From Duganella sp. BuS-21 (GTDB taxonomy: Bacteria; Pseudomonadota; Gammaproteobacteria; Burkholderiales; Burkholderiaceae_D): DNA of 64,000 bases. Shown piece by piece: positions 1-64,000 of the stretch (positions are counted from its first letter, which is position 1; each line of letters begins with the position of its first letter). The translations under genes and the position numbers were made by a program. The stretch lies in NCBI GenBank assembly GCA_041874725.1, contig CP097466.1, positions 3,162,001-3,226,000 on the forward strand, written 5' to 3'. The notes below the pieces were generated by a model. The model made no database searches, was not told the origin of the DNA, and saw only the letters and a list, made by a program, of their open reading frames with translations.

Positions 1-767
1 GCCACATAGCCGACCTTCCAGCCGGTGACGTGGTAGGTCTTGCCAAAGCTCGACGCCACGAAGGCGCGCGCCGCCAGTTCCGGGTGGCGGCTGACGGACT
101 CGTGCTGATGGCCGTCATAGACCATGTGTTCGTAGACTTCGTCCGACAGGATCAGCACGTCGGTGCCACGCACGATGTCCGTCAGCGCCTGCATGTCGGC
201 CGCGCGTAGTACGGTGCTGGTCGGATTGTGCGGCGTGTTGATGATGATCAGGCGCGTCTTGCCGTTGACGGCAGCCGCCACCTTGGCCCAGGGCACGGTG
301 TAGCCGTCGGCGCCGAGTTCCATCTCCACTGCCACCGGCACGCCGCCGGCCAGCGTAATCGCCGGCACGTAGCTGTCGTACACCGGTTCGATGACCACCA
401 CCTCGTCGCCCGGATGGACGCAGCAGAAGATCGCCGTGGTCAGCGCCTGGGTGGCGCCGGCGGTGACGGTGATCTCCTTATCGACGTGGTACTGGTGGCC
501 GTACAGGGCCGCGATCTTGGCGACGATGGCCTGGCGCAGCACCGGCGCGCCGCTCATGGCAGGGTACTGGTTGAAGTCGGCCTGCATGGCCTCGGTCACC
601 GCGTTCATCAGGCTGCGTTCACAGCCGAAGTCGGGGAAGCCCTGACCGAGGTTGACGGCGCCCGCTTGCGCGGCCAGCACCGACATGCGGGTGAAAACAG
701 TGGTGCCAACCGCCGGCAGGCGGGTGGTCAGGGCAGGCGTCGTCGGCAGGGTTGTGCGGCTATTCAT
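1..767 (-). CDS. Methionine-type PLP aminotransferase (YbdL-like), C-terminus beyond window
   Basis: Class I/II pyridoxal-phosphate aminotransferase, read on the minus strand from the ATG at 767 and cut by the window start after about 255 residues. Visible signatures are an N-terminal NLGQGFPDF segment, the asparagine of the NTPHNPT loop, a DEVYEH segment holding the PLP-ring aspartate and tyrosine, and the SSFGKTYHVTGWKVGY segment with the Schiff-base lysine. The last segment closely resembles E. coli YbdL, which prefers methionine and transfers its amino group to 2-oxo acids. A role in methionine turnover or salvage is inferred from that resemblance. It lies 25 bp behind a PIN-domain gene on the same strand and is probably cotranscribed with it. 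Kynurenine aminotransferases are close relatives, so substrate is not certain. Confidence 0.85.
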   Translation of the reverse strand, partial: MNSRTTLPTTPALTTRLPAVGTTVFTRMSVLAAQAGAVNLGQGFPDFGCERSLMNAVTEAMQADFNQYPAMSGAPVLRQAIVAKIAALYGHQYHVDKEITVTAGATQALTTAIFCCVHPGDEVVVIEPVYDSYVPAITLAGGVPVAVEMELGADGYTVPWAKVAAAVNGKTRLIIINTPHNPTSTVLRAADMQALTDIVRGTDVLILSDEVYEHMVYDGHQHESVSRHPELAARAFVASSFGKTYHVTGWKVGYV

Positions 768-792
768 GGTGGCGAAGTAGTGGACGGATAGG

Positions 793-1230
793 CTATTCTA
801 GCGCAATCCACTTCTCCGGCAACATGACCTTGAACATCCCTTCGCGGGCCAGGCGGCGGGCCAGTTTCAACAGCGCCTTGTCCTTGGTGATCAGCACCTC
901 GGCCTGGGCGTCGCGGGCGATCTCCAGGAACTTCTGGTCGTCCTTGTCGGTGCATACGGGCAGGCGCACGCCGGACACGGGCGGCGCCACCACTTTGATC
1001 AGGGCGTCGAAGCGGGCGGCGGCCAACATGCGGCTGTCGTCGTCCAGCGGCAGGTGCTGGTAGTGGAGCACGATGTTGTACTCATCGCGGCAATCGGAGC
1101 GGGTGACCGCCTCCAGCTCGCCGCTCTCGATGGCGGCCACCAGTTTTGCCCAGCGCAGATCGTTGAACACGAACAGGTCGAGGCAAACATTGGTATCGAT
1201 GACGATGCGTTTCTTTGGAACAGGTATCAT
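793..1230 (-). CDS. PIN-domain protein, putative toxin-type ribonuclease
   Basis: 145-residue single-domain protein of the PIN family (COG1569-like, often labelled toxin component). Acidic residues expected to bind the catalytic metal are visible: D12 in the opening VIDTN strand, E50, D95/D98 in the TDKDDQ stretch and D117 in ITKDKAL. Known PIN toxins cleave RNA. No antitoxin-sized ORF lies immediately upstream: the next gene is the divergent yaaA, starting 37 bp away. Downstream on the same strand, 25 bp away, is the aminotransferase gene. It may therefore be a stand-alone housekeeping PIN protein rather than half of a toxin-antitoxin pair. Family assignment is firm; physiological role is not. 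Confidence 0.8.
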   Translation of the reverse strand: MIPVPKKRIVIDTNVCLDLFVFNDLRWAKLVAAIESGELEAVTRSDCRDEYNIVLHYQHLPLDDDSRMLAAARFDALIKVVAPPVSGVRLPVCTDKDDQKFLEIARDAQAEVLITKDKALLKLARRLAREGMFKVMLPEKWIALE

Positions 1231-1267
1231 GTAGGGCTAGTTTTGTGAAAATGTTTTTTGGAATCTT

Positions 1268-2038
1268 ATGCTGATAGTGCTTTCCCCGGCAAAAAGTCTC
1301 GACCTGGAGACGCCGCCCACCACCAAGTTGCACACCCAACCGTCGTTTCTGGACCACTCCGAGCAGCTGATTCATCGCTTGCGGGAATTTTCGCCGACCG
1401 AGCTCGGCGAGTTGATGGACCTGTCCGACAATCTGTCGGCACTGAACGTGGCGCGCTACGCCTCGTGGACCAAGGACACCAGCGAAGCGCGCCAGGCGGT
1501 GATGACCTTCAACGGCGACGTCTACGACGGCCTGGATGCCCGCAGCCTGAAGCCGGGCCAGCTCGACTACGCGCAATCGCGCATCCGCATCCTGTCCGGG
1601 CTGTACGGCATGCTGCGGCCGCTGGACCTGATCCACCCGCACCGGCTGGAAATGGGCACACGCCTGAGTACGCCGCACGGCAAGGACTTGTACAGCTTCT
1701 GGGGCGAGACCATTACCCAGGCTTTGAACCGGCAGGCGGCGGAGCAGGGCGCCGACACGCTGGTCAATCTGGCGTCGGAGGAATACTTCAAGTCGGTCAA
1801 GCCGAGACTGCTGCAGGTGCCGGTGATCACGCCGATGTTCGAGGACTGGAAGAACGGCAAATACAAGATCATCTCGTTCTACGCCAAGCGCGCGCGCGGC
1901 CTGATGGCGCGCTACGCTGCCGTCAAAAACATCACCGATCCGCAAAAGCTGAAGAAATTCAACGTCGACGGCTACACCTTCGACAAGAAGGATTCGACCG
2001 ACAGCACCTGGGTCTTCCGCCGCAGAATTGCTGAATAA
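1268..2038 (+). CDS. yaaA: YaaA family peroxide-stress protein
   Basis: 256 residues, the usual length for the YaaA/DUF328 (UPF0246) family, beginning with the typical [12 protein letters not shown]. The family member in E. coli lowers intracellular free iron and protects DNA and proteins during hydrogen-peroxide stress; the structure binds DNA in vitro. Conserved features include the SPAK start, the ALNVARY segment and a late FNVDGY segment. The gene stands alone: the divergent PIN gene starts 37 bp upstream, and a strong bidirectional hairpin separates it from convergent bamD. No OxyR site could be identified by eye. Confidence 0.92.
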
Positions 2039-2049
2039 GCGCAGAATAA

Positions 2050-2077
2050 AAAAACCGGGAGGCGACTCCCGGTTTTT
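2050..2077. terminator. Bidirectional terminator between yaaA and bamD
   Basis: Perfect stem CCGGGAG (2055-2061) / CTCCCGG (2066-2072) with a GCGA tetraloop, extended by five A residues on the left and five T residues on the right. It can act as a rho-independent terminator for both convergent genes. Confidence 0.9.
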
Positions 2078-2085
2078 ACGCATCT

Positions 2086-2901
2086 TTACATGCTGGCGTT
2101 GGAACTCCAGAACTTCCACCAGTGGCGTTCGGCTTTCTTGCCCTCATCCAGGAACTTGGAGTTCGGGTAGTTGAGCTTGAACACGCGTTCGGTGTCGTTC
2201 TTCAGTTCGGTCATGCCCAGCTTGTCGTAGGCGCGGATCATGATGAACAGCGCTTCCTCGATCGACGGCGAGTCGCGGAAGTCGCTCATGATGCCCATCG
2301 CGCGGTTGGCCGCAGCCAGGTAGGCGCCACGGCGGTAGTAGTAGCGCGCCACGTGGATTTCATACGACGCCATCGCATTCACCAGATATCGCATACGGGC
2401 CAGCCCATCCGGGGTATACTTACTCTCTGGGAATTTGGTGACCAACTCCTTGAAGGCGGCGTAAGCTTCACGCGTGGCCTTCGGGTCGCGCTCAGTCGCA
2501 TCCTGTTCGTAGACGAAGTTCAGGAAGCTGATCTGGTCGTTGAAGCTGATCAGGCCGCGCAGATAGTACATGTAATCGACGTTGGTGTGGTTCGGGTGCA
2601 GCTTGATGAAGCGCTCAACCGATGCCAGCGCCTGTGCCTGATCCTGCGATTTGTAATAGGCGTAGGCGATATTCATCTGCGCCTGCTGGGCGTAAGTGCC
2701 GAAAGGATAGCTCGATTCCAGTCGTTCAAACAACTGAATTGCGCGCTCGTAGTGCTGACCTTCCAGTTCTTCGTTCGCCTCCGAGTATAATTTCGTCGCG
2801 CTCCAACCTTTTGTTTCGTCGGCTTTTTCAGAGAAAAGGCCGCAACCGGACAAACCAAGCAGGACTACTGTTGCTGCAATTACCGATAATTTTTTTTGCA
2901 T
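2086..2901 (-). CDS. bamD: Outer-membrane protein assembly factor BamD (lipoprotein)
   Basis: BamD is the essential lipoprotein of the BAM complex that folds beta-barrel proteins into the outer membrane. The ATG at 2901 gives MQKK, a hydrophobic stretch and a lipobox LSGC, so Cys20 would be the lipidated residue; a TTG at 2928 would add nine residues and is less likely. After the signal come TPR-like helices with the family segments EGQHYERAIQLFERLESSYPFG and ALASVERFIKLHP. Length (271 residues) fits the family. It is divergent from rluD, as in many betaproteobacteria, with starts about 60 bp apart so that promoters must overlap. Confidence 0.93.
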   Translation of the reverse strand: MQKKLSVIAATVVLLGLSGCGLFSEKADETKGWSATKLYSEANEELEGQHYERAIQLFERLESSYPFGTYAQQAQMNIAYAYYKSQDQAQALASVERFIKLHPNHTNVDYMYYLRGLISFNDQISFLNFVYEQDATERDPKATREAYAAFKELVTKFPESKYTPDGLARMRYLVNAMASYEIHVARYYYRRGAYLAAANRAMGIMSDFRDSPSIEEALFIMIRAYDKLGMTELKNDTERVFKLNYPNSKFLDEGKKAERHWWKFWSSNASM

Positions 2902-2964
2902 ATCTTTTGCAAGAAACTGTTTAACCAAAGTTTTACGAGGCTAATTATAGCCGATAGGATTACC

Positions 2965-3999
2965 GTGATATTAAACGCAAAGCCAAATTTGGCCGAATCT
3001 TCCTCCGAACTCGATATCGACGCCGACTTGGCGTTACACGACGACGATGACGACGGTCTGGCGCCGATCGAACTCGCACTGAGCCCTGAACATTGCGGCC
3101 AGCGCCTCGACAAGGTCATCTCCGGCCTGATCCCGCAATTTTCCCGTGGCCGCCTGCAAACCTGGATTACCGACGGCTTTGTTACGGTCGACGGCAAAAC
3201 GCCGAAAAGCAACAAGGATACCGTCTACGGCGACGAGAAGATCGTCATTCTGCCCCAACCGGAGCCGGAAGACGAGGCTTTTAAGCCCGAACCGATAGAA
3301 CTTAACATTGTTTTTGAAGATGAGCACCTGATTGTCGTGAATAAACCGGCCGGCCTGGTGGTTCACCCCGGCAACGGCAACTGGTCCGGCACGCTGCTTA
3401 ACGGCCTGCTGCACCGCTATCCGCAGCTGAGCGGCGTGCCGCGCGCCGGCATCGTCCATCGCCTGGACAAGGACACCAGCGGCCTGATGGTGGTCGGCAA
3501 GACCCTGGCCGCCCAGACCGACCTGGTGCGCCAGCTGGCCGCGCGCACCGTCAAGCGCGAGTACTTCGCTTTGGTGTGGGGCACGCCGCGCATTAGCGGT
3601 ACTATTGATGCTTCGATGGGGCGCCACCCGCGCGAGCGCGTCAAAATGGCGGTCTCGACCTCCATGGGCTCGAAGCCGGCCATCACGCATTACACCTTGA
3701 TCTCCAGCGGCAAGCTGGGCGAGGGCCGTCCCGTCAGCCTGGTGCAGTGTCGTCTGGAAACGGGCCGCACCCACCAGATCCGCGTACACATGATGTCGAT
3801 CGGCTTCCCGCTGGTCGGCGACACCGTGTACGGCAAGCCGCACCTGGCCGATTATTTCCCGCGCCAGGCGCTGCAAGCGCGCCGCCTGGGGCTGGTGCAT
3901 CCGGCCACCGGCGAGCAATGCGAGTGGCAAGTGCCGCTGGCCGATGATTTTGCCGAATTGCTGGCCCGCGCCGGCATCGAGGAACCGGAAACGATTTAA
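2965..3999 (+). CDS. rluD: 23S rRNA pseudouridine synthase RluD
   Basis: Makes the pseudouridines of helix 69 in 23S rRNA. The GTG at 2965 is chosen because AGGA lies five bases upstream and because the 23 codons before it, reaching into the bamD leader, look non-coding. The protein (344 residues) has an acidic N-terminus, an S4 RNA-binding domain (RLDKVISGLIPQFSRGRLQ) and the synthase domain with the catalytic aspartate D168 in HRLDKDTSG; RTHQIRVH is also present. The stop overlaps the next ATG by one base (TAATG), so translation is probably coupled to pgeF, a widespread rluD-pgeF pairing. Confidence 0.93.
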   Translation: MILNAKPNLAESSSELDIDADLALHDDDDDGLAPIELALSPEHCGQRLDKVISGLIPQFSRGRLQTWITDGFVTVDGKTPKSNKDTVYGDEKIVILPQPEPEDEAFKPEPIELNIVFEDEHLIVVNKPAGLVVHPGNGNWSGTLLNGLLHRYPQLSGVPRAGIVHRLDKDTSGLMVVGKTLAAQTDLVRQLAARTVKREYFALVWGTPRISGTIDASMGRHPRERVKMAVSTSMGSKPAITHYTLISSGKLGEGRPVSLVQCRLETGRTHQIRVHMMSIGFPLVGDTVYGKPHLADYFPRQALQARRLGLVHPATGEQCEWQVPLADDFAELLARAGIEEPETI

Positions 4000-4787
4000 T
4001 GTCGATACAGCAGCAATGGTTGGTCCCGCACTGGCCGGGTTTGCCAGTACATATCGGGGCGCTGTCCACCACCCGGCGCGGCGGCGTCAGCCCTGCGCCG
4101 TATGACGACGGCATGGGCCGTGGCGGCCTCAACTTCGGTACCCACGTCGGCGACCAGCCGCACAATGTGGCGCACAATCGCGCCGTCCTGTGCGGCCAGT
4201 TGCCGAACGAACCGGTGTGGCTGTCGCAGGTGCACGGCACCAAGGTGGTCGACTTGGCCGCAGTGCGTCCCCAGCAGGTGCCCGAGGCGGACGCCGCCAT
4301 GACCACCATCCCCGGCAAGGTATGCGTCATCATGACCGCCGACTGCCTGCCGGTGCTGTTCTGCGACAAGCAGGGCAAGACCGTGGCCGCCGCCCATGCG
4401 GGCTGGCGCGGACTGGCGTCCGGCGTGCTGGAAAATACCGTGGAGAGCATGCGCGCGGCCGGCGCCGGCGAGCTGATGGCCTGGATGGGGCCGGCAATCG
4501 GCGCCTACCAGTTCGAGGTGGGGCCGGATGTAAAGCAAGCCTTCCTGCAGGGGGCTTTCGATGGCTCCAGCCAGCGTCATGTCGAGGCCGCCTTCAGCGT
4601 GGTGGAAGGCAAGCCGGGCAAATACCTGGCCGATATCTACGGCCTGGCGCGCTACCTATTGCACCGCGCCGGGGTCAAGCAGGTACACGGCGGCGAATTC
4701 TGCACCGTGTCCAACTCCGGCCGTTTCTACTCCTACCGGCGCGACGGCGTCACGGGCCGCCAGGCCACGTTGATCTGGATCAAATGA
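3999..4787 (+). CDS. pgeF: Peptidoglycan editing factor PgeF (YfiH, 'laccase-domain')
   Basis: 262-residue member of the DUF152/YfiH family. In E. coli this cytoplasmic enzyme hydrolyses mis-made muropeptide precursors carrying L-serine in place of L-alanine; older annotations call it polyphenol oxidase or laccase. Metal-site motifs are visible: SQVHGTKVV, TADCLPVLF, and AAHAGWRGLASGV, supplying His, Cys and His ligands. The C-terminal FCTVSNSGRFYSYRRDG segment is also typical. Translationally coupled to rluD by a one-base overlap. Confidence 0.9.
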   Translation: MSIQQQWLVPHWPGLPVHIGALSTTRRGGVSPAPYDDGMGRGGLNFGTHVGDQPHNVAHNRAVLCGQLPNEPVWLSQVHGTKVVDLAAVRPQQVPEADAAMTTIPGKVCVIMTADCLPVLFCDKQGKTVAAAHAGWRGLASGVLENTVESMRAAGAGELMAWMGPAIGAYQFEVGPDVKQAFLQGAFDGSSQRHVEAAFSVVEGKPGKYLADIYGLARYLLHRAGVKQVHGGEFCTVSNSGRFYSYRRDGVTGRQATLIWIK

Positions 4788-4789
4788 AC

Positions 4790-4987
4790 CTATTCCCCGG
4801 GCGCCTGGTCTTTTTGCAGGGCCGCCCGGCGGCGCGCCTTGCGCTTGCCCGTGCCCGCGATATAAATCAAGGTCCCCAAGGGCAGCACGCAATAGAACAA
4901 AAACGTTACAATTCCCGCAATGACGGAAGTTTCCGTCAACGCCATGAGTCCGACCACGTAAATCCAAGCAATAGCAACAATCAGCAT
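4790..4987 (-). CDS. Small two-helix membrane protein, unknown function
   Basis: 65 residues on the minus strand, two predicted membrane helices (about 2-17 and 20-47) followed by a very basic tail (GKRKARRRA) that should face the cytoplasm. It is convergent with pgeF (two bases between stops) and divergent from phaC, whose ATG is 30 bp away. Codon use resembles the neighbours and the ORF fills the only gap in the region, which supports it being real. I do not recognise a named family; a link to the PHA genes is only positional. Confidence 0.6.
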   Translation of the reverse strand: MLIVAIAWIYVVGLMALTETSVIAGIVTFLFYCVLPLGTLIYIAGTGKRKARRRAALQKDQAPGE

Positions 4988-5016
4988 TGTGTTTAACTTA
5001 CTTTAGGGAACCACAC

Positions 5017-6735
5017 ATGAATTTGCCCGATCCTCAAGCTATTGCCAACGCCTGGATGTCGCAGATGAGCGACCCCGGGCAATGGCAATCCTGGTTCACC
5101 ACGGCGCCGGCAGTGGAGGCGCATCCGTTGGCCGCCATGATGCAGGATGTTGGCGCACACATCAAGCCAGACGCCACGGAACGGCTGAAGCATGACTACC
5201 TGAACGATTTCGCGGCGCTGTGGCAGGAATTTGTGTCTGGCAAGACCCCTGCGGTGGGCGACCGCCGGTTCGCCTCGCCGGCCTGGCAAGGCAATCCGCT
5301 GACCGCCTTCAACGCGGCCGCCTACCTGCTGAACGCGAAATTCCTCAACGCCATGGTCGATACGGTGGAAGCGACGCCGCAGCAAAAGCAGAAGATCCGC
5401 TTTGCCGTGCAGCAGATCGTCGATGCCATGTCGCCTGCCAACTTCCTGGCCACCAACCCTGAAGCGCAGCAAAAGCTGATTGAAACCAAGGGCGAGAGCC
5501 TGACCAAGGGCCTGGCCAACATGCTGGCCGACATGAACAAGGGCCATATTTCGCTGTCCGATGAATCGGCCTTCGAAGTCGGCCGCAACCTGGCCATGAC
5601 CGAAGGCACGGTGGTGTATGAAACGCCGCTGTTCCAGTTGATCCAGTACACGCCCAAAACCGCCACCGTCAACCAGACGCCGCTGCTGATGGTGCCGCCG
5701 TGCATCAACAAGTTCTACATCCTGGATTTGCAGCCGGAAAATTCGCTGGTGCGCTACGCGGTGGAGCAGGGCAATACCGTGTTCCTGATTTCGTGGAGCA
5801 ATCCGGACAAGTCGCTGGCCCACACCACTTGGGACGACTATGTGGACAAGGGCGTGATCAACGCCATCCGCGCGGTGCAGGACATCAGCGGCCAGAAAAA
5901 ACTGAATATGTTCGGCTTCTGCGTCGGCGGCACGATCGTCTCGACCGCGCTGGCGGTGCTGGCCGCGCGCGGCGAACAGGTCGCCAACAGCCTGACCCTG
6001 CTGACCACTTTCCTCGACTTCAACGACACCGGCGTGCTGGATGTGTTTGTGGACGAAACGCAAGTCGCGCTGCGCGAGCAGCAGCTCAAGGATGGCGGCC
6101 TGATGCCGGGCCGCGACCTGGCCAGTACCTTCTCCAGCCTGCGCCCCAACGACCTGGTGTGGAACTATGTGCAGTCGAACTACCTGAAGGGCAACGACCC
6201 GGCTGCTTTCGACCTGCTGTTCTGGAACTCGGACAGCACCAATCTGCCGGGACCGATGTTCTGCTGGTATTTGCGCAATACCTACCTCGAAAACAAGCTC
6301 AAGACCGGCGAGCTGGTGGTGGCGGGCGAGTGCGTCGATCTGAGCAAGATCGACGCGCCGGCCTTCATCTACGGCTCGCGCGAGGATCACATCGTGCCAT
6401 GGCCGTCGGCCTACGATTCGCTGAGCATCCTCAATCCGGGCAAGGGCCAGGCCAACCGTTTCGTGCTGGGCGCGTCGGGCCACATCGCCGGCGTCATCAA
6501 CTCGCCGGTGAAGAACAAGCGCAACTATTGGACCAACGACGGCGGCAAGGCCGGCAGCGCCGATGCCTGGTTCGACGGCGCCACCGAAGTGGCCGGCAGC
6601 TGGTGGCCTGAGTGGGCCGCCTTCCTGAACCAGCACGGCGGCAAGAAGGTCAAGCCCAAGGCCAAGCCTGGCAACGCCAAGTACCAGCCGATCGAGCCGG
6701 CGCCGGGACGTTATGTAAAGGTCAAGGCCGATTAA
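5017..6735 (+). CDS. phaC: Class I poly(3-hydroxyalkanoate) polymerase PhaC
   Basis: Polymerises 3-hydroxyacyl-CoA into storage polyester on the granule surface. The ATG at 5017 follows AGGGA at a good distance and gives 572 residues, normal for class I. The alpha/beta-hydrolase core carries the lipase-like box GFCVGGT with catalytic C302, the aspartate D457 in SREDHIVPW, and the general-base H489 in ASGHIAG. About 200 less conserved N-terminal residues precede the core. No phaA or phaB follows; the next gene is phaR, so precursor genes must lie elsewhere. Confidence 0.95.
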   Translation: MNLPDPQAIANAWMSQMSDPGQWQSWFTTAPAVEAHPLAAMMQDVGAHIKPDATERLKHDYLNDFAALWQEFVSGKTPAVGDRRFASPAWQGNPLTAFNAAAYLLNAKFLNAMVDTVEATPQQKQKIRFAVQQIVDAMSPANFLATNPEAQQKLIETKGESLTKGLANMLADMNKGHISLSDESAFEVGRNLAMTEGTVVYETPLFQLIQYTPKTATVNQTPLLMVPPCINKFYILDLQPENSLVRYAVEQGNTVFLISWSNPDKSLAHTTWDDYVDKGVINAIRAVQDISGQKKLNMFGFCVGGTIVSTALAVLAARGEQVANSLTLLTTFLDFNDTGVLDVFVDETQVALREQQLKDGGLMPGRDLASTFSSLRPNDLVWNYVQSNYLKGNDPAAFDLLFWNSDSTNLPGPMFCWYLRNTYLENKLKTGELVVAGECVDLSKIDAPAFIYGSREDHIVPWPSAYDSLSILNPGKGQANRFVLGASGHIAGVINSPVKNKRNYWTNDGGKAGSADAWFDGATEVAGSWWPEWAAFLNQHGGKKVKPKAKPGNAKYQPIEPAPGRYVKVKAD

Positions 6736-6814
6736 GGTTGCAGGGGAGAAAAGCCGAAAGTTGATAAACTGTAAAATTGGTTGCGTTGCAATAAAAGCCA
6801 AAAGTTCTATCAGA

Positions 6815-6846
6815 TTGTGCAAGACATGCTTTTTCCCCTCTATAAT
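6815..6846 (+). promoter_or_regulatory. Candidate phaR promoter and autoregulatory region
   Basis: A perfect TATAAT at 6841-6846 sits about 95 bp before phaR. The best -35 match is TTGTGC at 6815-6820, but the 20-base spacer is long, so the -35 is uncertain. TGC-rich motifs (TTGCGTTGCAA around 6781-6791 and TTGTGCAA at 6815-6822) resemble the TGC-containing sites bound by PhaR proteins and could be autoregulatory operators; that is inference. Confidence 0.5.
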
Positions 6847-6938
6847 AAGTAAAGTAGGCACGCGGGAAGGGGACGATCCGTCCACCTTCTTTCCGATATT
6901 TAAGAGACATGCGCTGCGGCGCAATAAACGGACTTGTG

Positions 6939-7496
6939 ATGAGTAGTGCGAAAAAAAATGCAGAGCGCCTGATTAAGAAATACCCCAACCGCCGTCTGTA
7001 CGATACGCAGACCAGCTCCTACATTACGTTGACCGACGTGAAACAGCTGGTACTGGATAACGAGGAATTCACCGTTGTCGACGCCAAGACCAGTGAAGAC
7101 CTGAGCCGCAGCATCCTGCTGCAGATCATCCTGGAAGAAGAGGCGAGCGGTGCGCCCATGTTCTCCAGCGACGTGCTGGCCCAGATCATCCGTTTCTACG
7201 GCCACGCGATGCAGGGCATGATGGGTTCTTACCTGGAGAAGAACGTCCAGGCCTTCACCGATATCCAGCGCAAATTCACCAGCACCGCCGTCGGCGGCCA
7301 GCCGTTCAGCCCTGAAATGTGGACCCAGTTCATGAACGTCCAGGGGCCGATGATGCAGGGCATGATGAACAACTACATCGACCAGAGCAAGAGCCTGTTT
7401 GTGCAGATGCAGGAACAGATGCAAAGCCAGAGCAAAAACCTGTTCGGCACCTTCCCGTTCGTCCCGGTCCCACCGACCCCGACCGACAAGAAATAA
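6939..7496 (+). CDS. phaR: Polyhydroxyalkanoate synthesis repressor PhaR
   Basis: 185-residue PhaR. It opens with the DNA-binding domain signature RLIKKYPNRRLYDT, followed by SYITLTDVKQLV and the PHB-accumulation regulatory domain (SRSILLQIILEEE). The C-terminal half is rich in Met and Gln (QMQEQMQSQ), as usual. Known PhaR proteins repress phasin and their own gene and release DNA on binding nascent PHA granules. The ATG at 6939 is preferred; an upstream ATG at 6909 adds ten residues that do not fit the family. It lies about 200 bp behind phaC with its own putative promoter. Confidence 0.93.
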   Translation: MSSAKKNAERLIKKYPNRRLYDTQTSSYITLTDVKQLVLDNEEFTVVDAKTSEDLSRSILLQIILEEEASGAPMFSSDVLAQIIRFYGHAMQGMMGSYLEKNVQAFTDIQRKFTSTAVGGQPFSPEMWTQFMNVQGPMMQGMMNNYIDQSKSLFVQMQEQMQSQSKNLFGTFPFVPVPPTPTDKK

Positions 7497-7517
7497 GCGC
7501 CGGCCATTCCGGCAAGA

Positions 7518-7551
7518 ACGGCACAGCGGCTCGCGCCCTGTGCCGTTTTTT
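7518..7551 (+). terminator. Rho-independent terminator of phaR
   Basis: Nine-base perfect stem ACGGCACAG (7518-7526) / CTGTGCCGT (7538-7546) followed by a run of six T, starting 21 bases after the phaR stop. Confidence 0.92.
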
Positions 7552-7596
7552 ATTGCTCACATAGCTTAGCGTTATCAAAAACCGTGATTTATCCGC

Positions 7597-7791
7597 GTGC
7601 TGGGGCCGGGCAACGCCGGCGGCAACTTCAAGCTCACCTTGCCCCTGGAAGCCGGCAAGCGCTACCTCGGTGCCGTCAACTCTATGCTGGGCACAGCGCG
7701 CAAGGGCACCACCACGCTGGAAGTCGATACCAGCGAACCGTTGCCAAAAGTGAACAGCGTGCATGCGGGGGTACGGGCCTTCGTCGACTAA
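7597..7791 (+). pseudogene. Probable remnant of an unrecognised gene
   Basis: An open stretch of about 64 codons beginning at a GTG without a ribosome binding site and bounded upstream by an in-frame stop (7585-7587). The peptide (LGPGNAGGNFKLTLPLEAGKR... ending HAGVRAFVD) looks protein-like in composition and third-position GC, as would the C-terminal end of a beta-rich exported protein. I do not recognise the family. It lies in the 495-bp gap between phaR and the glucosidase gene. It may instead be chance coding potential in GC-rich DNA. Confidence 0.35.
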
Positions 7792-7837
7792 GCGCATCAA
7801 ATGGGGGGGCGCTTGCGGCACCGCCTCCCCCCGCACC

Positions 7838-7900
7838 CCGCTGCGGCTCAGGGTGACCCCGTACGGGGTCCGACCCTTCCGTTTGGGGTGAACTTTTTAG
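7838..7900 (+). repeat. Intergenic repeat, partial copy A
   Basis: About 60 bp sharing the core of the longer copies at 14148-14395 and 55280-55543: CCGCAC, then CGCTGCGG, then a GGGTCCGACCC-type palindrome, ending with a CGTTTGGGGTG-like stretch and a T run. Same orientation as the 14-kb copy. The flanks of the longer copies are missing here. It lies immediately upstream of the glucosidase promoter. Confidence 0.65.
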
Positions 7901-7909
7901 CGAATGTCG

Positions 7910-7965
7910 TTGACACCCGAAATTCTTCGCTGTTAGTATCTGAACATCTTGTGGAAGCGCTTCCA
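7910..7965 (+). promoter_or_regulatory. Promoter with LacI-family operator before the glucosidase/ABC operon
   Basis: A consensus -35 TTGACA (7910-7915) is followed after 18 bases by TAGTAT (7934-7939). Just past the expected start site lies a perfect 14-bp palindrome TGGAAGCGCTTCCA (7952-7965), the classic operator shape for LacI/GalR-family repressors, with its central CG step. Repressor bound here would block initiation, so the operon is probably induced by a sugar. The ribosome binding site of the first gene (AAGGAG, 7981-7986) follows. Confidence 0.85.
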
Positions 7966-7991
7966 CTTGCAGTTCAGACTAAGGAGTTTTC

Positions 7992-9362
7992 GTGGGTTCT
8001 GTCGCACATGAAGAGACGTTTTCGCCGCCGGCCGATTCGGTGCTGTGGCGCAAGGATTTCCTGATGGGCGCGGCCACCGCCGCCTATCAGATTGAAGGCG
8101 CGATCGAGGAAGACGGCCGCCTGCCGTCGATCTGGGACACCTTCTCCGCCACCCCGGGCAAGACCCTGGCCGGCGACACCGGCGAAACCGCCTGCGACCA
8201 CTATCACCGATGGGAACAGGACGTCGAGCTGCTGGCCAGCCTGAACGTCGGCGCCTACCGCCTGTCGATCTCCTGGCCGCGCGTGATGACCATCGACGGC
8301 CAGCCGAACGAGAAGGGCATCGCCTTTTATCGCAAGCTGTTGATTGCACTGCGTGCCAAGGGCCTGAAGACCTACGTCACCTTGTACCACTGGGATCTGC
8401 CGCAGCACCTGGAAGACAAGGGCGGCTGGGTCAATCGCGACACCGCCTACAAGTTCGCCGAATACGCCGACATGATCAGCAGGCAGCTGGCCGGCCTGGT
8501 CGACGCCTGGGCCACGCTGAACGAGCCTTGGTGCTCGGCCATGCACGGCTACGGCACCGGCCACCACGCGCCGGGCAAGCAGGACGTGGTGTTCGGCACC
8601 CAGGCCATGCACCATCTGCTGCTCGGTCACGGCCTGGCGGTGCAGCACCTGCGCGCCAACGATCGGGCCGCGCAAGTGGGCATCGTTGCCAACGTGGGAC
8701 GCGGCACCAGCACCGACGACAGCGCCGCCGGCCAGCGTGCCGCCTGGCTGTTCGAGCTGCAGCACAATAACTGGATCCTCGATCCGCTGCTGAAGAAATC
8801 CTACCCGGCCGCGCTGTGGGAACTGTGGCCGGGCGCCGAGCCGACCATCCTGAACGGCGACATGGAGATCATCGGCGCGCCGCTGGACTTCCTGGGCATT
8901 AATTACTACTTCCGCACCAACGTGGTCAGCGACGGCAAGCATGGCTACACCGAAGTCGATCTGGAAGGCGTGGAGCGCACCCAAATGGGCTGGGAAGTGT
9001 ACCCGGACGGCCTGCGCCACCTGCTGGTCGGCTTCCACCGCGACTACGCGAACCTGCCGCCGATCTACATCACCGAAAACGGCATGGCCACCGACGACGT
9101 GGTGATCGAGGGCGAGGTCAATGACTTCCAGCGCATCTCCTTCCTGAACCGCCACCTTGAAGCGGTGAACCAGGCGGTGAAGGCTGGCGTCGACGTGCGC
9201 GGCTACTTTATCTGGTCGCTGATGGACAATTTCGAATGGGCCTTTGGTTATGAGCGCCGATTCGGTATCATCCATGTCGATTACGCCACACAGAAGCGTA
9301 CGCTCAAACGCAGCGCCAAACTGGTGACCCAATTTTTGGCGGAGCGCGCCGACCGGAATTAA
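7992..9362 (+). CDS. GH1 beta-glucosidase
   Basis: 456-residue glycoside hydrolase family 1 enzyme without a signal peptide, so cytoplasmic. GTG start at 7992 with AAGGAG five bases upstream. It shows the family landmarks in order: GAATAAYQIEG, the acid/base E178 in TLNEPW, and the nucleophile E362 in ITENG, with SWW-type aglycone residues replaced by SLMDNFEWAFGY near the end. It hydrolyses beta-linked glucosides or cello-oligosaccharides. It opens an operon with a complete sugar ABC importer, implying uptake of intact oligosaccharides and cleavage inside. Exact substrate cannot be read from sequence. Confidence 0.93.
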   Translation: MGSVAHEETFSPPADSVLWRKDFLMGAATAAYQIEGAIEEDGRLPSIWDTFSATPGKTLAGDTGETACDHYHRWEQDVELLASLNVGAYRLSISWPRVMTIDGQPNEKGIAFYRKLLIALRAKGLKTYVTLYHWDLPQHLEDKGGWVNRDTAYKFAEYADMISRQLAGLVDAWATLNEPWCSAMHGYGTGHHAPGKQDVVFGTQAMHHLLLGHGLAVQHLRANDRAAQVGIVANVGRGTSTDDSAAGQRAAWLFELQHNNWILDPLLKKSYPAALWELWPGAEPTILNGDMEIIGAPLDFLGINYYFRTNVVSDGKHGYTEVDLEGVERTQMGWEVYPDGLRHLLVGFHRDYANLPPIYITENGMATDDVVIEGEVNDFQRISFLNRHLEAVNQAVKAGVDVRGYFIWSLMDNFEWAFGYERRFGIIHVDYATQKRTLKRSAKLVTQFLAERADRN

Positions 9363-9412
9363 GCAAGTCGAATAGAATGGGGCGCACGACGCCCCCAAGG
9401 GAGACAGACAGC

Positions 9413-10669
9413 ATGTACAAGGCCTCAAAACTGGGCGGCGCCGTTGCGCTTGCCCTGGCAGTCAGCGCATTCGGCACGGTCCGCGCGGCACACGCGCAAG
9501 CACCGCTGAAAGCGACCGTGATTCACTGGTGGACCTCGGGCGGTGAGTCGGCCGCAGTCAAGCAGTTCGCAGACGCCTACAACAAGGCCGGCGGCCAATG
9601 GATCGACCAGGCCGTGGCCGGCGCCGACCAGTCGCGCGCCACCACCATCAACCGCATCGTCGGCGGCAATGCGCCGACCGCCGCGCAATTCAATACCTCC
9701 AAGCAGTTCCGCGATTTCGTGGAGCAGGGCTTGCTGAACAACGTCGACGACGTCGCCATCGCCAACAAGTGGGACCAGATCATGCCGCCGTCGATACTGC
9801 AGGCGATCAAGATCAACGGCCATTTCTACGCCGCGCCGGTCAACATCCATATGCCGGCCTGGTTCTTCTACTCCAAGGCCGCTTACAAAAAAGCCGGCAT
9901 CACCAATGAGCCGCAATCGTGGGAGGAATTCCTGGCGCAGCTGGCCAAGCTGAAAGCGGCCGGTGTAGTGCCGCTGGCCTTCGGCGGCCAGGTATGGCAG
10001 GAGAAGATCACCTTCGACGCCATCTTCGCCATGGTGGGCGGCGCGGACCTGTACCTGAAAGTCTACCGCGACCGCGACCAGAAGGCCGTGATGTCGCCGG
10101 CCTTCAAGCAGGTGCTGGTCGAATTCAAGAAGCTGAAGGGCTTCGTCGACGCCGGCTCGCCGGGCCGCAACTGGAACGACGCCACCGCGCTCGTAGTGCA
10201 GGGCAAGGCCGGCGTGCAGATCATGGGCGACTGGGCCAAGGGCGAATTCGCCGCCGCCAAACAGGTCGCGGGCAAGGACTACGGCTGCTATCCGGGCTTC
10301 GGTCCGAAGTCGCCGTACATCGTGGCCGGCGACGCCTTCGTGTTCCCGAAAACCAACGACGCCAATGCCGTCAAGGCGCAGAAGCTGCTGGCCAATGTGG
10401 TCACGTCGCCGGCGGCGCAGGTAGCTTTCGCTGCGCGCAAGGGCGCGATCCCGATCCGTGGCGACGTCGATGAATCGCAACTGGACATCTGCGCGCGTCA
10501 GGGCCTGGCCATCATGAAGGACAAGTCGCGCCAGCTGCCCAACACCGAGATGCTGGCCACACCGGACACCACCGGCGCGCTGCAGGACGTGCTGACCAGC
10601 TATTGGAACAAGAACCAGTCTGCGGACGATGCGCAGAAAGCGTTCGCCCGCGCCATCAAGGGCGAATAA
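9413..10669 (+). CDS. Carbohydrate ABC transporter, periplasmic binding protein
   Basis: Family-1 (COG1653, UgpB/MalE-like) solute-binding protein of 418 residues. ATG at 9413 preceded by AAGGGAG. A classical Sec signal peptide spans about residues 1-29 (basic start, hydrophobic core, AHAQA before the cut). Mature protein contains HWWTSGGESAAVKQF, and a C-terminal ALQDVLTSYWN helix. It delivers sugars to the two permeases encoded just downstream. The gene follows the glucosidase by 50 bp and precedes the first permease by three bases. Confidence 0.92.
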   Translation: MYKASKLGGAVALALAVSAFGTVRAAHAQAPLKATVIHWWTSGGESAAVKQFADAYNKAGGQWIDQAVAGADQSRATTINRIVGGNAPTAAQFNTSKQFRDFVEQGLLNNVDDVAIANKWDQIMPPSILQAIKINGHFYAAPVNIHMPAWFFYSKAAYKKAGITNEPQSWEEFLAQLAKLKAAGVVPLAFGGQVWQEKITFDAIFAMVGGADLYLKVYRDRDQKAVMSPAFKQVLVEFKKLKGFVDAGSPGRNWNDATALVVQGKAGVQIMGDWAKGEFAAAKQVAGKDYGCYPGFGPKSPYIVAGDAFVFPKTNDANAVKAQKLLANVVTSPAAQVAFAARKGAIPIRGDVDESQLDICARQGLAIMKDKSRQLPNTEMLATPDTTGALQDVLTSYWNKNQSADDAQKAFARAIKGE

Positions 10670-10672
10670 GCC

Positions 10673-11557
10673 ATGGTCAAGAAACGTCAGAACGTTTCCG
10701 TCGCGGCCTACATCGCCATCTTGCCGATGGCGCTGACGGTGCTGCTGGCCTACCTCGGCACCATGCTGTGGACGGCACGTGTATCGGTCAGCAGCTCGCG
10801 CACTTTCCCGGCCAGCGACTTTGTCGGCGCCTCGCAGTACATCCGCTTGTTCAACAACGAGCGCTGGCTGCTGTCGCTACAGAACGTGGCGGTCTACGGC
10901 GTGCTGTTCATCGCCGCCTGCCTGATCCTCGGCTTCCTGCTGGCGGTGTTCATTGACCAGAAGGTGATGGCCGAAGGCGCGTTGCGCACCATTTTCCTGT
11001 ATCCGTATGCGATGTCGTTCGTGGCCACGGGCCTGATCTGGCAGTGGATACTGAATCCGGAGCTGGGCATCCAGGAAGTGCTGCGCAAGCTCGGTTGGGA
11101 GAACGCGCAGTTCGACTGGATCGTCGACCAGGACATGGCGATCTACACCATCGTCCTCGCCACCGTGTGGCAGGCCTCCGGCCTGGTGATGGCGCTGATG
11201 CTGTCCGGCCTGCGCGGCGTGGACGAGGAAATCTGGAAGGCGGCCCGCATCGACGGCATCCCGCGCTGGCGCGTCTACGTCAGCATCGTGCTGCCGATGT
11301 TGGGACCATCGGTGTCCACCGCTTTCGTGCTGCTGTTCGTGATGGTGGTCAAGGTGTTCGACGCTGTGGTGGCAATGACGCAGGGCGGTCCCGGCACCGC
11401 CAGCGAAGTACCGGCCAAGTTCATCATGGATTACCTGTTCGGCCGCGCCAATATTGGTCTGGCTTCCGCCGCTTCGATCGTGCTGTTGCTGACAGTGTTA
11501 GCCATCGTCGCGCCGCTGTACTTTGTGCGCAACCGCCGCGCTGCGCTGGGGGCATGA
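10673..11557 (+). CDS. Carbohydrate ABC transporter permease, MalF/UgpA type
   Basis: 294-residue inner-membrane permease with six predicted helices. It contains the EAA loop that contacts the ATPase, here VDEEIWKAARIDGIPRWRVYVSIVLPML (about residues 183-210). It would pair with the MalG-like permease encoded next. It starts three bases after the binding-protein stop, and its stop overlaps the next ATG by four bases (ATGA), indicating coupled translation. Confidence 0.92.
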   Translation: MVKKRQNVSVAAYIAILPMALTVLLAYLGTMLWTARVSVSSSRTFPASDFVGASQYIRLFNNERWLLSLQNVAVYGVLFIAACLILGFLLAVFIDQKVMAEGALRTIFLYPYAMSFVATGLIWQWILNPELGIQEVLRKLGWENAQFDWIVDQDMAIYTIVLATVWQASGLVMALMLSGLRGVDEEIWKAARIDGIPRWRVYVSIVLPMLGPSVSTAFVLLFVMVVKVFDAVVAMTQGGPGTASEVPAKFIMDYLFGRANIGLASAASIVLLLTVLAIVAPLYFVRNRRAALGA

Positions 11558-12531
11558 TGGGACAAGTTGTGAAACTCGATAAACCCGGCGGCACCGCTGC
11601 CGAAGCCGCCGCCGCCACAGAAGCCGCGCGCCGCGCCGCCAACGACGCCAGCATCCCGACACCACGTCCGCGCCGCACGCCGGCATGGACGCCGGCCCGC
11701 ATAGGCGTGTACGGCTTCCTGATCGTGGCGGCGCTGTTCTTCCTGCTGCCGCTGTACGTGATGCTGGTGACGTCGGTCAAGCCGATGGAGGAGATCCGTC
11801 TCGGCACGCTGTTCGCGCTGCCGCAGAACATGACGCTGGAGCCGTGGCTGCAGGCCTGGTCCTCGGCCTGCACCGGCCTGGAATGCAACGGCATCCGCAC
11901 CGGCTTCTGGAATTCGGTCGCCATCGTAGTGCCCAGCACCATCCTGTCGATCGCCATCGGCGCGGTGAACGGCTATGCGCTGTCGTTCTGGCGTCCGCGC
12001 GGCGCCGGCTTCTTGTTCGCCATCCTGATGATGGGCGCCTTCATACCGGTGCAGGTGATGATCTATCCGCTGGTGCGGGGGCTGGCGTCGGTGAATCTGT
12101 TCAGCTCTCTGCCGGGCATCATCCTGATCCACACTATCTTCGGCATGCCGGTGATGACGCTGCTGTTCCGTAACTACTACGCGGCGCTGCCGCTGGAACT
12201 GTTCAAGGCGGCGCGCATCGACGGCGGTGGCTTCTGGCGCATCTTCCTGCAGCTGATGCTGCCGATGTCGACCCCGGTGATCGTGGTCGCGGCCATCATG
12301 CAGGTCACCGGCATCTGGAACGACTTCTTGCTGGGGCTTGTGTTTGCGGGCTCCGAGCATCTGCCGATGACGGTCCAGCTGAACAACATCATCAACACCA
12401 CCACCGGCGAGCGCCTGTACAACGTGAACATGGCGGCGACGATCTTGACTTCGGTCGTGCCGCTGGCGCTCTACTTCATTTCAGGCCGCTGGTTCGTGCG
12501 CGGCATCGCCTCTGGCGCGGTTAAAGGATAA
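11554..12531 (+). CDS. Carbohydrate ABC transporter permease, MalG/UgpE type
   Basis: 325-residue second permease. About 45 residues of Ala/Pro/Arg-rich, probably cytoplasmic sequence precede the first helix, longer than in most MalG proteins. Six helices follow; the EAA loop reads LPLELFKAARIDGGGFWRIF. An ATGATG at 11554 offers two adjacent starts; 11554 gives the four-base ATGA overlap with the upstream gene. Ends two bases before the ATPase gene. Confidence 0.9.
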   Translation: MMGQVVKLDKPGGTAAEAAAATEAARRAANDASIPTPRPRRTPAWTPARIGVYGFLIVAALFFLLPLYVMLVTSVKPMEEIRLGTLFALPQNMTLEPWLQAWSSACTGLECNGIRTGFWNSVAIVVPSTILSIAIGAVNGYALSFWRPRGAGFLFAILMMGAFIPVQVMIYPLVRGLASVNLFSSLPGIILIHTIFGMPVMTLLFRNYYAALPLELFKAARIDGGGFWRIFLQLMLPMSTPVIVVAAIMQVTGIWNDFLLGLVFAGSEHLPMTVQLNNIINTTTGERLYNVNMAATILTSVVPLALYFISGRWFVRGIASGAVKG

Positions 12532-12533
12532 AC

Positions 12534-13625
12534 ATGTCTAACGTAGCTATTCGTAATTTGCAGATCCAGCTGGGCGGCAACAAGGTGATCGAGTCGCTCA
12601 ACCTCGATGTGAAAGCAGGGGAGTTCGTGGTGCTGCTCGGGCCTTCGGGCTGCGGCAAGTCCACGCTTCTGCACAGTATCGCGGGCCTGATCGACACCAG
12701 CGCCGGCCAGATCGAAATCGGCGGCAAGGACATGACCTGGGCCGATCCCAAGGATCGCGGTATCGCGCTGGTGTTCCAGTCCTATGCGCTGTACCCGACC
12801 ATGAACGTGGAAGCGAATATGTCGTTCGGCTTGCGCATCAGCGGCACGCCGAAAGCGGAAATCACGCGCCGCGTCACGCGCGCGTCGGACATGCTGCAAC
12901 TGGGGCCGCTGTTGAAGCGCAAGCCGGCCAACTTGTCGGGTGGTCAGCGCCAGCGTGTGGCGATCGGCCGCGCCATCGTGCGCGAAGCGGACGTGATGCT
13001 GTTCGACGAGCCGCTGTCCAACCTGGACGCCAAGCTGCGCACGGAACTGCGCCGCGAGTTGAAGCAGCTGCACAAGCAGCTCGGCGCCACCATGATCTAC
13101 GTGACGCATGACCAGGTCGAGGCGATGACCCTGGCCGAGCGCATGGCCGTCATGAAGGCCGGCGTGGTGCAGCAGTTCGATACGCCGGACGTGATCTACA
13201 ACACGCCGGCCAACCTGTTCGTCGCCACCTTCCTCGGTTCGCCGGGCATGAATTTGTTCACCGGGACGCTGGAGCAGCAGGGCGCGAAAACCATCTTCAG
13301 CAACGAGCATGTGTCGGTCGACGTGACCGGCTATCCGTTCAGGCAGCCGCCCACCGGCAAGCACGCCTGCGTGCTCGGCGTGCGGCCCGAGGACATCGAC
13401 ATCGGCCATGGTGACGGCGTCGCTGTTAGTGCAGCGGTGCGTGCATCGGTTTCGCTGGTCGAAGCCATGGGTGCGCACCGCGTAGTATGGCTGGACTTCC
13501 ACGGCACGCAGGTGGCGGGCATCGTGCAGGACCAGCAGCAGATCGACAGCGGGAAGGACATCATCTTCGCTATCCGACCCAATCGCATTTCCTTGTTTGA
13601 CGGAGCCAGCGAACAGCGGCTCTAA
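12534..13625 (+). CDS. Carbohydrate ABC transporter ATPase, MalK/UgpC/MsmX type
   Basis: 363-residue ATP-binding subunit. Walker A GPSGCGKST (about 36-44), the Q-loop in FQSYALYPTMNV, signature LSGGQRQRVAIGRA, Walker B DVMLFDEPLSNLD and the switch histidine in YVTHDQVEAM are all intact. The C-terminal third is the TOBE regulatory domain usual for MalK-type subunits. It completes the importer: one binding protein, two permeases, one ATPase. The next reading frame begins ten bases downstream but is only a receptor remnant. Confidence 0.93.
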   Translation: MSNVAIRNLQIQLGGNKVIESLNLDVKAGEFVVLLGPSGCGKSTLLHSIAGLIDTSAGQIEIGGKDMTWADPKDRGIALVFQSYALYPTMNVEANMSFGLRISGTPKAEITRRVTRASDMLQLGPLLKRKPANLSGGQRQRVAIGRAIVREADVMLFDEPLSNLDAKLRTELRRELKQLHKQLGATMIYVTHDQVEAMTLAERMAVMKAGVVQQFDTPDVIYNTPANLFVATFLGSPGMNLFTGTLEQQGAKTIFSNEHVSVDVTGYPFRQPPTGKHACVLGVRPEDIDIGHGDGVAVSAAVRASVSLVEAMGAHRVVWLDFHGTQVAGIVQDQQQIDSGKDIIFAIRPNRISLFDGASEQRL

Positions 13626-13634
13626 GAAAAAACC

Positions 13635-14090
13635 GTGGCGCGCGCCAACGGCCAAGCGTGCGGCACCACCGCGACGACGGTCAACGTCGGCGGCAGCGTC
13701 CTCAAACACGCACCGACGTTTGCGTCGACGTTGATGTATGAGCACGACTTCGACACCGGCAAGGGCCGCATCACGCCGCGTATCTCGGCGCACTACGAAA
13801 CCAAATCGTTTGTCGGTTCGGGCGCGTTCGCCAACGACGTGCCGGGTCATCCAGGCGTCAAGATGCAGGGCGCATACACCACGCTGGACCTGAGCATCCG
13901 CTACGCGCCGCGCGGCAAGGCCTACACGGCCGAGCTATTCGTCAACAACGCCACGGACAAGGAAGTGAAGTACGACGCCATCGAAGTCTGCACGCAAGTC
14001 GGCGCACCATGCCAGCCGAAGCAGCAGATCTGGGCCGCCTACTACAACAAGCCCCGCACCCTGGGCGCCCGTGTTTCGATGAAGTTCTAA
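13635..14090 (+). pseudogene. C-terminal remnant of a TonB-dependent receptor
   Basis: 151 codons of the final beta-barrel strands of an outer-membrane TonB-dependent receptor. Features are alternating amphipathic strands, a HAPTFASTLMYEHDF segment, LFVNNATDKEVKYD near the end, and terminal aromatic Phe (RVSMKF), the BAM recognition signal. Complete receptors run to 700-1000 residues, so plug, TonB box and most of the barrel are missing. There is only a GTG with no ribosome binding site. It sits ten bases after the ATPase stop, suggesting an outer-membrane porter for the same oligosaccharide was deleted, leaving the 3' end and its terminator. Confidence 0.8.
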
Positions 14091-14121
14091 GCAAGTCTTC
14101 TGTTGTAGGGGTAGTGATTTT

Positions 14122-14155
14122 GGGCCGGCGGCTCCCCTCGCCAGCCCTTTTTTTT
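14122..14155 (+). terminator. Terminator ending the beta-glucoside operon
   Basis: Stem GGGCCGGCG (14122-14130) / CGCCAGCCC (14139-14147), one mismatch, eight-base loop, followed by eight T residues. It lies 32 bases past the receptor remnant stop and was presumably its original terminator. Confidence 0.88.
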
Positions 14156-14395
14156 GGTACATCGCGGTATCCGGGGGAAGACGGGCTTGACGTTGCTTGT
14201 CGCTGTAAAAATCTGCGGTACCACCCCAGCCCGCACACCGCTGCGGCCAGGGTCAGACCGCGCAGGGTCTGACCCTTTCGTTCGGGGTGCTTTTAAGGAC
14301 GACTATCGAGTCGCCAACGAGGAGTCATCGTGAGCACCGCGGGATGAAGCGTGGCCGCTCGAAGTGGCTTCCGCAAGATCCAGGCCGCGTTTCCC
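14148..14395 (+). repeat. Intergenic repeat, long copy B
   Basis: About 250 bp homologous, in opposite orientation, to 55280-55543. Shared blocks in order: a T run, CATCGCGGTAT, a GGAAGACGGGCTTGACGTTGC block, a TGCGG/ACC block, CCCGCAC, CGCTGCGGCCAGGG, a palindrome of the GGGTC..GACCC type, CGTTCGGGGTGCTTTT, GAGTCGCCAACG and GAGCACC. Both copies begin exactly at the T run of a terminator. No open frame is conserved between copies, so the unit is probably non-coding. It fills most of the gap between the receptor remnant and the DUF2256 gene. Confidence 0.75.
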
Positions 14396-14434
14396 GGTAA
14401 TCCGTGAAGACCATTTTTTATCGTAGAATCGGGG

Positions 14435-14590
14435 ATGCACAAGAAACCCTATTTGCCAGAAAAACCTTGCCTGCACTGTGGCCGTCCGTTCACCTGGCGT
14501 AAAAAGTGGGAGCGCGTATGGGACGAAGTGAAGTATTGCTCCGAGCGCTGCCGCCGAGAGCATAAGCAGGTCGCGCGGGCCGCATCATGA
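14435..14590 (+). CDS. DUF2256 zinc-ribbon-like small protein
   Basis: 51-residue protein beginning MHKKPYLPEKPCLHCGRPF. It has a CxxC pair (CLHC) and a CxxxxC pair (CSERC), with a conserved WRKKWERVWDEVKYCS core: the DUF2256 family, presumably binding one zinc ion. Its function is unknown; family members are commonly found beside photolyase or cryptochrome genes. Here its stop overlaps the ATG of the cryptochrome gene by four bases (ATGA), so the two are translationally coupled. Confidence 0.88.
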   Translation: MHKKPYLPEKPCLHCGRPFTWRKKWERVWDEVKYCSERCRREHKQVARAAS

Positions 14591-15870
14591 GCACGGCGCT
14601 GTTCTGGTTTCGCAACGACCTGCGGCTGCACGACCAGCCGGCACTGCTGGCGGCATGTGCCAGTGGCGCGCGTCATCTGGTGCCGGTCTTTTGCCTGCCG
14701 GATGCGCAGGAGGCAACGCGCTGGGGCTTCGCGCGCATCGGCCCGCATCGCCTGGCGTGGCTGGACGATGCGCTGCATGACCTGGCGCTGCAGCTGGAAC
14801 GTTTGAATTGTCCGCTGTTGATAGTCAGCGCTCCGGCCGCCTCCGCCTTGCCGGAGCTGGCGCGCGTGTTGGGCGCGGACGCGGTGTTCTGCGAAGAGAT
14901 CGCCGCACCGGAAGAACAGGCGCAAGTCGCGGCCCTGCGCGCTGCCGGATTGCAGGTGACAACCGTCTGGCAAAGCAGCTTGCTCGATCCGCAAGCGCTG
15001 CCTTGGCCGCCGCAGGATTTGCCGCCATCCTTTACGCCGTTCAAGCAGGCAGTGGAGCGCGTTCGACTGGCGCCGCCCGAGCCGCTGGCGCCGCCGACGG
15101 CGCTGCCGCCTTGGCCGGCCGATGTCAAGGTGCCGGCCCATCTGCGCGGTTTGCGGCCGCAGCAGCTTGAGCGGGACGAGGTCCGTTCATCGCTGGCCGG
15201 TTTGACAGCCGGCGAGACCGCAGGGCTGGCGCACCTGGCCCGCTACCTAGGCCGCAAGCTGCCGGACACCTACAAACAAACCCGTAACGGATTGACCGGC
15301 GTGGATTACTCCAGCAAGTGGTCGCCATGGCTGGCCAGCGGCGCTGTGTCGGCGCGCGCCATCATGGCGCAGCTGCGCGAGTACGAGTCGGTGCACGGTG
15401 CAAACGACGGTAGCTACTGGCTGTGGTTCGAGTTGTTATGGCGCGATTATTTCCGCTTCCTGCATCTGCAGCACGGCAGCCGGCTTTACCATGGGCGCGG
15501 TCTGGGCCAGTTGCCGCCGCCAGCGCATGAGGTGCAGGCGTTTGAGTGCTGGCGCAAGGCAGGCACCGGCCAGCCGCTGGTGGATGCGGCCATGCGCGAA
15601 CTGGCGGCCACCGGCTACCTGAGCAACCGCTTGCGCCAGGTCGTGGCCAGTTACCTGATCTACGAGCTCGGTGGCGACTGGCGCGCCGGCGCGGCGTGGT
15701 TCGAGTCGCAGCTGATCGACTACGACGTCTACAGCAATCAGGGCAACTGGCTGTACATCGCCGGTCGTGGCAGCGATCCGCGCGGCGGCCGCCGCTTCAA
15801 TGTCGACAAGCAGACCGCCGAGCATGACGCCGACGGCGCTTACCGCCGGCTGTGGGCGGCGGCAGACTAG
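14587..15870 (+). CDS. Cryptochrome DASH / photolyase family flavoprotein
   Basis: 427 residues. N-terminal Rossmann-like photolyase domain opens with ALFWFRNDLRLHDQPAL. The C-terminal FAD-binding helical domain includes SSKWSPWLASGAVSARAI, WFELLWRDYFRF and GYLSNRLRQVVASYLIYELGGDWRAGAAWFE, the typical DASH sequence; the run of residues YDVYSNQGNWLYIAGRGSDPRGGRRFN closes it. DASH proteins repair cyclobutane pyrimidine dimers, mainly in single-stranded DNA, and bind a folate (MTHF) antenna. The gene is convergent with the BLUF gene, the two TAG stops sharing three bases. FolE, encoded nearby, supplies the pterin pathway leading to the antenna. Confidence 0.92.
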   Translation: MSTALFWFRNDLRLHDQPALLAACASGARHLVPVFCLPDAQEATRWGFARIGPHRLAWLDDALHDLALQLERLNCPLLIVSAPAASALPELARVLGADAVFCEEIAAPEEQAQVAALRAAGLQVTTVWQSSLLDPQALPWPPQDLPPSFTPFKQAVERVRLAPPEPLAPPTALPPWPADVKVPAHLRGLRPQQLERDEVRSSLAGLTAGETAGLAHLARYLGRKLPDTYKQTRNGLTGVDYSSKWSPWLASGAVSARAIMAQLREYESVHGANDGSYWLWFELLWRDYFRFLHLQHGSRLYHGRGLGQLPPPAHEVQAFECWRKAGTGQPLVDAAMRELAATGYLSNRLRQVVASYLIYELGGDWRAGAAWFESQLIDYDVYSNQGNWLYIAGRGSDPRGGRRFNVDKQTAEHDADGAYRRLWAAAD

Positions 15871-16289
15871 GCGCGGCCGAGGATGGCGGCGGCGCTCATC
15901 AGTTCATCGATCAGCGCCAGCGAACTGTCGCCGCTGAGCGTGAACGGATCGAAGTCCGGCAGCGCCGAGTAACGCAGCACCGTGCCAGGATTGAGCTTGT
16001 CCAGATTGGTCTGGCCCATGGTCCAGCCGGCGTAGCGGCGTTCGCTGATTTCTTCATAGTGCAGCAGCGTCACGTCGGTGTGGCGCGAATCGCGCATGAG
16101 GCGCGCATACAGGGCGTTGACCTGCGCGCGTCCGCCTTCCAGCACCTGCAGGTACAGCCGTTCGCTGTGGCACAGCACACCGGTGATGCCGGCCGGCGGA
16201 TTGTGCTGGCGCGACTGCTGCAGGATGGACGCCATCTCCGCTTCGGTGTGCGCCGTCGCGCGGCTGGCATACAATAATCTGACGAGCAT
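15867..16289 (-). CDS. BLUF-domain blue-light sensor
   Basis: 140-residue stand-alone BLUF protein that should bind FAD non-covalently. The residues of the photocycle are present: Y7 (RLLYASR), N30, Q48 (LYLQVLEGG) and the W89/M91 pair (GWTM) with the same two-residue spacing as W104/M106 in AppA. A C-terminal pair of helices follows the domain. With no effector domain it must signal through a partner protein. Last gene of the seven-gene minus-strand operon; start at 16289 lies 11 bp after the folE stop. Confidence 0.92.
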   Translation of the reverse strand: MLVRLLYASRATAHTEAEMASILQQSRQHNPPAGITGVLCHSERLYLQVLEGGRAQVNALYARLMRDSRHTDVTLLHYEEISERRYAGWTMGQTNLDKLNPGTVLRYSALPDFDPFTLSGDSSLALIDELMSAAAILGRA

Positions 16290-16300
16290 GATACCTCCGC

Positions 16301-17005
16301 TTAGCGTTTGATCAGAGCAAGGAATTCGCGCCGCAGCGCGGCATCCTTGAGAAATGAGCCGTGCATGACGCTGTTGATCATGCGGGCGTCGTTGTCTTTC
16401 ACGCCGCGCCATTGCATGCAGAAGTGGTCGGCTTCCATGATGACGGCCAAGCCGTCGGGCTTGACCTTTTCTTGCAGCAGCTCGGCCAGCTGCACCACGG
16501 CTTCTTCCTGGATCTGCGGCCGGCTCATGATCCAGCCGGCCAGGCGCGCGTACTTGGACAGCCCGATCAGGTTGGAGTGCTGGTTCGGCATGACGCCGAT
16601 CCACACCTTGCCCATCACCGGGCACAGGTGGTGCGAGCAGGCGCTGCGCACGGTGATCGGGCCGATGATCATCAACTCGTTCAGGTGCGAGACGTTGGGG
16701 AATTCGGTCACCGGCGGCGGCGGCGCGTAACGGCCGCCGAACACTTCCTGCAGATACATCTTGGCCACGCGGCGCGCGGTGTCCTGCGAGTTGTGGTCGT
16801 TGACGGTATCGATCACCAGGCTTTCCAGCACGCCCTGCATGCGCAGGCTCACTTCGTCGAGTAGCGCATCGAGCTCACCCGGCTCGATGTGGTCGGCGAT
16901 ATTGTCGTTGGCGTGGAAGCGTACGCCGTTGCGCGTCAGGCGCGCGCGGATGCGCTCGGATACCGGCGTGGTATCGGCACGGTAGGCAAGTGCCTGCTCG
17001 TTCAT
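16301..17005 (-). CDS. folE: GTP cyclohydrolase I (FolE)
   Basis: 234 residues; first enzyme of the pterin/tetrahydrofolate route, converting GTP to 7,8-dihydroneopterin triphosphate. Zinc ligands are visible in CSHHLCPVMG and in the later HFCMQWRGVKD. The PVTEFPN and MIIGPITVRSACSHH segments are conserved. It is placed in a light-related operon rather than with other folate genes. That suggests a dedicated supply of pterin, for example for the folate antenna of the adjacent cryptochrome; this is inference from context. ATG at 17005, 20 bp after tspO. Confidence 0.92.
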   Translation of the reverse strand: MNEQALAYRADTTPVSERIRARLTRNGVRFHANDNIADHIEPGELDALLDEVSLRMQGVLESLVIDTVNDHNSQDTARRVAKMYLQEVFGGRYAPPPPVTEFPNVSHLNELMIIGPITVRSACSHHLCPVMGKVWIGVMPNQHSNLIGLSKYARLAGWIMSRPQIQEEAVVQLAELLQEKVKPDGLAVIMEADHFCMQWRGVKDNDARMINSVMHGSFLKDAALRREFLALIKR

Positions 17006-17025
17006 GGTCTTTCCTTGTTCAAGTA

Positions 17026-17517
17026 TTACAGCAGGCCGGGATTGCGCTGCCAGATGGTAAAGCACAGCGCGCCGGCAAACGTGACCCAGGCGATGTAGGG
17101 CAGCATCAATGCGCCCGCCAGACGATCGCGGCGGTAGAACGCGGCCATCGTGGCGGCGATCAGCAACCATAGCGCGACGATGCAGGCGAAGGCCCAGGCG
17201 CCCTGGTGCCAGGCAAAGAACAGCCAGCTCCACAGCGCGTTGAGCACCAGTTGGATCAGGTACAGGCGCACCGCCGGCGCGGCCGCCAGGGTGGTGCTGC
17301 GGACGGCGCGCCAGGCGGCCACCGCCATCAGCAGATACAGCACAGTCCACGCAGGGCCGAACAGCCAGGTCGGCGGCGCCCAGGACGGCTGGTCCAGTTG
17401 GGCATAAAACGTCGGCGCCTGGGTTGAGCCCATGGCGCCGACGGCGGCAAATGCGGCGGTCAGGGCGATCCAGCCGAGCAGGGAAAACAGGGAGTGGAAG
17501 GAAGGTTTTGGGCTCAT
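17026..17517 (-). CDS. tspO: TspO/MBR family membrane protein
   Basis: 163 residues, five predicted transmembrane helices, as in the tryptophan-rich sensory protein / translocator family. Characteristic segments are YAQLDQPSWAPPTWLFGPAWTVLYLLMAVAAW and the tryptophan-rich LNALWSWLFFAWHQGAW. TspO proteins bind and degrade or export porphyrins and respond to light and oxygen in Rhodobacter. Start at 17517 overlaps the SDR stop by four bases (ATGA). Confidence 0.92.
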   Translation of the reverse strand: MSPKPSFHSLFSLLGWIALTAAFAAVGAMGSTQAPTFYAQLDQPSWAPPTWLFGPAWTVLYLLMAVAAWRAVRSTTLAAAPAVRLYLIQLVLNALWSWLFFAWHQGAWAFACIVALWLLIAATMAAFYRRDRLAGALMLPYIAWVTFAGALCFTIWQRNPGLL

Positions 17518-18293
17518 GTCGGTTTTAGCAAGTGGGTGAACAGGGCGAAGCGGGCACGGTAGGGCAGCCACCGCAGCAGCTTGACCACCAGCGTGAAGCG
17601 CTTCGGGAAATGGATTTCAAACTTGCCGGCGCTCAGGCCGCGATGAATGGCGCACGCCGCCTCCTGCGGCGTTTGCAGCGCCGGCATGGTGAAGGCGTTC
17701 TTGGCGGTCAGCTCGGTTTGCACGAAGCCGGGATTGATCAGGTACACATCCAGGCCGCGCGGGTGCAGGTCGGAGTACAGCAGTTCCGCCAGGTTGATCA
17801 GCGCCGCTTTGCTGGGACCGTAGACGCTGGCGTTGGGCAAGCCCATATAGCCGGCCACGCTGGCGACGATGGCGATGCCGCCGCTGCCGCGCGCCAGCAT
17901 GTCCGGCAGCACGGTCGCCAGCCCGGTGTAGACGCTGCCGAGATTGACGGCCAGCGTGTGCGCCGCGCCTTCCGACGTGACTTCCCAGCTGCGTTCCGGC
18001 AGGTAGTCGGCGGCGCAAAACACAATCAGGTCGATGCCGCCGATCTGTGCGCAGATGTCGCGGTAGCGCTCCTTCCAGCCTTCGCGGTAGAGGATGTCGA
18101 GCGGCGCCACGATGGCTTGCGGATGGCCCGCCGCCACCGCTTCCAGCTGCGCGACGCGGCGGGCCGACAGCACCACCTGGGCGCCAGCCTCCAGCATCTG
18201 CACGGCCAGCGCCGCGCCGATGCCGCTGGAGGCGCCGATCAGCCAGATGCGCCGGCCGCGCCAGTCTCTGACAGGATGGTTCAAAGTACGCAT
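17514..18293 (-). CDS. Short-chain dehydrogenase/reductase
   Basis: 259-residue SDR. Nucleotide-binding motif GASSGIG (about 20-26), an NLGS segment, the catalytic serine in ASVAGYMG, and YGPSK with catalytic Tyr and Lys are present; the C-terminus is basic and amphipathic (LVVKLLRWLPYRARF), possibly membrane-attached. The substrate is unknown. SDRs of this type recur with CFA synthase, DUF1365 and a flavin oxidoreductase in light- or singlet-oxygen-responsive operons, pointing to a lipid-related reaction. Starts 15 bp after the cfa stop. Confidence 0.85.
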   Translation of the reverse strand: MRTLNHPVRDWRGRRIWLIGASSGIGAALAVQMLEAGAQVVLSARRVAQLEAVAAGHPQAIVAPLDILYREGWKERYRDICAQIGGIDLIVFCAADYLPERSWEVTSEGAAHTLAVNLGSVYTGLATVLPDMLARGSGGIAIVASVAGYMGLPNASVYGPSKAALINLAELLYSDLHPRGLDVYLINPGFVQTELTAKNAFTMPALQTPQEAACAIHRGLSAGKFEIHFPKRFTLVVKLLRWLPYRARFALFTHLLKPT

Positions 18294-18308
18294 GGGTGGC
18301 TCCCGGCC

Positions 18309-19514
18309 TCAGACTTTTTGCAACAGGAATTGGACCACGTCGGTGCGGCCTTCGTCGAAGGCCGCCTCGCAGTAGGCGAAGTACAGGTGCCAGATGCGCA
18401 GGAAATGCTCATCGAAGCCTTGCTCGGTAATTTGGTGGCGGGTGACGCGGCATTGGGCGTCCCAGCGGCGCAGCGTCTCCGCATAGTCGGGGCCGAAGGC
18501 GTGGGCTTCCAGCGGCTGCAGCCCGGCGCGCGCCGCCTGTTGCTCGAAACGCTCGACACTGGGCAGCATGCCGCCGGGGAAGATGTACTGCTGGATGAAG
18601 TCGGTGCTGCTGCGATAGCGCTCGAAGTGCTGCTCGCCGATGGTGATGCTTTGCACCAGCGCCTGGCCGCCCGGCTTGAGCCGCGCCGCCACGGTCTGGA
18701 AATACTGCGGCCAGTATTGCTCGCCCACGGCTTCGAACATTTCGATTGAAACGATGGCGTCATACTCGCCGTCGAGGTCGCGATAATCGCGCAATTCCAG
18801 TTCGACGCGGTCGCCCAGGCCGCCCGCGCGGATGCGCTGTTGCGCCACTTCCAGCTGCGATGGCGAGATCGTCACGCCGTGCACGTGTATGCCCTGGCGC
18901 GCTGCCTGTTCCGCAAAGCCGCCCCAGCCGCAGCCGATTTCCAGCACGCGCTGCCCCGGCTTCAAATGCAGCGTGTCGATGATGCGCTGGTATTTGCGGC
19001 GCTGCGCTTCCTGCAGCGGCAGACCGTGGTCGCCTTCGAACAGCGCGCTGGAATAGGTCCAGCTCGGGTCCAGCCAGAGCTTGTAGAAGGCGTTGCCGAT
19101 GTCGTAGTGGGCGTGGATGTTGCGCTGGCTGCCTTTGCGCGTGTTCGGCCGCAGCCAGTGGCGCAGGCGATACCAGGCGCGCGCCAGTGCGCCGCCGAAC
19201 ACCAGCCGGTCCAGCGCCGCTTCGTTGCGCAGGGCCAGCCGCAGCAGGGCGGTCAGGTCCGGGGTGTCGATCCAGCCGGCGGCCCAGGCTTCGGCAAAGC
19301 CGATGTCGCCGGCGCGCAGGATGCGCTGGCAAGCGCGCCAGTCATGCACCTGTAGCGTGGCGCCAGCCGTATCGTGGGCATTGCCGAACACCATGCGCGC
19401 GCCGTCCGGCGCGATCAGCTCCAGGTGGCCGATGCGGATATTGTTGAGCAGTTTGAGAAACCAGCGTGCGCCGGTCGGCGCTGTCGAGAGCTGGGTGGTC
19501 AAGGTGCGGTTCAT
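18309..19514 (-). CDS. Cyclopropane-fatty-acyl-phospholipid synthase family methyltransferase
   Basis: 401 residues; SAM-dependent methyltransferase that modifies unsaturated acyl chains of membrane phospholipids. The SAM-binding glycine motif is VLEIGCGWGGFAEQAA, followed by the family segments GVTISPSQLEVAQQRI and SIEMFEAVGEQYW. A typical N-terminal SCP2-like domain occupies about the first 100 residues. AGGAG precedes the ATG at 19514. This operon-borne type is often distinct from the housekeeping Cfa and may add a methyl (furan fatty acid or related chemistry) rather than a cyclopropane. Confidence 0.88.
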   Translation of the reverse strand: MNRTLTTQLSTAPTGARWFLKLLNNIRIGHLELIAPDGARMVFGNAHDTAGATLQVHDWRACQRILRAGDIGFAEAWAAGWIDTPDLTALLRLALRNEAALDRLVFGGALARAWYRLRHWLRPNTRKGSQRNIHAHYDIGNAFYKLWLDPSWTYSSALFEGDHGLPLQEAQRRKYQRIIDTLHLKPGQRVLEIGCGWGGFAEQAARQGIHVHGVTISPSQLEVAQQRIRAGGLGDRVELELRDYRDLDGEYDAIVSIEMFEAVGEQYWPQYFQTVAARLKPGGQALVQSITIGEQHFERYRSSTDFIQQYIFPGGMLPSVERFEQQAARAGLQPLEAHAFGPDYAETLRRWDAQCRVTRHQITEQGFDEHFLRIWHLYFAYCEAAFDEGRTDVVQFLLQKV

Positions 19515-20281
19515 TGTGCTGTCTCCTGGTGCACGGTGGTATGGATAGACGGTGCGGCGGGCTTGCTGAAAAAGGGGACGCGCTTCAGCCACAGCCGCAA
19601 CGCCTGCCAGTGGATGCGGGCGACGATGCCGATGCCGAGCAGCGGGTAGCGGCACAACGCGCCGAAGATGGCGCGGTCGGTCATCGGCGCCGGATGGCCG
19701 CTGACGGCGGTGCGCAACAGCAGGCCATCGTCGTCGTGGTAGTCGATGCCGATGCTGTGGCTGGCGCCGCCCAGCCGGAAGCGGAAGCGATAGTGGCCTT
19801 GCACCGCGCAGAACGGCGATACGTGCATCTGCTTGACGGCGGCCACGCTCATGCCGTCATCGATACGCAGCAGATAGCGGTGGGTTTCGCCGAAGGTGTT
19901 GTTGACTTCGGCCAGCACGGCGGCCAGCCGGCCGTCGGCCGCATGGCATTGCCAAAAGTTGACCGGGTTGAAGACGTAGCCGGCCACGCGCGGAAAAGTT
20001 TGCAGCCAGATCTCGCCATCGGCGGTGATGCCGTGTTCGCGCAGCAGGGCGCGCATCCACAGTTCCAGGCTGGAGCCGTCGCGCGGGCCGTAGTCGCGGC
20101 GACGGATGGCCAGCGGCCGCCAGCGGTCCACGCCGAACCAGCGCGAGTTGCATGCATCCAGCCGCGCCAGGTTCAGGCGCACGTAGAACAAGGGATAGAC
20201 GAAGCGGTGCAGCGCCGGCCGCAGGCGCGCATGCACCACGTGGCCGTGTACCAGCTGGGCCGGGGACTGGACCGGTTTCAT
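19511..20281 (-). CDS. DUF1365 family protein
   Basis: 256 residues of the DUF1365 family, function unknown but nearly always next to a CFA-type synthase and a flavin amine-oxidase-like protein. Conserved blocks visible are HARLRPALHRFVYPLFYVRLNL, FPRVAGYVFNPVNFWQCH, AEVNNTFGETHRYLL and KQMHVSPFCAVQGHYRFRF. ATGA overlaps join it to the genes on both sides, so it is translated as part of a coupled trio. A role in modifying membrane lipids under light or singlet-oxygen stress is inferred from this neighbourhood. Confidence 0.9.
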   Translation of the reverse strand: MKPVQSPAQLVHGHVVHARLRPALHRFVYPLFYVRLNLARLDACNSRWFGVDRWRPLAIRRRDYGPRDGSSLELWMRALLREHGITADGEIWLQTFPRVAGYVFNPVNFWQCHAADGRLAAVLAEVNNTFGETHRYLLRIDDGMSVAAVKQMHVSPFCAVQGHYRFRFRLGGASHSIGIDYHDDDGLLLRTAVSGHPAPMTDRAIFGALCRYPLLGIGIVARIHWQALRLWLKRVPFFSKPAAPSIHTTVHQETAQ

Positions 20282-21561
20282 GGCAGCGTGGCCCAGGCCG
20301 GTGCGACGCCGAATGCGGCGGCGATGCGCAGCGCGGATTTCAGGCCGTCCTCGTGGAAGCCGTAGCCGGTCCAGGCGCCGGCGTACCAGGTGCCGTTGAC
20401 GCCCTGGATCTGCTGCAACTGCTGCTGCGCCTGAATGGCGCCCTGGTCCATGATCGGGTGGTCGTACTCGAATGTCGCCAGCAGCTTGTCGGCGTCCGGC
20501 GGCACGTGCGGATTGAGGGTCACGACCACCGGGGTTTCGAACGGCAGCGCCTGCAGCTGGTTGAGCCAATAGCTGACGCATACGGGGCGCCCGCCCGAGG
20601 TGCGGGCGCCGGAAAGGTAGTTCCAGGCCGACCATACTTTGCGGCGGCGCGGCAGCAGGCGCGTGTCGGTGTGCAGGTAGGCCGTATTCGGCTGGTAGCG
20701 CACGCCGCCGAGGATGGCACGCTCGGGCAGGCTGACGTCCTTCAGCAGCGACAGCGTGGTCGGCGCATGGGTAGCGAACACCACCGCGTCGAAGGTTTCG
20801 CTGTCGAGCCCGCTATCGACCTGCAGCGTGCCGTCGGCATTGCGCCACACCCCCCGCACCGGCGCGCGCAGGCGGCAATCCGGCAGCACGGCGGCGATCT
20901 TTTCGACGTAGTTGCGCGCGCCGCCGGCCACCGTGCGCCATTGCGGCCGCTTGTTCACCTGCAGCAGCGCGTGGTTCAGGCAGAAACGCAGGAAGGTCGC
21001 GGCCGGAAAGTTGAGGATGTCGTTCGGCGCGCTGGACCAGATGGCCGCCGCCATCGGTAGCAGGTAAGCGTCGCGGAAGCGCGCGCCATAGCGCTGTTGC
21101 TGCAGCAGCTGACCCAGCGTGGCGCCGCTCTGCATGGCCTGTTCAAGAAAGCGCTGTGCATGGCGATTGAAATGCAAGATATCCCACAGCATGCGCAGGA
21201 AGGACGGGCTGCCGAGGTTGCCGCGCTGGGCGAACACGCTGTCGAGATTGGTGCCGGCCCATTCGAGCGCGCCGTCATCCATCGACACCGCGAACGACAT
21301 GTCGCTGGCGATACTGGTCACGTTCAGTTCCTCGAACAGCGCGATCAGATTGGGGTAGGTCAGTTCGTTGTAAACCAGGAAGCCGGTATCAACGCCATGG
21401 GTGCGGCCTTCCAGCGTGACGTCGACGGTATTGGTATGGCCGCCCAGGTAGCTGCCGGCCTCGAACAGCACCACATCGTGGGCGCGGCTGAGGAAATAGG
21501 CGCTGGCCAGGCCGGAGATGCCGGCGCCGACGATGGCGATACGTTGACGTTTCTGATTCAT
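20278..21561 (-). CDS. FAD-dependent oxidoreductase (COG2907, amine-oxidase-like)
   Basis: 427-residue flavoprotein with a dinucleotide-binding fold at the N-terminus (RIAIVGAGISGLASAYFLSRAHDVVLFEAG). Further blocks are GVDTGFLVYNELTYPNL and VVFATHAPTTLSLL, with the closing NGTWYAGAWTGYGFHEDGLKSA, all typical of the COG2907 proteins that pair with DUF1365 and CFA synthase. First gene of the seven-gene light-related operon. ATG at 21561 is chosen because homology begins there; a TTG at 21612 would add 17 residues. No clear Shine-Dalgarno was seen. Substrate unknown. Confidence 0.88.
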   Translation of the reverse strand: MNQKRQRIAIVGAGISGLASAYFLSRAHDVVLFEAGSYLGGHTNTVDVTLEGRTHGVDTGFLVYNELTYPNLIALFEELNVTSIASDMSFAVSMDDGALEWAGTNLDSVFAQRGNLGSPSFLRMLWDILHFNRHAQRFLEQAMQSGATLGQLLQQQRYGARFRDAYLLPMAAAIWSSAPNDILNFPAATFLRFCLNHALLQVNKRPQWRTVAGGARNYVEKIAAVLPDCRLRAPVRGVWRNADGTLQVDSGLDSETFDAVVFATHAPTTLSLLKDVSLPERAILGGVRYQPNTAYLHTDTRLLPRRRKVWSAWNYLSGARTSGGRPVCVSYWLNQLQALPFETPVVVTLNPHVPPDADKLLATFEYDHPIMDQGAIQAQQQLQQIQGVNGTWYAGAWTGYGFHEDGLKSALRIAAAFGVAPAWATLP

Positions 21562-21620
21562 AGGGTGATGATGAGGATGTTTAACTGGTGTGCTAATATT
21601 ACTACCGTCCAATAAGAAAA

Positions 21621-21636
21621 GCTACTAATCAGTAGC
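21621..21636. promoter_or_regulatory. Palindrome in the divergent control region
   Basis: GCTACT-AATC-AGTAGC is a perfect inverted repeat (6 bp arms, 4 bp spacer) located 12 bp before the TetR-family ATG and about 60 bp before the oxidoreductase start. Its size and position suit a TetR-dimer operator controlling both divergent operons. The rest of the 87-bp gap is AT-rich (TAATATTAC at 21594-21602), consistent with promoters, but I cannot assign -35/-10 boxes with confidence. Confidence 0.55.
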
Positions 21637-21648
21637 GAAAATTGACCA

Positions 21649-22263
21649 ATGAGTATTTTTCCAAAATTAAGCTTTAAAAATCAAGCCTTTAAGCTGCGTG
21701 AGCATGCGATCCTCGACGCTGCGACTGCCGTGCTCAGCACCAAAGGCTATGATTTGATGACGATGGATGATGTGGCCGGCGCGGTCGGCATCTCCAAGCC
21801 CAGCCTTTACAAGCACTTTAAATCGAAGGAAGATTTAGTGGGCGAGGCGCTGATCCGCCTGCTCGACGGTGCGCTCGATTACGTCGCCGCGATCGACCCG
21901 ACGCTGGGCCCGGTCGAGAAGCTGTCGGCGCTGCTGGAGTGGGCGCTGCGGGTGCGGCTCGACGGCGGCCTGCCGTTCCTGCCGTCCACCAGCCCGCACG
22001 TGCGCGAGATGTTGATGCGCAATTTGAAGTACATGATGAAGGTGCTCAAATTGAACCGTCAGCTTGAGGCGCTGGTCAAGCAGGGCCAGGAGCAGGGCCG
22101 GCTGAACCGCGCGCTGCCGACCGATGTGATCCTGTTCAGCTACTACGCGCGCACCTGCGATCCGGCGGTCGAGTATTTGCAGACCTTCAGCAAGATGACG
22201 ACCGAAGATATCGTGCGGCATATGCTGAAAGTCTCGTTTGTAGGTTTTTCGGCAAAGGAATGA
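21649..22263 (+). CDS. TetR/AcrR-family transcriptional regulator
   Basis: 204 residues. The N-terminal helix-turn-helix domain is intact (REHAILDAATAVLSTKGYDLMTMDDVAGAVGISKPSLYKHFKSKEDLV); the C-terminal ligand domain is variable and not assignable. It heads an operon with the PYP homologue and two c-di-GMP enzymes (ATGA overlap with the next gene) and is divergent from the light-related seven-gene operon. The palindrome at 21621-21636 is a plausible binding site. Ligand unknown. Confidence 0.9.
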   Translation: MSIFPKLSFKNQAFKLREHAILDAATAVLSTKGYDLMTMDDVAGAVGISKPSLYKHFKSKEDLVGEALIRLLDGALDYVAAIDPTLGPVEKLSALLEWALRVRLDGGLPFLPSTSPHVREMLMRNLKYMMKVLKLNRQLEALVKQGQEQGRLNRALPTDVILFSYYARTCDPAVEYLQTFSKMTTEDIVRHMLKVSFVGFSAKE

Positions 22264-22649
22264 CTATGCAGACAGAGGTACAGTTTGAGCAAGCGGGCAT
22301 CGCCGCGCTGCTGGCGGCGATGGATGATGCGGTCCTCGATACGCTGGATTTTGGCGTGATCGGCTTTGACCACGAACACCGGGTGCTGCGCTACAACCGC
22401 TTCGAGTCGCAGGCCGCCGGCCTGCGTCCCGAGCGCGTGCTGGACCAGGACTTGTTTACCGTGGTGGCGCCGTGCATGAACAATTTCCTGGTGGCGCAGC
22501 GCTTTGTTGATGCGCGCGCAGCCGGCGAGCCGCTCGACGACACCATCAATTATGTGCTGACGCTGCGCATGCGCCCGACCAAGGTCAAGCTGCGCCTGGT
22601 ATCGGCGCCATCGGCGGCGCTGTCGTACGTGCTGGTGCATCGGCTATGA
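22260..22649 (+). CDS. Photoactive yellow protein (PYP) homologue, single PAS domain
   Basis: 129-residue PAS protein that aligns along its length with Halorhodospira PYP. With a constant offset of three, Y42, E46 and the chromophore cysteine C69 correspond to Y45, E49 and C72 (segment VAPC). After a one-residue insertion Y94 and M100 correspond to Y98 and M104, followed by the shared PTKVK. Two pocket residues differ: T50 is A53 and R52 is L55. PYP binds p-coumaric acid through that cysteine and senses blue light. No tyrosine ammonia-lyase or coumarate ligase is in the window. ATGA overlaps couple it to TetR before and the cyclase after. It could also be a PYP-derived PAS protein without chromophore. 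Confidence 0.85.
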   Translation: MTMQTEVQFEQAGIAALLAAMDDAVLDTLDFGVIGFDHEHRVLRYNRFESQAAGLRPERVLDQDLFTVVAPCMNNFLVAQRFVDARAAGEPLDDTINYVLTLRMRPTKVKLRLVSAPSAALSYVLVHRL

Positions 22650-23977
22650 GCACGGCGACCTGCGCGGCTGTGCAGCCGCCACATCCGGATGCGGAAGAGT
22701 ATGAAGCGCTGCTGCAGTTCCTGTACATGGCGCCGGTGGGCCTGGTGCAACTCAGCAGCGACGGTAGCATCCTCATGCTCAACCCGCTCTCGGCCCAGCT
22801 GCTGATGCCGCTCAGCCGCGACGGCGAGCTGACCAATCTGTTCGAGGCGCTGGCCCCGGTGGCGCCGGACCTGCGGCAGCTGTGCGCCGCCTATACCGCG
22901 CCCAGCGGCCAGGTGTGCGACGCCACGCGCCTGTTTCTGCACGCCGACAATGTCGGCAGCGGGCCGCAGGTGTTGTCGCTCAGCTTGTTGAAGCTGGATG
23001 GCGCGCGCCTGATGGCGGTGCTCAGCGACATCACTGTGCAGGATAGGCGCGAGCGCCAGCTGCGCAACACCGATGCCTGGTTGAACGCCATCATGACCAA
23101 TATCGCCGACTACGCGCTGGCCAGCCTGGACCGGCAAGGCCGCATCGAATCGTGGAACGACAGCATCGGCCGCGTGACGGGCTACGACGCGGCCGTGGTG
23201 GGGCAGCCGTATGCGCTGTTTTATCCGGACGACGCTACCACTCCGGCCCAGCAGGCCGACCGCCTGCGCGAAGCCGACGAGAACGGCTGGACGCTGGACG
23301 AAGGCCTGCGTCGGCGCGCCGACGGCAGCCAGTTCTGGGGCAGCGCCATGATTACACCACTGCCGGGCCGGGCCGAGGAAGACAATGCGGTGCCGGCTTA
23401 CTGCATGATTATTCGCGACATTTCCGACAAGCGTGAAATCAGCCAGAGTCTGCGCCAGGCCGCCTACTGCGACCACCTGACCGGCCTGTTCAACCGGCGC
23501 GCCTTCTTTGAGGCGGCCGACGTGGAACTGGCGCGCCGCAAGAAATCGCCGCGGCCGGTGGCGCTGATCATGCTCGACGCCGACCATTTCAAGCGCATCA
23601 ACGACCACTACGGCCATCCGGCCGGCGACGAAGTGCTGCGCCAGCTGGCCACGGCCATGCGCGGCGTGTGCCGGCAGGTCGACGTGCTGGCGCGCATCGG
23701 CGGCGAAGAGTTCGCCGTGCTGCTGCCGTCGGTGGATCTCGATGACGCCATGGCGGTAGCCGAACGGCTGCTGGCCCAGGTGCGTCAGGCGCCGGCGTCG
23801 TACGAGAGCCAGCAGATTGCCTACACCGTCAGCCTTGGGGTGGCCATGATGGACGACGACGTGAGCGGCTTCGACGGCCTGCTGACCCGCGCCGACCAGG
23901 CCTTGTACCTGGCCAAGCGCAGCGGGCGCAACCGGGTTGCTTGCTGGCGTCCCGGCCTGGAAGAGGGAGGGCGCTGA
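22646..23977 (+). CDS. PAS-PAS-GGDEF diguanylate cyclase
   Basis: 443 residues. Residues about 18-130 form a PAS-like domain shared with the next gene's product. A second PAS with PAC motif (WLNAIMTNIADYALASLDRQGRIESW ... GSQFWGSAMITPL) follows, then a GGDEF domain from about 280. The catalytic loop is RIGGEEF and an inhibitory I-site RQVD lies five residues before it, so an active, product-inhibited cyclase is expected, making c-di-GMP. No membrane helices: a soluble sensor. Its ATG overlaps the PYP stop, suggesting it is the output partner of PYP. Confidence 0.92.
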   Translation: MSTATCAAVQPPHPDAEEYEALLQFLYMAPVGLVQLSSDGSILMLNPLSAQLLMPLSRDGELTNLFEALAPVAPDLRQLCAAYTAPSGQVCDATRLFLHADNVGSGPQVLSLSLLKLDGARLMAVLSDITVQDRRERQLRNTDAWLNAIMTNIADYALASLDRQGRIESWNDSIGRVTGYDAAVVGQPYALFYPDDATTPAQQADRLREADENGWTLDEGLRRRADGSQFWGSAMITPLPGRAEEDNAVPAYCMIIRDISDKREISQSLRQAAYCDHLTGLFNRRAFFEAADVELARRKKSPRPVALIMLDADHFKRINDHYGHPAGDEVLRQLATAMRGVCRQVDVLARIGGEEFAVLLPSVDLDDAMAVAERLLAQVRQAPASYESQQIAYTVSLGVAMMDDDVSGFDGLLTRADQALYLAKRSGRNRVACWRPGLEEGGR

Positions 23978-25720
23978 ATGCAGTCCGAGACCGATACCGC
24001 GTATGAAACCCTGATTCAGTTCCTGTACCGGGCGCCGGTGGCGCTGATCCAGATTCAGCACAACGGCGAAATCGAGATGCTCAATCCGATGGCCTCGCAG
24101 CTGCTGATGCCGCTGGCGCCCGAAGGCGACCTGCTCAACTTGTTCGAGGTGCTGCAGCCGTATGCACCGGACCTGGCGCAGCTGTGCGCCGGTTTCCAGG
24201 GAGCGCATGGCGTGGTCTGCGAAGGCCGGCGCATCGTGCTGGCCGCCGGCAGCAAGGGGCCGTCGGTGCTGTCGCTGAACCTGCTCAAGGTCGACGGGCA
24301 GCGGCTGATGGCGGTGCTGCTGGACGCTACCCACGAGGTGATGCGCGAACAGCGCACCCTGGCCAACCGCCTGGCCAGCGCGGCGCGCGTCGATTTGCTG
24401 ACCCAGTTGCCCAACCGTGGCCGGGCGCTGGAGTTGTTGCAGGATATGCTGCAGCGCCCCGTGCCGCACGACCATTGCGCGGTGATGTTCCTGAATCTCG
24501 ACCGTTTCAAGCAAATCAATGACACTTTCGGCAACGACGTTGGCGACCAGGTGATGGTGCTGGTGGCGGAGCGACTGCGCAGCGCAGTACGCGCCAACAG
24601 CCGCCCGCCTGGTCAGCCGCACAGCACCGAGATTGCGGCGCGCGTCGGCGGCGACGAATTCGCCGTGCTGCTCGACGGCTTGCCGCAGCGTGATACGGCC
24701 GAGCGCATCGCGCTGCGATTGCTCGATCACCTGAGCCGTCCTTACCAGGTCGGCGCCCATGAGCTGTCGTGTACCTTCAGCATCGGCATCGTGGCGCTGG
24801 ACGCGGAGACGCAGCAGGCCGACGATGTGCTGGGCGACGCCGCCATCGCCATGCGGGCGGCCAAGGCCGGCGGCGGCAACCAGTTTGCCGTGTTCGCGCG
24901 CGAGATGCGCGAGCAGGCGATCTGGCGCGGCGGCATGGAGGCCGATCTGCGCAGCGGCATCGAGCGCGGCGAATTGTTTACCGTCTATCAGCCGGTGGTG
25001 GGCCTGCTGCCGGGCGGCGGCATCGACCGCAGCGCCGGCGTCGAGGCGCTGGTGCGCTGGAATCACCCACTGCGCGGCGTGGTCGGGCCGGTGGAATTCA
25101 TCGGCGTGGCCGAGGATTGCGGCTTGATCGGCGCCATCGGCGAGCAGGTGCTGGCCATGGCCTGCGCCGATTTCGCCGGCTGGCAGAAGCAGCTGGGCGA
25201 GCGCGCACCGCGCCTGCTGGCGGTCAACCTGTCGCGCGCGCAGCTGAACCAGGATGGCCTGTGCCAGCGGGTCGGGGCGATTTTGGCCGCCAACGGCATG
25301 GCGCCCGAACAGCTGCAGCTGGAAATCACCGAGAGCCTGGCGGCGCAAGGTACGGACATCCAGTCGCAGTTGCTGGGATTGAAGGGCCTCGGCGTAAAAC
25401 TGGCGCTGGACGATTTCGGCACCGGCTACTCGTCGCTGTCCAGCCTCCATCTGCTGCCGGTCGACACGGTGAAGATCGACCGTTCCTTCATCACGCTGGC
25501 CGCCACCAGCAAGCATCACGAAGTGCTGATCGAGGCCACCGTGAAAGTCGCGCGTAGCCTGGGCATGAACACGGTGGCCGAGGGCATCGAAACGCAGCAG
25601 CAGGCCGCCGTGGTGGCGGAGCAGGGCTGCGACAAGGGACAGGGCTATTTGTACAGCCGGCCGATTTCCAGCGCCGCCATCGAGGAATGGCTGAGCGCTT
25701 CGGACCAGGCTATTGTGTAA
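23978..25720 (+). CDS. PAS-GGDEF-EAL c-di-GMP enzyme
   Basis: 580 residues. N-terminal PAS-like domain (about 8-125) paralogous to that of the preceding gene; GGDEF domain with an intact VGGDEF loop but no I-site (HSTE instead of RxxD). The EAL domain from about 320 has all key residues in EALVRW, NLSRAQL, EITES, DDFGTGYSSL, KIDRSF and EGIET. It is therefore likely an active phosphodiesterase, possibly bifunctional. It begins immediately after the upstream stop with no gap. Together with the cyclase and PYP it could set c-di-GMP in response to light. Confidence 0.92.
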   Translation: MQSETDTAYETLIQFLYRAPVALIQIQHNGEIEMLNPMASQLLMPLAPEGDLLNLFEVLQPYAPDLAQLCAGFQGAHGVVCEGRRIVLAAGSKGPSVLSLNLLKVDGQRLMAVLLDATHEVMREQRTLANRLASAARVDLLTQLPNRGRALELLQDMLQRPVPHDHCAVMFLNLDRFKQINDTFGNDVGDQVMVLVAERLRSAVRANSRPPGQPHSTEIAARVGGDEFAVLLDGLPQRDTAERIALRLLDHLSRPYQVGAHELSCTFSIGIVALDAETQQADDVLGDAAIAMRAAKAGGGNQFAVFAREMREQAIWRGGMEADLRSGIERGELFTVYQPVVGLLPGGGIDRSAGVEALVRWNHPLRGVVGPVEFIGVAEDCGLIGAIGEQVLAMACADFAGWQKQLGERAPRLLAVNLSRAQLNQDGLCQRVGAILAANGMAPEQLQLEITESLAAQGTDIQSQLLGLKGLGVKLALDDFGTGYSSLSSLHLLPVDTVKIDRSFITLAATSKHHEVLIEATVKVARSLGMNTVAEGIETQQQAAVVAEQGCDKGQGYLYSRPISSAAIEEWLSASDQAIV

Positions 25721-25723
25721 TCG

Positions 25724-26731
25724 TTATTGCGGCGGCGCCACCGAACCGCGCATGGTGACGGATACCGGGAACTCGCGCGAGATTTGGTGCTGGGTGCCGT
25801 AGCACAGGTTGAGCAGCCAGCGCACCGCGTTCTGCGTCAGCTGCTGCATCGGAATGTGCACGGAGGTCAGGCCCGGCGACGAAAACTCGGCCGAGTAGTC
25901 ATCGTCGTAGCCGACGATCGACACTTCCTGCGGCACGCGCACGCCGGCGCGGTGGAAGCAGGACATGGAGCCGATCGCCATTTCATCGTTGGCGCAGAAC
26001 AGGCCCGTGAAATGGCGGCCTTCGTTGAGTAGCTGCTGGGTCGCCTCGTAGCCACCTTCGCGTGAGAAGTCCGAGGGAATCAGGCGCACCGCGTCGCGCG
26101 GGATGCCCTGGCGGGCCAGCTCGTCGAAGAAACCGCGCAAGCGCTCCTGGTTGTCCAAGGTGCCGGCCGGACCGGAGATCACGGCCAACTGGCGATGGCC
26201 CACGTCGAGCAGGGTGCGCGCGGCCAGTTCGCCGCCGTGGTAGTGGTCCGGGCAGAAGGACGACGCTTCCAGCGTCTCGCTGCGACGATTCAGGAAGGCC
26301 ATCTTCGGATGCATTTTATGCAGCATCTGCATGTCTTCATCAAGCAGGTCATGGCCCAGCACCACGATGCCGTCGCAATCGCGACCGATCAGGAACTTCA
26401 CCGCTTCAATCGCTTCTTCACGCGGCGTGCCGTCGCCGCAACCGGTGGCGACCACCACGTGGCGGCGCATGGCGCGCAGTTCGATGTCGGTTTGCTTGAG
26501 GATGGTGCCGTAGTAGGCGCCGAAGAAGGAGGGGGCGAAAATACCTATCATGCCCAGCGACTGCGCCGACAGCGAGCGGCCGATGGAAGAAGGGCGGAAA
26601 TTCAGTTGTTCGATTGCGGCCTGGACCTTTTTCATCGCTTCGGCCGATACCGGCCCAGCGCCGGAAATGGCGCGCGATGCTGTCGACATGCCCACACCCG
26701 CAAGCATTGCGACGTCTTTCAGTGTTGCCAC
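25724..26731 (-). CDS. LacI/GalR-family transcriptional repressor
   Basis: 335 residues. The GTG at 26731 gives the canonical start ATLKDVAMLAGVGMSTASRAISG with GAGGAG just upstream; longer frames to 26914 run through the rimO promoter and are unlikely. The helix-turn-helix and hinge helix are followed by a periplasmic-binding-protein-like sugar-sensing domain ending in GSVAPPQ. It is convergent with the EAL gene and divergent from rimO. No sugar genes adjoin it. The only LacI-type operator I noticed in the window is the one before the glucosidase operon 18 kb away, a possible target in trans. Confidence 0.9.
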   Translation of the reverse strand: MATLKDVAMLAGVGMSTASRAISGAGPVSAEAMKKVQAAIEQLNFRPSSIGRSLSAQSLGMIGIFAPSFFGAYYGTILKQTDIELRAMRRHVVVATGCGDGTPREEAIEAVKFLIGRDCDGIVVLGHDLLDEDMQMLHKMHPKMAFLNRRSETLEASSFCPDHYHGGELAARTLLDVGHRQLAVISGPAGTLDNQERLRGFFDELARQGIPRDAVRLIPSDFSREGGYEATQQLLNEGRHFTGLFCANDEMAIGSMSCFHRAGVRVPQEVSIVGYDDDYSAEFSSPGLTSVHIPMQQLTQNAVRWLLNLCYGTQHQISREFPVSVTMRGSVAPPQ

Positions 26732-26776
26732 ACAATCTCCTCTAGCAAAGGGCGTTAAGCCACTATCGTAACATGG

Positions 26777-26782
26777 TATAAT
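26777..26782 (+). promoter_or_regulatory. Candidate rimO promoter (-10 box)
   Basis: Perfect TATAAT about 44 bp before the rimO ATG. The nearest -35-like hexamer (TTAAGC, 26755-26760) is weak with a 16-base spacer. Confidence 0.5.
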
Positions 26783-26825
26783 CGTCGATTGCTCGTAATC
26801 TTTGTGACGTATAAAGCAACCAATC

Positions 26826-28217
26826 ATGCAATCGCAACCACTCTCCCGTCTTCCCCAGCCAGCCGCCGGCGCGCCAGCACCGAAAGTGGGCTTTGTATCG
26901 CTCGGCTGCCCCAAAGCGCTGGTCGACTCCGAACAGATCCTGACCCAGCTGCGCGCTGAAGGTTACGAAACCGCCAAATCGTATGCCGGCGCCGATCTGG
27001 TGATCGTCAATACCTGCGGCTTCATCGACGCCGCCGTGCAGGAGTCGCTGGACGCGATCGGCGAAGCGCTGGCCGAAAACGGCAAAGTGATTGTGACCGG
27101 CTGCCTTGGCGCCAAGAAGGATGCCGACGGTTCGGACCTGATCACCAAGATCCACCCGAAGGTGCTGGCCGTGACCGGCCCGCACGCGCTGGCGGAAGTG
27201 ATGGACTCGGTCCATCTGCACCTGCCGAAACCGCACGAGCCGTTCATCGACCTGATTCCGCCGCAGGGCGTCAAGCTGACGCCGAAGCACTACGCCTACC
27301 TGAAGATTTCGGAAGGCTGCAACCACCGCTGCTCGTTCTGCATCATCCCTTCGATGCGCGGCGACCTGGTGTCGCGTCCTATCGGCGAACTGCTGCTGGA
27401 AGCGGAGAACCTGTTCAAGTCGGGCGTGAAGGAATTGCTGGTGATCTCGCAGGACACCTCGGCCTACGGCGTGGACGTCAAGTTCCGCACCGGTTTCTGG
27501 AACGGCCGCCCGATCAAGACCCACATGACGCAGCTGATGGAAGCGCTGGGCGAGCTGGCCAAGTCCTACGGCGCCTGGGTGCGCATGCACTATGTTTATC
27601 CGTACCCGCACGTCGACCAGGTGATTCCGCTGATGGGCGAGCACGTGCTGCCGTACCTGGACATCCCGATGCAGCACGCACATCCCGATGTGCTGAAGCG
27701 CATGAAGCGTCCGGCCAGCGGCGAGAAGAACCTGGACCGCATCCTGGCCTGGCGCAAGATGAATCCGGACCTGACCATCCGTTCGACCTTCATCGCCGGC
27801 TTCCCTGGCGAGACCGAAGAAGAATTCGAATACCTGCTGGACTTCCTCAAGGAAGCGCAGATCGACCGCCTGGGTTGCTTCGCCTATTCGCCGGTGGAAG
27901 GCGCCACCGCCAACGAACTGGCCAATCCGGTGCCGGAAGCAGTGCGCGAAGAGCGTCGCGGCCGCGTGATGCTGCTGCAGGAAGAAATCTCGAAAGCGCG
28001 CCTGAAAGCGAAAGTCGGCAAGACCGTGCGCGTGCTGATCGATGAAGTCAACCGCACCGGCGGCGTCGGCCGCTCGGCAGCCGACGCGCCGGAAATCGAC
28101 GGCGTGGTGTACGTCAAGCCGCCGTACGAACCGCACAAGAAATTGGTGGTCGGTCAGTTCGTTGATGTGAAAATTACGACATCGGATGCACATGACCTGT
28201 GGGGCGAGGCGCTTTAA
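26826..28217 (+). CDS. rimO: Ribosomal protein S12 methylthiotransferase RimO
   Basis: 463-residue radical-SAM methylthiotransferase that modifies the conserved aspartate of ribosomal protein S12. Three domains are visible: the N-terminal UPF0004 domain with its cluster cysteines (SLGCPK, NTCGF, TGCLG), the radical-SAM core with CxxxCxxC in [14 protein letters not shown], and a C-terminal TRAM domain (VRVLIDEV onward). Segments match RimO rather than MiaB (for example [18 protein letters not shown]). It stands alone and is followed by a strong terminator. Confidence 0.95.
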
Positions 28218-28247
28218 GCGTATCGTCGGCGATTCATCCACTATAAT

Positions 28248-28283
28248 AAAGGCGAACTAGCGTAACGGCAGTTCGCCTTTTTT
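28248..28283 (+). terminator. Terminator after rimO
   Basis: Stem AAAGGCGAACT (28248-28258) / AGTTCGCCTTT (28270-28280) with an 11-base loop and a continuing T run. A TATAAT at 28242-28247 just before it could belong to a promoter for the next operon, but no matching -35 was seen. Confidence 0.9.
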
Positions 28284-28299
28284 GTTAGATGATGTGCTT

Positions 28300-29154
28300 A
28301 TGCCTGACTTGAAATTCCCGGCGGTGCTTGCCGCTTGCTTGTTGGTAGGCGCGCTGGCGCGGCCCGCTGCGGCTTCCGCGGCCGAGGCCCCCGTCATGCT
28401 GGAACAGATGACCAGCACCGAACTGCGTGCGCGCATCGACGGCGGGGCCACCACCGCCATCATTCCCATCGGCGGCACCGAGCAAAGCGGACCCTTTATC
28501 GCGCTGGGCAAGCACAATGTGCGCGCCGCCGTACTGGCGCGGACGATCGCGCAAAAGCTCGGCAACGCCGTGGTCGCGCCGGTGGTGGCTTACGTACCGG
28601 AAGGCAGTATCACGCCGCCGGCCGGCCACATGAAGTTTGCCGGCACCTTGTCGATTCCCGAATCGACCTTTGAGGACCTGCTGTTCGCCACCGGCCAGAG
28701 TCTGCGCCAGCACGGCTTCCGTCATGTGGTGTTCATCGGCGACCATGGCGGTTACCAGAAAAGCGAAACGCGCGTGGCGCAGCGCCTGAACAAGGCCTGG
28801 GCCAAGGACGGTAAAGCTGGCGCGCTGGCCTTGCTGGCCTATTACGACGTCACGCAGGAAGCGTATATCACCGATCTTGAAAAGCGCGGATACAGCAAGG
28901 CCGAAATCGGCCTGCACGCCGGCCTGGCCGACGCCGCGCTGATGCTGGCCACCGACAAATCCCTGGTGCGCACCGAGGCGCTGGCGCGCGGTCCCGCGCC
29001 CACCGTCAACGACGGCGTGCGCGGAGACGCGCGCCGCGCCACCGCCGAATTGGGCAAGCTTGGCGTGCAGCGCATCGTCGATACCTCGGTTGCCGCTATT
29101 TCCGCATTTGCGGCGCATGGAGCGCCGTCCACTTTGAGTAAAGAACCCAAATGA
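28300..29154 (+). CDS. Exported creatininase-family amidohydrolase
   Basis: 284 residues from the ATG at 28300, starting with a signal peptide (LAACLLVGALARPAAASAAEA). Creatininase-fold metal ligands are recognisable: the Glu in PIGGTEQSG, His in ALGKHN, Asp/His in FIGDHGGYQ and a late HAGLADAAL segment. Cytoplasmic relatives hydrolyse creatinine or process pterin and F420/mycofactocin-type intermediates; an exported version beside a beta-propeller is unusual. First of four tightly coupled genes; ATGA overlap with the next. Substrate unknown. Upstream GTG/TTG codons in frame are possible but would break the signal peptide. Confidence 0.8.
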   Translation: MPDLKFPAVLAACLLVGALARPAAASAAEAPVMLEQMTSTELRARIDGGATTAIIPIGGTEQSGPFIALGKHNVRAAVLARTIAQKLGNAVVAPVVAYVPEGSITPPAGHMKFAGTLSIPESTFEDLLFATGQSLRQHGFRHVVFIGDHGGYQKSETRVAQRLNKAWAKDGKAGALALLAYYDVTQEAYITDLEKRGYSKAEIGLHAGLADAALMLATDKSLVRTEALARGPAPTVNDGVRGDARRATAELGKLGVQRIVDTSVAAISAFAAHGAPSTLSKEPK

Positions 29155-30392
29155 AAACTAATCAGATGGTTTATGCGGCCCTGGCCGCCGCCGGCCTGGT
29201 CGCAACGGGCGGCCTGATGGCCGCCGCCAGTTCGCCGGCCAAGCCGGTCGCCGGTGCCGCCGCCGCCACTGCGGCGGCTTCGGCTCCGGCCAGCGTGTAC
29301 GCCGGCATCGCACCGTCGAATATGAATCCTTCCGTGCGCGACCATTTGCAGCGCATCTATGTGCCCAACCTGCGCTCCAACGATGTCTACGTGATTGATC
29401 CTGAAACGCTGAAGGTGGTCGACAAGTTCAAGGTCGGCGTCGGCCCGCAGCACGTGGTGCCGTCGCATGACCTGCAGACGCTGTGGGTGGCGAATAATGC
29501 CGAGCGCACCAATAAGGGCAGCCTGACGCCGATCGATCCGCGCACCGGCAAGCCGGGCCCGCAGGTTGCGGTGGAAGATCCCTACAATATGTACTTCTCG
29601 CCGGATGGTAAATCGGCCATCGTGGTGGCGGAAGCCTTGCATCGCCTGGACTTCCGCGATCCGAAGACCATGGCCGTGCAGTACGCCATCGACGTGCCGG
29701 AATGCGGCGGCATCAACCACGCCGACTTTTCGCCGGACGGCCGCTACGCCATGTTCACCTGCGAATTCAGCGGCTCGGTGGCGCGCATCGATCTGCAGAC
29801 GCGCAAGGTCGAGGGCTATCTGAAGCTGTCGATGCCGGCTACGCGCTTCTCGGAAAAAGATCCGATCGACCAGCTGCTGGCCAATGAGGTGTGCAGCAAG
29901 AAGAAGGGCATGCCGCAGGATATACGCGTGTCGCCGGATGGCAAGCGCTATTACATCGCCGACATGGACGCCGACGGCGTGCACATCGTCGATGCGGCCA
30001 GCTTCACCAAGGTCGGCTTCATTCCGACCGGCGTGGGCGCGCACGGCCTGTATCCAAGCCGCGACGGCACCAGGCTGTATGTGGCCAATCGCGGCACGCA
30101 CAAGATCCACGGCAAGCCGAAAGGCAAAGGCCGCGTGACGGTGATCGACTTCGCCACCGAAAAAGTGGTGGCGCAGTGGGCGATTCCAGGCGGCGGCAGC
30201 CCGGACATGGGTAACGTCAGCGCCGACGGCAAATATCTGTGGCTGTCCGGCCGCTTCGATGACCGCGTCTACCGCATCGACACCAGCAACGGCGACGTCA
30301 AGCAGATCAAGGTCGGCCAGGAGCCGCACGGCCTGACCGTCTGGCCGCAACCGGGCCGCTACTCGCTCGGCCACACCGGCAATATGCGCTGA
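29151..30392 (+). CDS. Exported YVTN/YncE-like beta-propeller protein
   Basis: 413 residues with an N-terminal signal sequence or anchor (about 5-28), an Ala-rich linker, then repeated blades of the YVTN type. Examples are RIYVPNLRSNDVYVIDPETLKVVDKF, FSPDGKSAIVV, ISPDGRYAMFTCEFSGSVARID, VSPDGKRYYIAD and RLYVANRGT. Such periplasmic propellers bind partners or act with dehydrogenases; enzymatic function cannot be read. Overlaps creatininase-like gene (ATGA) and the next gene by one base (TGATG), so the products are probably made together. Confidence 0.85.
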   Translation: MKTNQMVYAALAAAGLVATGGLMAAASSPAKPVAGAAAATAAASAPASVYAGIAPSNMNPSVRDHLQRIYVPNLRSNDVYVIDPETLKVVDKFKVGVGPQHVVPSHDLQTLWVANNAERTNKGSLTPIDPRTGKPGPQVAVEDPYNMYFSPDGKSAIVVAEALHRLDFRDPKTMAVQYAIDVPECGGINHADFSPDGRYAMFTCEFSGSVARIDLQTRKVEGYLKLSMPATRFSEKDPIDQLLANEVCSKKKGMPQDIRVSPDGKRYYIADMDADGVHIVDAASFTKVGFIPTGVGAHGLYPSRDGTRLYVANRGTHKIHGKPKGKGRVTVIDFATEKVVAQWAIPGGGSPDMGNVSADGKYLWLSGRFDDRVYRIDTSNGDVKQIKVGQEPHGLTVWPQPGRYSLGHTGNMR

Positions 30393-31564
30393 TGACGATG
30401 GTAAAAAAATCTCCGCAGACGGCGCTGATCCACACCGACTACAAGGCGCCGGAAGGTTTCGAGGCGTTCCCGGTCGGTATCCATCGCGCTTCCACGGTGC
30501 TGTTCAAGAACGTGGCGGCCATGCGCTCGGGCGACTGGAAAGACAAGAACGCCTATACCTACGGGCTGCATGGCACGCCGACCACTTTTACGCTGGAAGC
30601 GCGGCTGGCCGAAATCGAGGACGGCAAGCACTGCCTGCTGGCGCCTAGCGGCCTGGCGGCCATCGCCATGGTCGATTTCGCGGTGCTCAAATCGGGCGAC
30701 GATGTGCTGTTGCCGGACAACGTCTACAATCCGAACCGCGAGCTGGGACGCTGGCTGTCGGCCGATTACGGCATCACCGCGCGCTATTACGATCCGCTGA
30801 TCGGCGAGGGCATCGCCGCGCTGATCCAGCCGAATACAAAGCTGATCTGGACCGAGGCGCCGGGTTCGGTGTCGATGGAAGTGCCGGACCTGCCGGCCAT
30901 CTGCACGGCGGCGCACGCGCGCGGCGTGCTGGTGGCGCTGGATAACACCTGGGCCGCCGGCCTGGCGCTGCGCGGTTTCGATCTGGGCGTGGACATCATC
31001 ATGCAGGCGCTGACCAAGTACCAGTCGGGCGGCTCGGATGTGCTGATGGGCGCCGTCATCACGCGCGACCGCGAACTGCACGACCGCATCAGCCTGGCGC
31101 ATATGCGGCTGGGCATGGGCGTGGGCGCGGACGATGCCTATCTGGTGTCGCGCGGTTTGCCGACCATGCGCTTGCGTTTCGATGCGCACGACGCGGCGGC
31201 GCGCAAGCTGGCGGCCTGGCTGCAGACGCGGCCCGAGATTACGCGTGTACTGCATCCGGCATTTGCGGATTGTCCCGGCCATGAAGTGTGGAAGCGCGAC
31301 TTCAGCGGCGCTGGCGGCTTGTTCTCGGTGATCTTCGACGAGCGTTTTACCGAAGCGCAGACCGACCGCTTTGTCGATGCGCTCAAGCTGTTCAAGATCG
31401 GCTATAGCTGGGGCGGCGCCAACAGCCTGGTGATGCCGTACCGCATACAGCATATGCGCAAGAACTGGACCGACAAGGGCATCCTGGTGCGCTTCAACGT
31501 CGGCCTGGAAGAGGTGCAGGATTTAATCGCCGATATCGAGCGGGCATTCGAGGAAATGGCATGA
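30392..31564 (+). CDS. metC: Cys/Met-metabolism PLP enzyme, cystathionine beta-lyase-like
   Basis: 390 residues of the Cys/Met metabolism PLP family. The PLP lysine lies in [15 protein letters not shown], with the ring aspartate in [10 protein letters not shown], and [23 protein letters not shown] near the start, all typical of cystathionine beta-lyase (MetC), which makes homocysteine, pyruvate and ammonia. No signal peptide. It is coupled to the exported beta-propeller upstream and to a HisC-type aminotransferase downstream (ATGA). The gene symbol is a family-level assignment; cystathionine gamma-lyase or methionine gamma-lyase activity cannot be excluded. Confidence 0.85.
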
Positions 31565-32619
31565 GCAAGTTCTGGAGCAAAGTCGTACACGGTTTAACCC
31601 CTTACACGCCGGGCGAGCAGGTGCAGATGCCCGGCCTGGTCAAGCTGAACACCAACGAGAATCCCTACGGTCCGTCGCCCAAGGCGATCGCCGCGATGCA
31701 GGCCGCTGTCGGCGATGGGCTGCGCAAGTATTCCGATCCATCCAACGCGGCGTTGAAGGATGCGGTGGCGCGCCGCTTCGGCCTCACGCGCCAGCAGGTC
31801 TTTGTCGGCAACAGCTCGGACGAGGTGCTGGCGCATACCTTCCATGCTTTGCTCAAGCATGAGTTGCCGCTGCTGGCGCCCGATATCAGCTACAGCTTCT
31901 ACCCGACCTATTGCAGCCTGTATGGCATCGAGTGCGTGCAGGTGCCGCTGAACGAGCGCTTCGAGATCGACGTGGCGGACTACGGGCAGCCATGTGGCGC
32001 CATCATCATCGCCAATCCGAATGCGCCGACCGGCATCGGCCTGCCGCTGGTGCAGATCGAGGCGCTGGTGGCGGCGCATCCGGAGCAGGTGGTGGTGATC
32101 GATGAAGCCTATGTGGACTTCGGTGGCGACAGCGCTGCCGCGCTGCTGGGCCGCTACGACAATCTGCTGGTGATTCAGACACTGTCCAAATCGCGCTCGC
32201 TGGCCGGCCTGCGTGTCGGCTTCGCGCTCGGCCATGCGGACCTGATCGCTGGCCTGGAACGCGTGAAGAACAGTTTCAATTGCTATCCGCTGGGTCAGGT
32301 GCAACAGGCCGGCGCGGTGGCGGCGCTGGACGATGTGGCGTACACCGAGCAGACGTCGCAGGCGATCATCGCCAGCCGCACATGGCTGGTGGCGCAGCTG
32401 CAGGCGCTGGGCTTCGAGGTCCTGCCGTCGCAGGCCAATTTCGTCTTCGCGCGCCACCCGCAGCACGATGGCGCGCAGTTGGCCAAGGCCTTGCGCGAAC
32501 GTGCCATTCTGGTGCGTCATTTCACCGCTGCGCGCATCGACCAGTTCCTGCGCATCTCGATCGGCACAAATGAAGAGTGCGGCAAATTGGTCGACGCACT
32601 GAAAGACATTTTGTCCTGA
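31561..32619 (+). CDS. hisC: Histidinol-phosphate aminotransferase
   Basis: 352-residue class I/II aminotransferase of the HisC type: [15 protein letters not shown], the NPNAPTG loop, [11 protein letters not shown], and the PLP lysine in [18 protein letters not shown]. It acts in histidine synthesis or, as a paralogue, on aromatic amino acids. It is not in a his operon here but ends a coupled four-gene operon, which suggests a second copy with another substrate; the genome would have to be checked. The stop lies 17 bp before a LexA box. Confidence 0.88.
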
Positions 32620-32635
32620 ACAACAATCTGCTACA

Positions 32636-32651
32636 CTGTATATAAATACAG
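32636..32651 (+). promoter_or_regulatory. LexA (SOS) box
   Basis: CTGTATATAAATACAG matches the CTGT-N8-ACAG LexA consensus perfectly, with an alternating A/T centre and flanking AC/GT that extend the palindrome. It lies 17 bp before the ribosome binding region and ATG of the radical-SAM gene, where bound LexA would block transcription of the repair pair. Confidence 0.88.
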
Positions 32652-32668
32652 TGTATCGGAGCGCACAT

Positions 32669-33901
32669 ATGGAGTTGACGGACAAGCTGGAGATCCTGGC
32701 GGATGCGGCCAAATACGACGCATCCTGCGCCAGCAGCGGGGCGCCCAAGCGCCACTCCATCGGCAAGGACGGCTTTGGCGCGACCACCGGCATGGGCATC
32801 TGCCACAGCTACACGCCGGATGGCCGCTGCGTGTCGCTGTTGAAGGTTTTGCTGACCAATTACTGCCTGTACGATTGCCAGTATTGCGTCAACCGCCGCA
32901 CCTCCAACGTGCCGCGTGCGCGCTTCACCGTGGCGGAGGTGGTCAAGCTGACCACTGATTTTTATCTCCGTAATTACATCGATGGGCTGTTCCTCAGTTC
33001 GGGGATTATTCAGTCGGCCGACTACACCATGGAGCAGCTGGTCCAGGTGGCGCGCGAGTTGCGCGAGGTGCATCAGTTCCGTGGCTATATCCATTTGAAG
33101 ACGATACCGGACGCCGATCCTGCGTTGATAGCGGCGGCTGGGCGCTATGCCGACCGGCTCAGCGTGAATATCGAACTGCCGACGCAGGACAGCGTGCAGA
33201 AGCTGGCGCCGGAGAAGAGTGTTCGCACCATCAAGCTGGCCATGGGCTCGATTCGCCGCAAGCTTGACGAAAAGGCCGAGGAGCCGAAGTCGCCGCGCTT
33301 TGCGCCGGCCGGGCAGAGCACGCAGATGATCGTCGGCGCGGATGCCAGCGACGATCAGCAGATCCTGTCCACCGCCGAGACGCTGTATGGCAGCTATAAG
33401 CTGAAACGCGTGTACTACTCGGCTTTCAGTCCGATTCCGCAGAGTCCCAAGAGCGTGCCTCTGGCGCCGCCGCCGATGATGCGCGAGCACCGGCTGTACC
33501 AGGCCGATTTCCTGTTGCGCAGTTATGGCTTCCAGGCCAGCGAGCTGCTGCCGGCCAGTGGCGGCAACCTGGCGCTGGATATCGATCCCAAGCTGGCGTG
33601 GGCGCTGGAGCATCGCGAGCATTTTCCGATGGACTTGAACCGCGCCGAGCCGCATATGATTGCGCGGGTGCCCGGCATCGGCTTGCGCAATGCGCAGCGT
33701 ATTGTCGAGTTGCGGCGTTTGCGTCAGGTGCGCTATGCGGACTTGTCGCGGCTGCGCTGCAGCATGAAGAAGATTTCGCCGTTCATCATGACGGCGGATT
33801 ATTTTCCGGCGCGCGACGCCTGTCCGTCCGAGCATCTGCGCCGTTCGATGGCTGAGACGCCGCAGCAAATGAATCTGTGGCCGGAACTGCAGTCGGCATG
33901 A
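32669..33901 (+). CDS. Putative DNA modification/repair radical SAM protein (COG4277)
   Basis: 410 residues from the ATG at 32669 (GGAG upstream). Cluster motif CxxxCxxC is in TNYCLYDCQYCVNRR; the C-terminal part carries helix-hairpin-helix-like sequence (MIARVPGIGLRNAQRIVELRRL) expected to contact DNA. This family (TIGR03916) is found together with the UdgX-type uracil-DNA-binding protein encoded next, as here with an ATGA overlap. A role in DNA damage processing is inferred from that pairing and from the LexA box; the reaction is not known. Confidence 0.9.
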   Translation: MELTDKLEILADAAKYDASCASSGAPKRHSIGKDGFGATTGMGICHSYTPDGRCVSLLKVLLTNYCLYDCQYCVNRRTSNVPRARFTVAEVVKLTTDFYLRNYIDGLFLSSGIIQSADYTMEQLVQVARELREVHQFRGYIHLKTIPDADPALIAAAGRYADRLSVNIELPTQDSVQKLAPEKSVRTIKLAMGSIRRKLDEKAEEPKSPRFAPAGQSTQMIVGADASDDQQILSTAETLYGSYKLKRVYYSAFSPIPQSPKSVPLAPPPMMREHRLYQADFLLRSYGFQASELLPASGGNLALDIDPKLAWALEHREHFPMDLNRAEPHMIARVPGIGLRNAQRIVELRRLRQVRYADLSRLRCSMKKISPFIMTADYFPARDACPSEHLRRSMAETPQQMNLWPELQSA

Positions 33902-35331
33902 TGCGCAAGGTGGTGCGCTCATTTGACGAGTGGCGCGACGCCGCCCGTGAACTAGTCGCGCGCCGCATGGCGCCGGAATTTGTAGCATGGGCTTCCAGCG
34001 AGGAGGAGGGCGATCTGTTCTCGGCCGCTCCCGCGCCGCCGCTCGCTACGCCATCGCCCGCCGCGCCGGTCTTGCGCCTGCCGCGCGAGCTGATGGAGAT
34101 GCTGGCCAGCGCGGCATGCTTCAGTGCGGTAGACCGCTGGGCTTTTTTATATAAAATCATCTGGCGCTGGCAGCTCGGCGAACGCGATGTGGTGTCGGCC
34201 GCCGACCAGGACGGCGCGCGGCTCTATGCAATGGTAAAAGCCGTGCGCCGCGAGGAGCACGATATGCACGCCTACGTGCGCTTCCGCGAACGCAAGGAAG
34301 AAGACGGCGCACCGCGCTTCGTCGCCTGGTTCGAGCCCACGCACGAAGTCCTGCCGCAAGTGGCACGGCATTTCGCCCGCCGCATGGGCAACGCCACCTG
34401 GATGATCGCCACGCCGGCCGCCGCCGTGCTGTGGGACGGCGAACATCTGCACGATGCCCCATCCCTGCTGCGCAGCGCCGCCGACATCGAAGACGCCGGT
34501 GAAGCGCTGTGGCTGACCTACTACCGCAGCATCTTCAACCCCGCGCGCCTGAACGCCGACCTGCTGCGCAGCCACATCCCGTCGCGCTTCTGGAAAAACC
34601 TGCCGGAAGGCGCCATCGTGCCGGCCATGATCAGCGCCGCCGCCAACGGTGAACGCCGCACCGGCCAGACCGCTACGGTTGGCCGCCGCGACGGCGCCAC
34701 CACCATCATGGTAACGGCCGAACGCGCGCAACCGCAGCGCGACGAGCCGGACACGCTGGATCAATGCCGCCGCTGCGAATTATGGCGCAACGCCACGCAA
34801 GCCGTGCCCGGCGTCGGCCCCAAGCACGCCCGCATCATGCTGGTCGGTGAACAGCCCGGCGATCAGGAAGACCTGCAAGGCCTGCCGTTCGTCGGCCCGG
34901 CCGGCGCGGTGCTGGACCGCGCGCTGACCGCAGCCGGCGTGGTGCGCGACCAGGTCTACCTGACCAACGCCGTCAAGCATTTCAAGTGGGAGCTGCGCGG
35001 CAAGCGCCGCCTGCACAAGACACCGGCGCAGCGCGAAATCTCCGCCTGTCATGCGTGGCTGGAGGAGGAACTGGCGCGGGTAAAACCAGAGGTGGTGGTG
35101 GTGCTGGGCGCCACCGCATTGAAGTCGGTACTGAACAACGGCAGCGCCACGATGAGCGCCGTGTTGGATGCGCCGTTCGAGCACGAAGGGCGCTGGGTGA
35201 TCGCGGTGTATCACCCATCCTACGTGCTGCGCGCGCCGGATGAGGAAAGCCGGCAGCAGGCCTATGAGGTGATCGTCGCAGGCCTGCGCCGGGCGTTGAC
35301 GTTTATACCGGCGCCGGCTCGTTCCGGTTGA
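33898..35331 (+). CDS. UdgX family uracil-DNA binding protein fused to a DUF4130 domain
   Basis: 477 residues in two parts. Residues about 1-260 are the DUF4130/TIGR03915 domain found with the radical-SAM partner. From about 280 comes the UdgX domain: cluster cysteines (CRRC), GEQPGDQEDLQGLPFVGPAG, TNAVKHFKWE, the KRRLH loop with H373, and a VYHPSY motif. In mycobacterial UdgX the histidine of the KRR-x-H loop becomes covalently bound to the abasic site after uracil removal, giving an inert protein-DNA bond. The gene is coupled to the radical-SAM gene and overlaps the convergent membrane protein gene by 29 bp. Confidence 0.9.
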   Translation: MMRKVVRSFDEWRDAARELVARRMAPEFVAWASSEEEGDLFSAAPAPPLATPSPAAPVLRLPRELMEMLASAACFSAVDRWAFLYKIIWRWQLGERDVVSAADQDGARLYAMVKAVRREEHDMHAYVRFRERKEEDGAPRFVAWFEPTHEVLPQVARHFARRMGNATWMIATPAAAVLWDGEHLHDAPSLLRSAADIEDAGEALWLTYYRSIFNPARLNADLLRSHIPSRFWKNLPEGAIVPAMISAAANGERRTGQTATVGRRDGATTIMVTAERAQPQRDEPDTLDQCRRCELWRNATQAVPGVGPKHARIMLVGEQPGDQEDLQGLPFVGPAGAVLDRALTAAGVVRDQVYLTNAVKHFKWELRGKRRLHKTPAQREISACHAWLEEELARVKPEVVVVLGATALKSVLNNGSATMSAVLDAPFEHEGRWVIAVYHPSYVLRAPDEESRQQAYEVIVAGLRRALTFIPAPARSG

Positions 35332-35665
35332 TGCGGCTAACGCCGACGATCAGGCGATAAGCCTTCCACAGCCAGGCGCCGATCCAGATCACCCATGCGA
35401 CCGGAATGCCGATGAAGGTCATGAAGAACACCGCGCCCACCACCATCCAGATGATGTACCACCAGAACGAGCGGATCATCCACGAGTGGTGGCTGTGGAC
35501 GAAGGTGCCCTCGGTGCTCGGCCGCTGCAGGTAGTTCAGCACCAGCGGGATGATCGAGAACGCGCCCAGCGAGAACACAAAGCTGACGGCGTGAATAATG
35601 TACAGCCACCAGGCGGTGGTTTTTGCCGATTCCAGGCGGCCATCGAGTACTAATTCTTGCGACAT
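35303..35665 (-). CDS. Small membrane protein (DUF4870-like)
   Basis: 120 residues, three predicted helices (about 20-45, 64-85, 86-105), with a HSHHSWMIRSFWW stretch between them. Composition and size resemble DUF4870-type membrane proteins; function unknown. Well-formed ribosome binding site (rev. AAGGAG near 35672). Its 3' end overlaps the end of the udgX-like gene on the other strand by 29 bp. Confidence 0.75.
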   Translation of the reverse strand: MSQELVLDGRLESAKTTAWWLYIIHAVSFVFSLGAFSIIPLVLNYLQRPSTEGTFVHSHHSWMIRSFWWYIIWMVVGAVFFMTFIGIPVAWVIWIGAWLWKAYRLIVGVSRINRNEPAPV

Positions 35666-35699
35666 GATTTCTCCTTGTTTACGTTTGATATTATTATAA

Positions 35700-36611
35700 C
35701 TATCTTGCGGCGGGCGCGTCGCACAGTGTCCGCTGCAGGAAGGCGGTGACGTCGGCGAAGAATTCGGGCTGAATCGTTTCGCGGTCGAAGCCTTCCGGGT
35801 CTTGCGACGGCTTGAAGTTCGGCCGCGTCATCTCGGGCGGGAACTTGCTCATGAAGGCGAAGTGGCCGGCGCCGGGAATGTCCTCGTGTTCGACCAGCGC
35901 CGGATCGGCCACGTCCTCGATGATCTTGTTGGCGTGTTCGATCGGCGTGACTTCATCCTGCTCGCCGGTGCGCATCAGGATCGGCAGGTTCACCGGCCGC
36001 AGCGAGCCGGCGATGAACCAGAACGTGGCCGGATTGAGCAGCACCAGCGCGCGGATGCGCGGATCGGGCGTGACCGGCACCTGTTCCGGCGGCGCCCGGG
36101 AGCCCTTGCGTTCATGCGGGCCGCTCCAGGCGATGGCGCCGGCGGCGGCCAGTGCGGTGTAGCCGCCGATGGAGTGGCCGATGACGGCGACGCTGGCGCC
36201 GGCGTCATTGTGGACGATGTGCGGCCCGAGCACGGCGTCATCCAGCGCCGCGTCGATGCTCAGTGTGATGTGGCGCGGGCGGTTGGCCAGGTTGGCGGCG
36301 GTGCCGGCCAGCGTGTTGTCCAGTCGCGTGTTGCCGGTGTGCGCGGGCAGGGCGACCACAAAGCCCGCCAGCGCCAGATGTTTGGCCAACTGGCGATAGG
36401 CCCACGGCGTGCCGGAATGGCCGTGCGAGATCACCACCAGCGGGTATCTGCCTTCGGCGGGCGGCGCGTCCAGTGCCACCTCCAGGGAGTAGGGGCCGAA
36501 CTGCTCAAGCTTTTCCTCACCCACGGCGGGATACAGGAAAACCAGCGGCACCATCGCGCCCTGAACCGCATCATTCACATTCGCCAGGCGGCAGCCGCAA
36601 CGTAATGTCAT
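35700..36611 (-). CDS. Alpha/beta hydrolase, dienelactone-hydrolase-like (COG4188)
   Basis: 303 residues, no signal peptide evident. The strand VVISHGHSGTPWAYRQLAKHLA forms the oxyanion region, the nucleophile serine is in IGHSIGGYTAL, an acid is expected in TGEQDEVTP, and the histidine in GAGHFAF. Substrate unknown. A strong ribosome binding site (AGGAGAAGG) precedes the ATG at 36611. It is divergent from the small ORF and cyclase pair. Confidence 0.82.
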   Translation of the reverse strand: MTLRCGCRLANVNDAVQGAMVPLVFLYPAVGEEKLEQFGPYSLEVALDAPPAEGRYPLVVISHGHSGTPWAYRQLAKHLALAGFVVALPAHTGNTRLDNTLAGTAANLANRPRHITLSIDAALDDAVLGPHIVHNDAGASVAVIGHSIGGYTALAAAGAIAWSGPHERKGSRAPPEQVPVTPDPRIRALVLLNPATFWFIAGSLRPVNLPILMRTGEQDEVTPIEHANKIIEDVADPALVEHEDIPGAGHFAFMSKFPPEMTRPNFKPSQDPEGFDRETIQPEFFADVTAFLQRTLCDAPAAR

Positions 36612-36679
36612 TCCTTCTCCTGTATCGTTAAAATGTAGCGATAAAATGCAAGCATGTTGATTATATAAGGAGACGCGTC

Positions 36680-36805
36680 ATGGCCAAGCCGGTATCGGTA
36701 CGCAGAGGGACTTTATCGAAGATGCCACAGATGGGCTTATCGCTGCGCTCAGCGGCGATAAGATCGGTTAGTATTAAGGTACGACAGCATGGGAGAGCAT
36801 CTTGA
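36680..36805 (+). CDS. Small ORF coupled to the GAF-GGDEF cyclase
   Basis: 41 codons from an ATG preceded by AAGGAG at a good distance (36667-36672), giving a very basic peptide (MAKPVSVRRGTLSK...). Its TGA overlaps the TTG start of the following cyclase (TTGA), so it may act as a leader that couples or tunes translation. A hairpin CTTATCGC...GCGATAAG (36736-36762) lies inside it. No family recognised; a non-translated leader is the alternative. Confidence 0.45.
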   Translation: MAKPVSVRRGTLSKMPQMGLSLRSAAIRSVSIKVRQHGRAS

Positions 36806-37770
36806 AGGAGCCCGGCATACCTGAGAACGAGGCGCTTCGGCTGGCAACGTTGCGGTCGTTGAATGTGCTCGATACGCCGCCCGAAGAGCGGTTCGATCGC
36901 GTGACCCGGATGGCCAAGCGCATGTTCCGCGTGCCGACTGTACTGGTCAGCATCGTTGACGAGAATCGCCAGTGGTTCAAATCGGCCCAGGGACTCGATG
37001 CCTGCGAAACGCCGCGCAATATCTCTTTCTGCGGCCATGCCATCCTCGGCGACGATATCTTCCTGATTCAAAACGCGCTGGCCGATGAGCGCTTCGCCGA
37101 CAACCCGCTGGTGGCCGGCAATCCGAATATCCGTTTTTACGCTGGCTGCCCGCTGCGCGCCGCCGGCGGCGTCAAGGTCGGCACGCTGTGCCTGATCGAC
37201 AGCGTGCCGCGCGAGTTCGACCACGAAGACGCCAACGCCTTGCGCGACCTGGCGGCCATGGTGGAAGATGAGCTGAGCGCCTTTCAGGCTTCCACCACCG
37301 ATGAACTGACCCGGATCTCCAACCGGCGCGGCTTCCTGCAACTGGCGCGCTACGGCCTGGATTTCTGCGTGCGCCATCGGCAGCCCGCTGCGCTGGCGTT
37401 TATCGACCTTGATCGCTTCAAGCCGATCAACGATAACTTCGGACACGCGGAAGGCGACCGCGCGCTGGCGGCGTTCGCCGAAGTGATGGGGGCGAGTTTC
37501 CGCCGCACGGATTTGTTTGCGCGGCTGGGTGGAGATGAATTCGTGGTGCTGCTCACCGGCGCCACGAGGGCCGATGCGTTGGAGGTGCTGGAGAAGTTCG
37601 GCGGCCAGCTGGACGCCTACAACAACCAGGCCAATCGCGGCTACCGCCTGCAGTTTTCCTGCGGCGTGGTGGAGTTCGACCCGGCCGCGCCGCAAAGCCT
37701 GGGGGAACTACTGGCCGCCGGCGACGCGCATATGTACGCGATCAAGGCGGCCAAGAAGGAGATGTTGTAG
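36802..37770 (+). CDS. GAF-GGDEF diguanylate cyclase
   Basis: 322 residues, TTG start with GGGAGAG five bases upstream. Residues about 10-155 are a GAF domain of the type common before GGDEF (LNVLDTPPEERFDRVTRMAKRMF, DENRQWFKSAQGLD, ISFCGHAIL, FYAGCPLR). The GGDEF domain begins at about 165 with an intact LGGDEF loop and an RRTD I-site five residues before it. Soluble cytoplasmic sensor-cyclase; ligand unknown. Its stop abuts that of convergent serB with no spacer. Confidence 0.92.
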   Translation: MKEPGIPENEALRLATLRSLNVLDTPPEERFDRVTRMAKRMFRVPTVLVSIVDENRQWFKSAQGLDACETPRNISFCGHAILGDDIFLIQNALADERFADNPLVAGNPNIRFYAGCPLRAAGGVKVGTLCLIDSVPREFDHEDANALRDLAAMVEDELSAFQASTTDELTRISNRRGFLQLARYGLDFCVRHRQPAALAFIDLDRFKPINDNFGHAEGDRALAAFAEVMGASFRRTDLFARLGGDEFVVLLTGATRADALEVLEKFGGQLDAYNNQANRGYRLQFSCGVVEFDPAAPQSLGELLAAGDAHMYAIKAAKKEML

Positions 37771-38634
37771 TCAGGTCAGCAGCGGCAGGATGCCATCGAG
37801 GCCGACGAAGTTGAGCGCTACGTTGGCCTGCTCGCGCACCACCGGCTTGGCGCGGAAGGCTACCGACATGCCGGAGATGCCCATCATTTTCAGGTCGTTG
37901 GCGCCGTCGCCCATCACAATCGTCTGCGACGGCGAGATGTCCAGTTCCTTGCACACGCGCTCCACGGTGCGCTTCTTCTCTTCCGCATCGACGATGGCGC
38001 CGACCACCTTGCCGGTCAGCTTGCCGTCGACGATTTCCAACTGGTTGGCGTGCGTATAGTCGAGGTTCAGGCGCTGCTTCAGGCGCTCGGTGAAGTAGGT
38101 GAAGCCGCCCGACACCAGCAGCGTCTTCAAGCCGGCCGCCTGCACCGCCTTGAGCATGGTTTCCGCGCCAGGCGACAGCTGCAGGCGCTCGTCGTACACG
38201 CGCTCCAGCGCCGAGGCATCCAGGCCTTGCAACAGCGCCACGCGGCGCGTCAGGCTTTCCGAAAAATCGAGCTCGCCGCGCATGGCCGCTTCGGTGATCT
38301 CCGATACCTGCGGCTTGAGGCCCTGCATGTCGGCGATTTCGTCGATGCACTCGATGGTGATCAGCGTCGAGTCCATGTCCATCGCCACCAGCTTGTATTC
38401 GTTCATCTTGTGCAGGCCGATGGAGTAGGTGGCGTCCAGCTGTGCCGCCTGTGCCGCCACTTCGATCGTCTGCCGCAGCGCCGGCGAGAAGGCGATGCCT
38501 TCGCAGCGCACGGCGCGGTCGCTCAGCCAGGTCAGATTGGCCGATGCGGTCAGTGCGCTGATGCGCTCAAGGCGTGCCTTGCAATCGTCCGCGCCTTGCA
38601 GCACGAGGTTCATGGCGGTTTTTGCGTTGGTCAT
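37771..38634 (-). CDS. serB: Phosphoserine phosphatase SerB
   Basis: 287-residue HAD phosphatase, last step of serine synthesis. Catalytic motif I is DMDSTLI (nucleophile in VAMDMDST), followed by ECIDEIADMQG, motif II SGGFTYF, and motif IV GDGANDLKMM. About 80 N-terminal residues form the variable regulatory region. It ends a same-strand run 5'-nucleotidase, mfd, serB with gaps of 23 and 14 bp, so is probably cotranscribed with mfd. Confidence 0.93.
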   Translation of the reverse strand: MTNAKTAMNLVLQGADDCKARLERISALTASANLTWLSDRAVRCEGIAFSPALRQTIEVAAQAAQLDATYSIGLHKMNEYKLVAMDMDSTLITIECIDEIADMQGLKPQVSEITEAAMRGELDFSESLTRRVALLQGLDASALERVYDERLQLSPGAETMLKAVQAAGLKTLLVSGGFTYFTERLKQRLNLDYTHANQLEIVDGKLTGKVVGAIVDAEEKKRTVERVCKELDISPSQTIVMGDGANDLKMMGISGMSVAFRAKPVVREQANVALNFVGLDGILPLLT

Positions 38635-38648
38635 GTGGCTAACAATAG

Positions 38649-41600
38649 TTAAGTAAGTTGTTTGATCGCGGCCTTGATCTGCGTGACGCGCGCGGCCAGG
38701 TCGGGCATGGCGGCGGTGATCTTCAGCTTGTCCTGGCCATTCAGCTTGATCTGGCGGTTCTTCTGGATCAGCTCAATGATGCGCATCGGGTCGATCGGCG
38801 GCTTGGGCATGAATTGCAGGCTGGCCGCCTCCGTATGGGCGTCGATCTTGATGATGCCCACCGTCTTGGCGGCGATGCGCAGGCGGTGCGTTTCGATCAG
38901 CGCTTTCACCGGGTCCGGCAGCTTGCCGAAACGGTCGATCAGCTCTTCCTGCATGTCGTCGATCTTGTCCTGCGAGGCGCAGTTGGCCATGCGCTTGTAG
39001 ATCGACAGCCGCTCGTGGACGTCGCCGCAGAAGTCGGCCGGCAGCAGCGCCGGCACGTGCAGATTGATTTCCGTGGTGGTGGCCAGCGGCGCCGCCAGGT
39101 CCGGCTCCTTGCCGGCCTTGAGCGAGCGTACCGCTTCGTTCAGCATGTCGGAATACAGCTGGAAGCCGATCTCGGTCATCTCGCCGGACTGGTTGTCGCC
39201 CAATACTTCGCCGGCGCCGCGAATCTCCAGGTCGTGCATGGCCAGGTAGAAGCCGCTGCCCAGTTCTTCCATTTGCTGGATGGCGTCCAACCGGCGCTGC
39301 GCCTGCTTGGTCAGCGACTGCACATCGTGTACCAGCAGGTAAGCATAGGCCTGGTGGTGCGAGCGGCCGACGCGGCCGCGCAGCTGGTGCAGCTGCGCCA
39401 GGCCGAACTTGTCGGCGCGGTGCATGATGATGGTGTTCGCGGTCGGCACGTCGATGCCGGTTTCGATAATCGTGGTGCACAGCAGGATGTTGAAGCGCTG
39501 GGCGACGAAGTCGCGCATCACTTTTTCCAGGTCGCGTTCGTGCATCTGGCCGTGGGCCACGCCGATGCGCGCTTCGGGCAGCAGCTCGGTCAACATGGCA
39601 AAGCGGTTCTGGATGGTCTCCACTTCGTTGTGCAGGAAGTAGACCTGGCCGCCGCGCTTGAGTTCACGCAGGCAGGCTTCACGGATGATGGATTCGGCCT
39701 CGCCGCGCACGAAGGTCTTGATCGCCAAACGCTTTTGCGGCGCGGTGGCGATCACCGAGAAGTCGCGCAGGCCTTCCAGCGCCATGCCCAGCGTGCGCGG
39801 GATCGGCGTGGCGGTCAGCGTCAGCACGTCCACTTCGGCGCGCAGCGATTTCAGGGTTTCCTTCTGGCGTACGCCGAAGCGGTGTTCCTCGTCGATGATG
39901 ACCAGGCCGAGGCGCGTGAACTTGACGTCGTCCGACAGCAGCTTGTGGGTGCCGATGATGATGTCGAGCGTGCCGTCGGCCATGCCCTTGATCGCCTGTG
40001 CGATCTCTTTGCCGGTGCGGAAGCGCGACATTTCGGCGATGCGCACCGGCCAATCCGCAAAGCGGTCGGCGAAGGTTTGCGCGTGCTGTTCGGCCAGCAG
40101 CGTGGTCGGCGCCAGGATCGCGACCTGCTTGCCGCCCATGACGGCGATGAAGGCGGCGCGCAGCGCCACTTCGGTCTTGCCGAAGCCGACGTCGCCGCAC
40201 ACCAGGCGGTCCATCGGCTTCCCGGAGGTCATGTCGCGCACCACGTTGTCGATGGCTTCCTGCTGGTCCGGCGTTTCCTCGAAGCCGAAGCTGTCGGCGA
40301 AGCGCTCGTAGTCGTGCGCCGAGTATTCAAAGGCGTGGCCCTGGCGCAGGGCGCGGCGGGCGTAAAGGTTGAGCAGTTCGGCGGCGGTGTCGCGCACCTG
40401 TTCGGCGGCCCTGCGCTTGGCTTTTTCCCACTGGCCGGAGCCCAGCGTGTGCAGCGGCGCGTCGTCCGGCGAGGCGCCCGAGTAGCGCGAAATCACGTGC
40501 AGCTGCGAGACCGGCACATACAGCTTGGTCTGTTTGGCGTATTCCAGGTGCAGGAACTCGGTATCGCCTTCGCCGAGGTCCATGCTGGTCAGGCCCATGT
40601 AGCGGCCGATGCCGTGGTTGACGTGCACCACCGGGTCGCCGATCTTCAGCTCCGAGAGGTCGCGCACCATCGATTCGACCTGGGTGACGGCTTCCTGCTT
40701 CTTCTTGCCGACGCGGCGACCGGAGCCCGCATACAGCTCGGTCTCGGTGATGAAAATCAGGTTGCCGTCGGCGCGCGACAGTTCGAAGCCGGCGTGCAGC
40801 GGCGCCACGCCCAGGGCCAGCTTGGCGTCGGCGGCGGTAAAGCCGTCGTAGCCTTCCACCGACGCCAGCGCCAGGTGGTATTCGTTGAAGTACTGCTGCA
40901 GCGTTTCGCGGCGACCGTTGGATTCGGCGCAGATCATCACGCGGCTGCCCGACTGCATGAGATAGGCCCGCAGGTTCGTCAGCGGATCTTCCAGGTGACG
41001 GTTGACGGCGATGTCGGGCACCGGCGCCGACAGCTCGGAAGCGCCGGCGTCCGGGTTGTTGCGGATGGCGATCTGCGGATACGGCTTGGCCATGACGAAG
41101 AACTGTTCGTCCGACAGGAACAGCTCTTCCGGCGCCATGATGGGGCGCTCGCGGTCGGCCTTGATGAAGCGGTAGCGCGACGCGGTGTCGGTCCAGAAGC
41201 GCTTGATGGCGGCTTCGATGTCGCCGATGGTGGCCACCACCGCGCCTTGCGGCAGGTAGTCGAACAGCGTGGCGGTCTGCTCGAAGAACAGCGGCAGGTA
41301 GTATTCGATACCGGCCGAGGCGATGCCGGCACCGATGTCTTTATAGATCACTGCGCGTGACGGGTCGCCTTCGAAATGCTCGCGCCAGCGGCTGCGGAAG
41401 GCGGTGCGCGCCGCTTCGTCCATCGGGAACTCGCGGCCCGGCAGCAAGCGCACCTGCTTGACCGGGTACAGCGAGCGCTGGGTGTCGGCGTCGAAGGTGC
41501 GGATGGTTTCGATGGTGTCGCCGAACAGGTCGAGGCGGTACGGCAGCGCGGAACCCATCGGGAACAGGTCGATCAAGCCGCCGCGCACCGAGTATTCGCC

Positions 41601-42098
41601 GGGCGACATCACCTGCGTAACGTGGGTGTAGCCGGCCAGCGTCAGCTGGGATTTGAGCTGCGCCTCGTCCAGCGACTCGCCCTGCTGGAAGAAAAAGGTG
41701 TAGGCGGCCAGGAAGGACGGCGGCGCCATGCGCACCAGCGCGGTGGTGGCCGGCACCAGCATGACGTCGCACTGGCCGCTGGAGATTTCGTGCAGCGTCG
41801 CCAGGCGTTCGGACACCAGGTCCTGGTGCGGCGAGAAGGCGTCGTAGGGCAGGGTTTCCCAGTCGGGCAGCAGGTGGCAGCGCAGTTGCTCGCCGCCGAA
41901 CCACGGGATTTCATCGCGCAGGCGCTGGGCGTCGCTGGCGTTGGCCACCACGATGGCCAGCATCTGGCCGCGCGACTTCAGTTCGAGCGCGATTTGCGCC
42001 AGGGCGTAAGCGTCCGCAGAGCCGTGCAGCGCGGGCAGGGCAAAGCGATTGCCAGGTTTGGGAATGGATTTAGTTAAGGCTGACGACACAAGATACAT
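38649..42098 (-). CDS. mfd: Transcription-repair coupling factor Mfd
   Basis: 1149 residues, the normal length. It displaces RNA polymerase stalled at DNA lesions and recruits UvrA. The N-terminal UvrB-homology region, the RNA-polymerase-interaction domain (GDPVVHVNHGIGRYMGLTSM), the translocase with Walker A GDVGFGKTEVALRAAF and DEEH box (VIIDEEHRFGV), the TRG motif region (RGRVGRSHHQAYAY), and the C-terminal autoinhibitory domain are all present. Encoded between a 5'-nucleotidase and serB on the same strand. Confidence 0.96.
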   Translation of the reverse strand: MYLVSSALTKSIPKPGNRFALPALHGSADAYALAQIALELKSRGQMLAIVVANASDAQRLRDEIPWFGGEQLRCHLLPDWETLPYDAFSPHQDLVSERLATLHEISSGQCDVMLVPATTALVRMAPPSFLAAYTFFFQQGESLDEAQLKSQLTLAGYTHVTQVMSPGEYSVRGGLIDLFPMGSALPYRLDLFGDTIETIRTFDADTQRSLYPVKQVRLLPGREFPMDEAARTAFRSRWREHFEGDPSRAVIYKDIGAGIASAGIEYYLPLFFEQTATLFDYLPQGAVVATIGDIEAAIKRFWTDTASRYRFIKADRERPIMAPEELFLSDEQFFVMAKPYPQIAIRNNPDAGASELSAPVPDIAVNRHLEDPLTNLRAYLMQSGSRVMICAESNGRRETLQQYFNEYHLALASVEGYDGFTAADAKLALGVAPLHAGFELSRADGNLIFITETELYAGSGRRVGKKKQEAVTQVESMVRDLSELKIGDPVVHVNHGIGRYMGLTSMDLGEGDTEFLHLEYAKQTKLYVPVSQLHVISRYSGASPDDAPLHTLGSGQWEKAKRRAAEQVRDTAAELLNLYARRALRQGHAFEYSAHDYERFADSFGFEETPDQQEAIDNVVRDMTSGKPMDRLVCGDVGFGKTEVALRAAFIAVMGGKQVAILAPTTLLAEQHAQTFADRFADWPVRIAEMSRFRTGKEIAQAIKGMADGTLDIIIGTHKLLSDDVKFTRLGLVIIDEEHRFGVRQKETLKSLRAEVDVLTLTATPIPRTLGMALEGLRDFSVIATAPQKRLAIKTFVRGEAESIIREACLRELKRGGQVYFLHNEVETIQNRFAMLTELLPEARIGVAHGQMHERDLEKVMRDFVAQRFNILLCTTIIETGIDVPTANTIIMHRADKFGLAQLHQLRGRVGRSHHQAYAYLLVHDVQSLTKQAQRRLDAIQQMEELGSGFYLAMHDLEIRGAGEVLGDNQSGEMTEIGFQLYSDMLNEAVRSLKAGKEPDLAAPLATTTEINLHVPALLPADFCGDVHERLSIYKRMANCASQDKIDDMQEELIDRFGKLPDPVKALIETHRLRIAAKTVGIIKIDAHTEAASLQFMPKPPIDPMRIIELIQKNRQIKLNGQDKLKITAAMPDLAARVTQIKAAIKQLT

Positions 42099-42121
42099 TC
42101 AACGGTTATCCAGGTGCCACA

Positions 42122-43051
42122 TTATACGCGGTTGGCGATGCCGAATGGGATGTGCACCATAGGGATATTCCCGGCCGGCGACTTCAGGTGGCTTAGCTGG
42201 TCGTCGAAGAACATGTGCGGCTTGAAGATGCCGAGCACCCGCGCTTTTTCCATCCCGCCCAGGAAGAAGGTTTCGTTGGCCGAGACGCCCCAGCTTTTCA
42301 GCGTGGTCACCACCCGCTCGTGCGCCGGCGCGCTGCGCGCCGTGATAATGGCGATGCGCAGGATCTTTTTGTAGGCCGGGTCGGCGCGCTGCGCGTCTTC
42401 CTCCATCTGCTGCATCAGCGACAGCTTGCGGAACAGGTCCGCCAGCGGCCCTGGCTGGTGCGGGATGGCGGCGCGCGCGGTTTCGTGCGCGTGGAATTCG
42501 TCGACGTCGTTGTTGCGCTTGAAGACGGTTTCCGATTCGTCGTCGGCAATCACGCCGTCGAAGTCGAAGGCGATGCGTAGTTCACCGTCGGCGTCGTCGT
42601 CCTCGGTGCGCGAGGGCAGCACCAGGCCGGCCGGGAAGTTGGCGGCCAACGCCTTGCGCACGTCTTCCTCGTTGGCGCTCAGGAACAGCGAGGTGTTGAA
42701 GGCCGGCAGGTAGGTGTAGGGCGCGCCGCCGGTCAGGAAGCAGGCGCGCGAGATGTCCAGTCCGTAGTGGGCGATCGAATTCATCACGCGCAGCCCGGTT
42801 TCCGGCGAGTTGCGCGAAAACAGCACCACTTCCACCGGCGATGCCTGCGGGAGGTGCTTGTTGATGCTGAGGAAGCGCCGGATGAAGGGGAAGGCGACGC
42901 CCTTGTCGAGCACGGTGCCGATCTGCTGTTCCTGGTATTTGCGGTAGGCTTCGGCCCCGCTTTCCAGGTAGACCTGGTGCGAGGCGGTCAGGTCAAACAG
43001 GGCGCTGGAGGCGATGCCGATCACCAGTTTGTGCTCGATAGGATAGGCCAT
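42122..43051 (-). CDS. Cytosolic 5'-nucleotidase family protein
   Basis: 309 residues of the PF06189 5'-nucleotidase family (related to animal NT5C1A). HAD-like elements are seen in IAFDFDGVIADDESE and the FFLGGMEKARVL / MFFDDQ region; N-terminal KLVIGIASSALFDL and VVLFSRNSPETGLRVMNSI are typical. It dephosphorylates nucleoside monophosphates; preference unknown. Likely first gene of the operon with mfd and serB. Confidence 0.88.
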   Translation of the reverse strand: MAYPIEHKLVIGIASSALFDLTASHQVYLESGAEAYRKYQEQQIGTVLDKGVAFPFIRRFLSINKHLPQASPVEVVLFSRNSPETGLRVMNSIAHYGLDISRACFLTGGAPYTYLPAFNTSLFLSANEEDVRKALAANFPAGLVLPSRTEDDDADGELRIAFDFDGVIADDESETVFKRNNDVDEFHAHETARAAIPHQPGPLADLFRKLSLMQQMEEDAQRADPAYKKILRIAIITARSAPAHERVVTTLKSWGVSANETFFLGGMEKARVLGIFKPHMFFDDQLSHLKSPAGNIPMVHIPFGIANRV

Positions 43052-43194
43052 GGCGCTGTGGTTCTCGATGCGGAGTCTGCGAAGAGTAGTACTTTACCCG
43101 ATACGCGGCCGCCGCGAGCGCGCAATTGATTTCTTTTCTGCAATTTACCCATTGCCTCGCCGCAGGCACTGCGCTACATTGATAGCTCCTCACG

Positions 43195-44340
43195 ATGGAT
43201 GCTGGCGTGCTCAATCCCGACACTCTTTTACTGGTGCAAATTTGCGTAACGCTGCTGACCACGGCGTTGCTGGTGGCTTCCGCCTGTTACACCGACAGCC
43301 CGCCCGAGCAGCGCTGGTGGGCGGCCGGCAATGTGGCGGCCTCGGCCGGCATGGTGATGTGCAATATGGAGAGCCTGCCGGCGCTGCTCGGCAGCATCCT
43401 CGGCTATGGCGTGATCGCGTTCGGGCTGGGCCTGGTGTTGCGCGGCCTGCGCGTGTATTGCTCCAGCACCTTGTCCTGGACGAATATCGCCATCATCACC
43501 GGCATTGCGCTCATCATCAGCGCCTATTACACGCTGGTGGCGCCGAGCCTGCGCGCCAGGCTGTGCTTCAGCGGTTTCTATTTCGGCCTGCTCAACTGGT
43601 TCTGCGCGGCCGCCATCCTGCGGCGCCGCGGCTGGCGCGTGTCGGGCATCGCGGCGGGCGGCTTCCTGCTGCTGGGCCTGGCGTTGTTTTTGCGCGGCAT
43701 GCACATGCTGACGCAGTCCGGGCCGGCCGACGCCGCCAGCTCGCTGATCATCGGCCTGAGCGCGCTGGTGGTGCCGCTGGCGCAGATGTGCATCGCCTTC
43801 GGCCTGATCCTGATGGTGATGTGGCGCTACGCCGAGCGCCTGCGGCGCCTGTCGACGCTGGATGCGCTGACCGGGGCGCTCAACCGCGCCGGCCTGGAGA
43901 TGCAGGGCAAGCGCACCGGCCTGCGCGCCCAGCGCGGCGGCCGCAGCCTGGCGGTGATCATGATCGATGTCGATTACTTCAAGGTCATCAACGATACCTA
44001 CGGCCATCCGGTCGGCGACGAGGTGCTGCGCCACCTGGCGCGCTTGCTGCGGCTGGAATTGCGTCCGCACGACCTGCTGGCGCGCTTCGGCGGCGAGGAG
44101 TTCGTGCTGGTGCTCGACGGCGTCGACCACGCGCAGGCCCTGAGCGTGGCCGAGCGCCTGCGCGCCCGCATCGAATATGAAATGGTCGAGCTCGACAAGC
44201 TGTCGGTGCGCTACACGGCCAGCATGGGGGTGGCCTGCTCGGACCAGCACGACTACGACCTGATTCGCCTGATCTCGGCCGGCGACGCCGCCATGTACCA
44301 AGCCAAACGGGCCGGACGCAACCGTGTCATGGCCGGCTGA
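43195..44340 (+). CDS. Membrane-bound GGDEF diguanylate cyclase
   Basis: 381 residues. Six or so predicted helices occupy residues about 10-210, and a cytoplasmic GGDEF domain follows from about 220 (LDALTGALNRAGL). The active loop is FGGEEF with an RPHD I-site five residues before it, so an active, feedback-inhibited cyclase is expected. The membrane part is of the MASE-like kind but I cannot assign the subtype. It stands alone, upstream of a chemoreceptor on the same strand (135 bp gap). Confidence 0.92.
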   Translation: MDAGVLNPDTLLLVQICVTLLTTALLVASACYTDSPPEQRWWAAGNVAASAGMVMCNMESLPALLGSILGYGVIAFGLGLVLRGLRVYCSSTLSWTNIAIITGIALIISAYYTLVAPSLRARLCFSGFYFGLLNWFCAAAILRRRGWRVSGIAAGGFLLLGLALFLRGMHMLTQSGPADAASSLIIGLSALVVPLAQMCIAFGLILMVMWRYAERLRRLSTLDALTGALNRAGLEMQGKRTGLRAQRGGRSLAVIMIDVDYFKVINDTYGHPVGDEVLRHLARLLRLELRPHDLLARFGGEEFVLVLDGVDHAQALSVAERLRARIEYEMVELDKLSVRYTASMGVACSDQHDYDLIRLISAGDAAMYQAKRAGRNRVMAG

Positions 44341-44475
44341 TAGGTGAAGAAAGTTGTGAACGTCGCGCCACAACGTGAAAGAATCTGATTGACGCCACCA
44401 TGGCCGCAGCTGCATATTAGTTGCAAATAGTCAATACTCACCAAAATTCACAATTGATCTGCTACGGGGTGCGCG

Positions 44476-46245
44476 ATGTTCAAGAATTTACTGATCAAGT
44501 GGAAGCTGGCGACGCTGGTCGCCATCATGATGGTGGCGCTGCTGGTGGTCGGGGCGGCCGGTTATCGCGGCATTGCCAAGGTGGGCGGCGCGGTCGATGA
44601 AATCGGCGTGGTGCGGCTGCCGTCGATCCAGGGCCTGTTGATTATGAGCGAGGGCCAGACCGCGGTGTCGGCCGCCAATCTGTTTGCCGGCACTTATGCC
44701 AGCAACAGCCAGGGCCAGGCCAAGTTGAACGAGGCGCTGGAGATGCGCAAGAAGGCCTGGGCCAATATCGAGAAGGGCTGGAAGCGCTACGAGCCGCTGC
44801 CGCAAACGGCGGAAGAAGCCGTGATGTGGAAGCAGTTCACCGGCGAATGGGCCGCGTGGAAGGCGGCCGACGAGAAGATCGGCGTTACCATCGCCGCGTT
44901 GGCCGGCAACAGCGACGAAGCCAGGCAGAAGGAATTGTTCGACACCTTCCACCAGCAGTACAACGCGTCGCGCCCGCCGTTCCAGGCGGCCGAAGCCTCG
45001 CTGATGAAGATCGAGCGCCTGAACGAAGGCATTTCCGAGGACAGTGTGAAGGACGGCCAGGCCGCCGTCACCAGCGCCGAGTGGGCCATGGTGGTGGCGG
45101 CGCTGATCGCCGCGCTGGTGGCCATCGGCTGCGCGGCCTATATCACCGCCGCCATCACCACGCCGATCAATGAAGCGGTGCGGGTGGCGCGCACGGTGGC
45201 CTCGGGCGACCTGACCAGCCATATCGAGGTGACGACCAAAGAGGAAACCGGCCAGTTGCTGGGCGCGCTCAAGGACATGAACGATAGCCTGATCCGTATT
45301 GTCGGCCAGGTGCGCAGCGGCACCGACACCATCGCCACGGCGTCGTCGGAAATCGCCAGCGGCAACCTGGACTTGTCGCAGCGCACCGAGGAGCAGGCCA
45401 GTTCGCTGGAAGAGACGGCCTCGTCGATGGAAGAGCTGACCAGCACCGTGCGCCAGAATGCTGACAACGCCCGCCAGGCCAACACGCTGGCGGCGTCGGC
45501 CTCCGGCGTGGCGCAGCGCGGCGGCGATGTGGTGGCGCGCGTGGTGCAGACCATGGATTCGATCAATGCCTCGTCGGCCAAGATTGTGGACATTATTGCC
45601 GTGATCGACGGCATCGCGTTCCAGACCAATATCCTGGCGCTGAACGCGGCAGTGGAAGCGGCCCGTGCCGGCGAGCAGGGCCGTGGCTTTGCGGTGGTGG
45701 CCGGCGAGGTGCGCACGCTGGCGCAGCGCTCGGCGGCGGCGGCCAAGGAAATCAAGGAACTGATCGGCGATTCGGTGGACAAGGTCGGCGCCGGCAGCAA
45801 GCTGGTGGAAGAAGCCGGCCAGACCATGGGCGAGATCGTCAGCAGCGTGGCGCGGGTGACCGACATCATGGGCGAGATCAGCATGGCGACGCAGGAGCAG
45901 AGCACCGGCATCGACCAGATCAATATGGCGGTGGGGCAGATGGATACGGTAACGCAGCAGAACGCGGCGCTGGTGGAGCAGGCCGCTGCCGCTGCGGCCT
46001 CGCTGCAGGAGCAGGCGGCCGGGCTGGCGGAGGTGGTGAGCGTATTCCGCATCGAGCAGTCGGCGCTGCCGCGCAGCCAGCCGATGGCGGTGCGCAAGAC
46101 CGCCACGGCATCGGCGGCCCCGGCGCGCGCGGTGACGGCGGCGCCACGTCCGGCGCTGAAGGCGGCGCCGGCCAGGGCGCCGGCGACGTCGTCCTCCAGG
46201 CAGATGGCGTCGGCGGCATCGTCGGACGATTGGGAAGAGTTCTAA
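44476..46245 (+). CDS. Methyl-accepting chemotaxis protein
   Basis: 589 residues. First helix about 9-31, a periplasmic four-helix-bundle sensor (about 32-195), second helix about 198-222, a HAMP domain, then the signalling coiled coil whose hairpin tip reads [40 protein letters not shown]. An Ala/Pro-rich linker leads to the C-terminal pentapeptide DWEEF, the tether for CheR/CheB methylation enzymes. The ligand cannot be told. A strong terminator follows. Confidence 0.95.
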
Positions 46246-46287
46246 CCAACAATAAAGCAAGCCACTATCTGGCGCAGCGGTACAGTG

Positions 46288-46313
46288 AGGCAGCTTCCGG
46301 GCTGCCTTTTTTT
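46288..46313 (+). terminator. Terminator of the chemoreceptor gene
   Basis: Perfect stem AGGCAGC (46288-46294) / GCTGCCT (46301-46307), six-base loop TTCCGG, then a run of seven T. Confidence 0.92.
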
Positions 46314-46367
46314 ATTTGCCGCCTTATTTGCCGCCTATTTGCCGCCTATTTGCCGCCTATGTGCCGC
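46313..46367. repeat. 11-bp minisatellite
   Basis: Four perfect copies of TATTTGCCGCC (the first separated from the second by one T) and a fifth degenerate copy (TATGTGCCGC). It lies directly behind the chemoreceptor terminator and covers the stop of the hydrolase remnant on the other strand. Confidence 0.9.
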
Positions 46368-46494
46368 AATTGCTGGTGGCGGCTTGCCCCTTGAAGCGCG
46401 CTTCGATCCAGTCCGGCAGCAAGCCGGCGGCGGCGGCCACCACCGAGATGTGATCGAGTCCGGCGAATTCCTGGTATTGGACCGCCGATCCGGC
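46357..46494 (-). pseudogene. C-terminal remnant of a lipase-like alpha/beta hydrolase
   Basis: An open stretch of 45 codons ending at TAG (46357-46359) and stopped upstream by an in-frame TAG at 46495-46497. The peptide contains YQEFAGLDHISVV, LLPDWIEARFKG and a terminal SNC-type end. This resembles the last 40 residues of secreted lipases or alpha/beta hydrolases, where the GLDH histidine is catalytic. No start, signal peptide or nucleophile region remains. The call rests on a short peptide and memory of the family. Confidence 0.45.
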
Positions 46495-46498
46495 CTAG

Positions 46499-46696
46499 CG
46501 CAGCGCGCGCGTCGGCGAGGTATTGGCGCGGCAGGGCGGTGATTGGCAGGGGGCGGTGTTGCCGCCGTGGCCGACGGCGCCAAGCTGGTGCTGGATTGAT
46601 TTGCACCAGGCTTTGATGGGCCACCTGTGGAAGCTGTACGGGTTCGCGTCGCTGATGCTCGGCGGTATGTATGTCATCGCGCGCTATGTACATTGA
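46499..46696 (+). pseudogene. Unrecognised 3' gene fragment
   Basis: 65 codons open from just after a TAG (46496-46498) to TGA (46694-46696), with no plausible start near the beginning. The C-terminal part (LYGFASLMLGGMYVIARYV) looks like one membrane helix. It abuts the hydrolase remnant, so the 500 bp between the chemoreceptor and the TetR gene appear to hold decayed sequence from two genes. Family not recognised. Confidence 0.35.
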
Positions 46697-46724
46697 CCTT
46701 GTGTGGAAGACGCTGCGCTATAAT
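46693..46724 (+). promoter_or_regulatory. Candidate promoter of the TetR gene
   Basis: TATAAT at 46719-46724 is a perfect -10 box, 30 bp before the TTG start. TTGACC at 46693-46698 is a good -35 but the 20-base spacer is longer than optimal. Confidence 0.5.
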
Positions 46725-46753
46725 CGTTGCAAAAATACACTACAGGGACAACC

Positions 46754-47446
46754 TTGCCTGCACGATTCGACTTCCAACAGTTTCAGGCGGTGACACCGCT
46801 AGACGGTGTCAATATCTGGGCATATCTGCTCGACCGTTATGCCGACCGCATCACGGTAAAGCGTCGTAAGCCGGCGCTGGAGAACCTCGAAAAAATCTTC
46901 AACGCGACCTTCAAGCTGGCCAATGCCGTCGGCTTCCGCGCCATGAATTTGCGCGACCTGTGCGGCGAGACGGGGCTGTCGATGGGCGGCCTGTATGGCT
47001 ACATCAGCAGCAAGGACCAACTGGCGGAGATGATCGAGGACGTGGTGCGCCACGCGACGCTGGAAGTGCCCAAGATGTATGTCAATATGGATGATCCGCT
47101 GGATCGCCTGGAGGCGCTGGTCCGCGCCTCGATCTATGTGTCCGAAATCCTGCAGCCGTGGTTTTATTTCGTCTTCATGGATTCGCGCGTGCTGCAGGCG
47201 GAACAGCGCGGCACGGCCAAGGAGTCGGAGATGTATGTGCAGGCATTGTTCGCGGACGTCATCGCCACCATCCCCGAGCGGCCGGAGGCCGGTCCTGACC
47301 TGATCGCCGCGCACCTCATGGCGATGTTCCAGGACTGGTATGTCAAGCGCTGGAAGTACCGCGCCGCCGATATCGATCCCGACCGCTTCGCCGACAGCGC
47401 CGTGCGCATGATGCGTGGCTATCTGAGCGCCGGCGTTCGCGCCTAA
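46754..47446 (+). CDS. TetR/AcrR-family transcriptional regulator
   Basis: 230 residues from the TTG at 46754, which has AGGG six bases upstream; a second TTG at 46727 lies too close to the TATAAT (46719-46724) to be useful. The DNA-binding domain (LENLEKIFNATFKLANAVGFRAMNLRDLCGETGLSMGGLYGYISSKDQL) sits unusually late, behind about 40 residues of N-terminal sequence. The C-terminal domain is aromatic-rich and of unknown ligand. The gene stands alone, between decayed DNA and a REP-like hairpin. Confidence 0.88.
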   Translation: MPARFDFQQFQAVTPLDGVNIWAYLLDRYADRITVKRRKPALENLEKIFNATFKLANAVGFRAMNLRDLCGETGLSMGGLYGYISSKDQLAEMIEDVVRHATLEVPKMYVNMDDPLDRLEALVRASIYVSEILQPWFYFVFMDSRVLQAEQRGTAKESEMYVQALFADVIATIPERPEAGPDLIAAHLMAMFQDWYVKRWKYRAADIDPDRFADSAVRMMRGYLSAGVRA

Positions 47447-47447
47447 G

Positions 47448-47490
47448 CGGGAATCCATACCCGGCATGGGTTCCCGCCTGCGCGGGAACG
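47448..47490. repeat. REP-like palindromic element
   Basis: An imperfect palindrome (GCGGGAATCCAT...ATGGGTTCCCGC) is followed by the perfect hairpin GTTCCCGC-CTGC-GCGGGAAC (47470-47489). It lies between the convergent TetR and PBP1A genes and may end both transcripts. The sequence is related to the core of the inverted-repeat element at 51897-52064. Confidence 0.75.
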
Positions 47491-47495
47491 AGCTG

Positions 47496-49895
47496 CTAGC
47501 GGCCCGGGCCGGTCGGTACGGGCTTGATGTTTTCGGCGCCCGGCGCGCCCGCTGCCGGCGTGGCCGGCGTGCCCGGCTCGACGTTCTCGGCGCCGGCCGG
47601 TTCCGCGTCCATGTCCAGCGACTGGCGCGCGGCGTCGCCGGTGAATTCGTCGAACAGCCACTCGCCGTCGACTTGCGTCAGGCCGGTCGGCACCGGACGT
47701 TGCTGCGCCGGACGGCTCTGCATCGCCACCTTCATGTAATCGATCCAGATCGGCAGCGCCACGGTGGCGCCGAACTCCTTGCCGCCCAGCGATTTGGAAT
47801 CGTCGTACCCCATCCACGATACCGCCACGATGCCGCCGCCGTAGCCGGCGAACCAGCCGTCGACCGCGTCGCTCGAGGTGCCGGTCTTGCCGGCCAGGTC
47901 GGGACGACCCAGGCGCGCCACCGCGCCGCCGGTGCCGCTGCGGGTGACTTCGCGCATCATCGCATCCATCACATAGGCGTTGCGCGGATCGAGCACGCGG
48001 GCTTCGTCCGGCAGCGTGCTGCGCGGCTTGGCTTCCTGGATGATCTTGCCGTCGCCGTCGACGATCTTGGCGATCAGGTAGGGCTCGACCGAATAGCCGC
48101 CGTTGGCGAACACCGAGTAGGCGCCGGCCAGTTGCGCCGGCGTGACCGCGCCGGTGCCCAGCGCCAGGGTCAGGTTCTTCGGATGCTTGGCCAGGTCGAG
48201 GCCGAACTTGCCCAGGTAGCCGTGCGCATACGGCACCGTGATGGCGCGCAGGATGCGCACCGACACCACGTTCTTCGATTCCGACAGCGCGCGCCGCATG
48301 GTGATCGGGCCGTCATACTTGCCGTCGTCGTTGCGCGGGCTCCAGGCTTCGTTGCCGGTTTCGGCGCCGGTCAGCGACAGCGGCACGTCGTTGAGCAGGG
48401 TCAGCGGTGAGAAGCCGCGCTCCAGCGCCGCCGAGTAGATGAAGGGCTTCATCGAGGAGCCGGGCTGACGCCAGGCCTGCGTCACGTGGTTGAACTTTTG
48501 CAGGTTGTAGTCGAAACCGCCCACCATGGCGTGGTAGGCGCCCGTCACCGAGTCCAGCGAGACGAAGGCGGCCGCCACCAGCGGCACCTGCGTCACCACC
48601 CATTTGCCTTTGTCGCCCTGCATGATGCGGATCACCGCGCCCGGACGCAGGCGCAGCTTGTCCTTTGCCTTGTCGCCCAGGGCATAGGCCACCAGGCGCA
48701 GGCCGTCGCCGCTGATGGTGATTTCCTCGCCGGCCGGATTCTGCACCTTGATCTCTTTCGGGCCGGCTTCCAGCACCACCGCCGGGATCAGGCCGTCGCT
48801 GCGCGGCAGGCGCTGCATGGCGTCCTCGACGGCGTCGTCGCGCTCTTCCTCGCCCGACGGCAGGGTGATGAAGGCTTCGGGACCGCGATAGCCGTGGCGC
48901 TGGTCGTAGTTCATGACGTTGCGGCGCATCGATTCGTAGGCCGCCTTCTGGTCGGCCTTGAGGATGGTGGTGTAGACGCTGATGCCCTTGGTGTACGAAT
49001 CTTCCTTGAACTGCGCATACACCGTCTGGCGCGCCAGCTCGGCCACGTATTCGGCGTGGACATCGAATTCCTGGCCCTTGCGGCTGATGTGCAGGGTTTG
49101 CTTGAGGGCTTTCTGGTACTGGGCCTCGGTGATGTAGTCGAGCTCGCGCATCGAGCGCAGCACGATTTGCTGGCGCTGTTTGGCGCGTTTCGGATTGACG
49201 GCCGGGTTGTGGCGCGCGGGATTTTGCGGCAGGCCGGCCAGCATCGCCATCTCGGCCACGTCCAGCTCTTTGAGCGGCTTGCCGAAGTAGGCCTGCGAGG
49301 CGGCGCCGAAGCCGAACGAGCGCTGGCCCAGGTAGATCTGGTTCATGTACAGCTCAAGGATGTCATCCTTGCTCAGCGTGGCCTCGATTTTCAGGGCCAG
49401 CATCACTTCGGTGATTTTGCGGCTGTAGAATTTGTCGCGGGTCAGGAAGAAGTTGCGCGCCACCTGCATGGTGATGGTGGAGCCGCCCTGGCTGCGCGCG
49501 CCGCCCAGATTGGCCTTGGCCGCGCCCAGCGCGCGCACCCAGTCGATGCCTTTGTGCTCGTAGAAACGCTTGTCCTCGATCGCCAGCACCGATTTCTTCA
49601 TCAGGTCGGGAATCTCCTTGATCGGCACGAAGTCGCGGTGTTCCTCGCCGAATTCGCCGATCAGGGCGTGGTCGGCGGTGTAGATGCGCAACGGGATTTT
49701 CGGCCGGTAGTCGGTCACCGTCTCCAGCGAGGGCAGCTTGGGGGCGACCACCAGCAGCATGTAGGCCAGCAGCAGGCCGCCGCCGATCAGGGCGGCCGCG
49801 CCGGCGCCGATGGCGGCGCGGATGGCGTTGCGGCGATTGATCCAGGCGGGCAGGGTAGGGCGGGAGGTTGTCAAAACTTCATCTCTCGGTTGCAC
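47496..49895 (-). CDS. mrcA: Penicillin-binding protein 1A
   Basis: 799 residues, bifunctional peptidoglycan glycosyltransferase/transpeptidase anchored by one helix (about 27-50). The GT51 domain has the catalytic Glu in AIEDKRFYEHKGID and the GGSTITMQVARN motif; an OB-like insert follows. The transpeptidase motifs are SSMKPF (active serine), SKN and KTGT. A Pro/Ala-rich tail (PGTPATPAAGAPG) ends the protein. Divergent from glpD; convergent with the TetR gene across a REP-like hairpin. Confidence 0.95.
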   Translation of the reverse strand: MQPRDEVLTTSRPTLPAWINRRNAIRAAIGAGAAALIGGGLLLAYMLLVVAPKLPSLETVTDYRPKIPLRIYTADHALIGEFGEEHRDFVPIKEIPDLMKKSVLAIEDKRFYEHKGIDWVRALGAAKANLGGARSQGGSTITMQVARNFFLTRDKFYSRKITEVMLALKIEATLSKDDILELYMNQIYLGQRSFGFGAASQAYFGKPLKELDVAEMAMLAGLPQNPARHNPAVNPKRAKQRQQIVLRSMRELDYITEAQYQKALKQTLHISRKGQEFDVHAEYVAELARQTVYAQFKEDSYTKGISVYTTILKADQKAAYESMRRNVMNYDQRHGYRGPEAFITLPSGEEERDDAVEDAMQRLPRSDGLIPAVVLEAGPKEIKVQNPAGEEITISGDGLRLVAYALGDKAKDKLRLRPGAVIRIMQGDKGKWVVTQVPLVAAAFVSLDSVTGAYHAMVGGFDYNLQKFNHVTQAWRQPGSSMKPFIYSAALERGFSPLTLLNDVPLSLTGAETGNEAWSPRNDDGKYDGPITMRRALSESKNVVSVRILRAITVPYAHGYLGKFGLDLAKHPKNLTLALGTGAVTPAQLAGAYSVFANGGYSVEPYLIAKIVDGDGKIIQEAKPRSTLPDEARVLDPRNAYVMDAMMREVTRSGTGGAVARLGRPDLAGKTGTSSDAVDGWFAGYGGGIVAVSWMGYDDSKSLGGKEFGATVALPIWIDYMKVAMQSRPAQQRPVPTGLTQVDGEWLFDEFTGDAARQSLDMDAEPAGAENVEPGTPATPAAGAPGAENIKPVPTGPGR

Positions 49896-49979
49896 AAGTA
49901 TGGGCGATTATAGATCAAGCCTATTGTTACTTGCCGTCACTTGTCGTAACGTACAGGTATACAGCTCCAAAGGGACCAT

Positions 49980-51512
49980 ATGGCGGAACCGCAGCACACT
50001 CTCGATTGCGATGTCCTGATCATCGGCGGCGGCATCAATGGCGCCGGCATCGCCCGTGATGCGGCGGGACGCGGGCTGTCGGTGGTGCTGTGCGAGAAGG
50101 ACGATCTGGCGGCGCACACCTCGTCCGCCTCGACCAAGCTGATCCACGGCGGCCTGCGCTATCTCGAGTATTACGAGTTCAACCTGGTGCGCAAGGCCTT
50201 GATCGAGCGCGAGGTGTTGCTGCGCTCGGCGCCGCACATCATGTGGCCGTTGCGTTTCGTGATGCCGCACGCCCGGGGCCAGCGGCCGGCGCTGCTGATC
50301 CGCGCCGGGCTGTTGCTCTACGATATGCTGGCGCGGCGCGAGCTGTTGCCGGCCTCGGCGGGCATCAATTTGCGCAGCCACGTCGCGGGCCAGCCGCTGA
50401 AACCCGAGTTCGAGCGCGGTTTCGTGTATTCCGACGGCTGGGTGGACGACGCCCGTCTGGTGGTGCTGAACGCCATCGACGCCTGCGAAAAAGGTGCCAC
50501 CATCCTGACCCAGGCGGTCTGCACCAGACTTGAACGCAAGTCGGCCGACTGGGAGGCCACGCTGTTCAAGCCGAGCTGCGGCCAGATCCGCGTCAACGCG
50601 CGCTATGTGGTGAATGCGGCCGGGCCGTGGACCGCCAGCTTGCTGCAGGCGGCGCTGCCGGCCAAGGGCAGCGGCCACCTGCGCCTGATCAAGGGCAGCC
50701 ACATCGTGGTCAAGCGCATCTTCGCGCATGACCACGCCTACATCTTCCAGCACCCGGACCGGCGCATCGTGTTTGCCATCCCGTACGAGCAGGACTTTAC
50801 GCTGATCGGCACCACCGACCTCGACTACCAGGGCGATGCCGGCCAGGTCGCCATCAGCGAGGACGAGATCGCCTACCTGTGCCAGCTGGCCAGCCAGTAT
50901 TTCACCGAGCCCATCGTGCCAGCCGACGTGGTGTGGACTTATTCGGGCGTGCGCCCGCTGGTCGAGGACGGCGCCGACGCCAAGGCCGTCACGCGCGACT
51001 ACCGGCTGGAGATCGATGACGGCGGCCCGCCGATCCTGTCTGTCTTCGGCGGCAAGATCACCACCTTCCGCAAGCTGGCCGAAGAAGCGGTCGACCACAT
51101 CGCCAGGGCGCTCGACAACCGCCACGGCGGCTGGACCCAGCACGCCTGCCTGCCGGGCGGCGACCTGTTCGGCGCCGAGCCGCAGAACCGTTCGGTGCTG
51201 GAGTTCGATGCCTGGCTCGGCGCGCAGATCGCCCGTTACAGCGGCCTGCCGCCGGCGCTGATCGGCCGTTACTGCCGCACCTACGGCACCCGCATCCACA
51301 CGCTGCTGGCCGACCGCAGCGACGCCGCCTCGATGGGCGAGGAAATCGCCCCCGGCCTGTATGCGACCGAAGTGGACTACCTGCGCCGCTATGAATGGGC
51401 GCGCAGCGCCCAGGACATCCTGTGGCGCCGCACCAAGCTCGGCCTCCACCTGCCGCCGGGCACGGCCGACCTGCTGCAACAGTGGCTCAACGCCCATCCG
51501 TTGGCGAGGTAA
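49980..51512 (+). CDS. glpD: Aerobic glycerol-3-phosphate dehydrogenase GlpD
   Basis: 510-residue FAD enzyme of the inner membrane face, oxidising glycerol-3-phosphate to dihydroxyacetone phosphate and feeding ubiquinone. FAD-binding fold CDVLIIGGGINGAGIARDAAGRG, then SSASTKLIHGGLRYLEYYEF, VNAAGPW, LIGTTDLDYQGD and the C-terminal DAP-oxidase-like helical domain are typical. glpK, glpF and glpR are not adjacent. About 85 bp separates its ATG from that of mrcA on the other strand. Confidence 0.95.
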   Translation: MAEPQHTLDCDVLIIGGGINGAGIARDAAGRGLSVVLCEKDDLAAHTSSASTKLIHGGLRYLEYYEFNLVRKALIEREVLLRSAPHIMWPLRFVMPHARGQRPALLIRAGLLLYDMLARRELLPASAGINLRSHVAGQPLKPEFERGFVYSDGWVDDARLVVLNAIDACEKGATILTQAVCTRLERKSADWEATLFKPSCGQIRVNARYVVNAAGPWTASLLQAALPAKGSGHLRLIKGSHIVVKRIFAHDHAYIFQHPDRRIVFAIPYEQDFTLIGTTDLDYQGDAGQVAISEDEIAYLCQLASQYFTEPIVPADVVWTYSGVRPLVEDGADAKAVTRDYRLEIDDGGPPILSVFGGKITTFRKLAEEAVDHIARALDNRHGGWTQHACLPGGDLFGAEPQNRSVLEFDAWLGAQIARYSGLPPALIGRYCRTYGTRIHTLLADRSDAASMGEEIAPGLYATEVDYLRRYEWARSAQDILWRRTKLGLHLPPGTADLLQQWLNAHPLAR

Positions 51513-51578
51513 CGGGCTAGGTTTGACTAAAATCATGCGGTGAACGGCGGAGCGCGCTAGTGTCAAGGATGTTCGCGT

Positions 51579-51893
51579 ATGGAGTCCACCATGAAGCTAG
51601 TCACTTCCCCAATCGATTTGTCGTCAGCGACAATTGAGGCGCGCATATTGCTGATCCGATCACAAAAGGTGATCGTGGATGCGGATTTGGCGTTGTTATA
51701 TGGCGTGCCCACCAAGCGCTTAAAGGAACAAGTTAAGCGCAATATCGAAAGATTCCCGTCGGATTTTATGTCTACGTTGACGGCTGACGAGAAGGCGGAG
51801 GTGGTCGCAAATTGCGACCACCTCTCCAAACTGAAGTTTGCAAAAACACTGCCATCTGTGTTTACCGAACATGGTGCTATGTCGGAAAAATAA
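51579..51893 (+). pseudogene. Truncated ORF6N-domain protein
   Basis: 104 codons holding an ORF6N DNA-binding domain (IEARILLIRSQKVIVDADLALLYGVPTKRLKEQVKRNIERFPSDFM). In complete proteins the VFTEHGA segment continues into about 100 more residues; here it ends six codons later at TAA (51891-51893), four bases before the inverted-repeat element. Base composition is clearly more AT-rich than the neighbours, suggesting foreign origin, as for phage-related KilA-N/ORF6N genes. Possibly still expressed as the isolated domain. The preferred start is the ATG at 51579 or 51591. Confidence 0.75.
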
Positions 51894-51896
51894 AAA

Positions 51897-52064
51897 AACG
51901 GCGCCCGAGGGCTAATGCCGTTAAGTTAAGCGATGTCGTCCCGGCGAAAGCCGGGATCCATGCTGAGTTAGCCGGGCATGCGCCTCATGGATTCCCGCAT
52001 TCGCGGGAATGACGAAGTCTATTTTCAGCTTAACTTAACGGCATTAGCGCCCGAGGGCGCCGTT
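51897..52064. mobile_element. 168-bp MITE-like inverted-repeat element
   Basis: Outer arms of about 35 bp (51897-51931 and 52028-52064) are inverted copies: AACGGCGCCC, a GAGGGC/GCCCGAGGG hinge, then TAATGCCGTTAAGTTAAGC. Between them are nested hairpins: CCCGGC-GAAA-GCCGGG, ATCCATG...CATGGAT and ATTCCCGC...GCGGGAAT. No ORF. Size, terminal inversions and position at the broken end of the ORF6N gene suit a non-autonomous transposable element; no target duplication could be identified. It may also terminate transcription of the convergent peptide-transporter gene. Confidence 0.7.
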
Positions 52065-52083
52065 GTGGTGGATGCGGGCGGGA

Positions 52084-53589
52084 TTACTTCACGCCGTGCA
52101 TCAGTTTCTGGATCAGCGGTGCGACCAGGAACAGCAGCACGCCGCCGATGGTCAGGATCCAGAAGCCCTGGGTGTAGGCCGACAGCGCGGTCACCACCGA
52201 CATGCCGCTTTCGCCGCTGGCGTGCGAGGCGAAGATGCCCGACAGGTTGTTGCCGATGCCGGTCGAGAGGAACCAGCCGCCCATGCCCAGGCCCACCAGG
52301 CGCGTCGGCGCCAGCTTGGTCACCATCGACAGGCCGATCGGCGACAGGCACAGCTCACCCACCGACTGGATCACGTAGACCATGAACAGGGTCCAGAACG
52401 GGATCTTGCTGTCGGCGCCGACCAGCGAGGACAGCGAGAACCACAGCAGGCCGAAGGCGCCGGCGTTGAACAGGATGCCGAGGCCGAATTTGCGCGGGAT
52501 CGACGGGTTGCCGTTGCGCTTGGCCAGCCACACCCAGGTCGCCGCCACGAGCGGCGCGCAGACGATGATGGCGATCGAGTTGACGGTCTGGAACCAGGCG
52601 GTCGGGAAGGTCCAGCCGCCGAAGTCGCGGCGCACGATGTTGTCGGCCAGGAAGGTGAACGAGCTGCCCGCCTGTTCGAAGAACATCCAGAACATGATGT
52701 TGAAGGTGAAGATCACCATCATGGCGATGACCTTGTCGCGCGCCACCTTGCCGTTGCGGAAGCCTTCCACCAGCAGCATCACGGCCAGCGCCACGAACAG
52801 CGCGGTCAGCACCAGTTGCAGGGTGTTGGCGCCAACCGCCAGCAGCGCGTAGGCGACCGGGATCACGGCCAGGCAGCCGAGGCAGACGTAGGCCACGCGG
52901 GCCATGCTGCCGCCGTCGGTGGCCGGGGCGCCGATGCCCTTGAGCTGGGCGCGGCCGATGTAGAACCACACCAGGCTGATCAGCATGCCGACGCCGGCGG
53001 CCATGAACACCACCTTGTACGATGGCATGCCGTCCACGCCGAACACTTTTTCGGCCAGGATCTGGGTCAGCACCGGGGCGATCAGGGCGCCGGTGTTGAT
53101 GCCCATGTAGAAGATGGTGAAGCCGGAATCGCGGCGCGGGTCGGCCACCGAGTACAGCTTGCCGACCATGGTCGAGATGTTCGGTTTGAACAAGCCGTTA
53201 CCGACGATGATGGTGGCCAGGCCGAACTTGAAGAGGGTGTCGTCCGGGATGGCGATGGCGAACAGGCCGATGGCCATGAACACGGCGCCGACCAGGATTG
53301 AGCGCTGGTAGCCGAGCACGCGGTCGGCGACGTAGCCGCCGAACAGCGCCGCCGCATACACCAGCGCCAGGTAGGAGCCGTACAGGGCGCTGGCGGTTTG
53401 CTGGCCCGACGGATCGCCGCCGAAGAACTGGGCCACGATGTAGAGCACCAGGGCCCATCGTATGCCGTAGAACGCGAAGCGCTCCCAGAACTCGGTCATG
53501 AACAACATCCACAGCGGGGCCGGGTGGCCCATGATCTGCTTAAATTCCGGAATCGCGGCTTCCGTAGTTTGGGTGGTCGCACCGCTCAT
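52084..53589 (-). CDS. POT-family proton-coupled peptide transporter
   Basis: 501 residues with 12-14 predicted helices, importing di- and tripeptides with protons. The signature proton-coupling motif EFWERFAFYGIRW is in helix 1, GGYVADRVLGYQRSI follows, and the family FYMGINTGALIAP segment is present. Closest to bacterial DtpA/DtpB-type proteins; substrate range unknown. Strong ribosome binding site (AGGAGAAGCCGC before the ATG at 53589). The 220 bp upstream of the gene, shared with ppnN, hold only AT-rich promoter-like sequence. Confidence 0.92.
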   Translation of the reverse strand: MSGATTQTTEAAIPEFKQIMGHPAPLWMLFMTEFWERFAFYGIRWALVLYIVAQFFGGDPSGQQTASALYGSYLALVYAAALFGGYVADRVLGYQRSILVGAVFMAIGLFAIAIPDDTLFKFGLATIIVGNGLFKPNISTMVGKLYSVADPRRDSGFTIFYMGINTGALIAPVLTQILAEKVFGVDGMPSYKVVFMAAGVGMLISLVWFYIGRAQLKGIGAPATDGGSMARVAYVCLGCLAVIPVAYALLAVGANTLQLVLTALFVALAVMLLVEGFRNGKVARDKVIAMMVIFTFNIMFWMFFEQAGSSFTFLADNIVRRDFGGWTFPTAWFQTVNSIAIIVCAPLVAATWVWLAKRNGNPSIPRKFGLGILFNAGAFGLLWFSLSSLVGADSKIPFWTLFMVYVIQSVGELCLSPIGLSMVTKLAPTRLVGLGMGGWFLSTGIGNNLSGIFASHASGESGMSVVTALSAYTQGFWILTIGGVLLFLVAPLIQKLMHGVK

Positions 53590-53809
53590 GCGGCTTCTCC
53601 TGTAATTATGTATGGTCTATAGGAATCAGCCTCCCTTGTGGGGTGGCCAAATTGGGCGCCATTTTAATCTACAAAACGGCGTCGGCGAACTTTTTGATGG
53701 CCCGCCAGCAAAAACGTGTCTTTTATGTTAATAATTGCAGCGCACAAATCTTCCACTTGTCGTATATTGGTGGCGCAGGACCAACAGAAACTGAATAGGA
53801 TTAAGCATC

Positions 53810-55180
53810 ATGGAACATGACGTTATTGATACCCAGATTTCGCCCGAAGGCCAGTTGGAAATCCTCTCGAAGGCGGAAGTGAACAAGCTGCTCGATACCA
53901 GCCAGGGCGGCCTTTATAACGTCTTCCGCAAGTGCGCACTGGCCGTGCTCAATTGCGGCAGCACCATCGACGATGGGAAGGAGTTGCTTGAACGGTATCA
54001 ATCGTTCGACATCAGCATCGTGCAGCGCGAGCGCGGCATCAAGCTCGATATCAAGGGCGCGCCGGCCATTGCTTTTGTCGACGGCAAGATGATCAAGGGC
54101 ATCCACGAGCACCTGTTCGCGGTGCTGCGCGATATCATTTTCGTCAGCAACGAGGTGACCGACAATCCCGAGTTCGACCTCGGCAAGACCGAGGGCATCA
54201 CCGATGCCGTGTTCCACATCCTGCGCAACGCCGGCGTGCTGAAGCCGATGCTGACGCCGAACCTGGTGGTGTGCTGGGGCGGCCACTCGATCAACCGCGA
54301 GGAATACAACTACTCGAAGAAGGTGGGCTACGAGATGGGCTTGCGCGACCTCGACATCTGCACCGGCTGCGGCCCGGGCGCGATGAAGGGGCCGATGAAG
54401 GGCGCCACCATCGGCCACGCCAAGCAGCGCCTGCATCGCGGCCGCTACCTCGGCATCACCGAGCCGGGCATCATCGCGGCCGAGTCGCCGAATCCGATCG
54501 TCAACGAGCTGGTGATCATGCCCGACATCGAAAAGCGCCTGGAAGCGTTCGTGCGCACCGGCCACGGCATCGTGGTGTTCCCGGGCGGCGCCGGCACGGC
54601 CGAGGAGATCCTGTACATCCTCGGCATCCTGCTGCATCCCGATAACGCCGAGATTCCGTTCCCGCTGCTGTTTACCGGCCCGGAGACGGCGCGCGAATAC
54701 TTCGTGCAGATCAACCAGTTCATCCACGATACGCTGGGACCGGAGGCGCAAAGCCGCTACAAGATCATCATCGACGATCCGGAACTGGTGGCACGCGAGA
54801 TGCAGGCCGGGATCAAGGCGGTGCGCGAGTTCCGCAAGTCGCGCAGCGATGCCTATTATTACAACTGGGGCTTGAAGATCGACACCGAGTTCCAGCGCCC
54901 GTTCCCACCGACGCACGAGAATATGCGCAACCTGAGCCTGCACAAGAACCAGCCGGTGCATCTGCTGGCGGCCCACCTGCGGCGCGCCTTCTCGGGCGTG
55001 GTGGCGGGCAATGTGAAGGAGGAGGGCATCCGCGCCATCGAGCAGTTCGGCCACTTTGAGATCCATGGCGACAAGGCCATCATGGGGCCGATGGATGCGC
55101 TGCTGGCGTCCTTCGTGGCGCAGCACCGCATGAAGCTGGCCGGCAAGCCGTACACGCCGTGCTACCGGGTGATCCAGTAA
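53810..55180 (+). CDS. ppnN: Pyrimidine/purine nucleotide 5'-monophosphate nucleosidase PpnN
   Basis: 456-residue member of the LOG-like lysine-decarboxylase fold family (YgdH/PpnN). It cleaves nucleoside monophosphates to base plus ribose 5-phosphate and in E. coli is activated by (p)ppGpp. The core has CWGGHSINREEY, TGCGPGAMKGPMKGA and the nucleotide-binding PGGAGTAEEIL motif; N- and C-terminal extensions are typical of PpnN and absent from the short LOG proteins. Confidence 0.93.
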   Translation: MEHDVIDTQISPEGQLEILSKAEVNKLLDTSQGGLYNVFRKCALAVLNCGSTIDDGKELLERYQSFDISIVQRERGIKLDIKGAPAIAFVDGKMIKGIHEHLFAVLRDIIFVSNEVTDNPEFDLGKTEGITDAVFHILRNAGVLKPMLTPNLVVCWGGHSINREEYNYSKKVGYEMGLRDLDICTGCGPGAMKGPMKGATIGHAKQRLHRGRYLGITEPGIIAAESPNPIVNELVIMPDIEKRLEAFVRTGHGIVVFPGGAGTAEEILYILGILLHPDNAEIPFPLLFTGPETAREYFVQINQFIHDTLGPEAQSRYKIIIDDPELVAREMQAGIKAVREFRKSRSDAYYYNWGLKIDTEFQRPFPPTHENMRNLSLHKNQPVHLLAAHLRRAFSGVVAGNVKEEGIRAIEQFGHFEIHGDKAIMGPMDALLASFVAQHRMKLAGKPYTPCYRVIQ

Positions 55181-55279
55181 ACGGGCGCTTCCGACTGAGT
55201 ACGGGGCCTACGGCGCCGGTTCCAGCAGCGCCATCCGCGCCGCCGATTGAGCAGCGCGACACTTCGCAACGGCAGGATT

Positions 55280-55543
55280 GGACGCTGCCTTTTCCGGGAG
55301 CCGCTGGGATGCTTCAACGGGGTGCTCGCAATGAACACCCGTTGGCGACTCAACAGCCATGCTTAAAAAGCACCCCTAACGACAGGGTCGGACCCTTCGG
55401 GTCCGGATAGGGGCTTCGCCCCGCCGGCTCGTGAGCCGGCCCCTGGCCGCAGCGCTGTGCGGGTTGGGTTGGTGCCGCATGCTTTTAAAGCGGAATGCAA
55501 CGTCAAGCCCGTCTTCCCCGCATACCGCGATGACCCAAAAAAA
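55280..55543 (-). repeat. Intergenic repeat, long copy C
   Basis: Reverse-orientation homologue of 14148-14395, sharing the same ordered blocks from the T run of a terminator to GAGTCGCCAACG and GAGCACC. It differs by an insertion in the central palindromic part, where two extra hairpins occur (GGGGCTTCGCCCC and GCCGGCTCGTGAGCCGGC). It fills the 400-bp gap between ppnN and lysS; 55181-55279 shows nothing else I can identify. Confidence 0.75.
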
Positions 55544-55563
55544 AGCCGCTCGGAGGAGCGGCT
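55537..55563 (-). terminator. Terminator of the prfB-HAD-lysS operon
   Basis: Perfect stem AGCCGCTC (55544-55551) / GAGCGGCT (55556-55563) with a GGAG loop and eight A on the plus strand, reading as a T run for minus-strand transcripts. It lies 18 bp after the lysS stop. Confidence 0.92.
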
Positions 55564-55581
55564 TCGTGGCGGCGCCGAAGA

Positions 55582-57111
55582 TTACTCTTCGCGGCGCAGG
55601 TGCGGGAACAGCAGCACGTCGCGGATGTTCGGCGAATCAGTGATGATCATCATCAGGCGATCGATGCCGATGCCGCAACCGCCGGCCGGCGGCATGCCGT
55701 ATTCCAGCGCGCGGATGTAGTCGGCGTCGTAGAACATCGCCTCTTCATCGCCGGCATCCTTGGCCGCCACTTGCGACAGGAAGCGTGCCGACTGGTCTTC
55801 CGCATCGTTCAGCTCCGAGAAGCCGTTGGCGATTTCGCGGCCGACCATGAACAGCTCGAAGCGCTCGGTGATGCCTTCACGCGTATCGGAAGCGCGCGCC
55901 AGCGGCGACACTTCCACCGGGTAGTCGATGATATAGGTCGGTTCCCACAGCTGCGCTTCGGCCGTCTCTTCGAACAGCGCCAGTTGCAGCGCGCCCAAAC
56001 CTGCGGTGGCGAACGGCTTGACGCCGAACTTCAGCAGTTCCTTCTTGATGAATTCCGCATCCGTCAGCTGCTCCGGCGTGTAGCCCGGCGCGTACTTGTT
56101 GATCGCTTCAACGATGGTCAGGCGATGGAACGGCTTGGCCAGATCCAGCTCGCGGCCGCCGTAGGTCAGCGTCGCGGTGCCGTGCGCGTCGATCGCGGCC
56201 TGGCGGATGATGGCTTCGGTGAAGTCCATCAGCCAGTGGTAGTCGGTGTAGGCCGCATAGAATTCCATCATCGTGAATTCAGGATTGTGACGGACCGACA
56301 CGCCTTCGTTGCGGAAGTTGCGGTTGATCTCGAACACGCGGTCAAAGCCGCCCACCACCAGGCGCTTCAGGTACAGTTCCGGCGCGATACGCAGGAACAT
56401 CTGCATGTCCAGCGCGTTGTGGTGGGTGATGAAAGGCTTGGCCGCCGCGCCGCCTGGAATGGCGTGCAGCATCGGCGTTTCCACTTCCATGAACTCGTTC
56501 TTTTCCATGAAACGGCGCATCGACGAAATCGCGGCGGTACGCGCCTTGAAGGTGCGGCGCGTTTCTTCGTTCATGATCAGGTCCACGTAGCGCTGGCGGT
56601 ACTTGGTTTCCTGATCGGCCAGGCCGTGGAATTTATCCGGCAGTGGACGCAGCGACTTGGTGATCAAGCGCAGTTCGGTGACCTTGATGGTCAATTCATC
56701 GGTCTTGGTCTTGAACAGCGTGCCGACCACGCCCAGGATGTCGCCCAGGTCGTAGTGGTGCAGCGCGGCCATGGCGGCTTCGCCGGTCAGGTCCAGCGTG
56801 GCGTAGATCTGGATGCGGCCGTCGGCTTTCGGGCCGGAGGCATCCTGCAGCGTGGCGAAAGCAGCCTTCTTGCCGGCTTCGCGCTTCAACATCATGCGGC
56901 CCGCCAGCTTGACCGTGACCGGCGCGGCTTCCAGATCTTCGCGCGACTTCTCGCCGTATTGCGCGTGCAGGTCGGCGGCCTTGTGTTCAGGTTTGAAGTC
57001 GTTCGGGAAGGCGACGCCTTGTGCGCGGATGGCGGCCAGCTTGGCGCGGCGTTCCGCAATGATTTTGTTCTCGTCAGGCGCTGCTGCTTGGTCTTGAAGA
57101 TCCGTAGTCAT
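55582..57111 (-). CDS. lysS: Lysyl-tRNA synthetase (class II)
   Basis: 509 residues. N-terminal OB-fold anticodon-binding domain ([24 protein letters not shown]) and class II core with motif 1 ([21 protein letters not shown]), motif 2 ([26 protein letters not shown]) and motif 3 ([15 protein letters not shown]). Charges tRNA-Lys. Third gene of the prfB-HAD-lysS operon, 25 bp behind the HAD gene, reflecting the prfB-lysS arrangement also seen in E. coli. Confidence 0.96.
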
Positions 57112-57136
57112 GGTCTATTTCTGATTGAAGTGATGA

Positions 57137-57805
57137 TTAGTTGAGGGCGGAGGCGAACAATTCGTCCACATCGAGCCCGCTGAAATCGCTGACGACAGCG
57201 ATCACATTGTCGAATTCCTTGAACGCTTCAGCCGGCAAAGTGGTTGTCAGCACCACGGCGCGCATGCCGGCGCGGCGGGCCGCTTCCACGCCCAGCGGCG
57301 CGTCTTCGAACACGATGCTGTTGACGGGCAGGGCGCCTGCGCGCTCGGCCGCCAGCAGGAACACGTCCGGATTAGGCTTGCCGCGCGCCACGTCGGCGGC
57401 GCCGGCGATGGCGTGGAACTCTTTGCGCAAATTCAGGCCGTCGAGCGTGAAGTCGATGTTCTCGTTCGGCGCGGCAGTGGCCACGGCCAGCTTGATGCCG
57501 GCCGCCTTGGCGCGCGCGATGAAATCGACCAAGCCGGCGGTCGGCGCCAGGTGCGGCGCGTACATCTCGCGGTATAGCTCTTCCTTTTCGAAGTCGAGCG
57601 CCGCGCTTTCTTCCTTGGTCAAATGCGCACCCATATAGGTACTCATGATTTCATGACCCTGGCGACCGGCCGTGTTGCGGAAGAATTCATCCGCATCGAC
57701 CGTATGGCCGCGACGCTGGAAGAACGCCAGCCACGATTTCACGTGGAAGGACATGTTGTCGACGATGGTGCCGTCCATGTCGAAGATGAATGCACGGTGG
57801 GTCAT
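57137..57805 (-). CDS. HAD-superfamily phosphatase (beta-phosphoglucomutase-like)
   Basis: 222-residue HAD subfamily IA hydrolase. The nucleophile motif is FDMDGTIVDN, motif II threonine lies in AVATAAPNEN, the lysine in ARGKPNPDVFL and the acidic pair in VFEDAPLGVEAA. The cap domain resembles that of beta-phosphoglucomutase and sugar-phosphate phosphatases; substrate not assignable. Its ATG overlaps the prfB stop by one base (TAATG), so it is translationally coupled to prfB and inserted between prfB and lysS. Confidence 0.88.
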   Translation of the reverse strand: MTHRAFIFDMDGTIVDNMSFHVKSWLAFFQRRGHTVDADEFFRNTAGRQGHEIMSTYMGAHLTKEESAALDFEKEELYREMYAPHLAPTAGLVDFIARAKAAGIKLAVATAAPNENIDFTLDGLNLRKEFHAIAGAADVARGKPNPDVFLLAAERAGALPVNSIVFEDAPLGVEAARRAGMRAVVLTTTLPAEAFKEFDNVIAVVSDFSGLDVDELFASALN

Positions 57806-58909
57806 TACACGCCTTGTTTCAGCGAAGCGGAGATGAAGTCGTCGATGTCGCCGTCCAGCACACCCTTGGTGTTGCCGGTCTCGAAGTTGGTGCGCAAGTC
57901 CTTGATGCGCGACTGGTCCAGCACATAAGAACGGATCTGGTGGCCCCAGCCGACGTCGGTCTTGGAGTCTTCCAGCTTTTGCTGCTCGCTCATGCGCTTG
58001 CGCAGTTCCATCTCGTACAGCTTGGCCTTCAGCATTTCCATCGCCTCGGCCTTGTTGCGGTGCTGCGAGCGGTCGTTCTGGCACTGAACCACGATGCCGG
58101 ACGGACCGTGGGTCAGACGCACCGCGGAGTCGGTTTTGTTGATGTGCTGACCACCGGCGCCGGACGCGCGGTAGGTATCGATGCGCAGATCGGCAGGATT
58201 GATCTCGATGTCGATCGAATCGTCGACTTCCGGATACACGAACAGCGACACGAACGAGGTGTGGCGGCCACCGGCCGAGTCGAACGGCGACTTGCGCACC
58301 AGGCGGTGCACGCCGGTCTCGGTGCGCAGGAAGCCGTAGGCGTATTCGCCCTCGACCTTCAGGGTGGCGGTCTTGATGCCGGCCACCTCGCCGTCGGACT
58401 GCTCCATGATCTCGACCTTGAAGCCTTTGCGTTCGCTATAGCGCAGGTACTGGCGCAGCAGCATGGAGGCCCAGTCCTGGGCCTCGGTGCCGCCGGCGCC
58501 GGCCTGGATGTCGACGAAGCAGTTGTTCGGATCCATCGGATTGCTGAACATGCGGCGGAATTCCATGCCTTCGATGACCTTGCGCACTTCTTCCGCATCG
58601 ACGATCAGCGCTTCGAGCGTGTCGTCGTCGCCTTCTTCCTTGGCCATGTCGACCAGGTCGGCCATGTCCTTCAGGTCGGCGTTGGCCTTGGTCAGCGCGT
58701 CGACGACGGCTTCCAGCGATTTCTTTTCCTTGCCCAGTTCCTGGGCTTTCTTCGGATCGTTCCAGACGGCTGGATCTTCCAGCTCGCCGTTTACTTGTTC
58801 GAGCTTGTCGACTTTGCGATCGAAGTCAAAGATACCTCCGAAGTTCGGCTTCGCGCGTGGTCAGATCGGCGAGCAGGGAGGTAAGGGCGTTGATGCGTTC
58901 GGCTTCCAT
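57805..58909 (-). CDS. prfB: Peptide chain release factor 2, with programmed +1 frameshift
   Basis: RF2 terminates translation at UGA and UAA. The gene is read in two frames. Codons 1-27 run from ATG 58909 to CTT 58829, followed by an in-frame TGA (58828-58826); shifting one base forward continues from GAC 58827 to the stop at 57805. Total product 367 residues, the normal RF2 length. The stop-recognition tripeptide SPF and the catalytic GGQ ([12 protein letters not shown]) are both present downstream. It heads the operon with the HAD gene and lysS. Confidence 0.95.
58825..58839 (-). promoter_or_regulatory. prfB programmed frameshift site
   Basis: On the coding strand GGAGGTATCTTTGAC: an internal Shine-Dalgarno-like GGAGG three bases before CTT-TGA-C. 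This is the classic autoregulatory signal: low RF2 lets ribosomes slip forward on CTT T instead of terminating at TGA. Confidence 0.95.
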
Positions 58910-58946
58910 GGTTTTCTTCTTTTCTAAGGCTGAAATCAAACCTTGG

Positions 58947-58974
58947 ATTATACCGTAAGCGGCTACGCTGTCCC
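58947..58974 (-). promoter_or_regulatory. Candidate prfB operon promoter
   Basis: On the minus strand a perfect TATAAT (58952-58947) is preceded after 16 bases by GGGACA (58974-58969), matching four of six -35 positions. It lies about 38 bp before the prfB ATG. Confidence 0.55.
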
Positions 58975-59071
58975 AGCGCCGCGCGGCGGCAGGCGGATCG
59001 GGCGCGGAAAGCTGCCGTTTTAGCCACGAAAGGTATACAATATTGCGGCCTGTAACTTCATTGTGCCGTCC

Positions 59072-61117
59072 ATGCGTTTTGCCCACCGTGCCCATCGTGC
59101 CCATCGTGCCTATTTTGCCTTGCCCGCCTTGTTGACCGCCTGCGCCGTCGTGCCGCAGGGCGGCGGCGCGGCCCCGGCCCCGGCCGGCACAGAGGCGACG
59201 TTGGCATTGCTGGAGACCAGCGACCTGCACGCCCATGTGCTGAGTTATGATTATTACAAGCTGCAAGCCGATCCCTCCATCGGCCTGGAACGCACCGCCA
59301 CCCTGATCCGCCAGGCCCGCGCCGAATACCCGAATAATCTGCTGCTCGACAACGGCGACGCCCTGCAAGGCACGGCGCTGGCCGACTACCAGGCATTGGT
59401 GAAACCGGTGGGCTGCGGCCAGACCGTGGCCATTTATAAAGCCATGAACCAGCTGGGCGTCGATGGCGCCGGCGTCGGCAACCACGAATTCAATTACGGC
59501 CTGGCCTATCTGAACCAGGTCACCGGCAGCCGTTTCGACGTCGACGGCGTCACCGCCGATGCCCATGCCGCCCCCTGCGCCGGCCCGAACTTCCCTATCG
59601 TGCTGGCGAATATCTACAGCGTGAAGACGAAACAGCCGCTGTTCGCCCCCTACCGCATCCTGACGCGCCGGATCGCCGCCACCGGCCCGGACGGCAAGCC
59701 GCTGACGGCCACCATCAAGGTCGGCATCATCGGCTTCGCGCCGCCGGGCGTGCTGTCGTGGGACAAGGCCTGGCTCGACGGCAAAGTCTACGCCGAGGGC
59801 GTGCGCGAGGCGGCGCAGAAGTACATCCCGCAGATGCGCGCCGAGGGCGCCGACCTGGTGGTGGCCATCTCGCACGCCGGCATCGACGGCGCACCGTACA
59901 CGCCGCAGATGGAAAACGCCAACTACTACCTGGCCCAGGTGCCGGGCATTGACGCCATGCTGATGGGCCACGCACACCTGCCATTCCCGAATCCGGCCAG
60001 CACGCTGGCGGCGTTCAACCTGCCGGGCGTGGACAAGCGCAAGGGCACGGTGCACGGCGTGCCGACGGTGATGGCCAACCTGTGGGGCAAGCACTTGGGC
60101 GTGATCGGCCTGCGCCTGAAGTACGACGGCAAGCGCTGGCTGGTCGATCAGGAGCGCACCACGGTCGAGGCGCGCGCCATTCAGCATCCCGACCGCAGCT
60201 ACGTCGCCGCCGATGCCGCCATCGGCGCGCTGGTCGCCGACGAGCACGCGGCCACCATCGGCTACGTCAAGACGCCGGTCGGCACCAGCGATTTCCGCAT
60301 GAGCAGCTACTTCGCCGATGTCGGCGACGTCAGCGCCATAGAACTGGTCAACCAGGCGCAGACGGCCTACGTCCAAGACTACGTCAAGGCCAACCTGCCG
60401 CAGTACGCGGCGCTGCCGGTGCTGTCGATGGCGTCGCCGTTCAAGACCGGCGCCGCCGGCGTGGCCGACTACACCGACGTCAAGCCTGGCGCGGTGGCGC
60501 TCAACAACGCCGCCGACCTGTATTTGTACCCGAACGCGCTGCACGCGGTGAAGATCGACGGCGCCGGCCTGAAAGCCTGGCTCGAGAAATCGGCCGAACG
60601 CTTCAACCGCATCGACCCGGCCAGCAGCACGCCGCAGGAACTGGTCAACACCAGCTTCGCCGGCTACAACTTCGACATGCTGACCAGCGCCGACGTCAGC
60701 TACCGCATCGACGTCACGCAGCCTGTAGGCCGGCGCATCGTCGACCTGCACTATCAAGGTGCGCCGCTGTCGCCGGCGCAGGAATTCCTGGTCGCCACCA
60801 ACAACTACCGCGCCAGCGGCGGCGGCAACTTCCCCGGCCTGGACGGCGGCAAGACCGTGGTGGCCGCGCCGGACTCCAGCCGCGACGTGCTGATCGCCTA
60901 CATCCGGAACACCAGGCAACTGAGCCGCGCCCGCAACGGCGCCAGCCGCAGCTGGCGTTTCGCGCCGGTGGCGGTCAAGGGGCCGGTGGTGTTCCACGCG
61001 GCGCCCGGCCTGCTGCACCTGGCGCGCGAGGCCGGCCTGGCCGGCGTGACCCAATTGAAAACCGACGATGGCGGCGGCAAAGGCTTTGCTCTGTACGCCA
61101 TCGATTTGAGCCAATGA
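59072..61117 (+). CDS. cpdB: 2',3'-cyclic-nucleotide 2'-phosphodiesterase / 3'-nucleotidase (CpdB-like) lipoprotein
   Basis: 681 residues. N-terminal signal with lipobox LTAC suggests an exported lipoprotein, unlike the soluble periplasmic E. coli enzyme. The calcineurin-like metallophosphatase domain has LLETSDLHAHV, LLDNGDALQGT, GVGNHEFNYGL, ISHAGID and GHAHLPFP; the C-terminal 5'-nucleotidase domain has a substrate-stacking region (YNFDMLTSADVSYRIDVTQPVG, NNYRASGGGNFPG). It scavenges extracellular nucleotides. Three in-frame 9-base repeats encode AHRAHRAHR just after the start. A GTG at 59063 would add three residues. ATGA overlap with the Sel1 gene. Confidence 0.9.
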   Translation: MRFAHRAHRAHRAYFALPALLTACAVVPQGGGAAPAPAGTEATLALLETSDLHAHVLSYDYYKLQADPSIGLERTATLIRQARAEYPNNLLLDNGDALQGTALADYQALVKPVGCGQTVAIYKAMNQLGVDGAGVGNHEFNYGLAYLNQVTGSRFDVDGVTADAHAAPCAGPNFPIVLANIYSVKTKQPLFAPYRILTRRIAATGPDGKPLTATIKVGIIGFAPPGVLSWDKAWLDGKVYAEGVREAAQKYIPQMRAEGADLVVAISHAGIDGAPYTPQMENANYYLAQVPGIDAMLMGHAHLPFPNPASTLAAFNLPGVDKRKGTVHGVPTVMANLWGKHLGVIGLRLKYDGKRWLVDQERTTVEARAIQHPDRSYVAADAAIGALVADEHAATIGYVKTPVGTSDFRMSSYFADVGDVSAIELVNQAQTAYVQDYVKANLPQYAALPVLSMASPFKTGAAGVADYTDVKPGAVALNNAADLYLYPNALHAVKIDGAGLKAWLEKSAERFNRIDPASSTPQELVNTSFAGYNFDMLTSADVSYRIDVTQPVGRRIVDLHYQGAPLSPAQEFLVATNNYRASGGGNFPGLDGGKTVVAAPDSSRDVLIAYIRNTRQLSRARNGASRSWRFAPVAVKGPVVFHAAPGLLHLAREAGLAGVTQLKTDDGGGKGFALYAIDLSQ

Positions 61118-61635
61118 AGCATCCTCTCTGCATCTTCGCCGCCGCCCTCGTCAGCCTCGCGCTGGCCGGCGTCGCCTCGGCCGGTCCGGTCGAGGAAGGC
61201 CGCCTGTGCCTGCGCGGCGCGGAAGGCGTGCCGGCCAATCTGCCGCGCGCCTTTGAACTGTTCAGCGGCGCCGCCAGAAAGGGCGACGCCCAGGCCGCCT
61301 ATTACCTGGGCATGATGTACCGCAACGGCATGGCCGTCGCGCGCGACCCCAAGGCCGCCGCGCACTGGCTGCAGTTCGCCGCCAACCGCCAGAACCCGGC
61401 CGCCATGTTCACGCTGGCCAAGCTGCACCTGAGCGGCGAGGGCGTCAAGCGCGACGAGCAGGCCGCGCGCCGCTGGATCGAAAAAGCCGCCGACCTGGAA
61501 TATCCGGAAGCCGTGATGGCCATGGCCATCGGCCTGCGCGACGGCTCCATGGGCTTCGAACGCAACGAAGCGCTGGCCGAAACTCAGCTGCGCTTCGCCA
61601 ACCGCGCCCTCAAACACGCCACGCCGGGCATGTAA
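61114..61635 (+). CDS. Exported Sel1-repeat protein
   Basis: 173 residues with a signal peptide (IFAAALVSLALAGVASA) and three or four Sel1/TPR-like repeats (AAYYLGMMYRNGMAVARDPKAAAHWLQFAA, AMFTLAKLHLSGEGVKRDEQAARRWIEKAA). Such periplasmic repeat proteins are scaffolds for protein contacts. Translationally coupled to the CpdB-like gene, so it may assist that enzyme; this is inference. Confidence 0.85.
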   Translation: MKHPLCIFAAALVSLALAGVASAGPVEEGRLCLRGAEGVPANLPRAFELFSGAARKGDAQAAYYLGMMYRNGMAVARDPKAAAHWLQFAANRQNPAAMFTLAKLHLSGEGVKRDEQAARRWIEKAADLEYPEAVMAMAIGLRDGSMGFERNEALAETQLRFANRALKHATPGM

Positions 61636-61827
61636 TTCTTACTGTCCGCTTACACCGGCTATCGTGCGTCGCATATGGTGCACAGCCCTTGCTGCAACGC
61701 CGCACAGCTATCTGTTGCTGATGATGTTCTACTAACCTACAATGTTTTTTCGATGGGGTGAGTTTTTCCACCACAAGACCACTATAAAAACGTTGTACGC
61801 GTTGCACAACAACACAGGAGATGGCAC

Positions 61828-62985
61828 ATGAATTTCACATTGAAATTGCTGGTTGCAGGTCTGGTACTCGGTTTCTCGGCGTCCTCGCAGGCGGCCGATC
61901 CCATCAAGATCGGCGTGTCCGGTCCGTTCACCGGCGGTTCCGCGCCGATGGGCGTGTCGATGCGCGACGGCGTCAAGCTGGCCGTGGCCGACATCAACGC
62001 CAAGGGCGGCATCCTGGGCCGCCAGATCCAGCTGGTCGAACGCGACGACGAAGCCAAGCCCGAACGCGGCGTGCAGATCGCGCAGGAACTGATCAACAAG
62101 GAAAAAGTCGTCGCCACCGTCGGCTACATCAACACCGGCGTGGCGCTGGCCTCGCAGCGCTTCTACCAGGACGCCAAAATCCCGGTCATGAACAACGTCG
62201 CCACCGGCTCCATCATCACCAAGCAGTTCGCCGACCAGCCGGAGAACTACATCTTCCGCAATTCCGCCAACGACCAGATTCAGTCGCACATGATCATCAA
62301 GGAAGCGGTCGACAATCGCAAGTTCAAGAAGGTCGCCATTTTGGCCGACTCCACCAACTACGGCCAGCTCGGCCGTGAAGACCTGGAAAAAGCCCTGGCC
62401 GAGAAAAGCCTGAAGGCCGTCGCCATCGAGAAGTACAACATCAAGGACGTCGACATGACGGCCCAGTTGCTCAAGGCCAAGCAGGCCGGCGCCGAAGTGG
62501 TGCTGACCTACGGCATCGGTCCCGAGCTGGCGCAGATCGCCAACGGCATGGAAAAACTCGGCTGGAAAGTGCCGCTGATCGGCAGCTGGACCCTGTCGAT
62601 GGCCAACTTCATCGACAACGCCGGCAAGAACGGCAACGGCACCCGCATGCCGCAGACCTTCATCCAGGACGCCAACACGCCCAAGCGCAAGGCCTTCATC
62701 GACGCCTACGCCAAGGCCTACAATCCGCCGCAGGGTCGCATGCCGTCGCCGGTATCGGCCGCGCAGGGCTATGACTCGATCTACCTGCTGGCCGCGGCCA
62801 TCAAGCAGGCCGGCAGCACCGACGGCCCGAAAGTCAAAGCCGCGCTGGAAAACCTGGCAGAAAAAGTCGAGGGCGTGGTCACCACCTACGCCAAGCCGTA
62901 CAGCAAGGATGACCACGAGGCCATCAACGCCGAGATCACCGTGTTCGGCGAAGTCAAGGACGGCAAAGTGGTCCTGGCCAAGTAA
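61828..62985 (+). CDS. livK: Branched-chain amino-acid ABC transporter, binding protein (LivK-type)
   Basis: 385 residues with a signal peptide ending near SSQAAD (about residue 23). The mature part is a type I periplasmic binding protein (IKIGVSGPFTGGSAPMGVSMRDGVKLAVADINAKGGILGRQIQLVERDD). It precedes the LivH permease and the start of a LivM-type gene, so it feeds a Liv importer; members also bind amides, urea or aromatics, so leucine/isoleucine/valine specificity is not proven. A TATAAA at 61783-61788 may be its -10 box; the 190 bp upstream show nothing else. Confidence 0.9.
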   Translation: MNFTLKLLVAGLVLGFSASSQAADPIKIGVSGPFTGGSAPMGVSMRDGVKLAVADINAKGGILGRQIQLVERDDEAKPERGVQIAQELINKEKVVATVGYINTGVALASQRFYQDAKIPVMNNVATGSIITKQFADQPENYIFRNSANDQIQSHMIIKEAVDNRKFKKVAILADSTNYGQLGREDLEKALAEKSLKAVAIEKYNIKDVDMTAQLLKAKQAGAEVVLTYGIGPELAQIANGMEKLGWKVPLIGSWTLSMANFIDNAGKNGNGTRMPQTFIQDANTPKRKAFIDAYAKAYNPPQGRMPSPVSAAQGYDSIYLLAAAIKQAGSTDGPKVKAALENLAEKVEGVVTTYAKPYSKDDHEAINAEITVFGEVKDGKVVLAK

Positions 62986-63007
62986 GGCTGTCGAAATAGC
63001 GCGCCAC

Positions 63008-63044
63008 AATGGCCAGGTTTGTTGAACAAGCCTGGCCATTTTCT
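63008..63044 (+). terminator. Hairpin between livK and livH
   Basis: Stem AATGGCCAGG (63008-63017) / CCTGGCCATT (63031-63040) with an inner TTGTT/AACAA pairing and a T-rich tail. It lies between the binding-protein and permease genes, where such hairpins commonly cause partial termination or stabilise the upstream mRNA so that more binding protein than permease is made. Confidence 0.8.
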
Positions 63045-63057
63045 TGTCGGGGAAAAT

Positions 63058-63948
63058 ATGGAAATTCTATTGCAACTGGTGTTCAGCGGCATCGCGCTGG
63101 GCATGATCTACGCGGTGATCGCCTTCGGCTACCAGCTCACCTTCGCCACCTCCGGCACGCTCAACTTCGGCCAGGGCGAGTCGCTGATGCTGGGCGCCCT
63201 GGTCGGGCTTAGCCTGGTCGGCACCATCCACGGCGGCCCTTACATGAGCTACCTGCTGATGATTCCCCTGGTGCTGGTGTTCGGCGCGCTGCAGGGCATG
63301 TTCGTCGAATGGATAGGCGTGCGGCCGGCGATCAAGATCAAATCCGAATTCGGCTGGATCATGTCCACCATCGCGCTGGCCATCATCTTCAAGAACGTGG
63401 CCGAGAACATCTGGGGCAAGGACGATCTGACCTTCCCGTCGCCGCTGTCGTCGGCGCCGATCGAAATCCTCGGCGCCAACGTGCAGCCGATGCAGATCGC
63501 GGTGGTGGTGGGCGCGCTGGCCATCATGGCGGCGGTCGAAATCTTCAACCGCAAATCGATCTACGGCAAGGCCGTGGTGGCCACCGCCAACGACCGCGAT
63601 GCGGCGGGGCTGATGGGCATCAACACCGGCATGGTGATCACGTTTTCGTATGCGCTGTCGTCGGCCGTCGCCGCCTTCGCCGGCGTGCTGGTGGCGCCGC
63701 TGACGCTGACCGGCGCCACCATGGGCGCCTCGCTCGGCCTGAAGGCCTTCGCGGTGGCCATCATCGGCGGCCTGACCTCGGGCGTGGGCGCCATCGTCGG
63801 CGGGCTGATACTGGGCATCGTCGAAACCACGGCCGGCTACTACATCTCCACCGGCTACAAGGACGTACCGGGCTTGCTGCTGCTGTTGCTGGTGCTGGCG
63901 TTCAAGCCGTCCGGTCTGTTCGGCAAAGCCGCCATCAAAAAGGTCTGA
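63058..63948 (+). CDS. livH: Branched-chain amino-acid ABC transporter permease (LivH-type)
   Basis: 296 residues, about eight membrane helices. ATG at 63058 follows GGGGA at a suitable distance; upstream codons belong to the hairpin. Family segments visible are YAVIAFGYQLTFATSGTLNFGQGE near the start and SYALSSAVAAFAGVLVAPLT, KAFAVAIIGGLTSGVGAIVGGLILGIVE near the end, the cytoplasmic loop before the latter contacting LivG/LivF. Three bases separate it from livM. Confidence 0.93.
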   Translation: MEILLQLVFSGIALGMIYAVIAFGYQLTFATSGTLNFGQGESLMLGALVGLSLVGTIHGGPYMSYLLMIPLVLVFGALQGMFVEWIGVRPAIKIKSEFGWIMSTIALAIIFKNVAENIWGKDDLTFPSPLSSAPIEILGANVQPMQIAVVVGALAIMAAVEIFNRKSIYGKAVVATANDRDAAGLMGINTGMVITFSYALSSAVAAFAGVLVAPLTLTGATMGASLGLKAFAVAIIGGLTSGVGAIVGGLILGIVETTAGYYISTGYKDVPGLLLLLLVLAFKPSGLFGKAAIKKV

Positions 63949-63951
63949 CCC

Positions 63952-64000
63952 ATGAAGAAATCCATCGTCGCGGCAAGCGTAGTGGGACTGGCGGTACTGG
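63952..64000 (+). CDS. livM: Start of a LivM-type permease gene (cut by window end)
   Basis: Only 16 codons are visible (MKKSIVAASVVGLAVL...), a basic start followed by a hydrophobic run. The identification rests on position immediately after livH and is therefore tentative. Confidence 0.6.
   Translation, partial: MKKSIVAASVVGLAVL

Follow-up and report, generated by a model that had tools for sequence, protein, structure and literature searches.

The closest described relatives of the system reported here are the photoactive yellow proteins (PYPs) of clade C, which occur in Burkholderiales, adjoin GGDEF genes and, according to the accessible text of the source, include no characterised member (Xing et al., 2022, PMC9664959). 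Among 113 predicted pyp operons, GGDEF domains were reported in 29, EAL domains in 22 and a ligase in 42, as given in the accessible part of that study (Dohmen et al., 2025, PMC12826048). In Idiomarina loihiensis a single-domain PYP of clade A lies beside a GGDEF protein and was proposed to control biofilms (cited in the accessible text of PMC9664959), and Thermochromatium tepidum possesses a fusion of PYP, phytochrome and GGDEF/EAL domains (PMC12826048, accessible text). PYP is an intensively studied model photoreceptor, yet the accessible text of PMC9664959 describes the route from single-domain PYPs to their signalling partners as still unknown, and that of PMC12826048 regards the PYP signal chain as an important gap.

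The window (the whole stretch of 64,000 nucleotides from Duganella sp. BuS-21 that was analysed) belongs to a genome of 6.49 Mb assembled as a single contig, which contains one copy of pyp. This gene is followed by two genes for predicted c-di-GMP enzymes whose N termini share a PAS-type domain, referred to below as the partner domain. The features are as follows.

21649 to 22263, plus strand: TetR-family regulator (PF00440, E 1.6e-17), here the first gene of the operon
22260 to 22649, plus strand: PYP of 129 residues, assigned to clade C by its sequence; codon of the chromophore cysteine, C72, at 22473-22475
22646 to 23977, plus strand: predicted diguanylate cyclase with an N-terminal partner PAS domain, a second PAS domain and GGEEF; RxxD inhibition site present
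22697 to 23035, plus strand: N-terminal partner PAS domain of the cyclase, approximately residues 18-130, 58% identical to the copy in the GGDEF-EAL protein
23978 to 25720, plus strand: GGDEF-EAL protein, a predicted phosphodiesterase, with a partner PAS domain, a GGDEF domain without RxxD and an EAL domain with EALVRW and DDFGTG motifs
24002 to 24331, plus strand: N-terminal partner PAS domain of the GGDEF-EAL protein, approximately residues 9-118
15867 to 21612, minus strand: divergent neighbour cluster, listed as context with no membership in the system implied (amine oxidoreductase, DUF1365, cyclopropane-synthase-like, SDR, TspO, GTP cyclohydrolase I and BLUF protein)

Identification of the PYP homologue

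The preliminary description, made from the sequence alone, had taken the open reading frame at 22260-22649 for a 129-residue PYP homologue joined by start/stop overlaps to a TetR gene and a GGDEF cyclase gene, and both points were confirmed. The pyp ATG (22260) overlaps the tetR stop codon (22261-22263), and the GGDEF gene likewise begins with an ATG (22646) that runs into the pyp stop codon (22647-22649), giving ATGA junctions at 22260-22263 and 22646-22649, and the GGDEF-EAL gene (from 23978) abuts the stop codon of the GGDEF gene (23975-23977). Alignment to residues 4-124 of H. halophila PYP placed Y45, E49 and C72 at Y42, E46 and C69, A53 and L55 at T50 and R52 and, after a one-residue insertion, Y98 and M104 at Y94 and M100.

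In a search of solved structures, the matches with E values from 6.8e-16 to 2.3e-6 were all PYP, Ppr or PYP-derived tags, and the next match was the PAS domain of RpfR at E 0.29. The TIGR02373 profile (photo_yellow) was matched over positions 2-124 of 124 (E 2e-24) with 86.1 bits, under the curated cut-off of 143.05 bits, and the window PYP is not assigned to that equivalog; of the PYP homologues that BLAST detects, this profile recovers approximately 20% (PMC9664959, accessible text). Matches to Pfam PAS and PAS_4 stayed below their cut-offs. An AlphaFold2 model of the protein (mean pLDDT 85.8) was compared with known structures using Foldseek, in which places 1-40 were taken by PYP, Ppr or PYP-derived tags, with TM approximately 0.85 against the full-length PYPs ranking first and a Leptospira PAS domain at place 41. 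The sequence, profile, solved-structure and model comparisons thus agree that the reading frame encodes a PYP rather than a generic PAS protein.

Relatives were collected by a contig search with six patterns, one of which spans the chromophore cysteine, and the best 80 of the 119 found were used (the best 80 loci below). The equivalents of Tyr42, Glu46, Cys69, Tyr94 and Met100 are present in 80/80 of these, a conservation that is partly built in since the recruiting patterns cover several pocket residues; the chromophore cysteine emphasised in the preliminary description is accordingly kept throughout, with the same reservation about the pattern that spans it. Ala50 was found in 78 and Leu52 in all of the best 80 of 119 relatives, and these two residues are also the consensus of 984 PYP homologues (PMC12826048, accessible text). 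The earlier assignment of A53 and L55 to positions 50 and 52 stands, and its reading as an unusual pocket was rejected. In four of the best 80 of 119 loci there is a further PYP, which is canonical and has Thr50 and Arg52; L055 contains a fragment of a canonical PYP.

The family alignment and tree proposed as a check of the identification were carried out by maximum likelihood on 94 rows, and the window PYP and its 80 relatives split from 13 canonical PYPs with support 100/98, in a tree of few columns whose inner order is poorly resolved. At the clade C marker positions the window PYP has M104 at 100, I96 at 92, L100 at 96 and Y123 at 119. As judged from the tree split, the retention of Met100 and the loss of Phe92, Phe96 and Trp119, it is a clade C PYP in the sense of PMC9664959.

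Predicted c-di-GMP enzymes

The window cyclase matches PF00990 (E 9.3e-47) and its translation shows GGEEF and RQVD; the GGDEF-EAL protein matches PF00563 (E 3.5e-64), with the EAL motifs likewise evident from the translation. Among the best 80 of 119 loci, GG(D/E)EF was found in 60/62 cyclases, 59 of these 60 also having RxxD. The GGDEF-EAL proteins of the same loci have lost GG(D/E)EF in 17/70 cases, none of the other 53 has RxxD, and the EAL motifs are present in 67/70, the other three running off contigs or being otherwise unmatched. With this pattern of motifs the two enzymes are predicted to act on c-di-GMP in opposite directions, the cyclase synthesising it and the GGDEF-EAL protein degrading it.

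Architectures were counted over 81 rows, comprising the best 80 of 119 loci and L081, a short copy of the window's own locus, some of them cut by contig ends. Cyclase and GGDEF-EAL protein occur together in 50 rows, the cyclase alone in 10 (including L081, whose stretch ends there) and the GGDEF-EAL protein alone in 7, and the remaining 14 show rarer forms, in three of which a single frame contains two partner domains. The link between PYP and c-di-GMP enzymes drawn in the preliminary description is thereby borne out across the relatives' loci.

The shared N-terminal partner domain

The two window enzymes are 58% identical over their first ~115 residues (65/112 aligned positions), a common domain that the preliminary description had missed. 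This domain has no Pfam match in either window protein; when 57 partner domains were scanned at E 0.01, one matched Pfam PAS (0.0028) and one PAS_8 (0.0055), and the set of 57 gave no NCBIfam match. A PDB sequence search gave no match at E 1. The model of the domain (mean pLDDT 86.2) displays a PAS fold that includes a long helix at the N terminus, and its best PDB structures are PAS-type domains with E 1e-4 to 1e-3 and TM approximately 0.5. When the profiles of the partner domain and of PYP were compared, no relation emerged (probability 0.3%, E 0.19).

The partner domain lies directly 3' of pyp in 80/80 of the best 80 of 119 loci, starting between -15 and +69 nt from the pyp stop codon; a 4-nt overlap was found in 26 of these loci and the start codon could not be placed in 28. 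In L017 (10323-11543) and L030 (10310-11512) a gene located 3' of both pyp and a GGDEF-EAL gene joins the domain to HisKA-HATPase_c. Since it is found on three kinds of output (GGDEF, GGDEF-EAL and HisKA-HATPase), it is the domain and not the type of enzyme that goes with PYP. Two partner domains are present in one open frame ending in GGDEF-EAL in L005, L024 and L033, which ties the cyclase and the GGDEF-EAL protein together. In the GGDEF-EAL proteins of the relatives, 4-8 residues separate the boundaries of the partner PAS and GGDEF domains, leaving no room for a second PAS domain, and Pfam gave no match to one in either kinase protein (L017 and L030).

The gene after pyp is without GGDEF in L076 (8385-9218), L079 (8126-9196), L098 (4063-4857) and L099 (3979-5142). 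The genes in L076, L079 and L099 end approximately 145-150 residues past the partner domain, with a second PAS domain matched in L076, and that in L098 ends soon after the partner domain.

No fusion of PYP and partner domain was found among the best 80 of 119 loci, which counts against the partner domain being a receiver of the PYP signal. In L005, L011, L040 and L051 the long reading frames 5' of pyp were examined as candidate natural PYP fusions and rejected; across the PYP part the only matches were weak ones to PAS (E 0.01).

Occurrence across genomes and co-evolution

A family sample of 392 genomes was searched for the partner domain at E 1e-10 and for PYP at E 1e-5, with a PYP model that also catches canonical PYPs at approximately 1e-22. 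The partner domain was found in 96/392 and PYP in 95/392 genomes, the domain being present in 95/95 genomes with PYP vs 1/297 without it, counts that, like the Fisher values computed from them, are not corrected for shared ancestry. The frequency of PYP in this sample is at odds with the preliminary view of PYP as rare in bacteria. A class-wide sample of 369 genomes (E 1e-5) contained the partner domain only in the window's genome, six others having canonical PYPs, and the stretches around eight canonical pyp genes gave 0 matches to the domain at E 1. In the partner-domain search the best matches of the weakest genomes lie at approximately 1e-30 and none falls between that value and the limit of 1e-10; the family is discrete at that level, as seen with a profile built from pyp-linked members only, by which remoter kin would be missed.

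The sole family genome with the partner domain and without pyp is G072, in which a partner-domain cyclase is kept together with the same TetR and part of the neighbour cluster. Its locus (L092, G072:C4:310500-322500) is a natural pyp loss with 92 bases between TetR and cyclase, and retains the amine oxidoreductase, DUF1365 and cyclopropane-synthase-like genes beside the TetR and partner-domain cyclase genes. At least two partner-domain genes (L093 and L094) are located away from pyp, which their genomes carry at another site, and a third (L095) is at the end of a 4.2-kb contig.

Because operon genes are gained and lost together, this co-occurrence does not show contact between PYP and the partner domain. 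A mirror-tree test, which is a weak test, was carried out on the 50 loci (of the best 80 of 119) with all parts. Partial correlations with PYP were -0.01 for the partner domain of the cyclase and 0.10 for that of the GGDEF-EAL protein, and 0.29 for the second PAS domain and 0.27 for the GGDEF domain of the GGDEF-EAL protein. A contact site would be expected to track the evolutionary distances of PYP, and the test, which gives the partner domain no special link to PYP, therefore does not favour a receiver role.

These correlations fit better with an alternative in which the shared domain works as a sensor in its own right, for a separate ligand, and PYP is only co-transcribed, acting, for example, on the second PAS or GGDEF domain; the ordinary PAS fold of the partner domain and the cyclase kept without PYP in G072 point the same way. 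We consider this alternative unlikely, given the near-exclusive occurrence of the domain with clade C PYP across the 392 family and 369 class-wide genomes, and given that the second PAS domain has no room in the GGDEF-EAL proteins and is unmatched in both kinases, whereas the N-terminal PAS domain is present in all three outputs. Whether the partner domain is instead a dedicated PYP-receiver module, serving as a plug-in for cyclase, phosphodiesterase and histidine kinase outputs, we regard as an evenly balanced question.

Chromophore supply

The PYP-type p-coumarate:CoA ligase family was defined as TIGR02372 at E 1e-40; the curated cut-off was reached in 5/392 genomes only. By this definition the ligase is present in 61/392 family genomes, comprising 60/95 with PYP and 1/297 without; in the lone genome without PYP (G125) the ligase gene lies 62 bases from the contig end. 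The ligase gene is within 3 kb (centre to centre) of a clade C gene in 47 genomes, adjoins a canonical pyp in 18, and does both in 5. This co-occurrence and closeness are good evidence that clade C as a whole uses a p-coumaroyl chromophore.

The preliminary description had proposed searching the genome for a tyrosine lyase and a p-coumarate ligase. No ligase of the window genome exceeds the TIGR02372 cut-off (best 95.2 bits vs 334.7) and there are 0 matches at E 1e-40, and in the window's genus only 2/18 genomes with PYP have a ligase at this level. In the close relatives L004 and L009 a p-coumarate:CoA ligase gene lies between the TetR gene and pyp and is missing at the window locus, so the overlap of TetR and pyp genes in the window probably marks the site at which the ligase was lost. 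As the dedicated ligase is absent from both operon and genome, loading must rely on another ligase; our guess is that plant p-coumarate is taken up and loaded in this way.

A CoA-ligase search of the window genome matched nine genes, of which seven were scanned against NCBIfam (L088 and the gene at 6405886 were left out). Acetate, propionate, malonate and fatty-acid types were over cut-off, one was near the benzoate type and one was unplaced; the L082 protein had no NCBIfam match at E 1e-30. The benzoate-type gene sits, by reading, with hydroxylase and beta-oxidation-like genes, and there was no obvious p-coumarate ligase among the seven scanned.

A lyase of tyrosine-lyase look (L091) is present, its HHL stretch resembling the tyrosine-lyase selectivity motif. 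Proteins of this type (E <1e-190) were found in 11/18 genomes with PYP vs 9 of the 20 searched genomes without it in the window's genus, and a PYP-linked tyrosine lyase is thus unsupported. The gene lies in a cluster (L100, G000:C1:5098000-5115000) in which acyl-carrier-like proteins, acyltransferases, a non-HutH ammonia lyase, an exporter-like gene, a halogenase-like flavoprotein and ligase-like genes were read from translations; by these genes the cluster looks to be of the aryl polyene type.

It might be supposed from this supply that PYP, here and in most of the genus, works without p-coumarate, as an apo-protein, scaffold or other sensor that still acts with the c-di-GMP enzymes. The lack of a dedicated ligase over cut-off in the window genome, the 2/18 PYP-bearing genomes of the genus with one, the ligase of L004 and L009 missing here and the even spread of the L091 type would all be explained. 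However, the five pocket residues are kept in every one of the best 80 of 119 loci, 62 of which have no ligase within the flank examined (flanks, as distinct from the rest of the genomes), and the ligase is also often missing from published pyp operons (PMC12826048, accessible text). In addition, the median pairwise dN/dS of pyp is 0.22 for 10 hand-picked pairs without a ligase nearby, one of which gives 0.56, vs 0.20 for 12 pairs with a ligase near at least one member; as judged from these ratios, PYP stays constrained without the ligase. An apo-PYP is therefore, in our estimate, improbable.

Upstream regulator and divergent neighbours

The TetR gene would probably control transcription of the pyp operon in the window. 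A homologue lies just upstream of pyp in only two of the best 80 of 119 loci (L004 and L009, within flanks), in both with the ligase gene in between, and a third homologue (L008) is 4 kb downstream. TetR as a core partner was rejected on this distribution. The same counts, and the persistence of TetR without pyp in L092, weigh against PYP signalling mainly to gene expression through the TetR gene, a route that the ATGA overlap of tetR and pyp would suggest and that we hold to be very improbable.

The neighbour cluster on the minus strand resembles light- or singlet-oxygen-induced gene sets. With its BLUF sensor, two kinds of blue-light receptor are encoded within 7 kb, in divergent gene sets. 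A BLUF homologue was found in the examined flank of four of the best 80 of 119 relatives (L002, L007, L009 and L046).

Proposed mechanism

Homology, fold match, pocket conservation, motifs, the order of the genes and a shared domain that in the searched genomes is nearly exclusive to clade C PYP were established here; the binding of the chromophore in this organism, the direction of the light effect on c-di-GMP, the enzyme activities and the physical contact are what we infer. By homology, blue light would isomerise the p-coumaroyl group on C72, and the changed PYP may then be read by the dedicated N-terminal PAS domain of both neighbouring enzymes. One photoreceptor would in this way set c-di-GMP via an opposed cyclase/phosphodiesterase pair having the same receiver module. 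We lean slightly towards this account, in which the locus is a clade C PYP operon and light-changed PYP is read by the N-terminal PAS domain common to two opposed c-di-GMP enzymes. Most likely, blue light would set c-di-GMP, and hence biofilm or motility, through both.

A domain of ~115 residues that, across the searched genomes, is nearly always accompanied by clade C PYP and is attached to three outputs is a specific candidate for the PYP partner. If this is true, PYP and the partner domain would be a ready-made light-controlled interaction pair, and one receptor would govern the formation of c-di-GMP as well as its degradation. Most PYP-bearing genomes of the genus lack the ligase, which raises the question of the chromophore source.

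Comparison with known systems

The arrangement of PYP with GGDEF and EAL genes, put forward as unfamiliar in the preliminary description, had already been described, in PMC9664959 for clade C and in PMC12826048 for pyp operons generally (accessible text of both). Like the clade C PYPs of PMC9664959 (accessible text), the window PYP keeps Y42/E46/C69 and M100, has F92, F96 and W119 replaced and has a GGDEF gene adjacent; unlike in the accessible account given there, which mentions neither, a shared N-terminal domain and the absence of the ligase were found here. TetR has 0 occurrences in PMC9664959, and TetR, Massilia and Duganella are absent from the main text of PMC12826048. The GGDEF/EAL genes beside pyp resemble the operons of the latter study, in whose accessible text no domain-level partner is proposed. 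The shared N-terminal domain is unnamed in the accessible text of the open-licence PYP literature searched and may be implicit in supplementary gene-neighbourhood tables.

The PYP of Idiomarina loihiensis belongs to clade A, whereas that of the window belongs by its sequence to clade C and is accompanied by the partner domain, which is absent around the eight canonical pyp genes searched (a set without Idiomarina). In Thermochromatium tepidum PYP is fused with a phytochrome, whereas the window PYP is a separate protein in an operon without phytochrome; PYP is the input to c-di-GMP domains there and would be so here.
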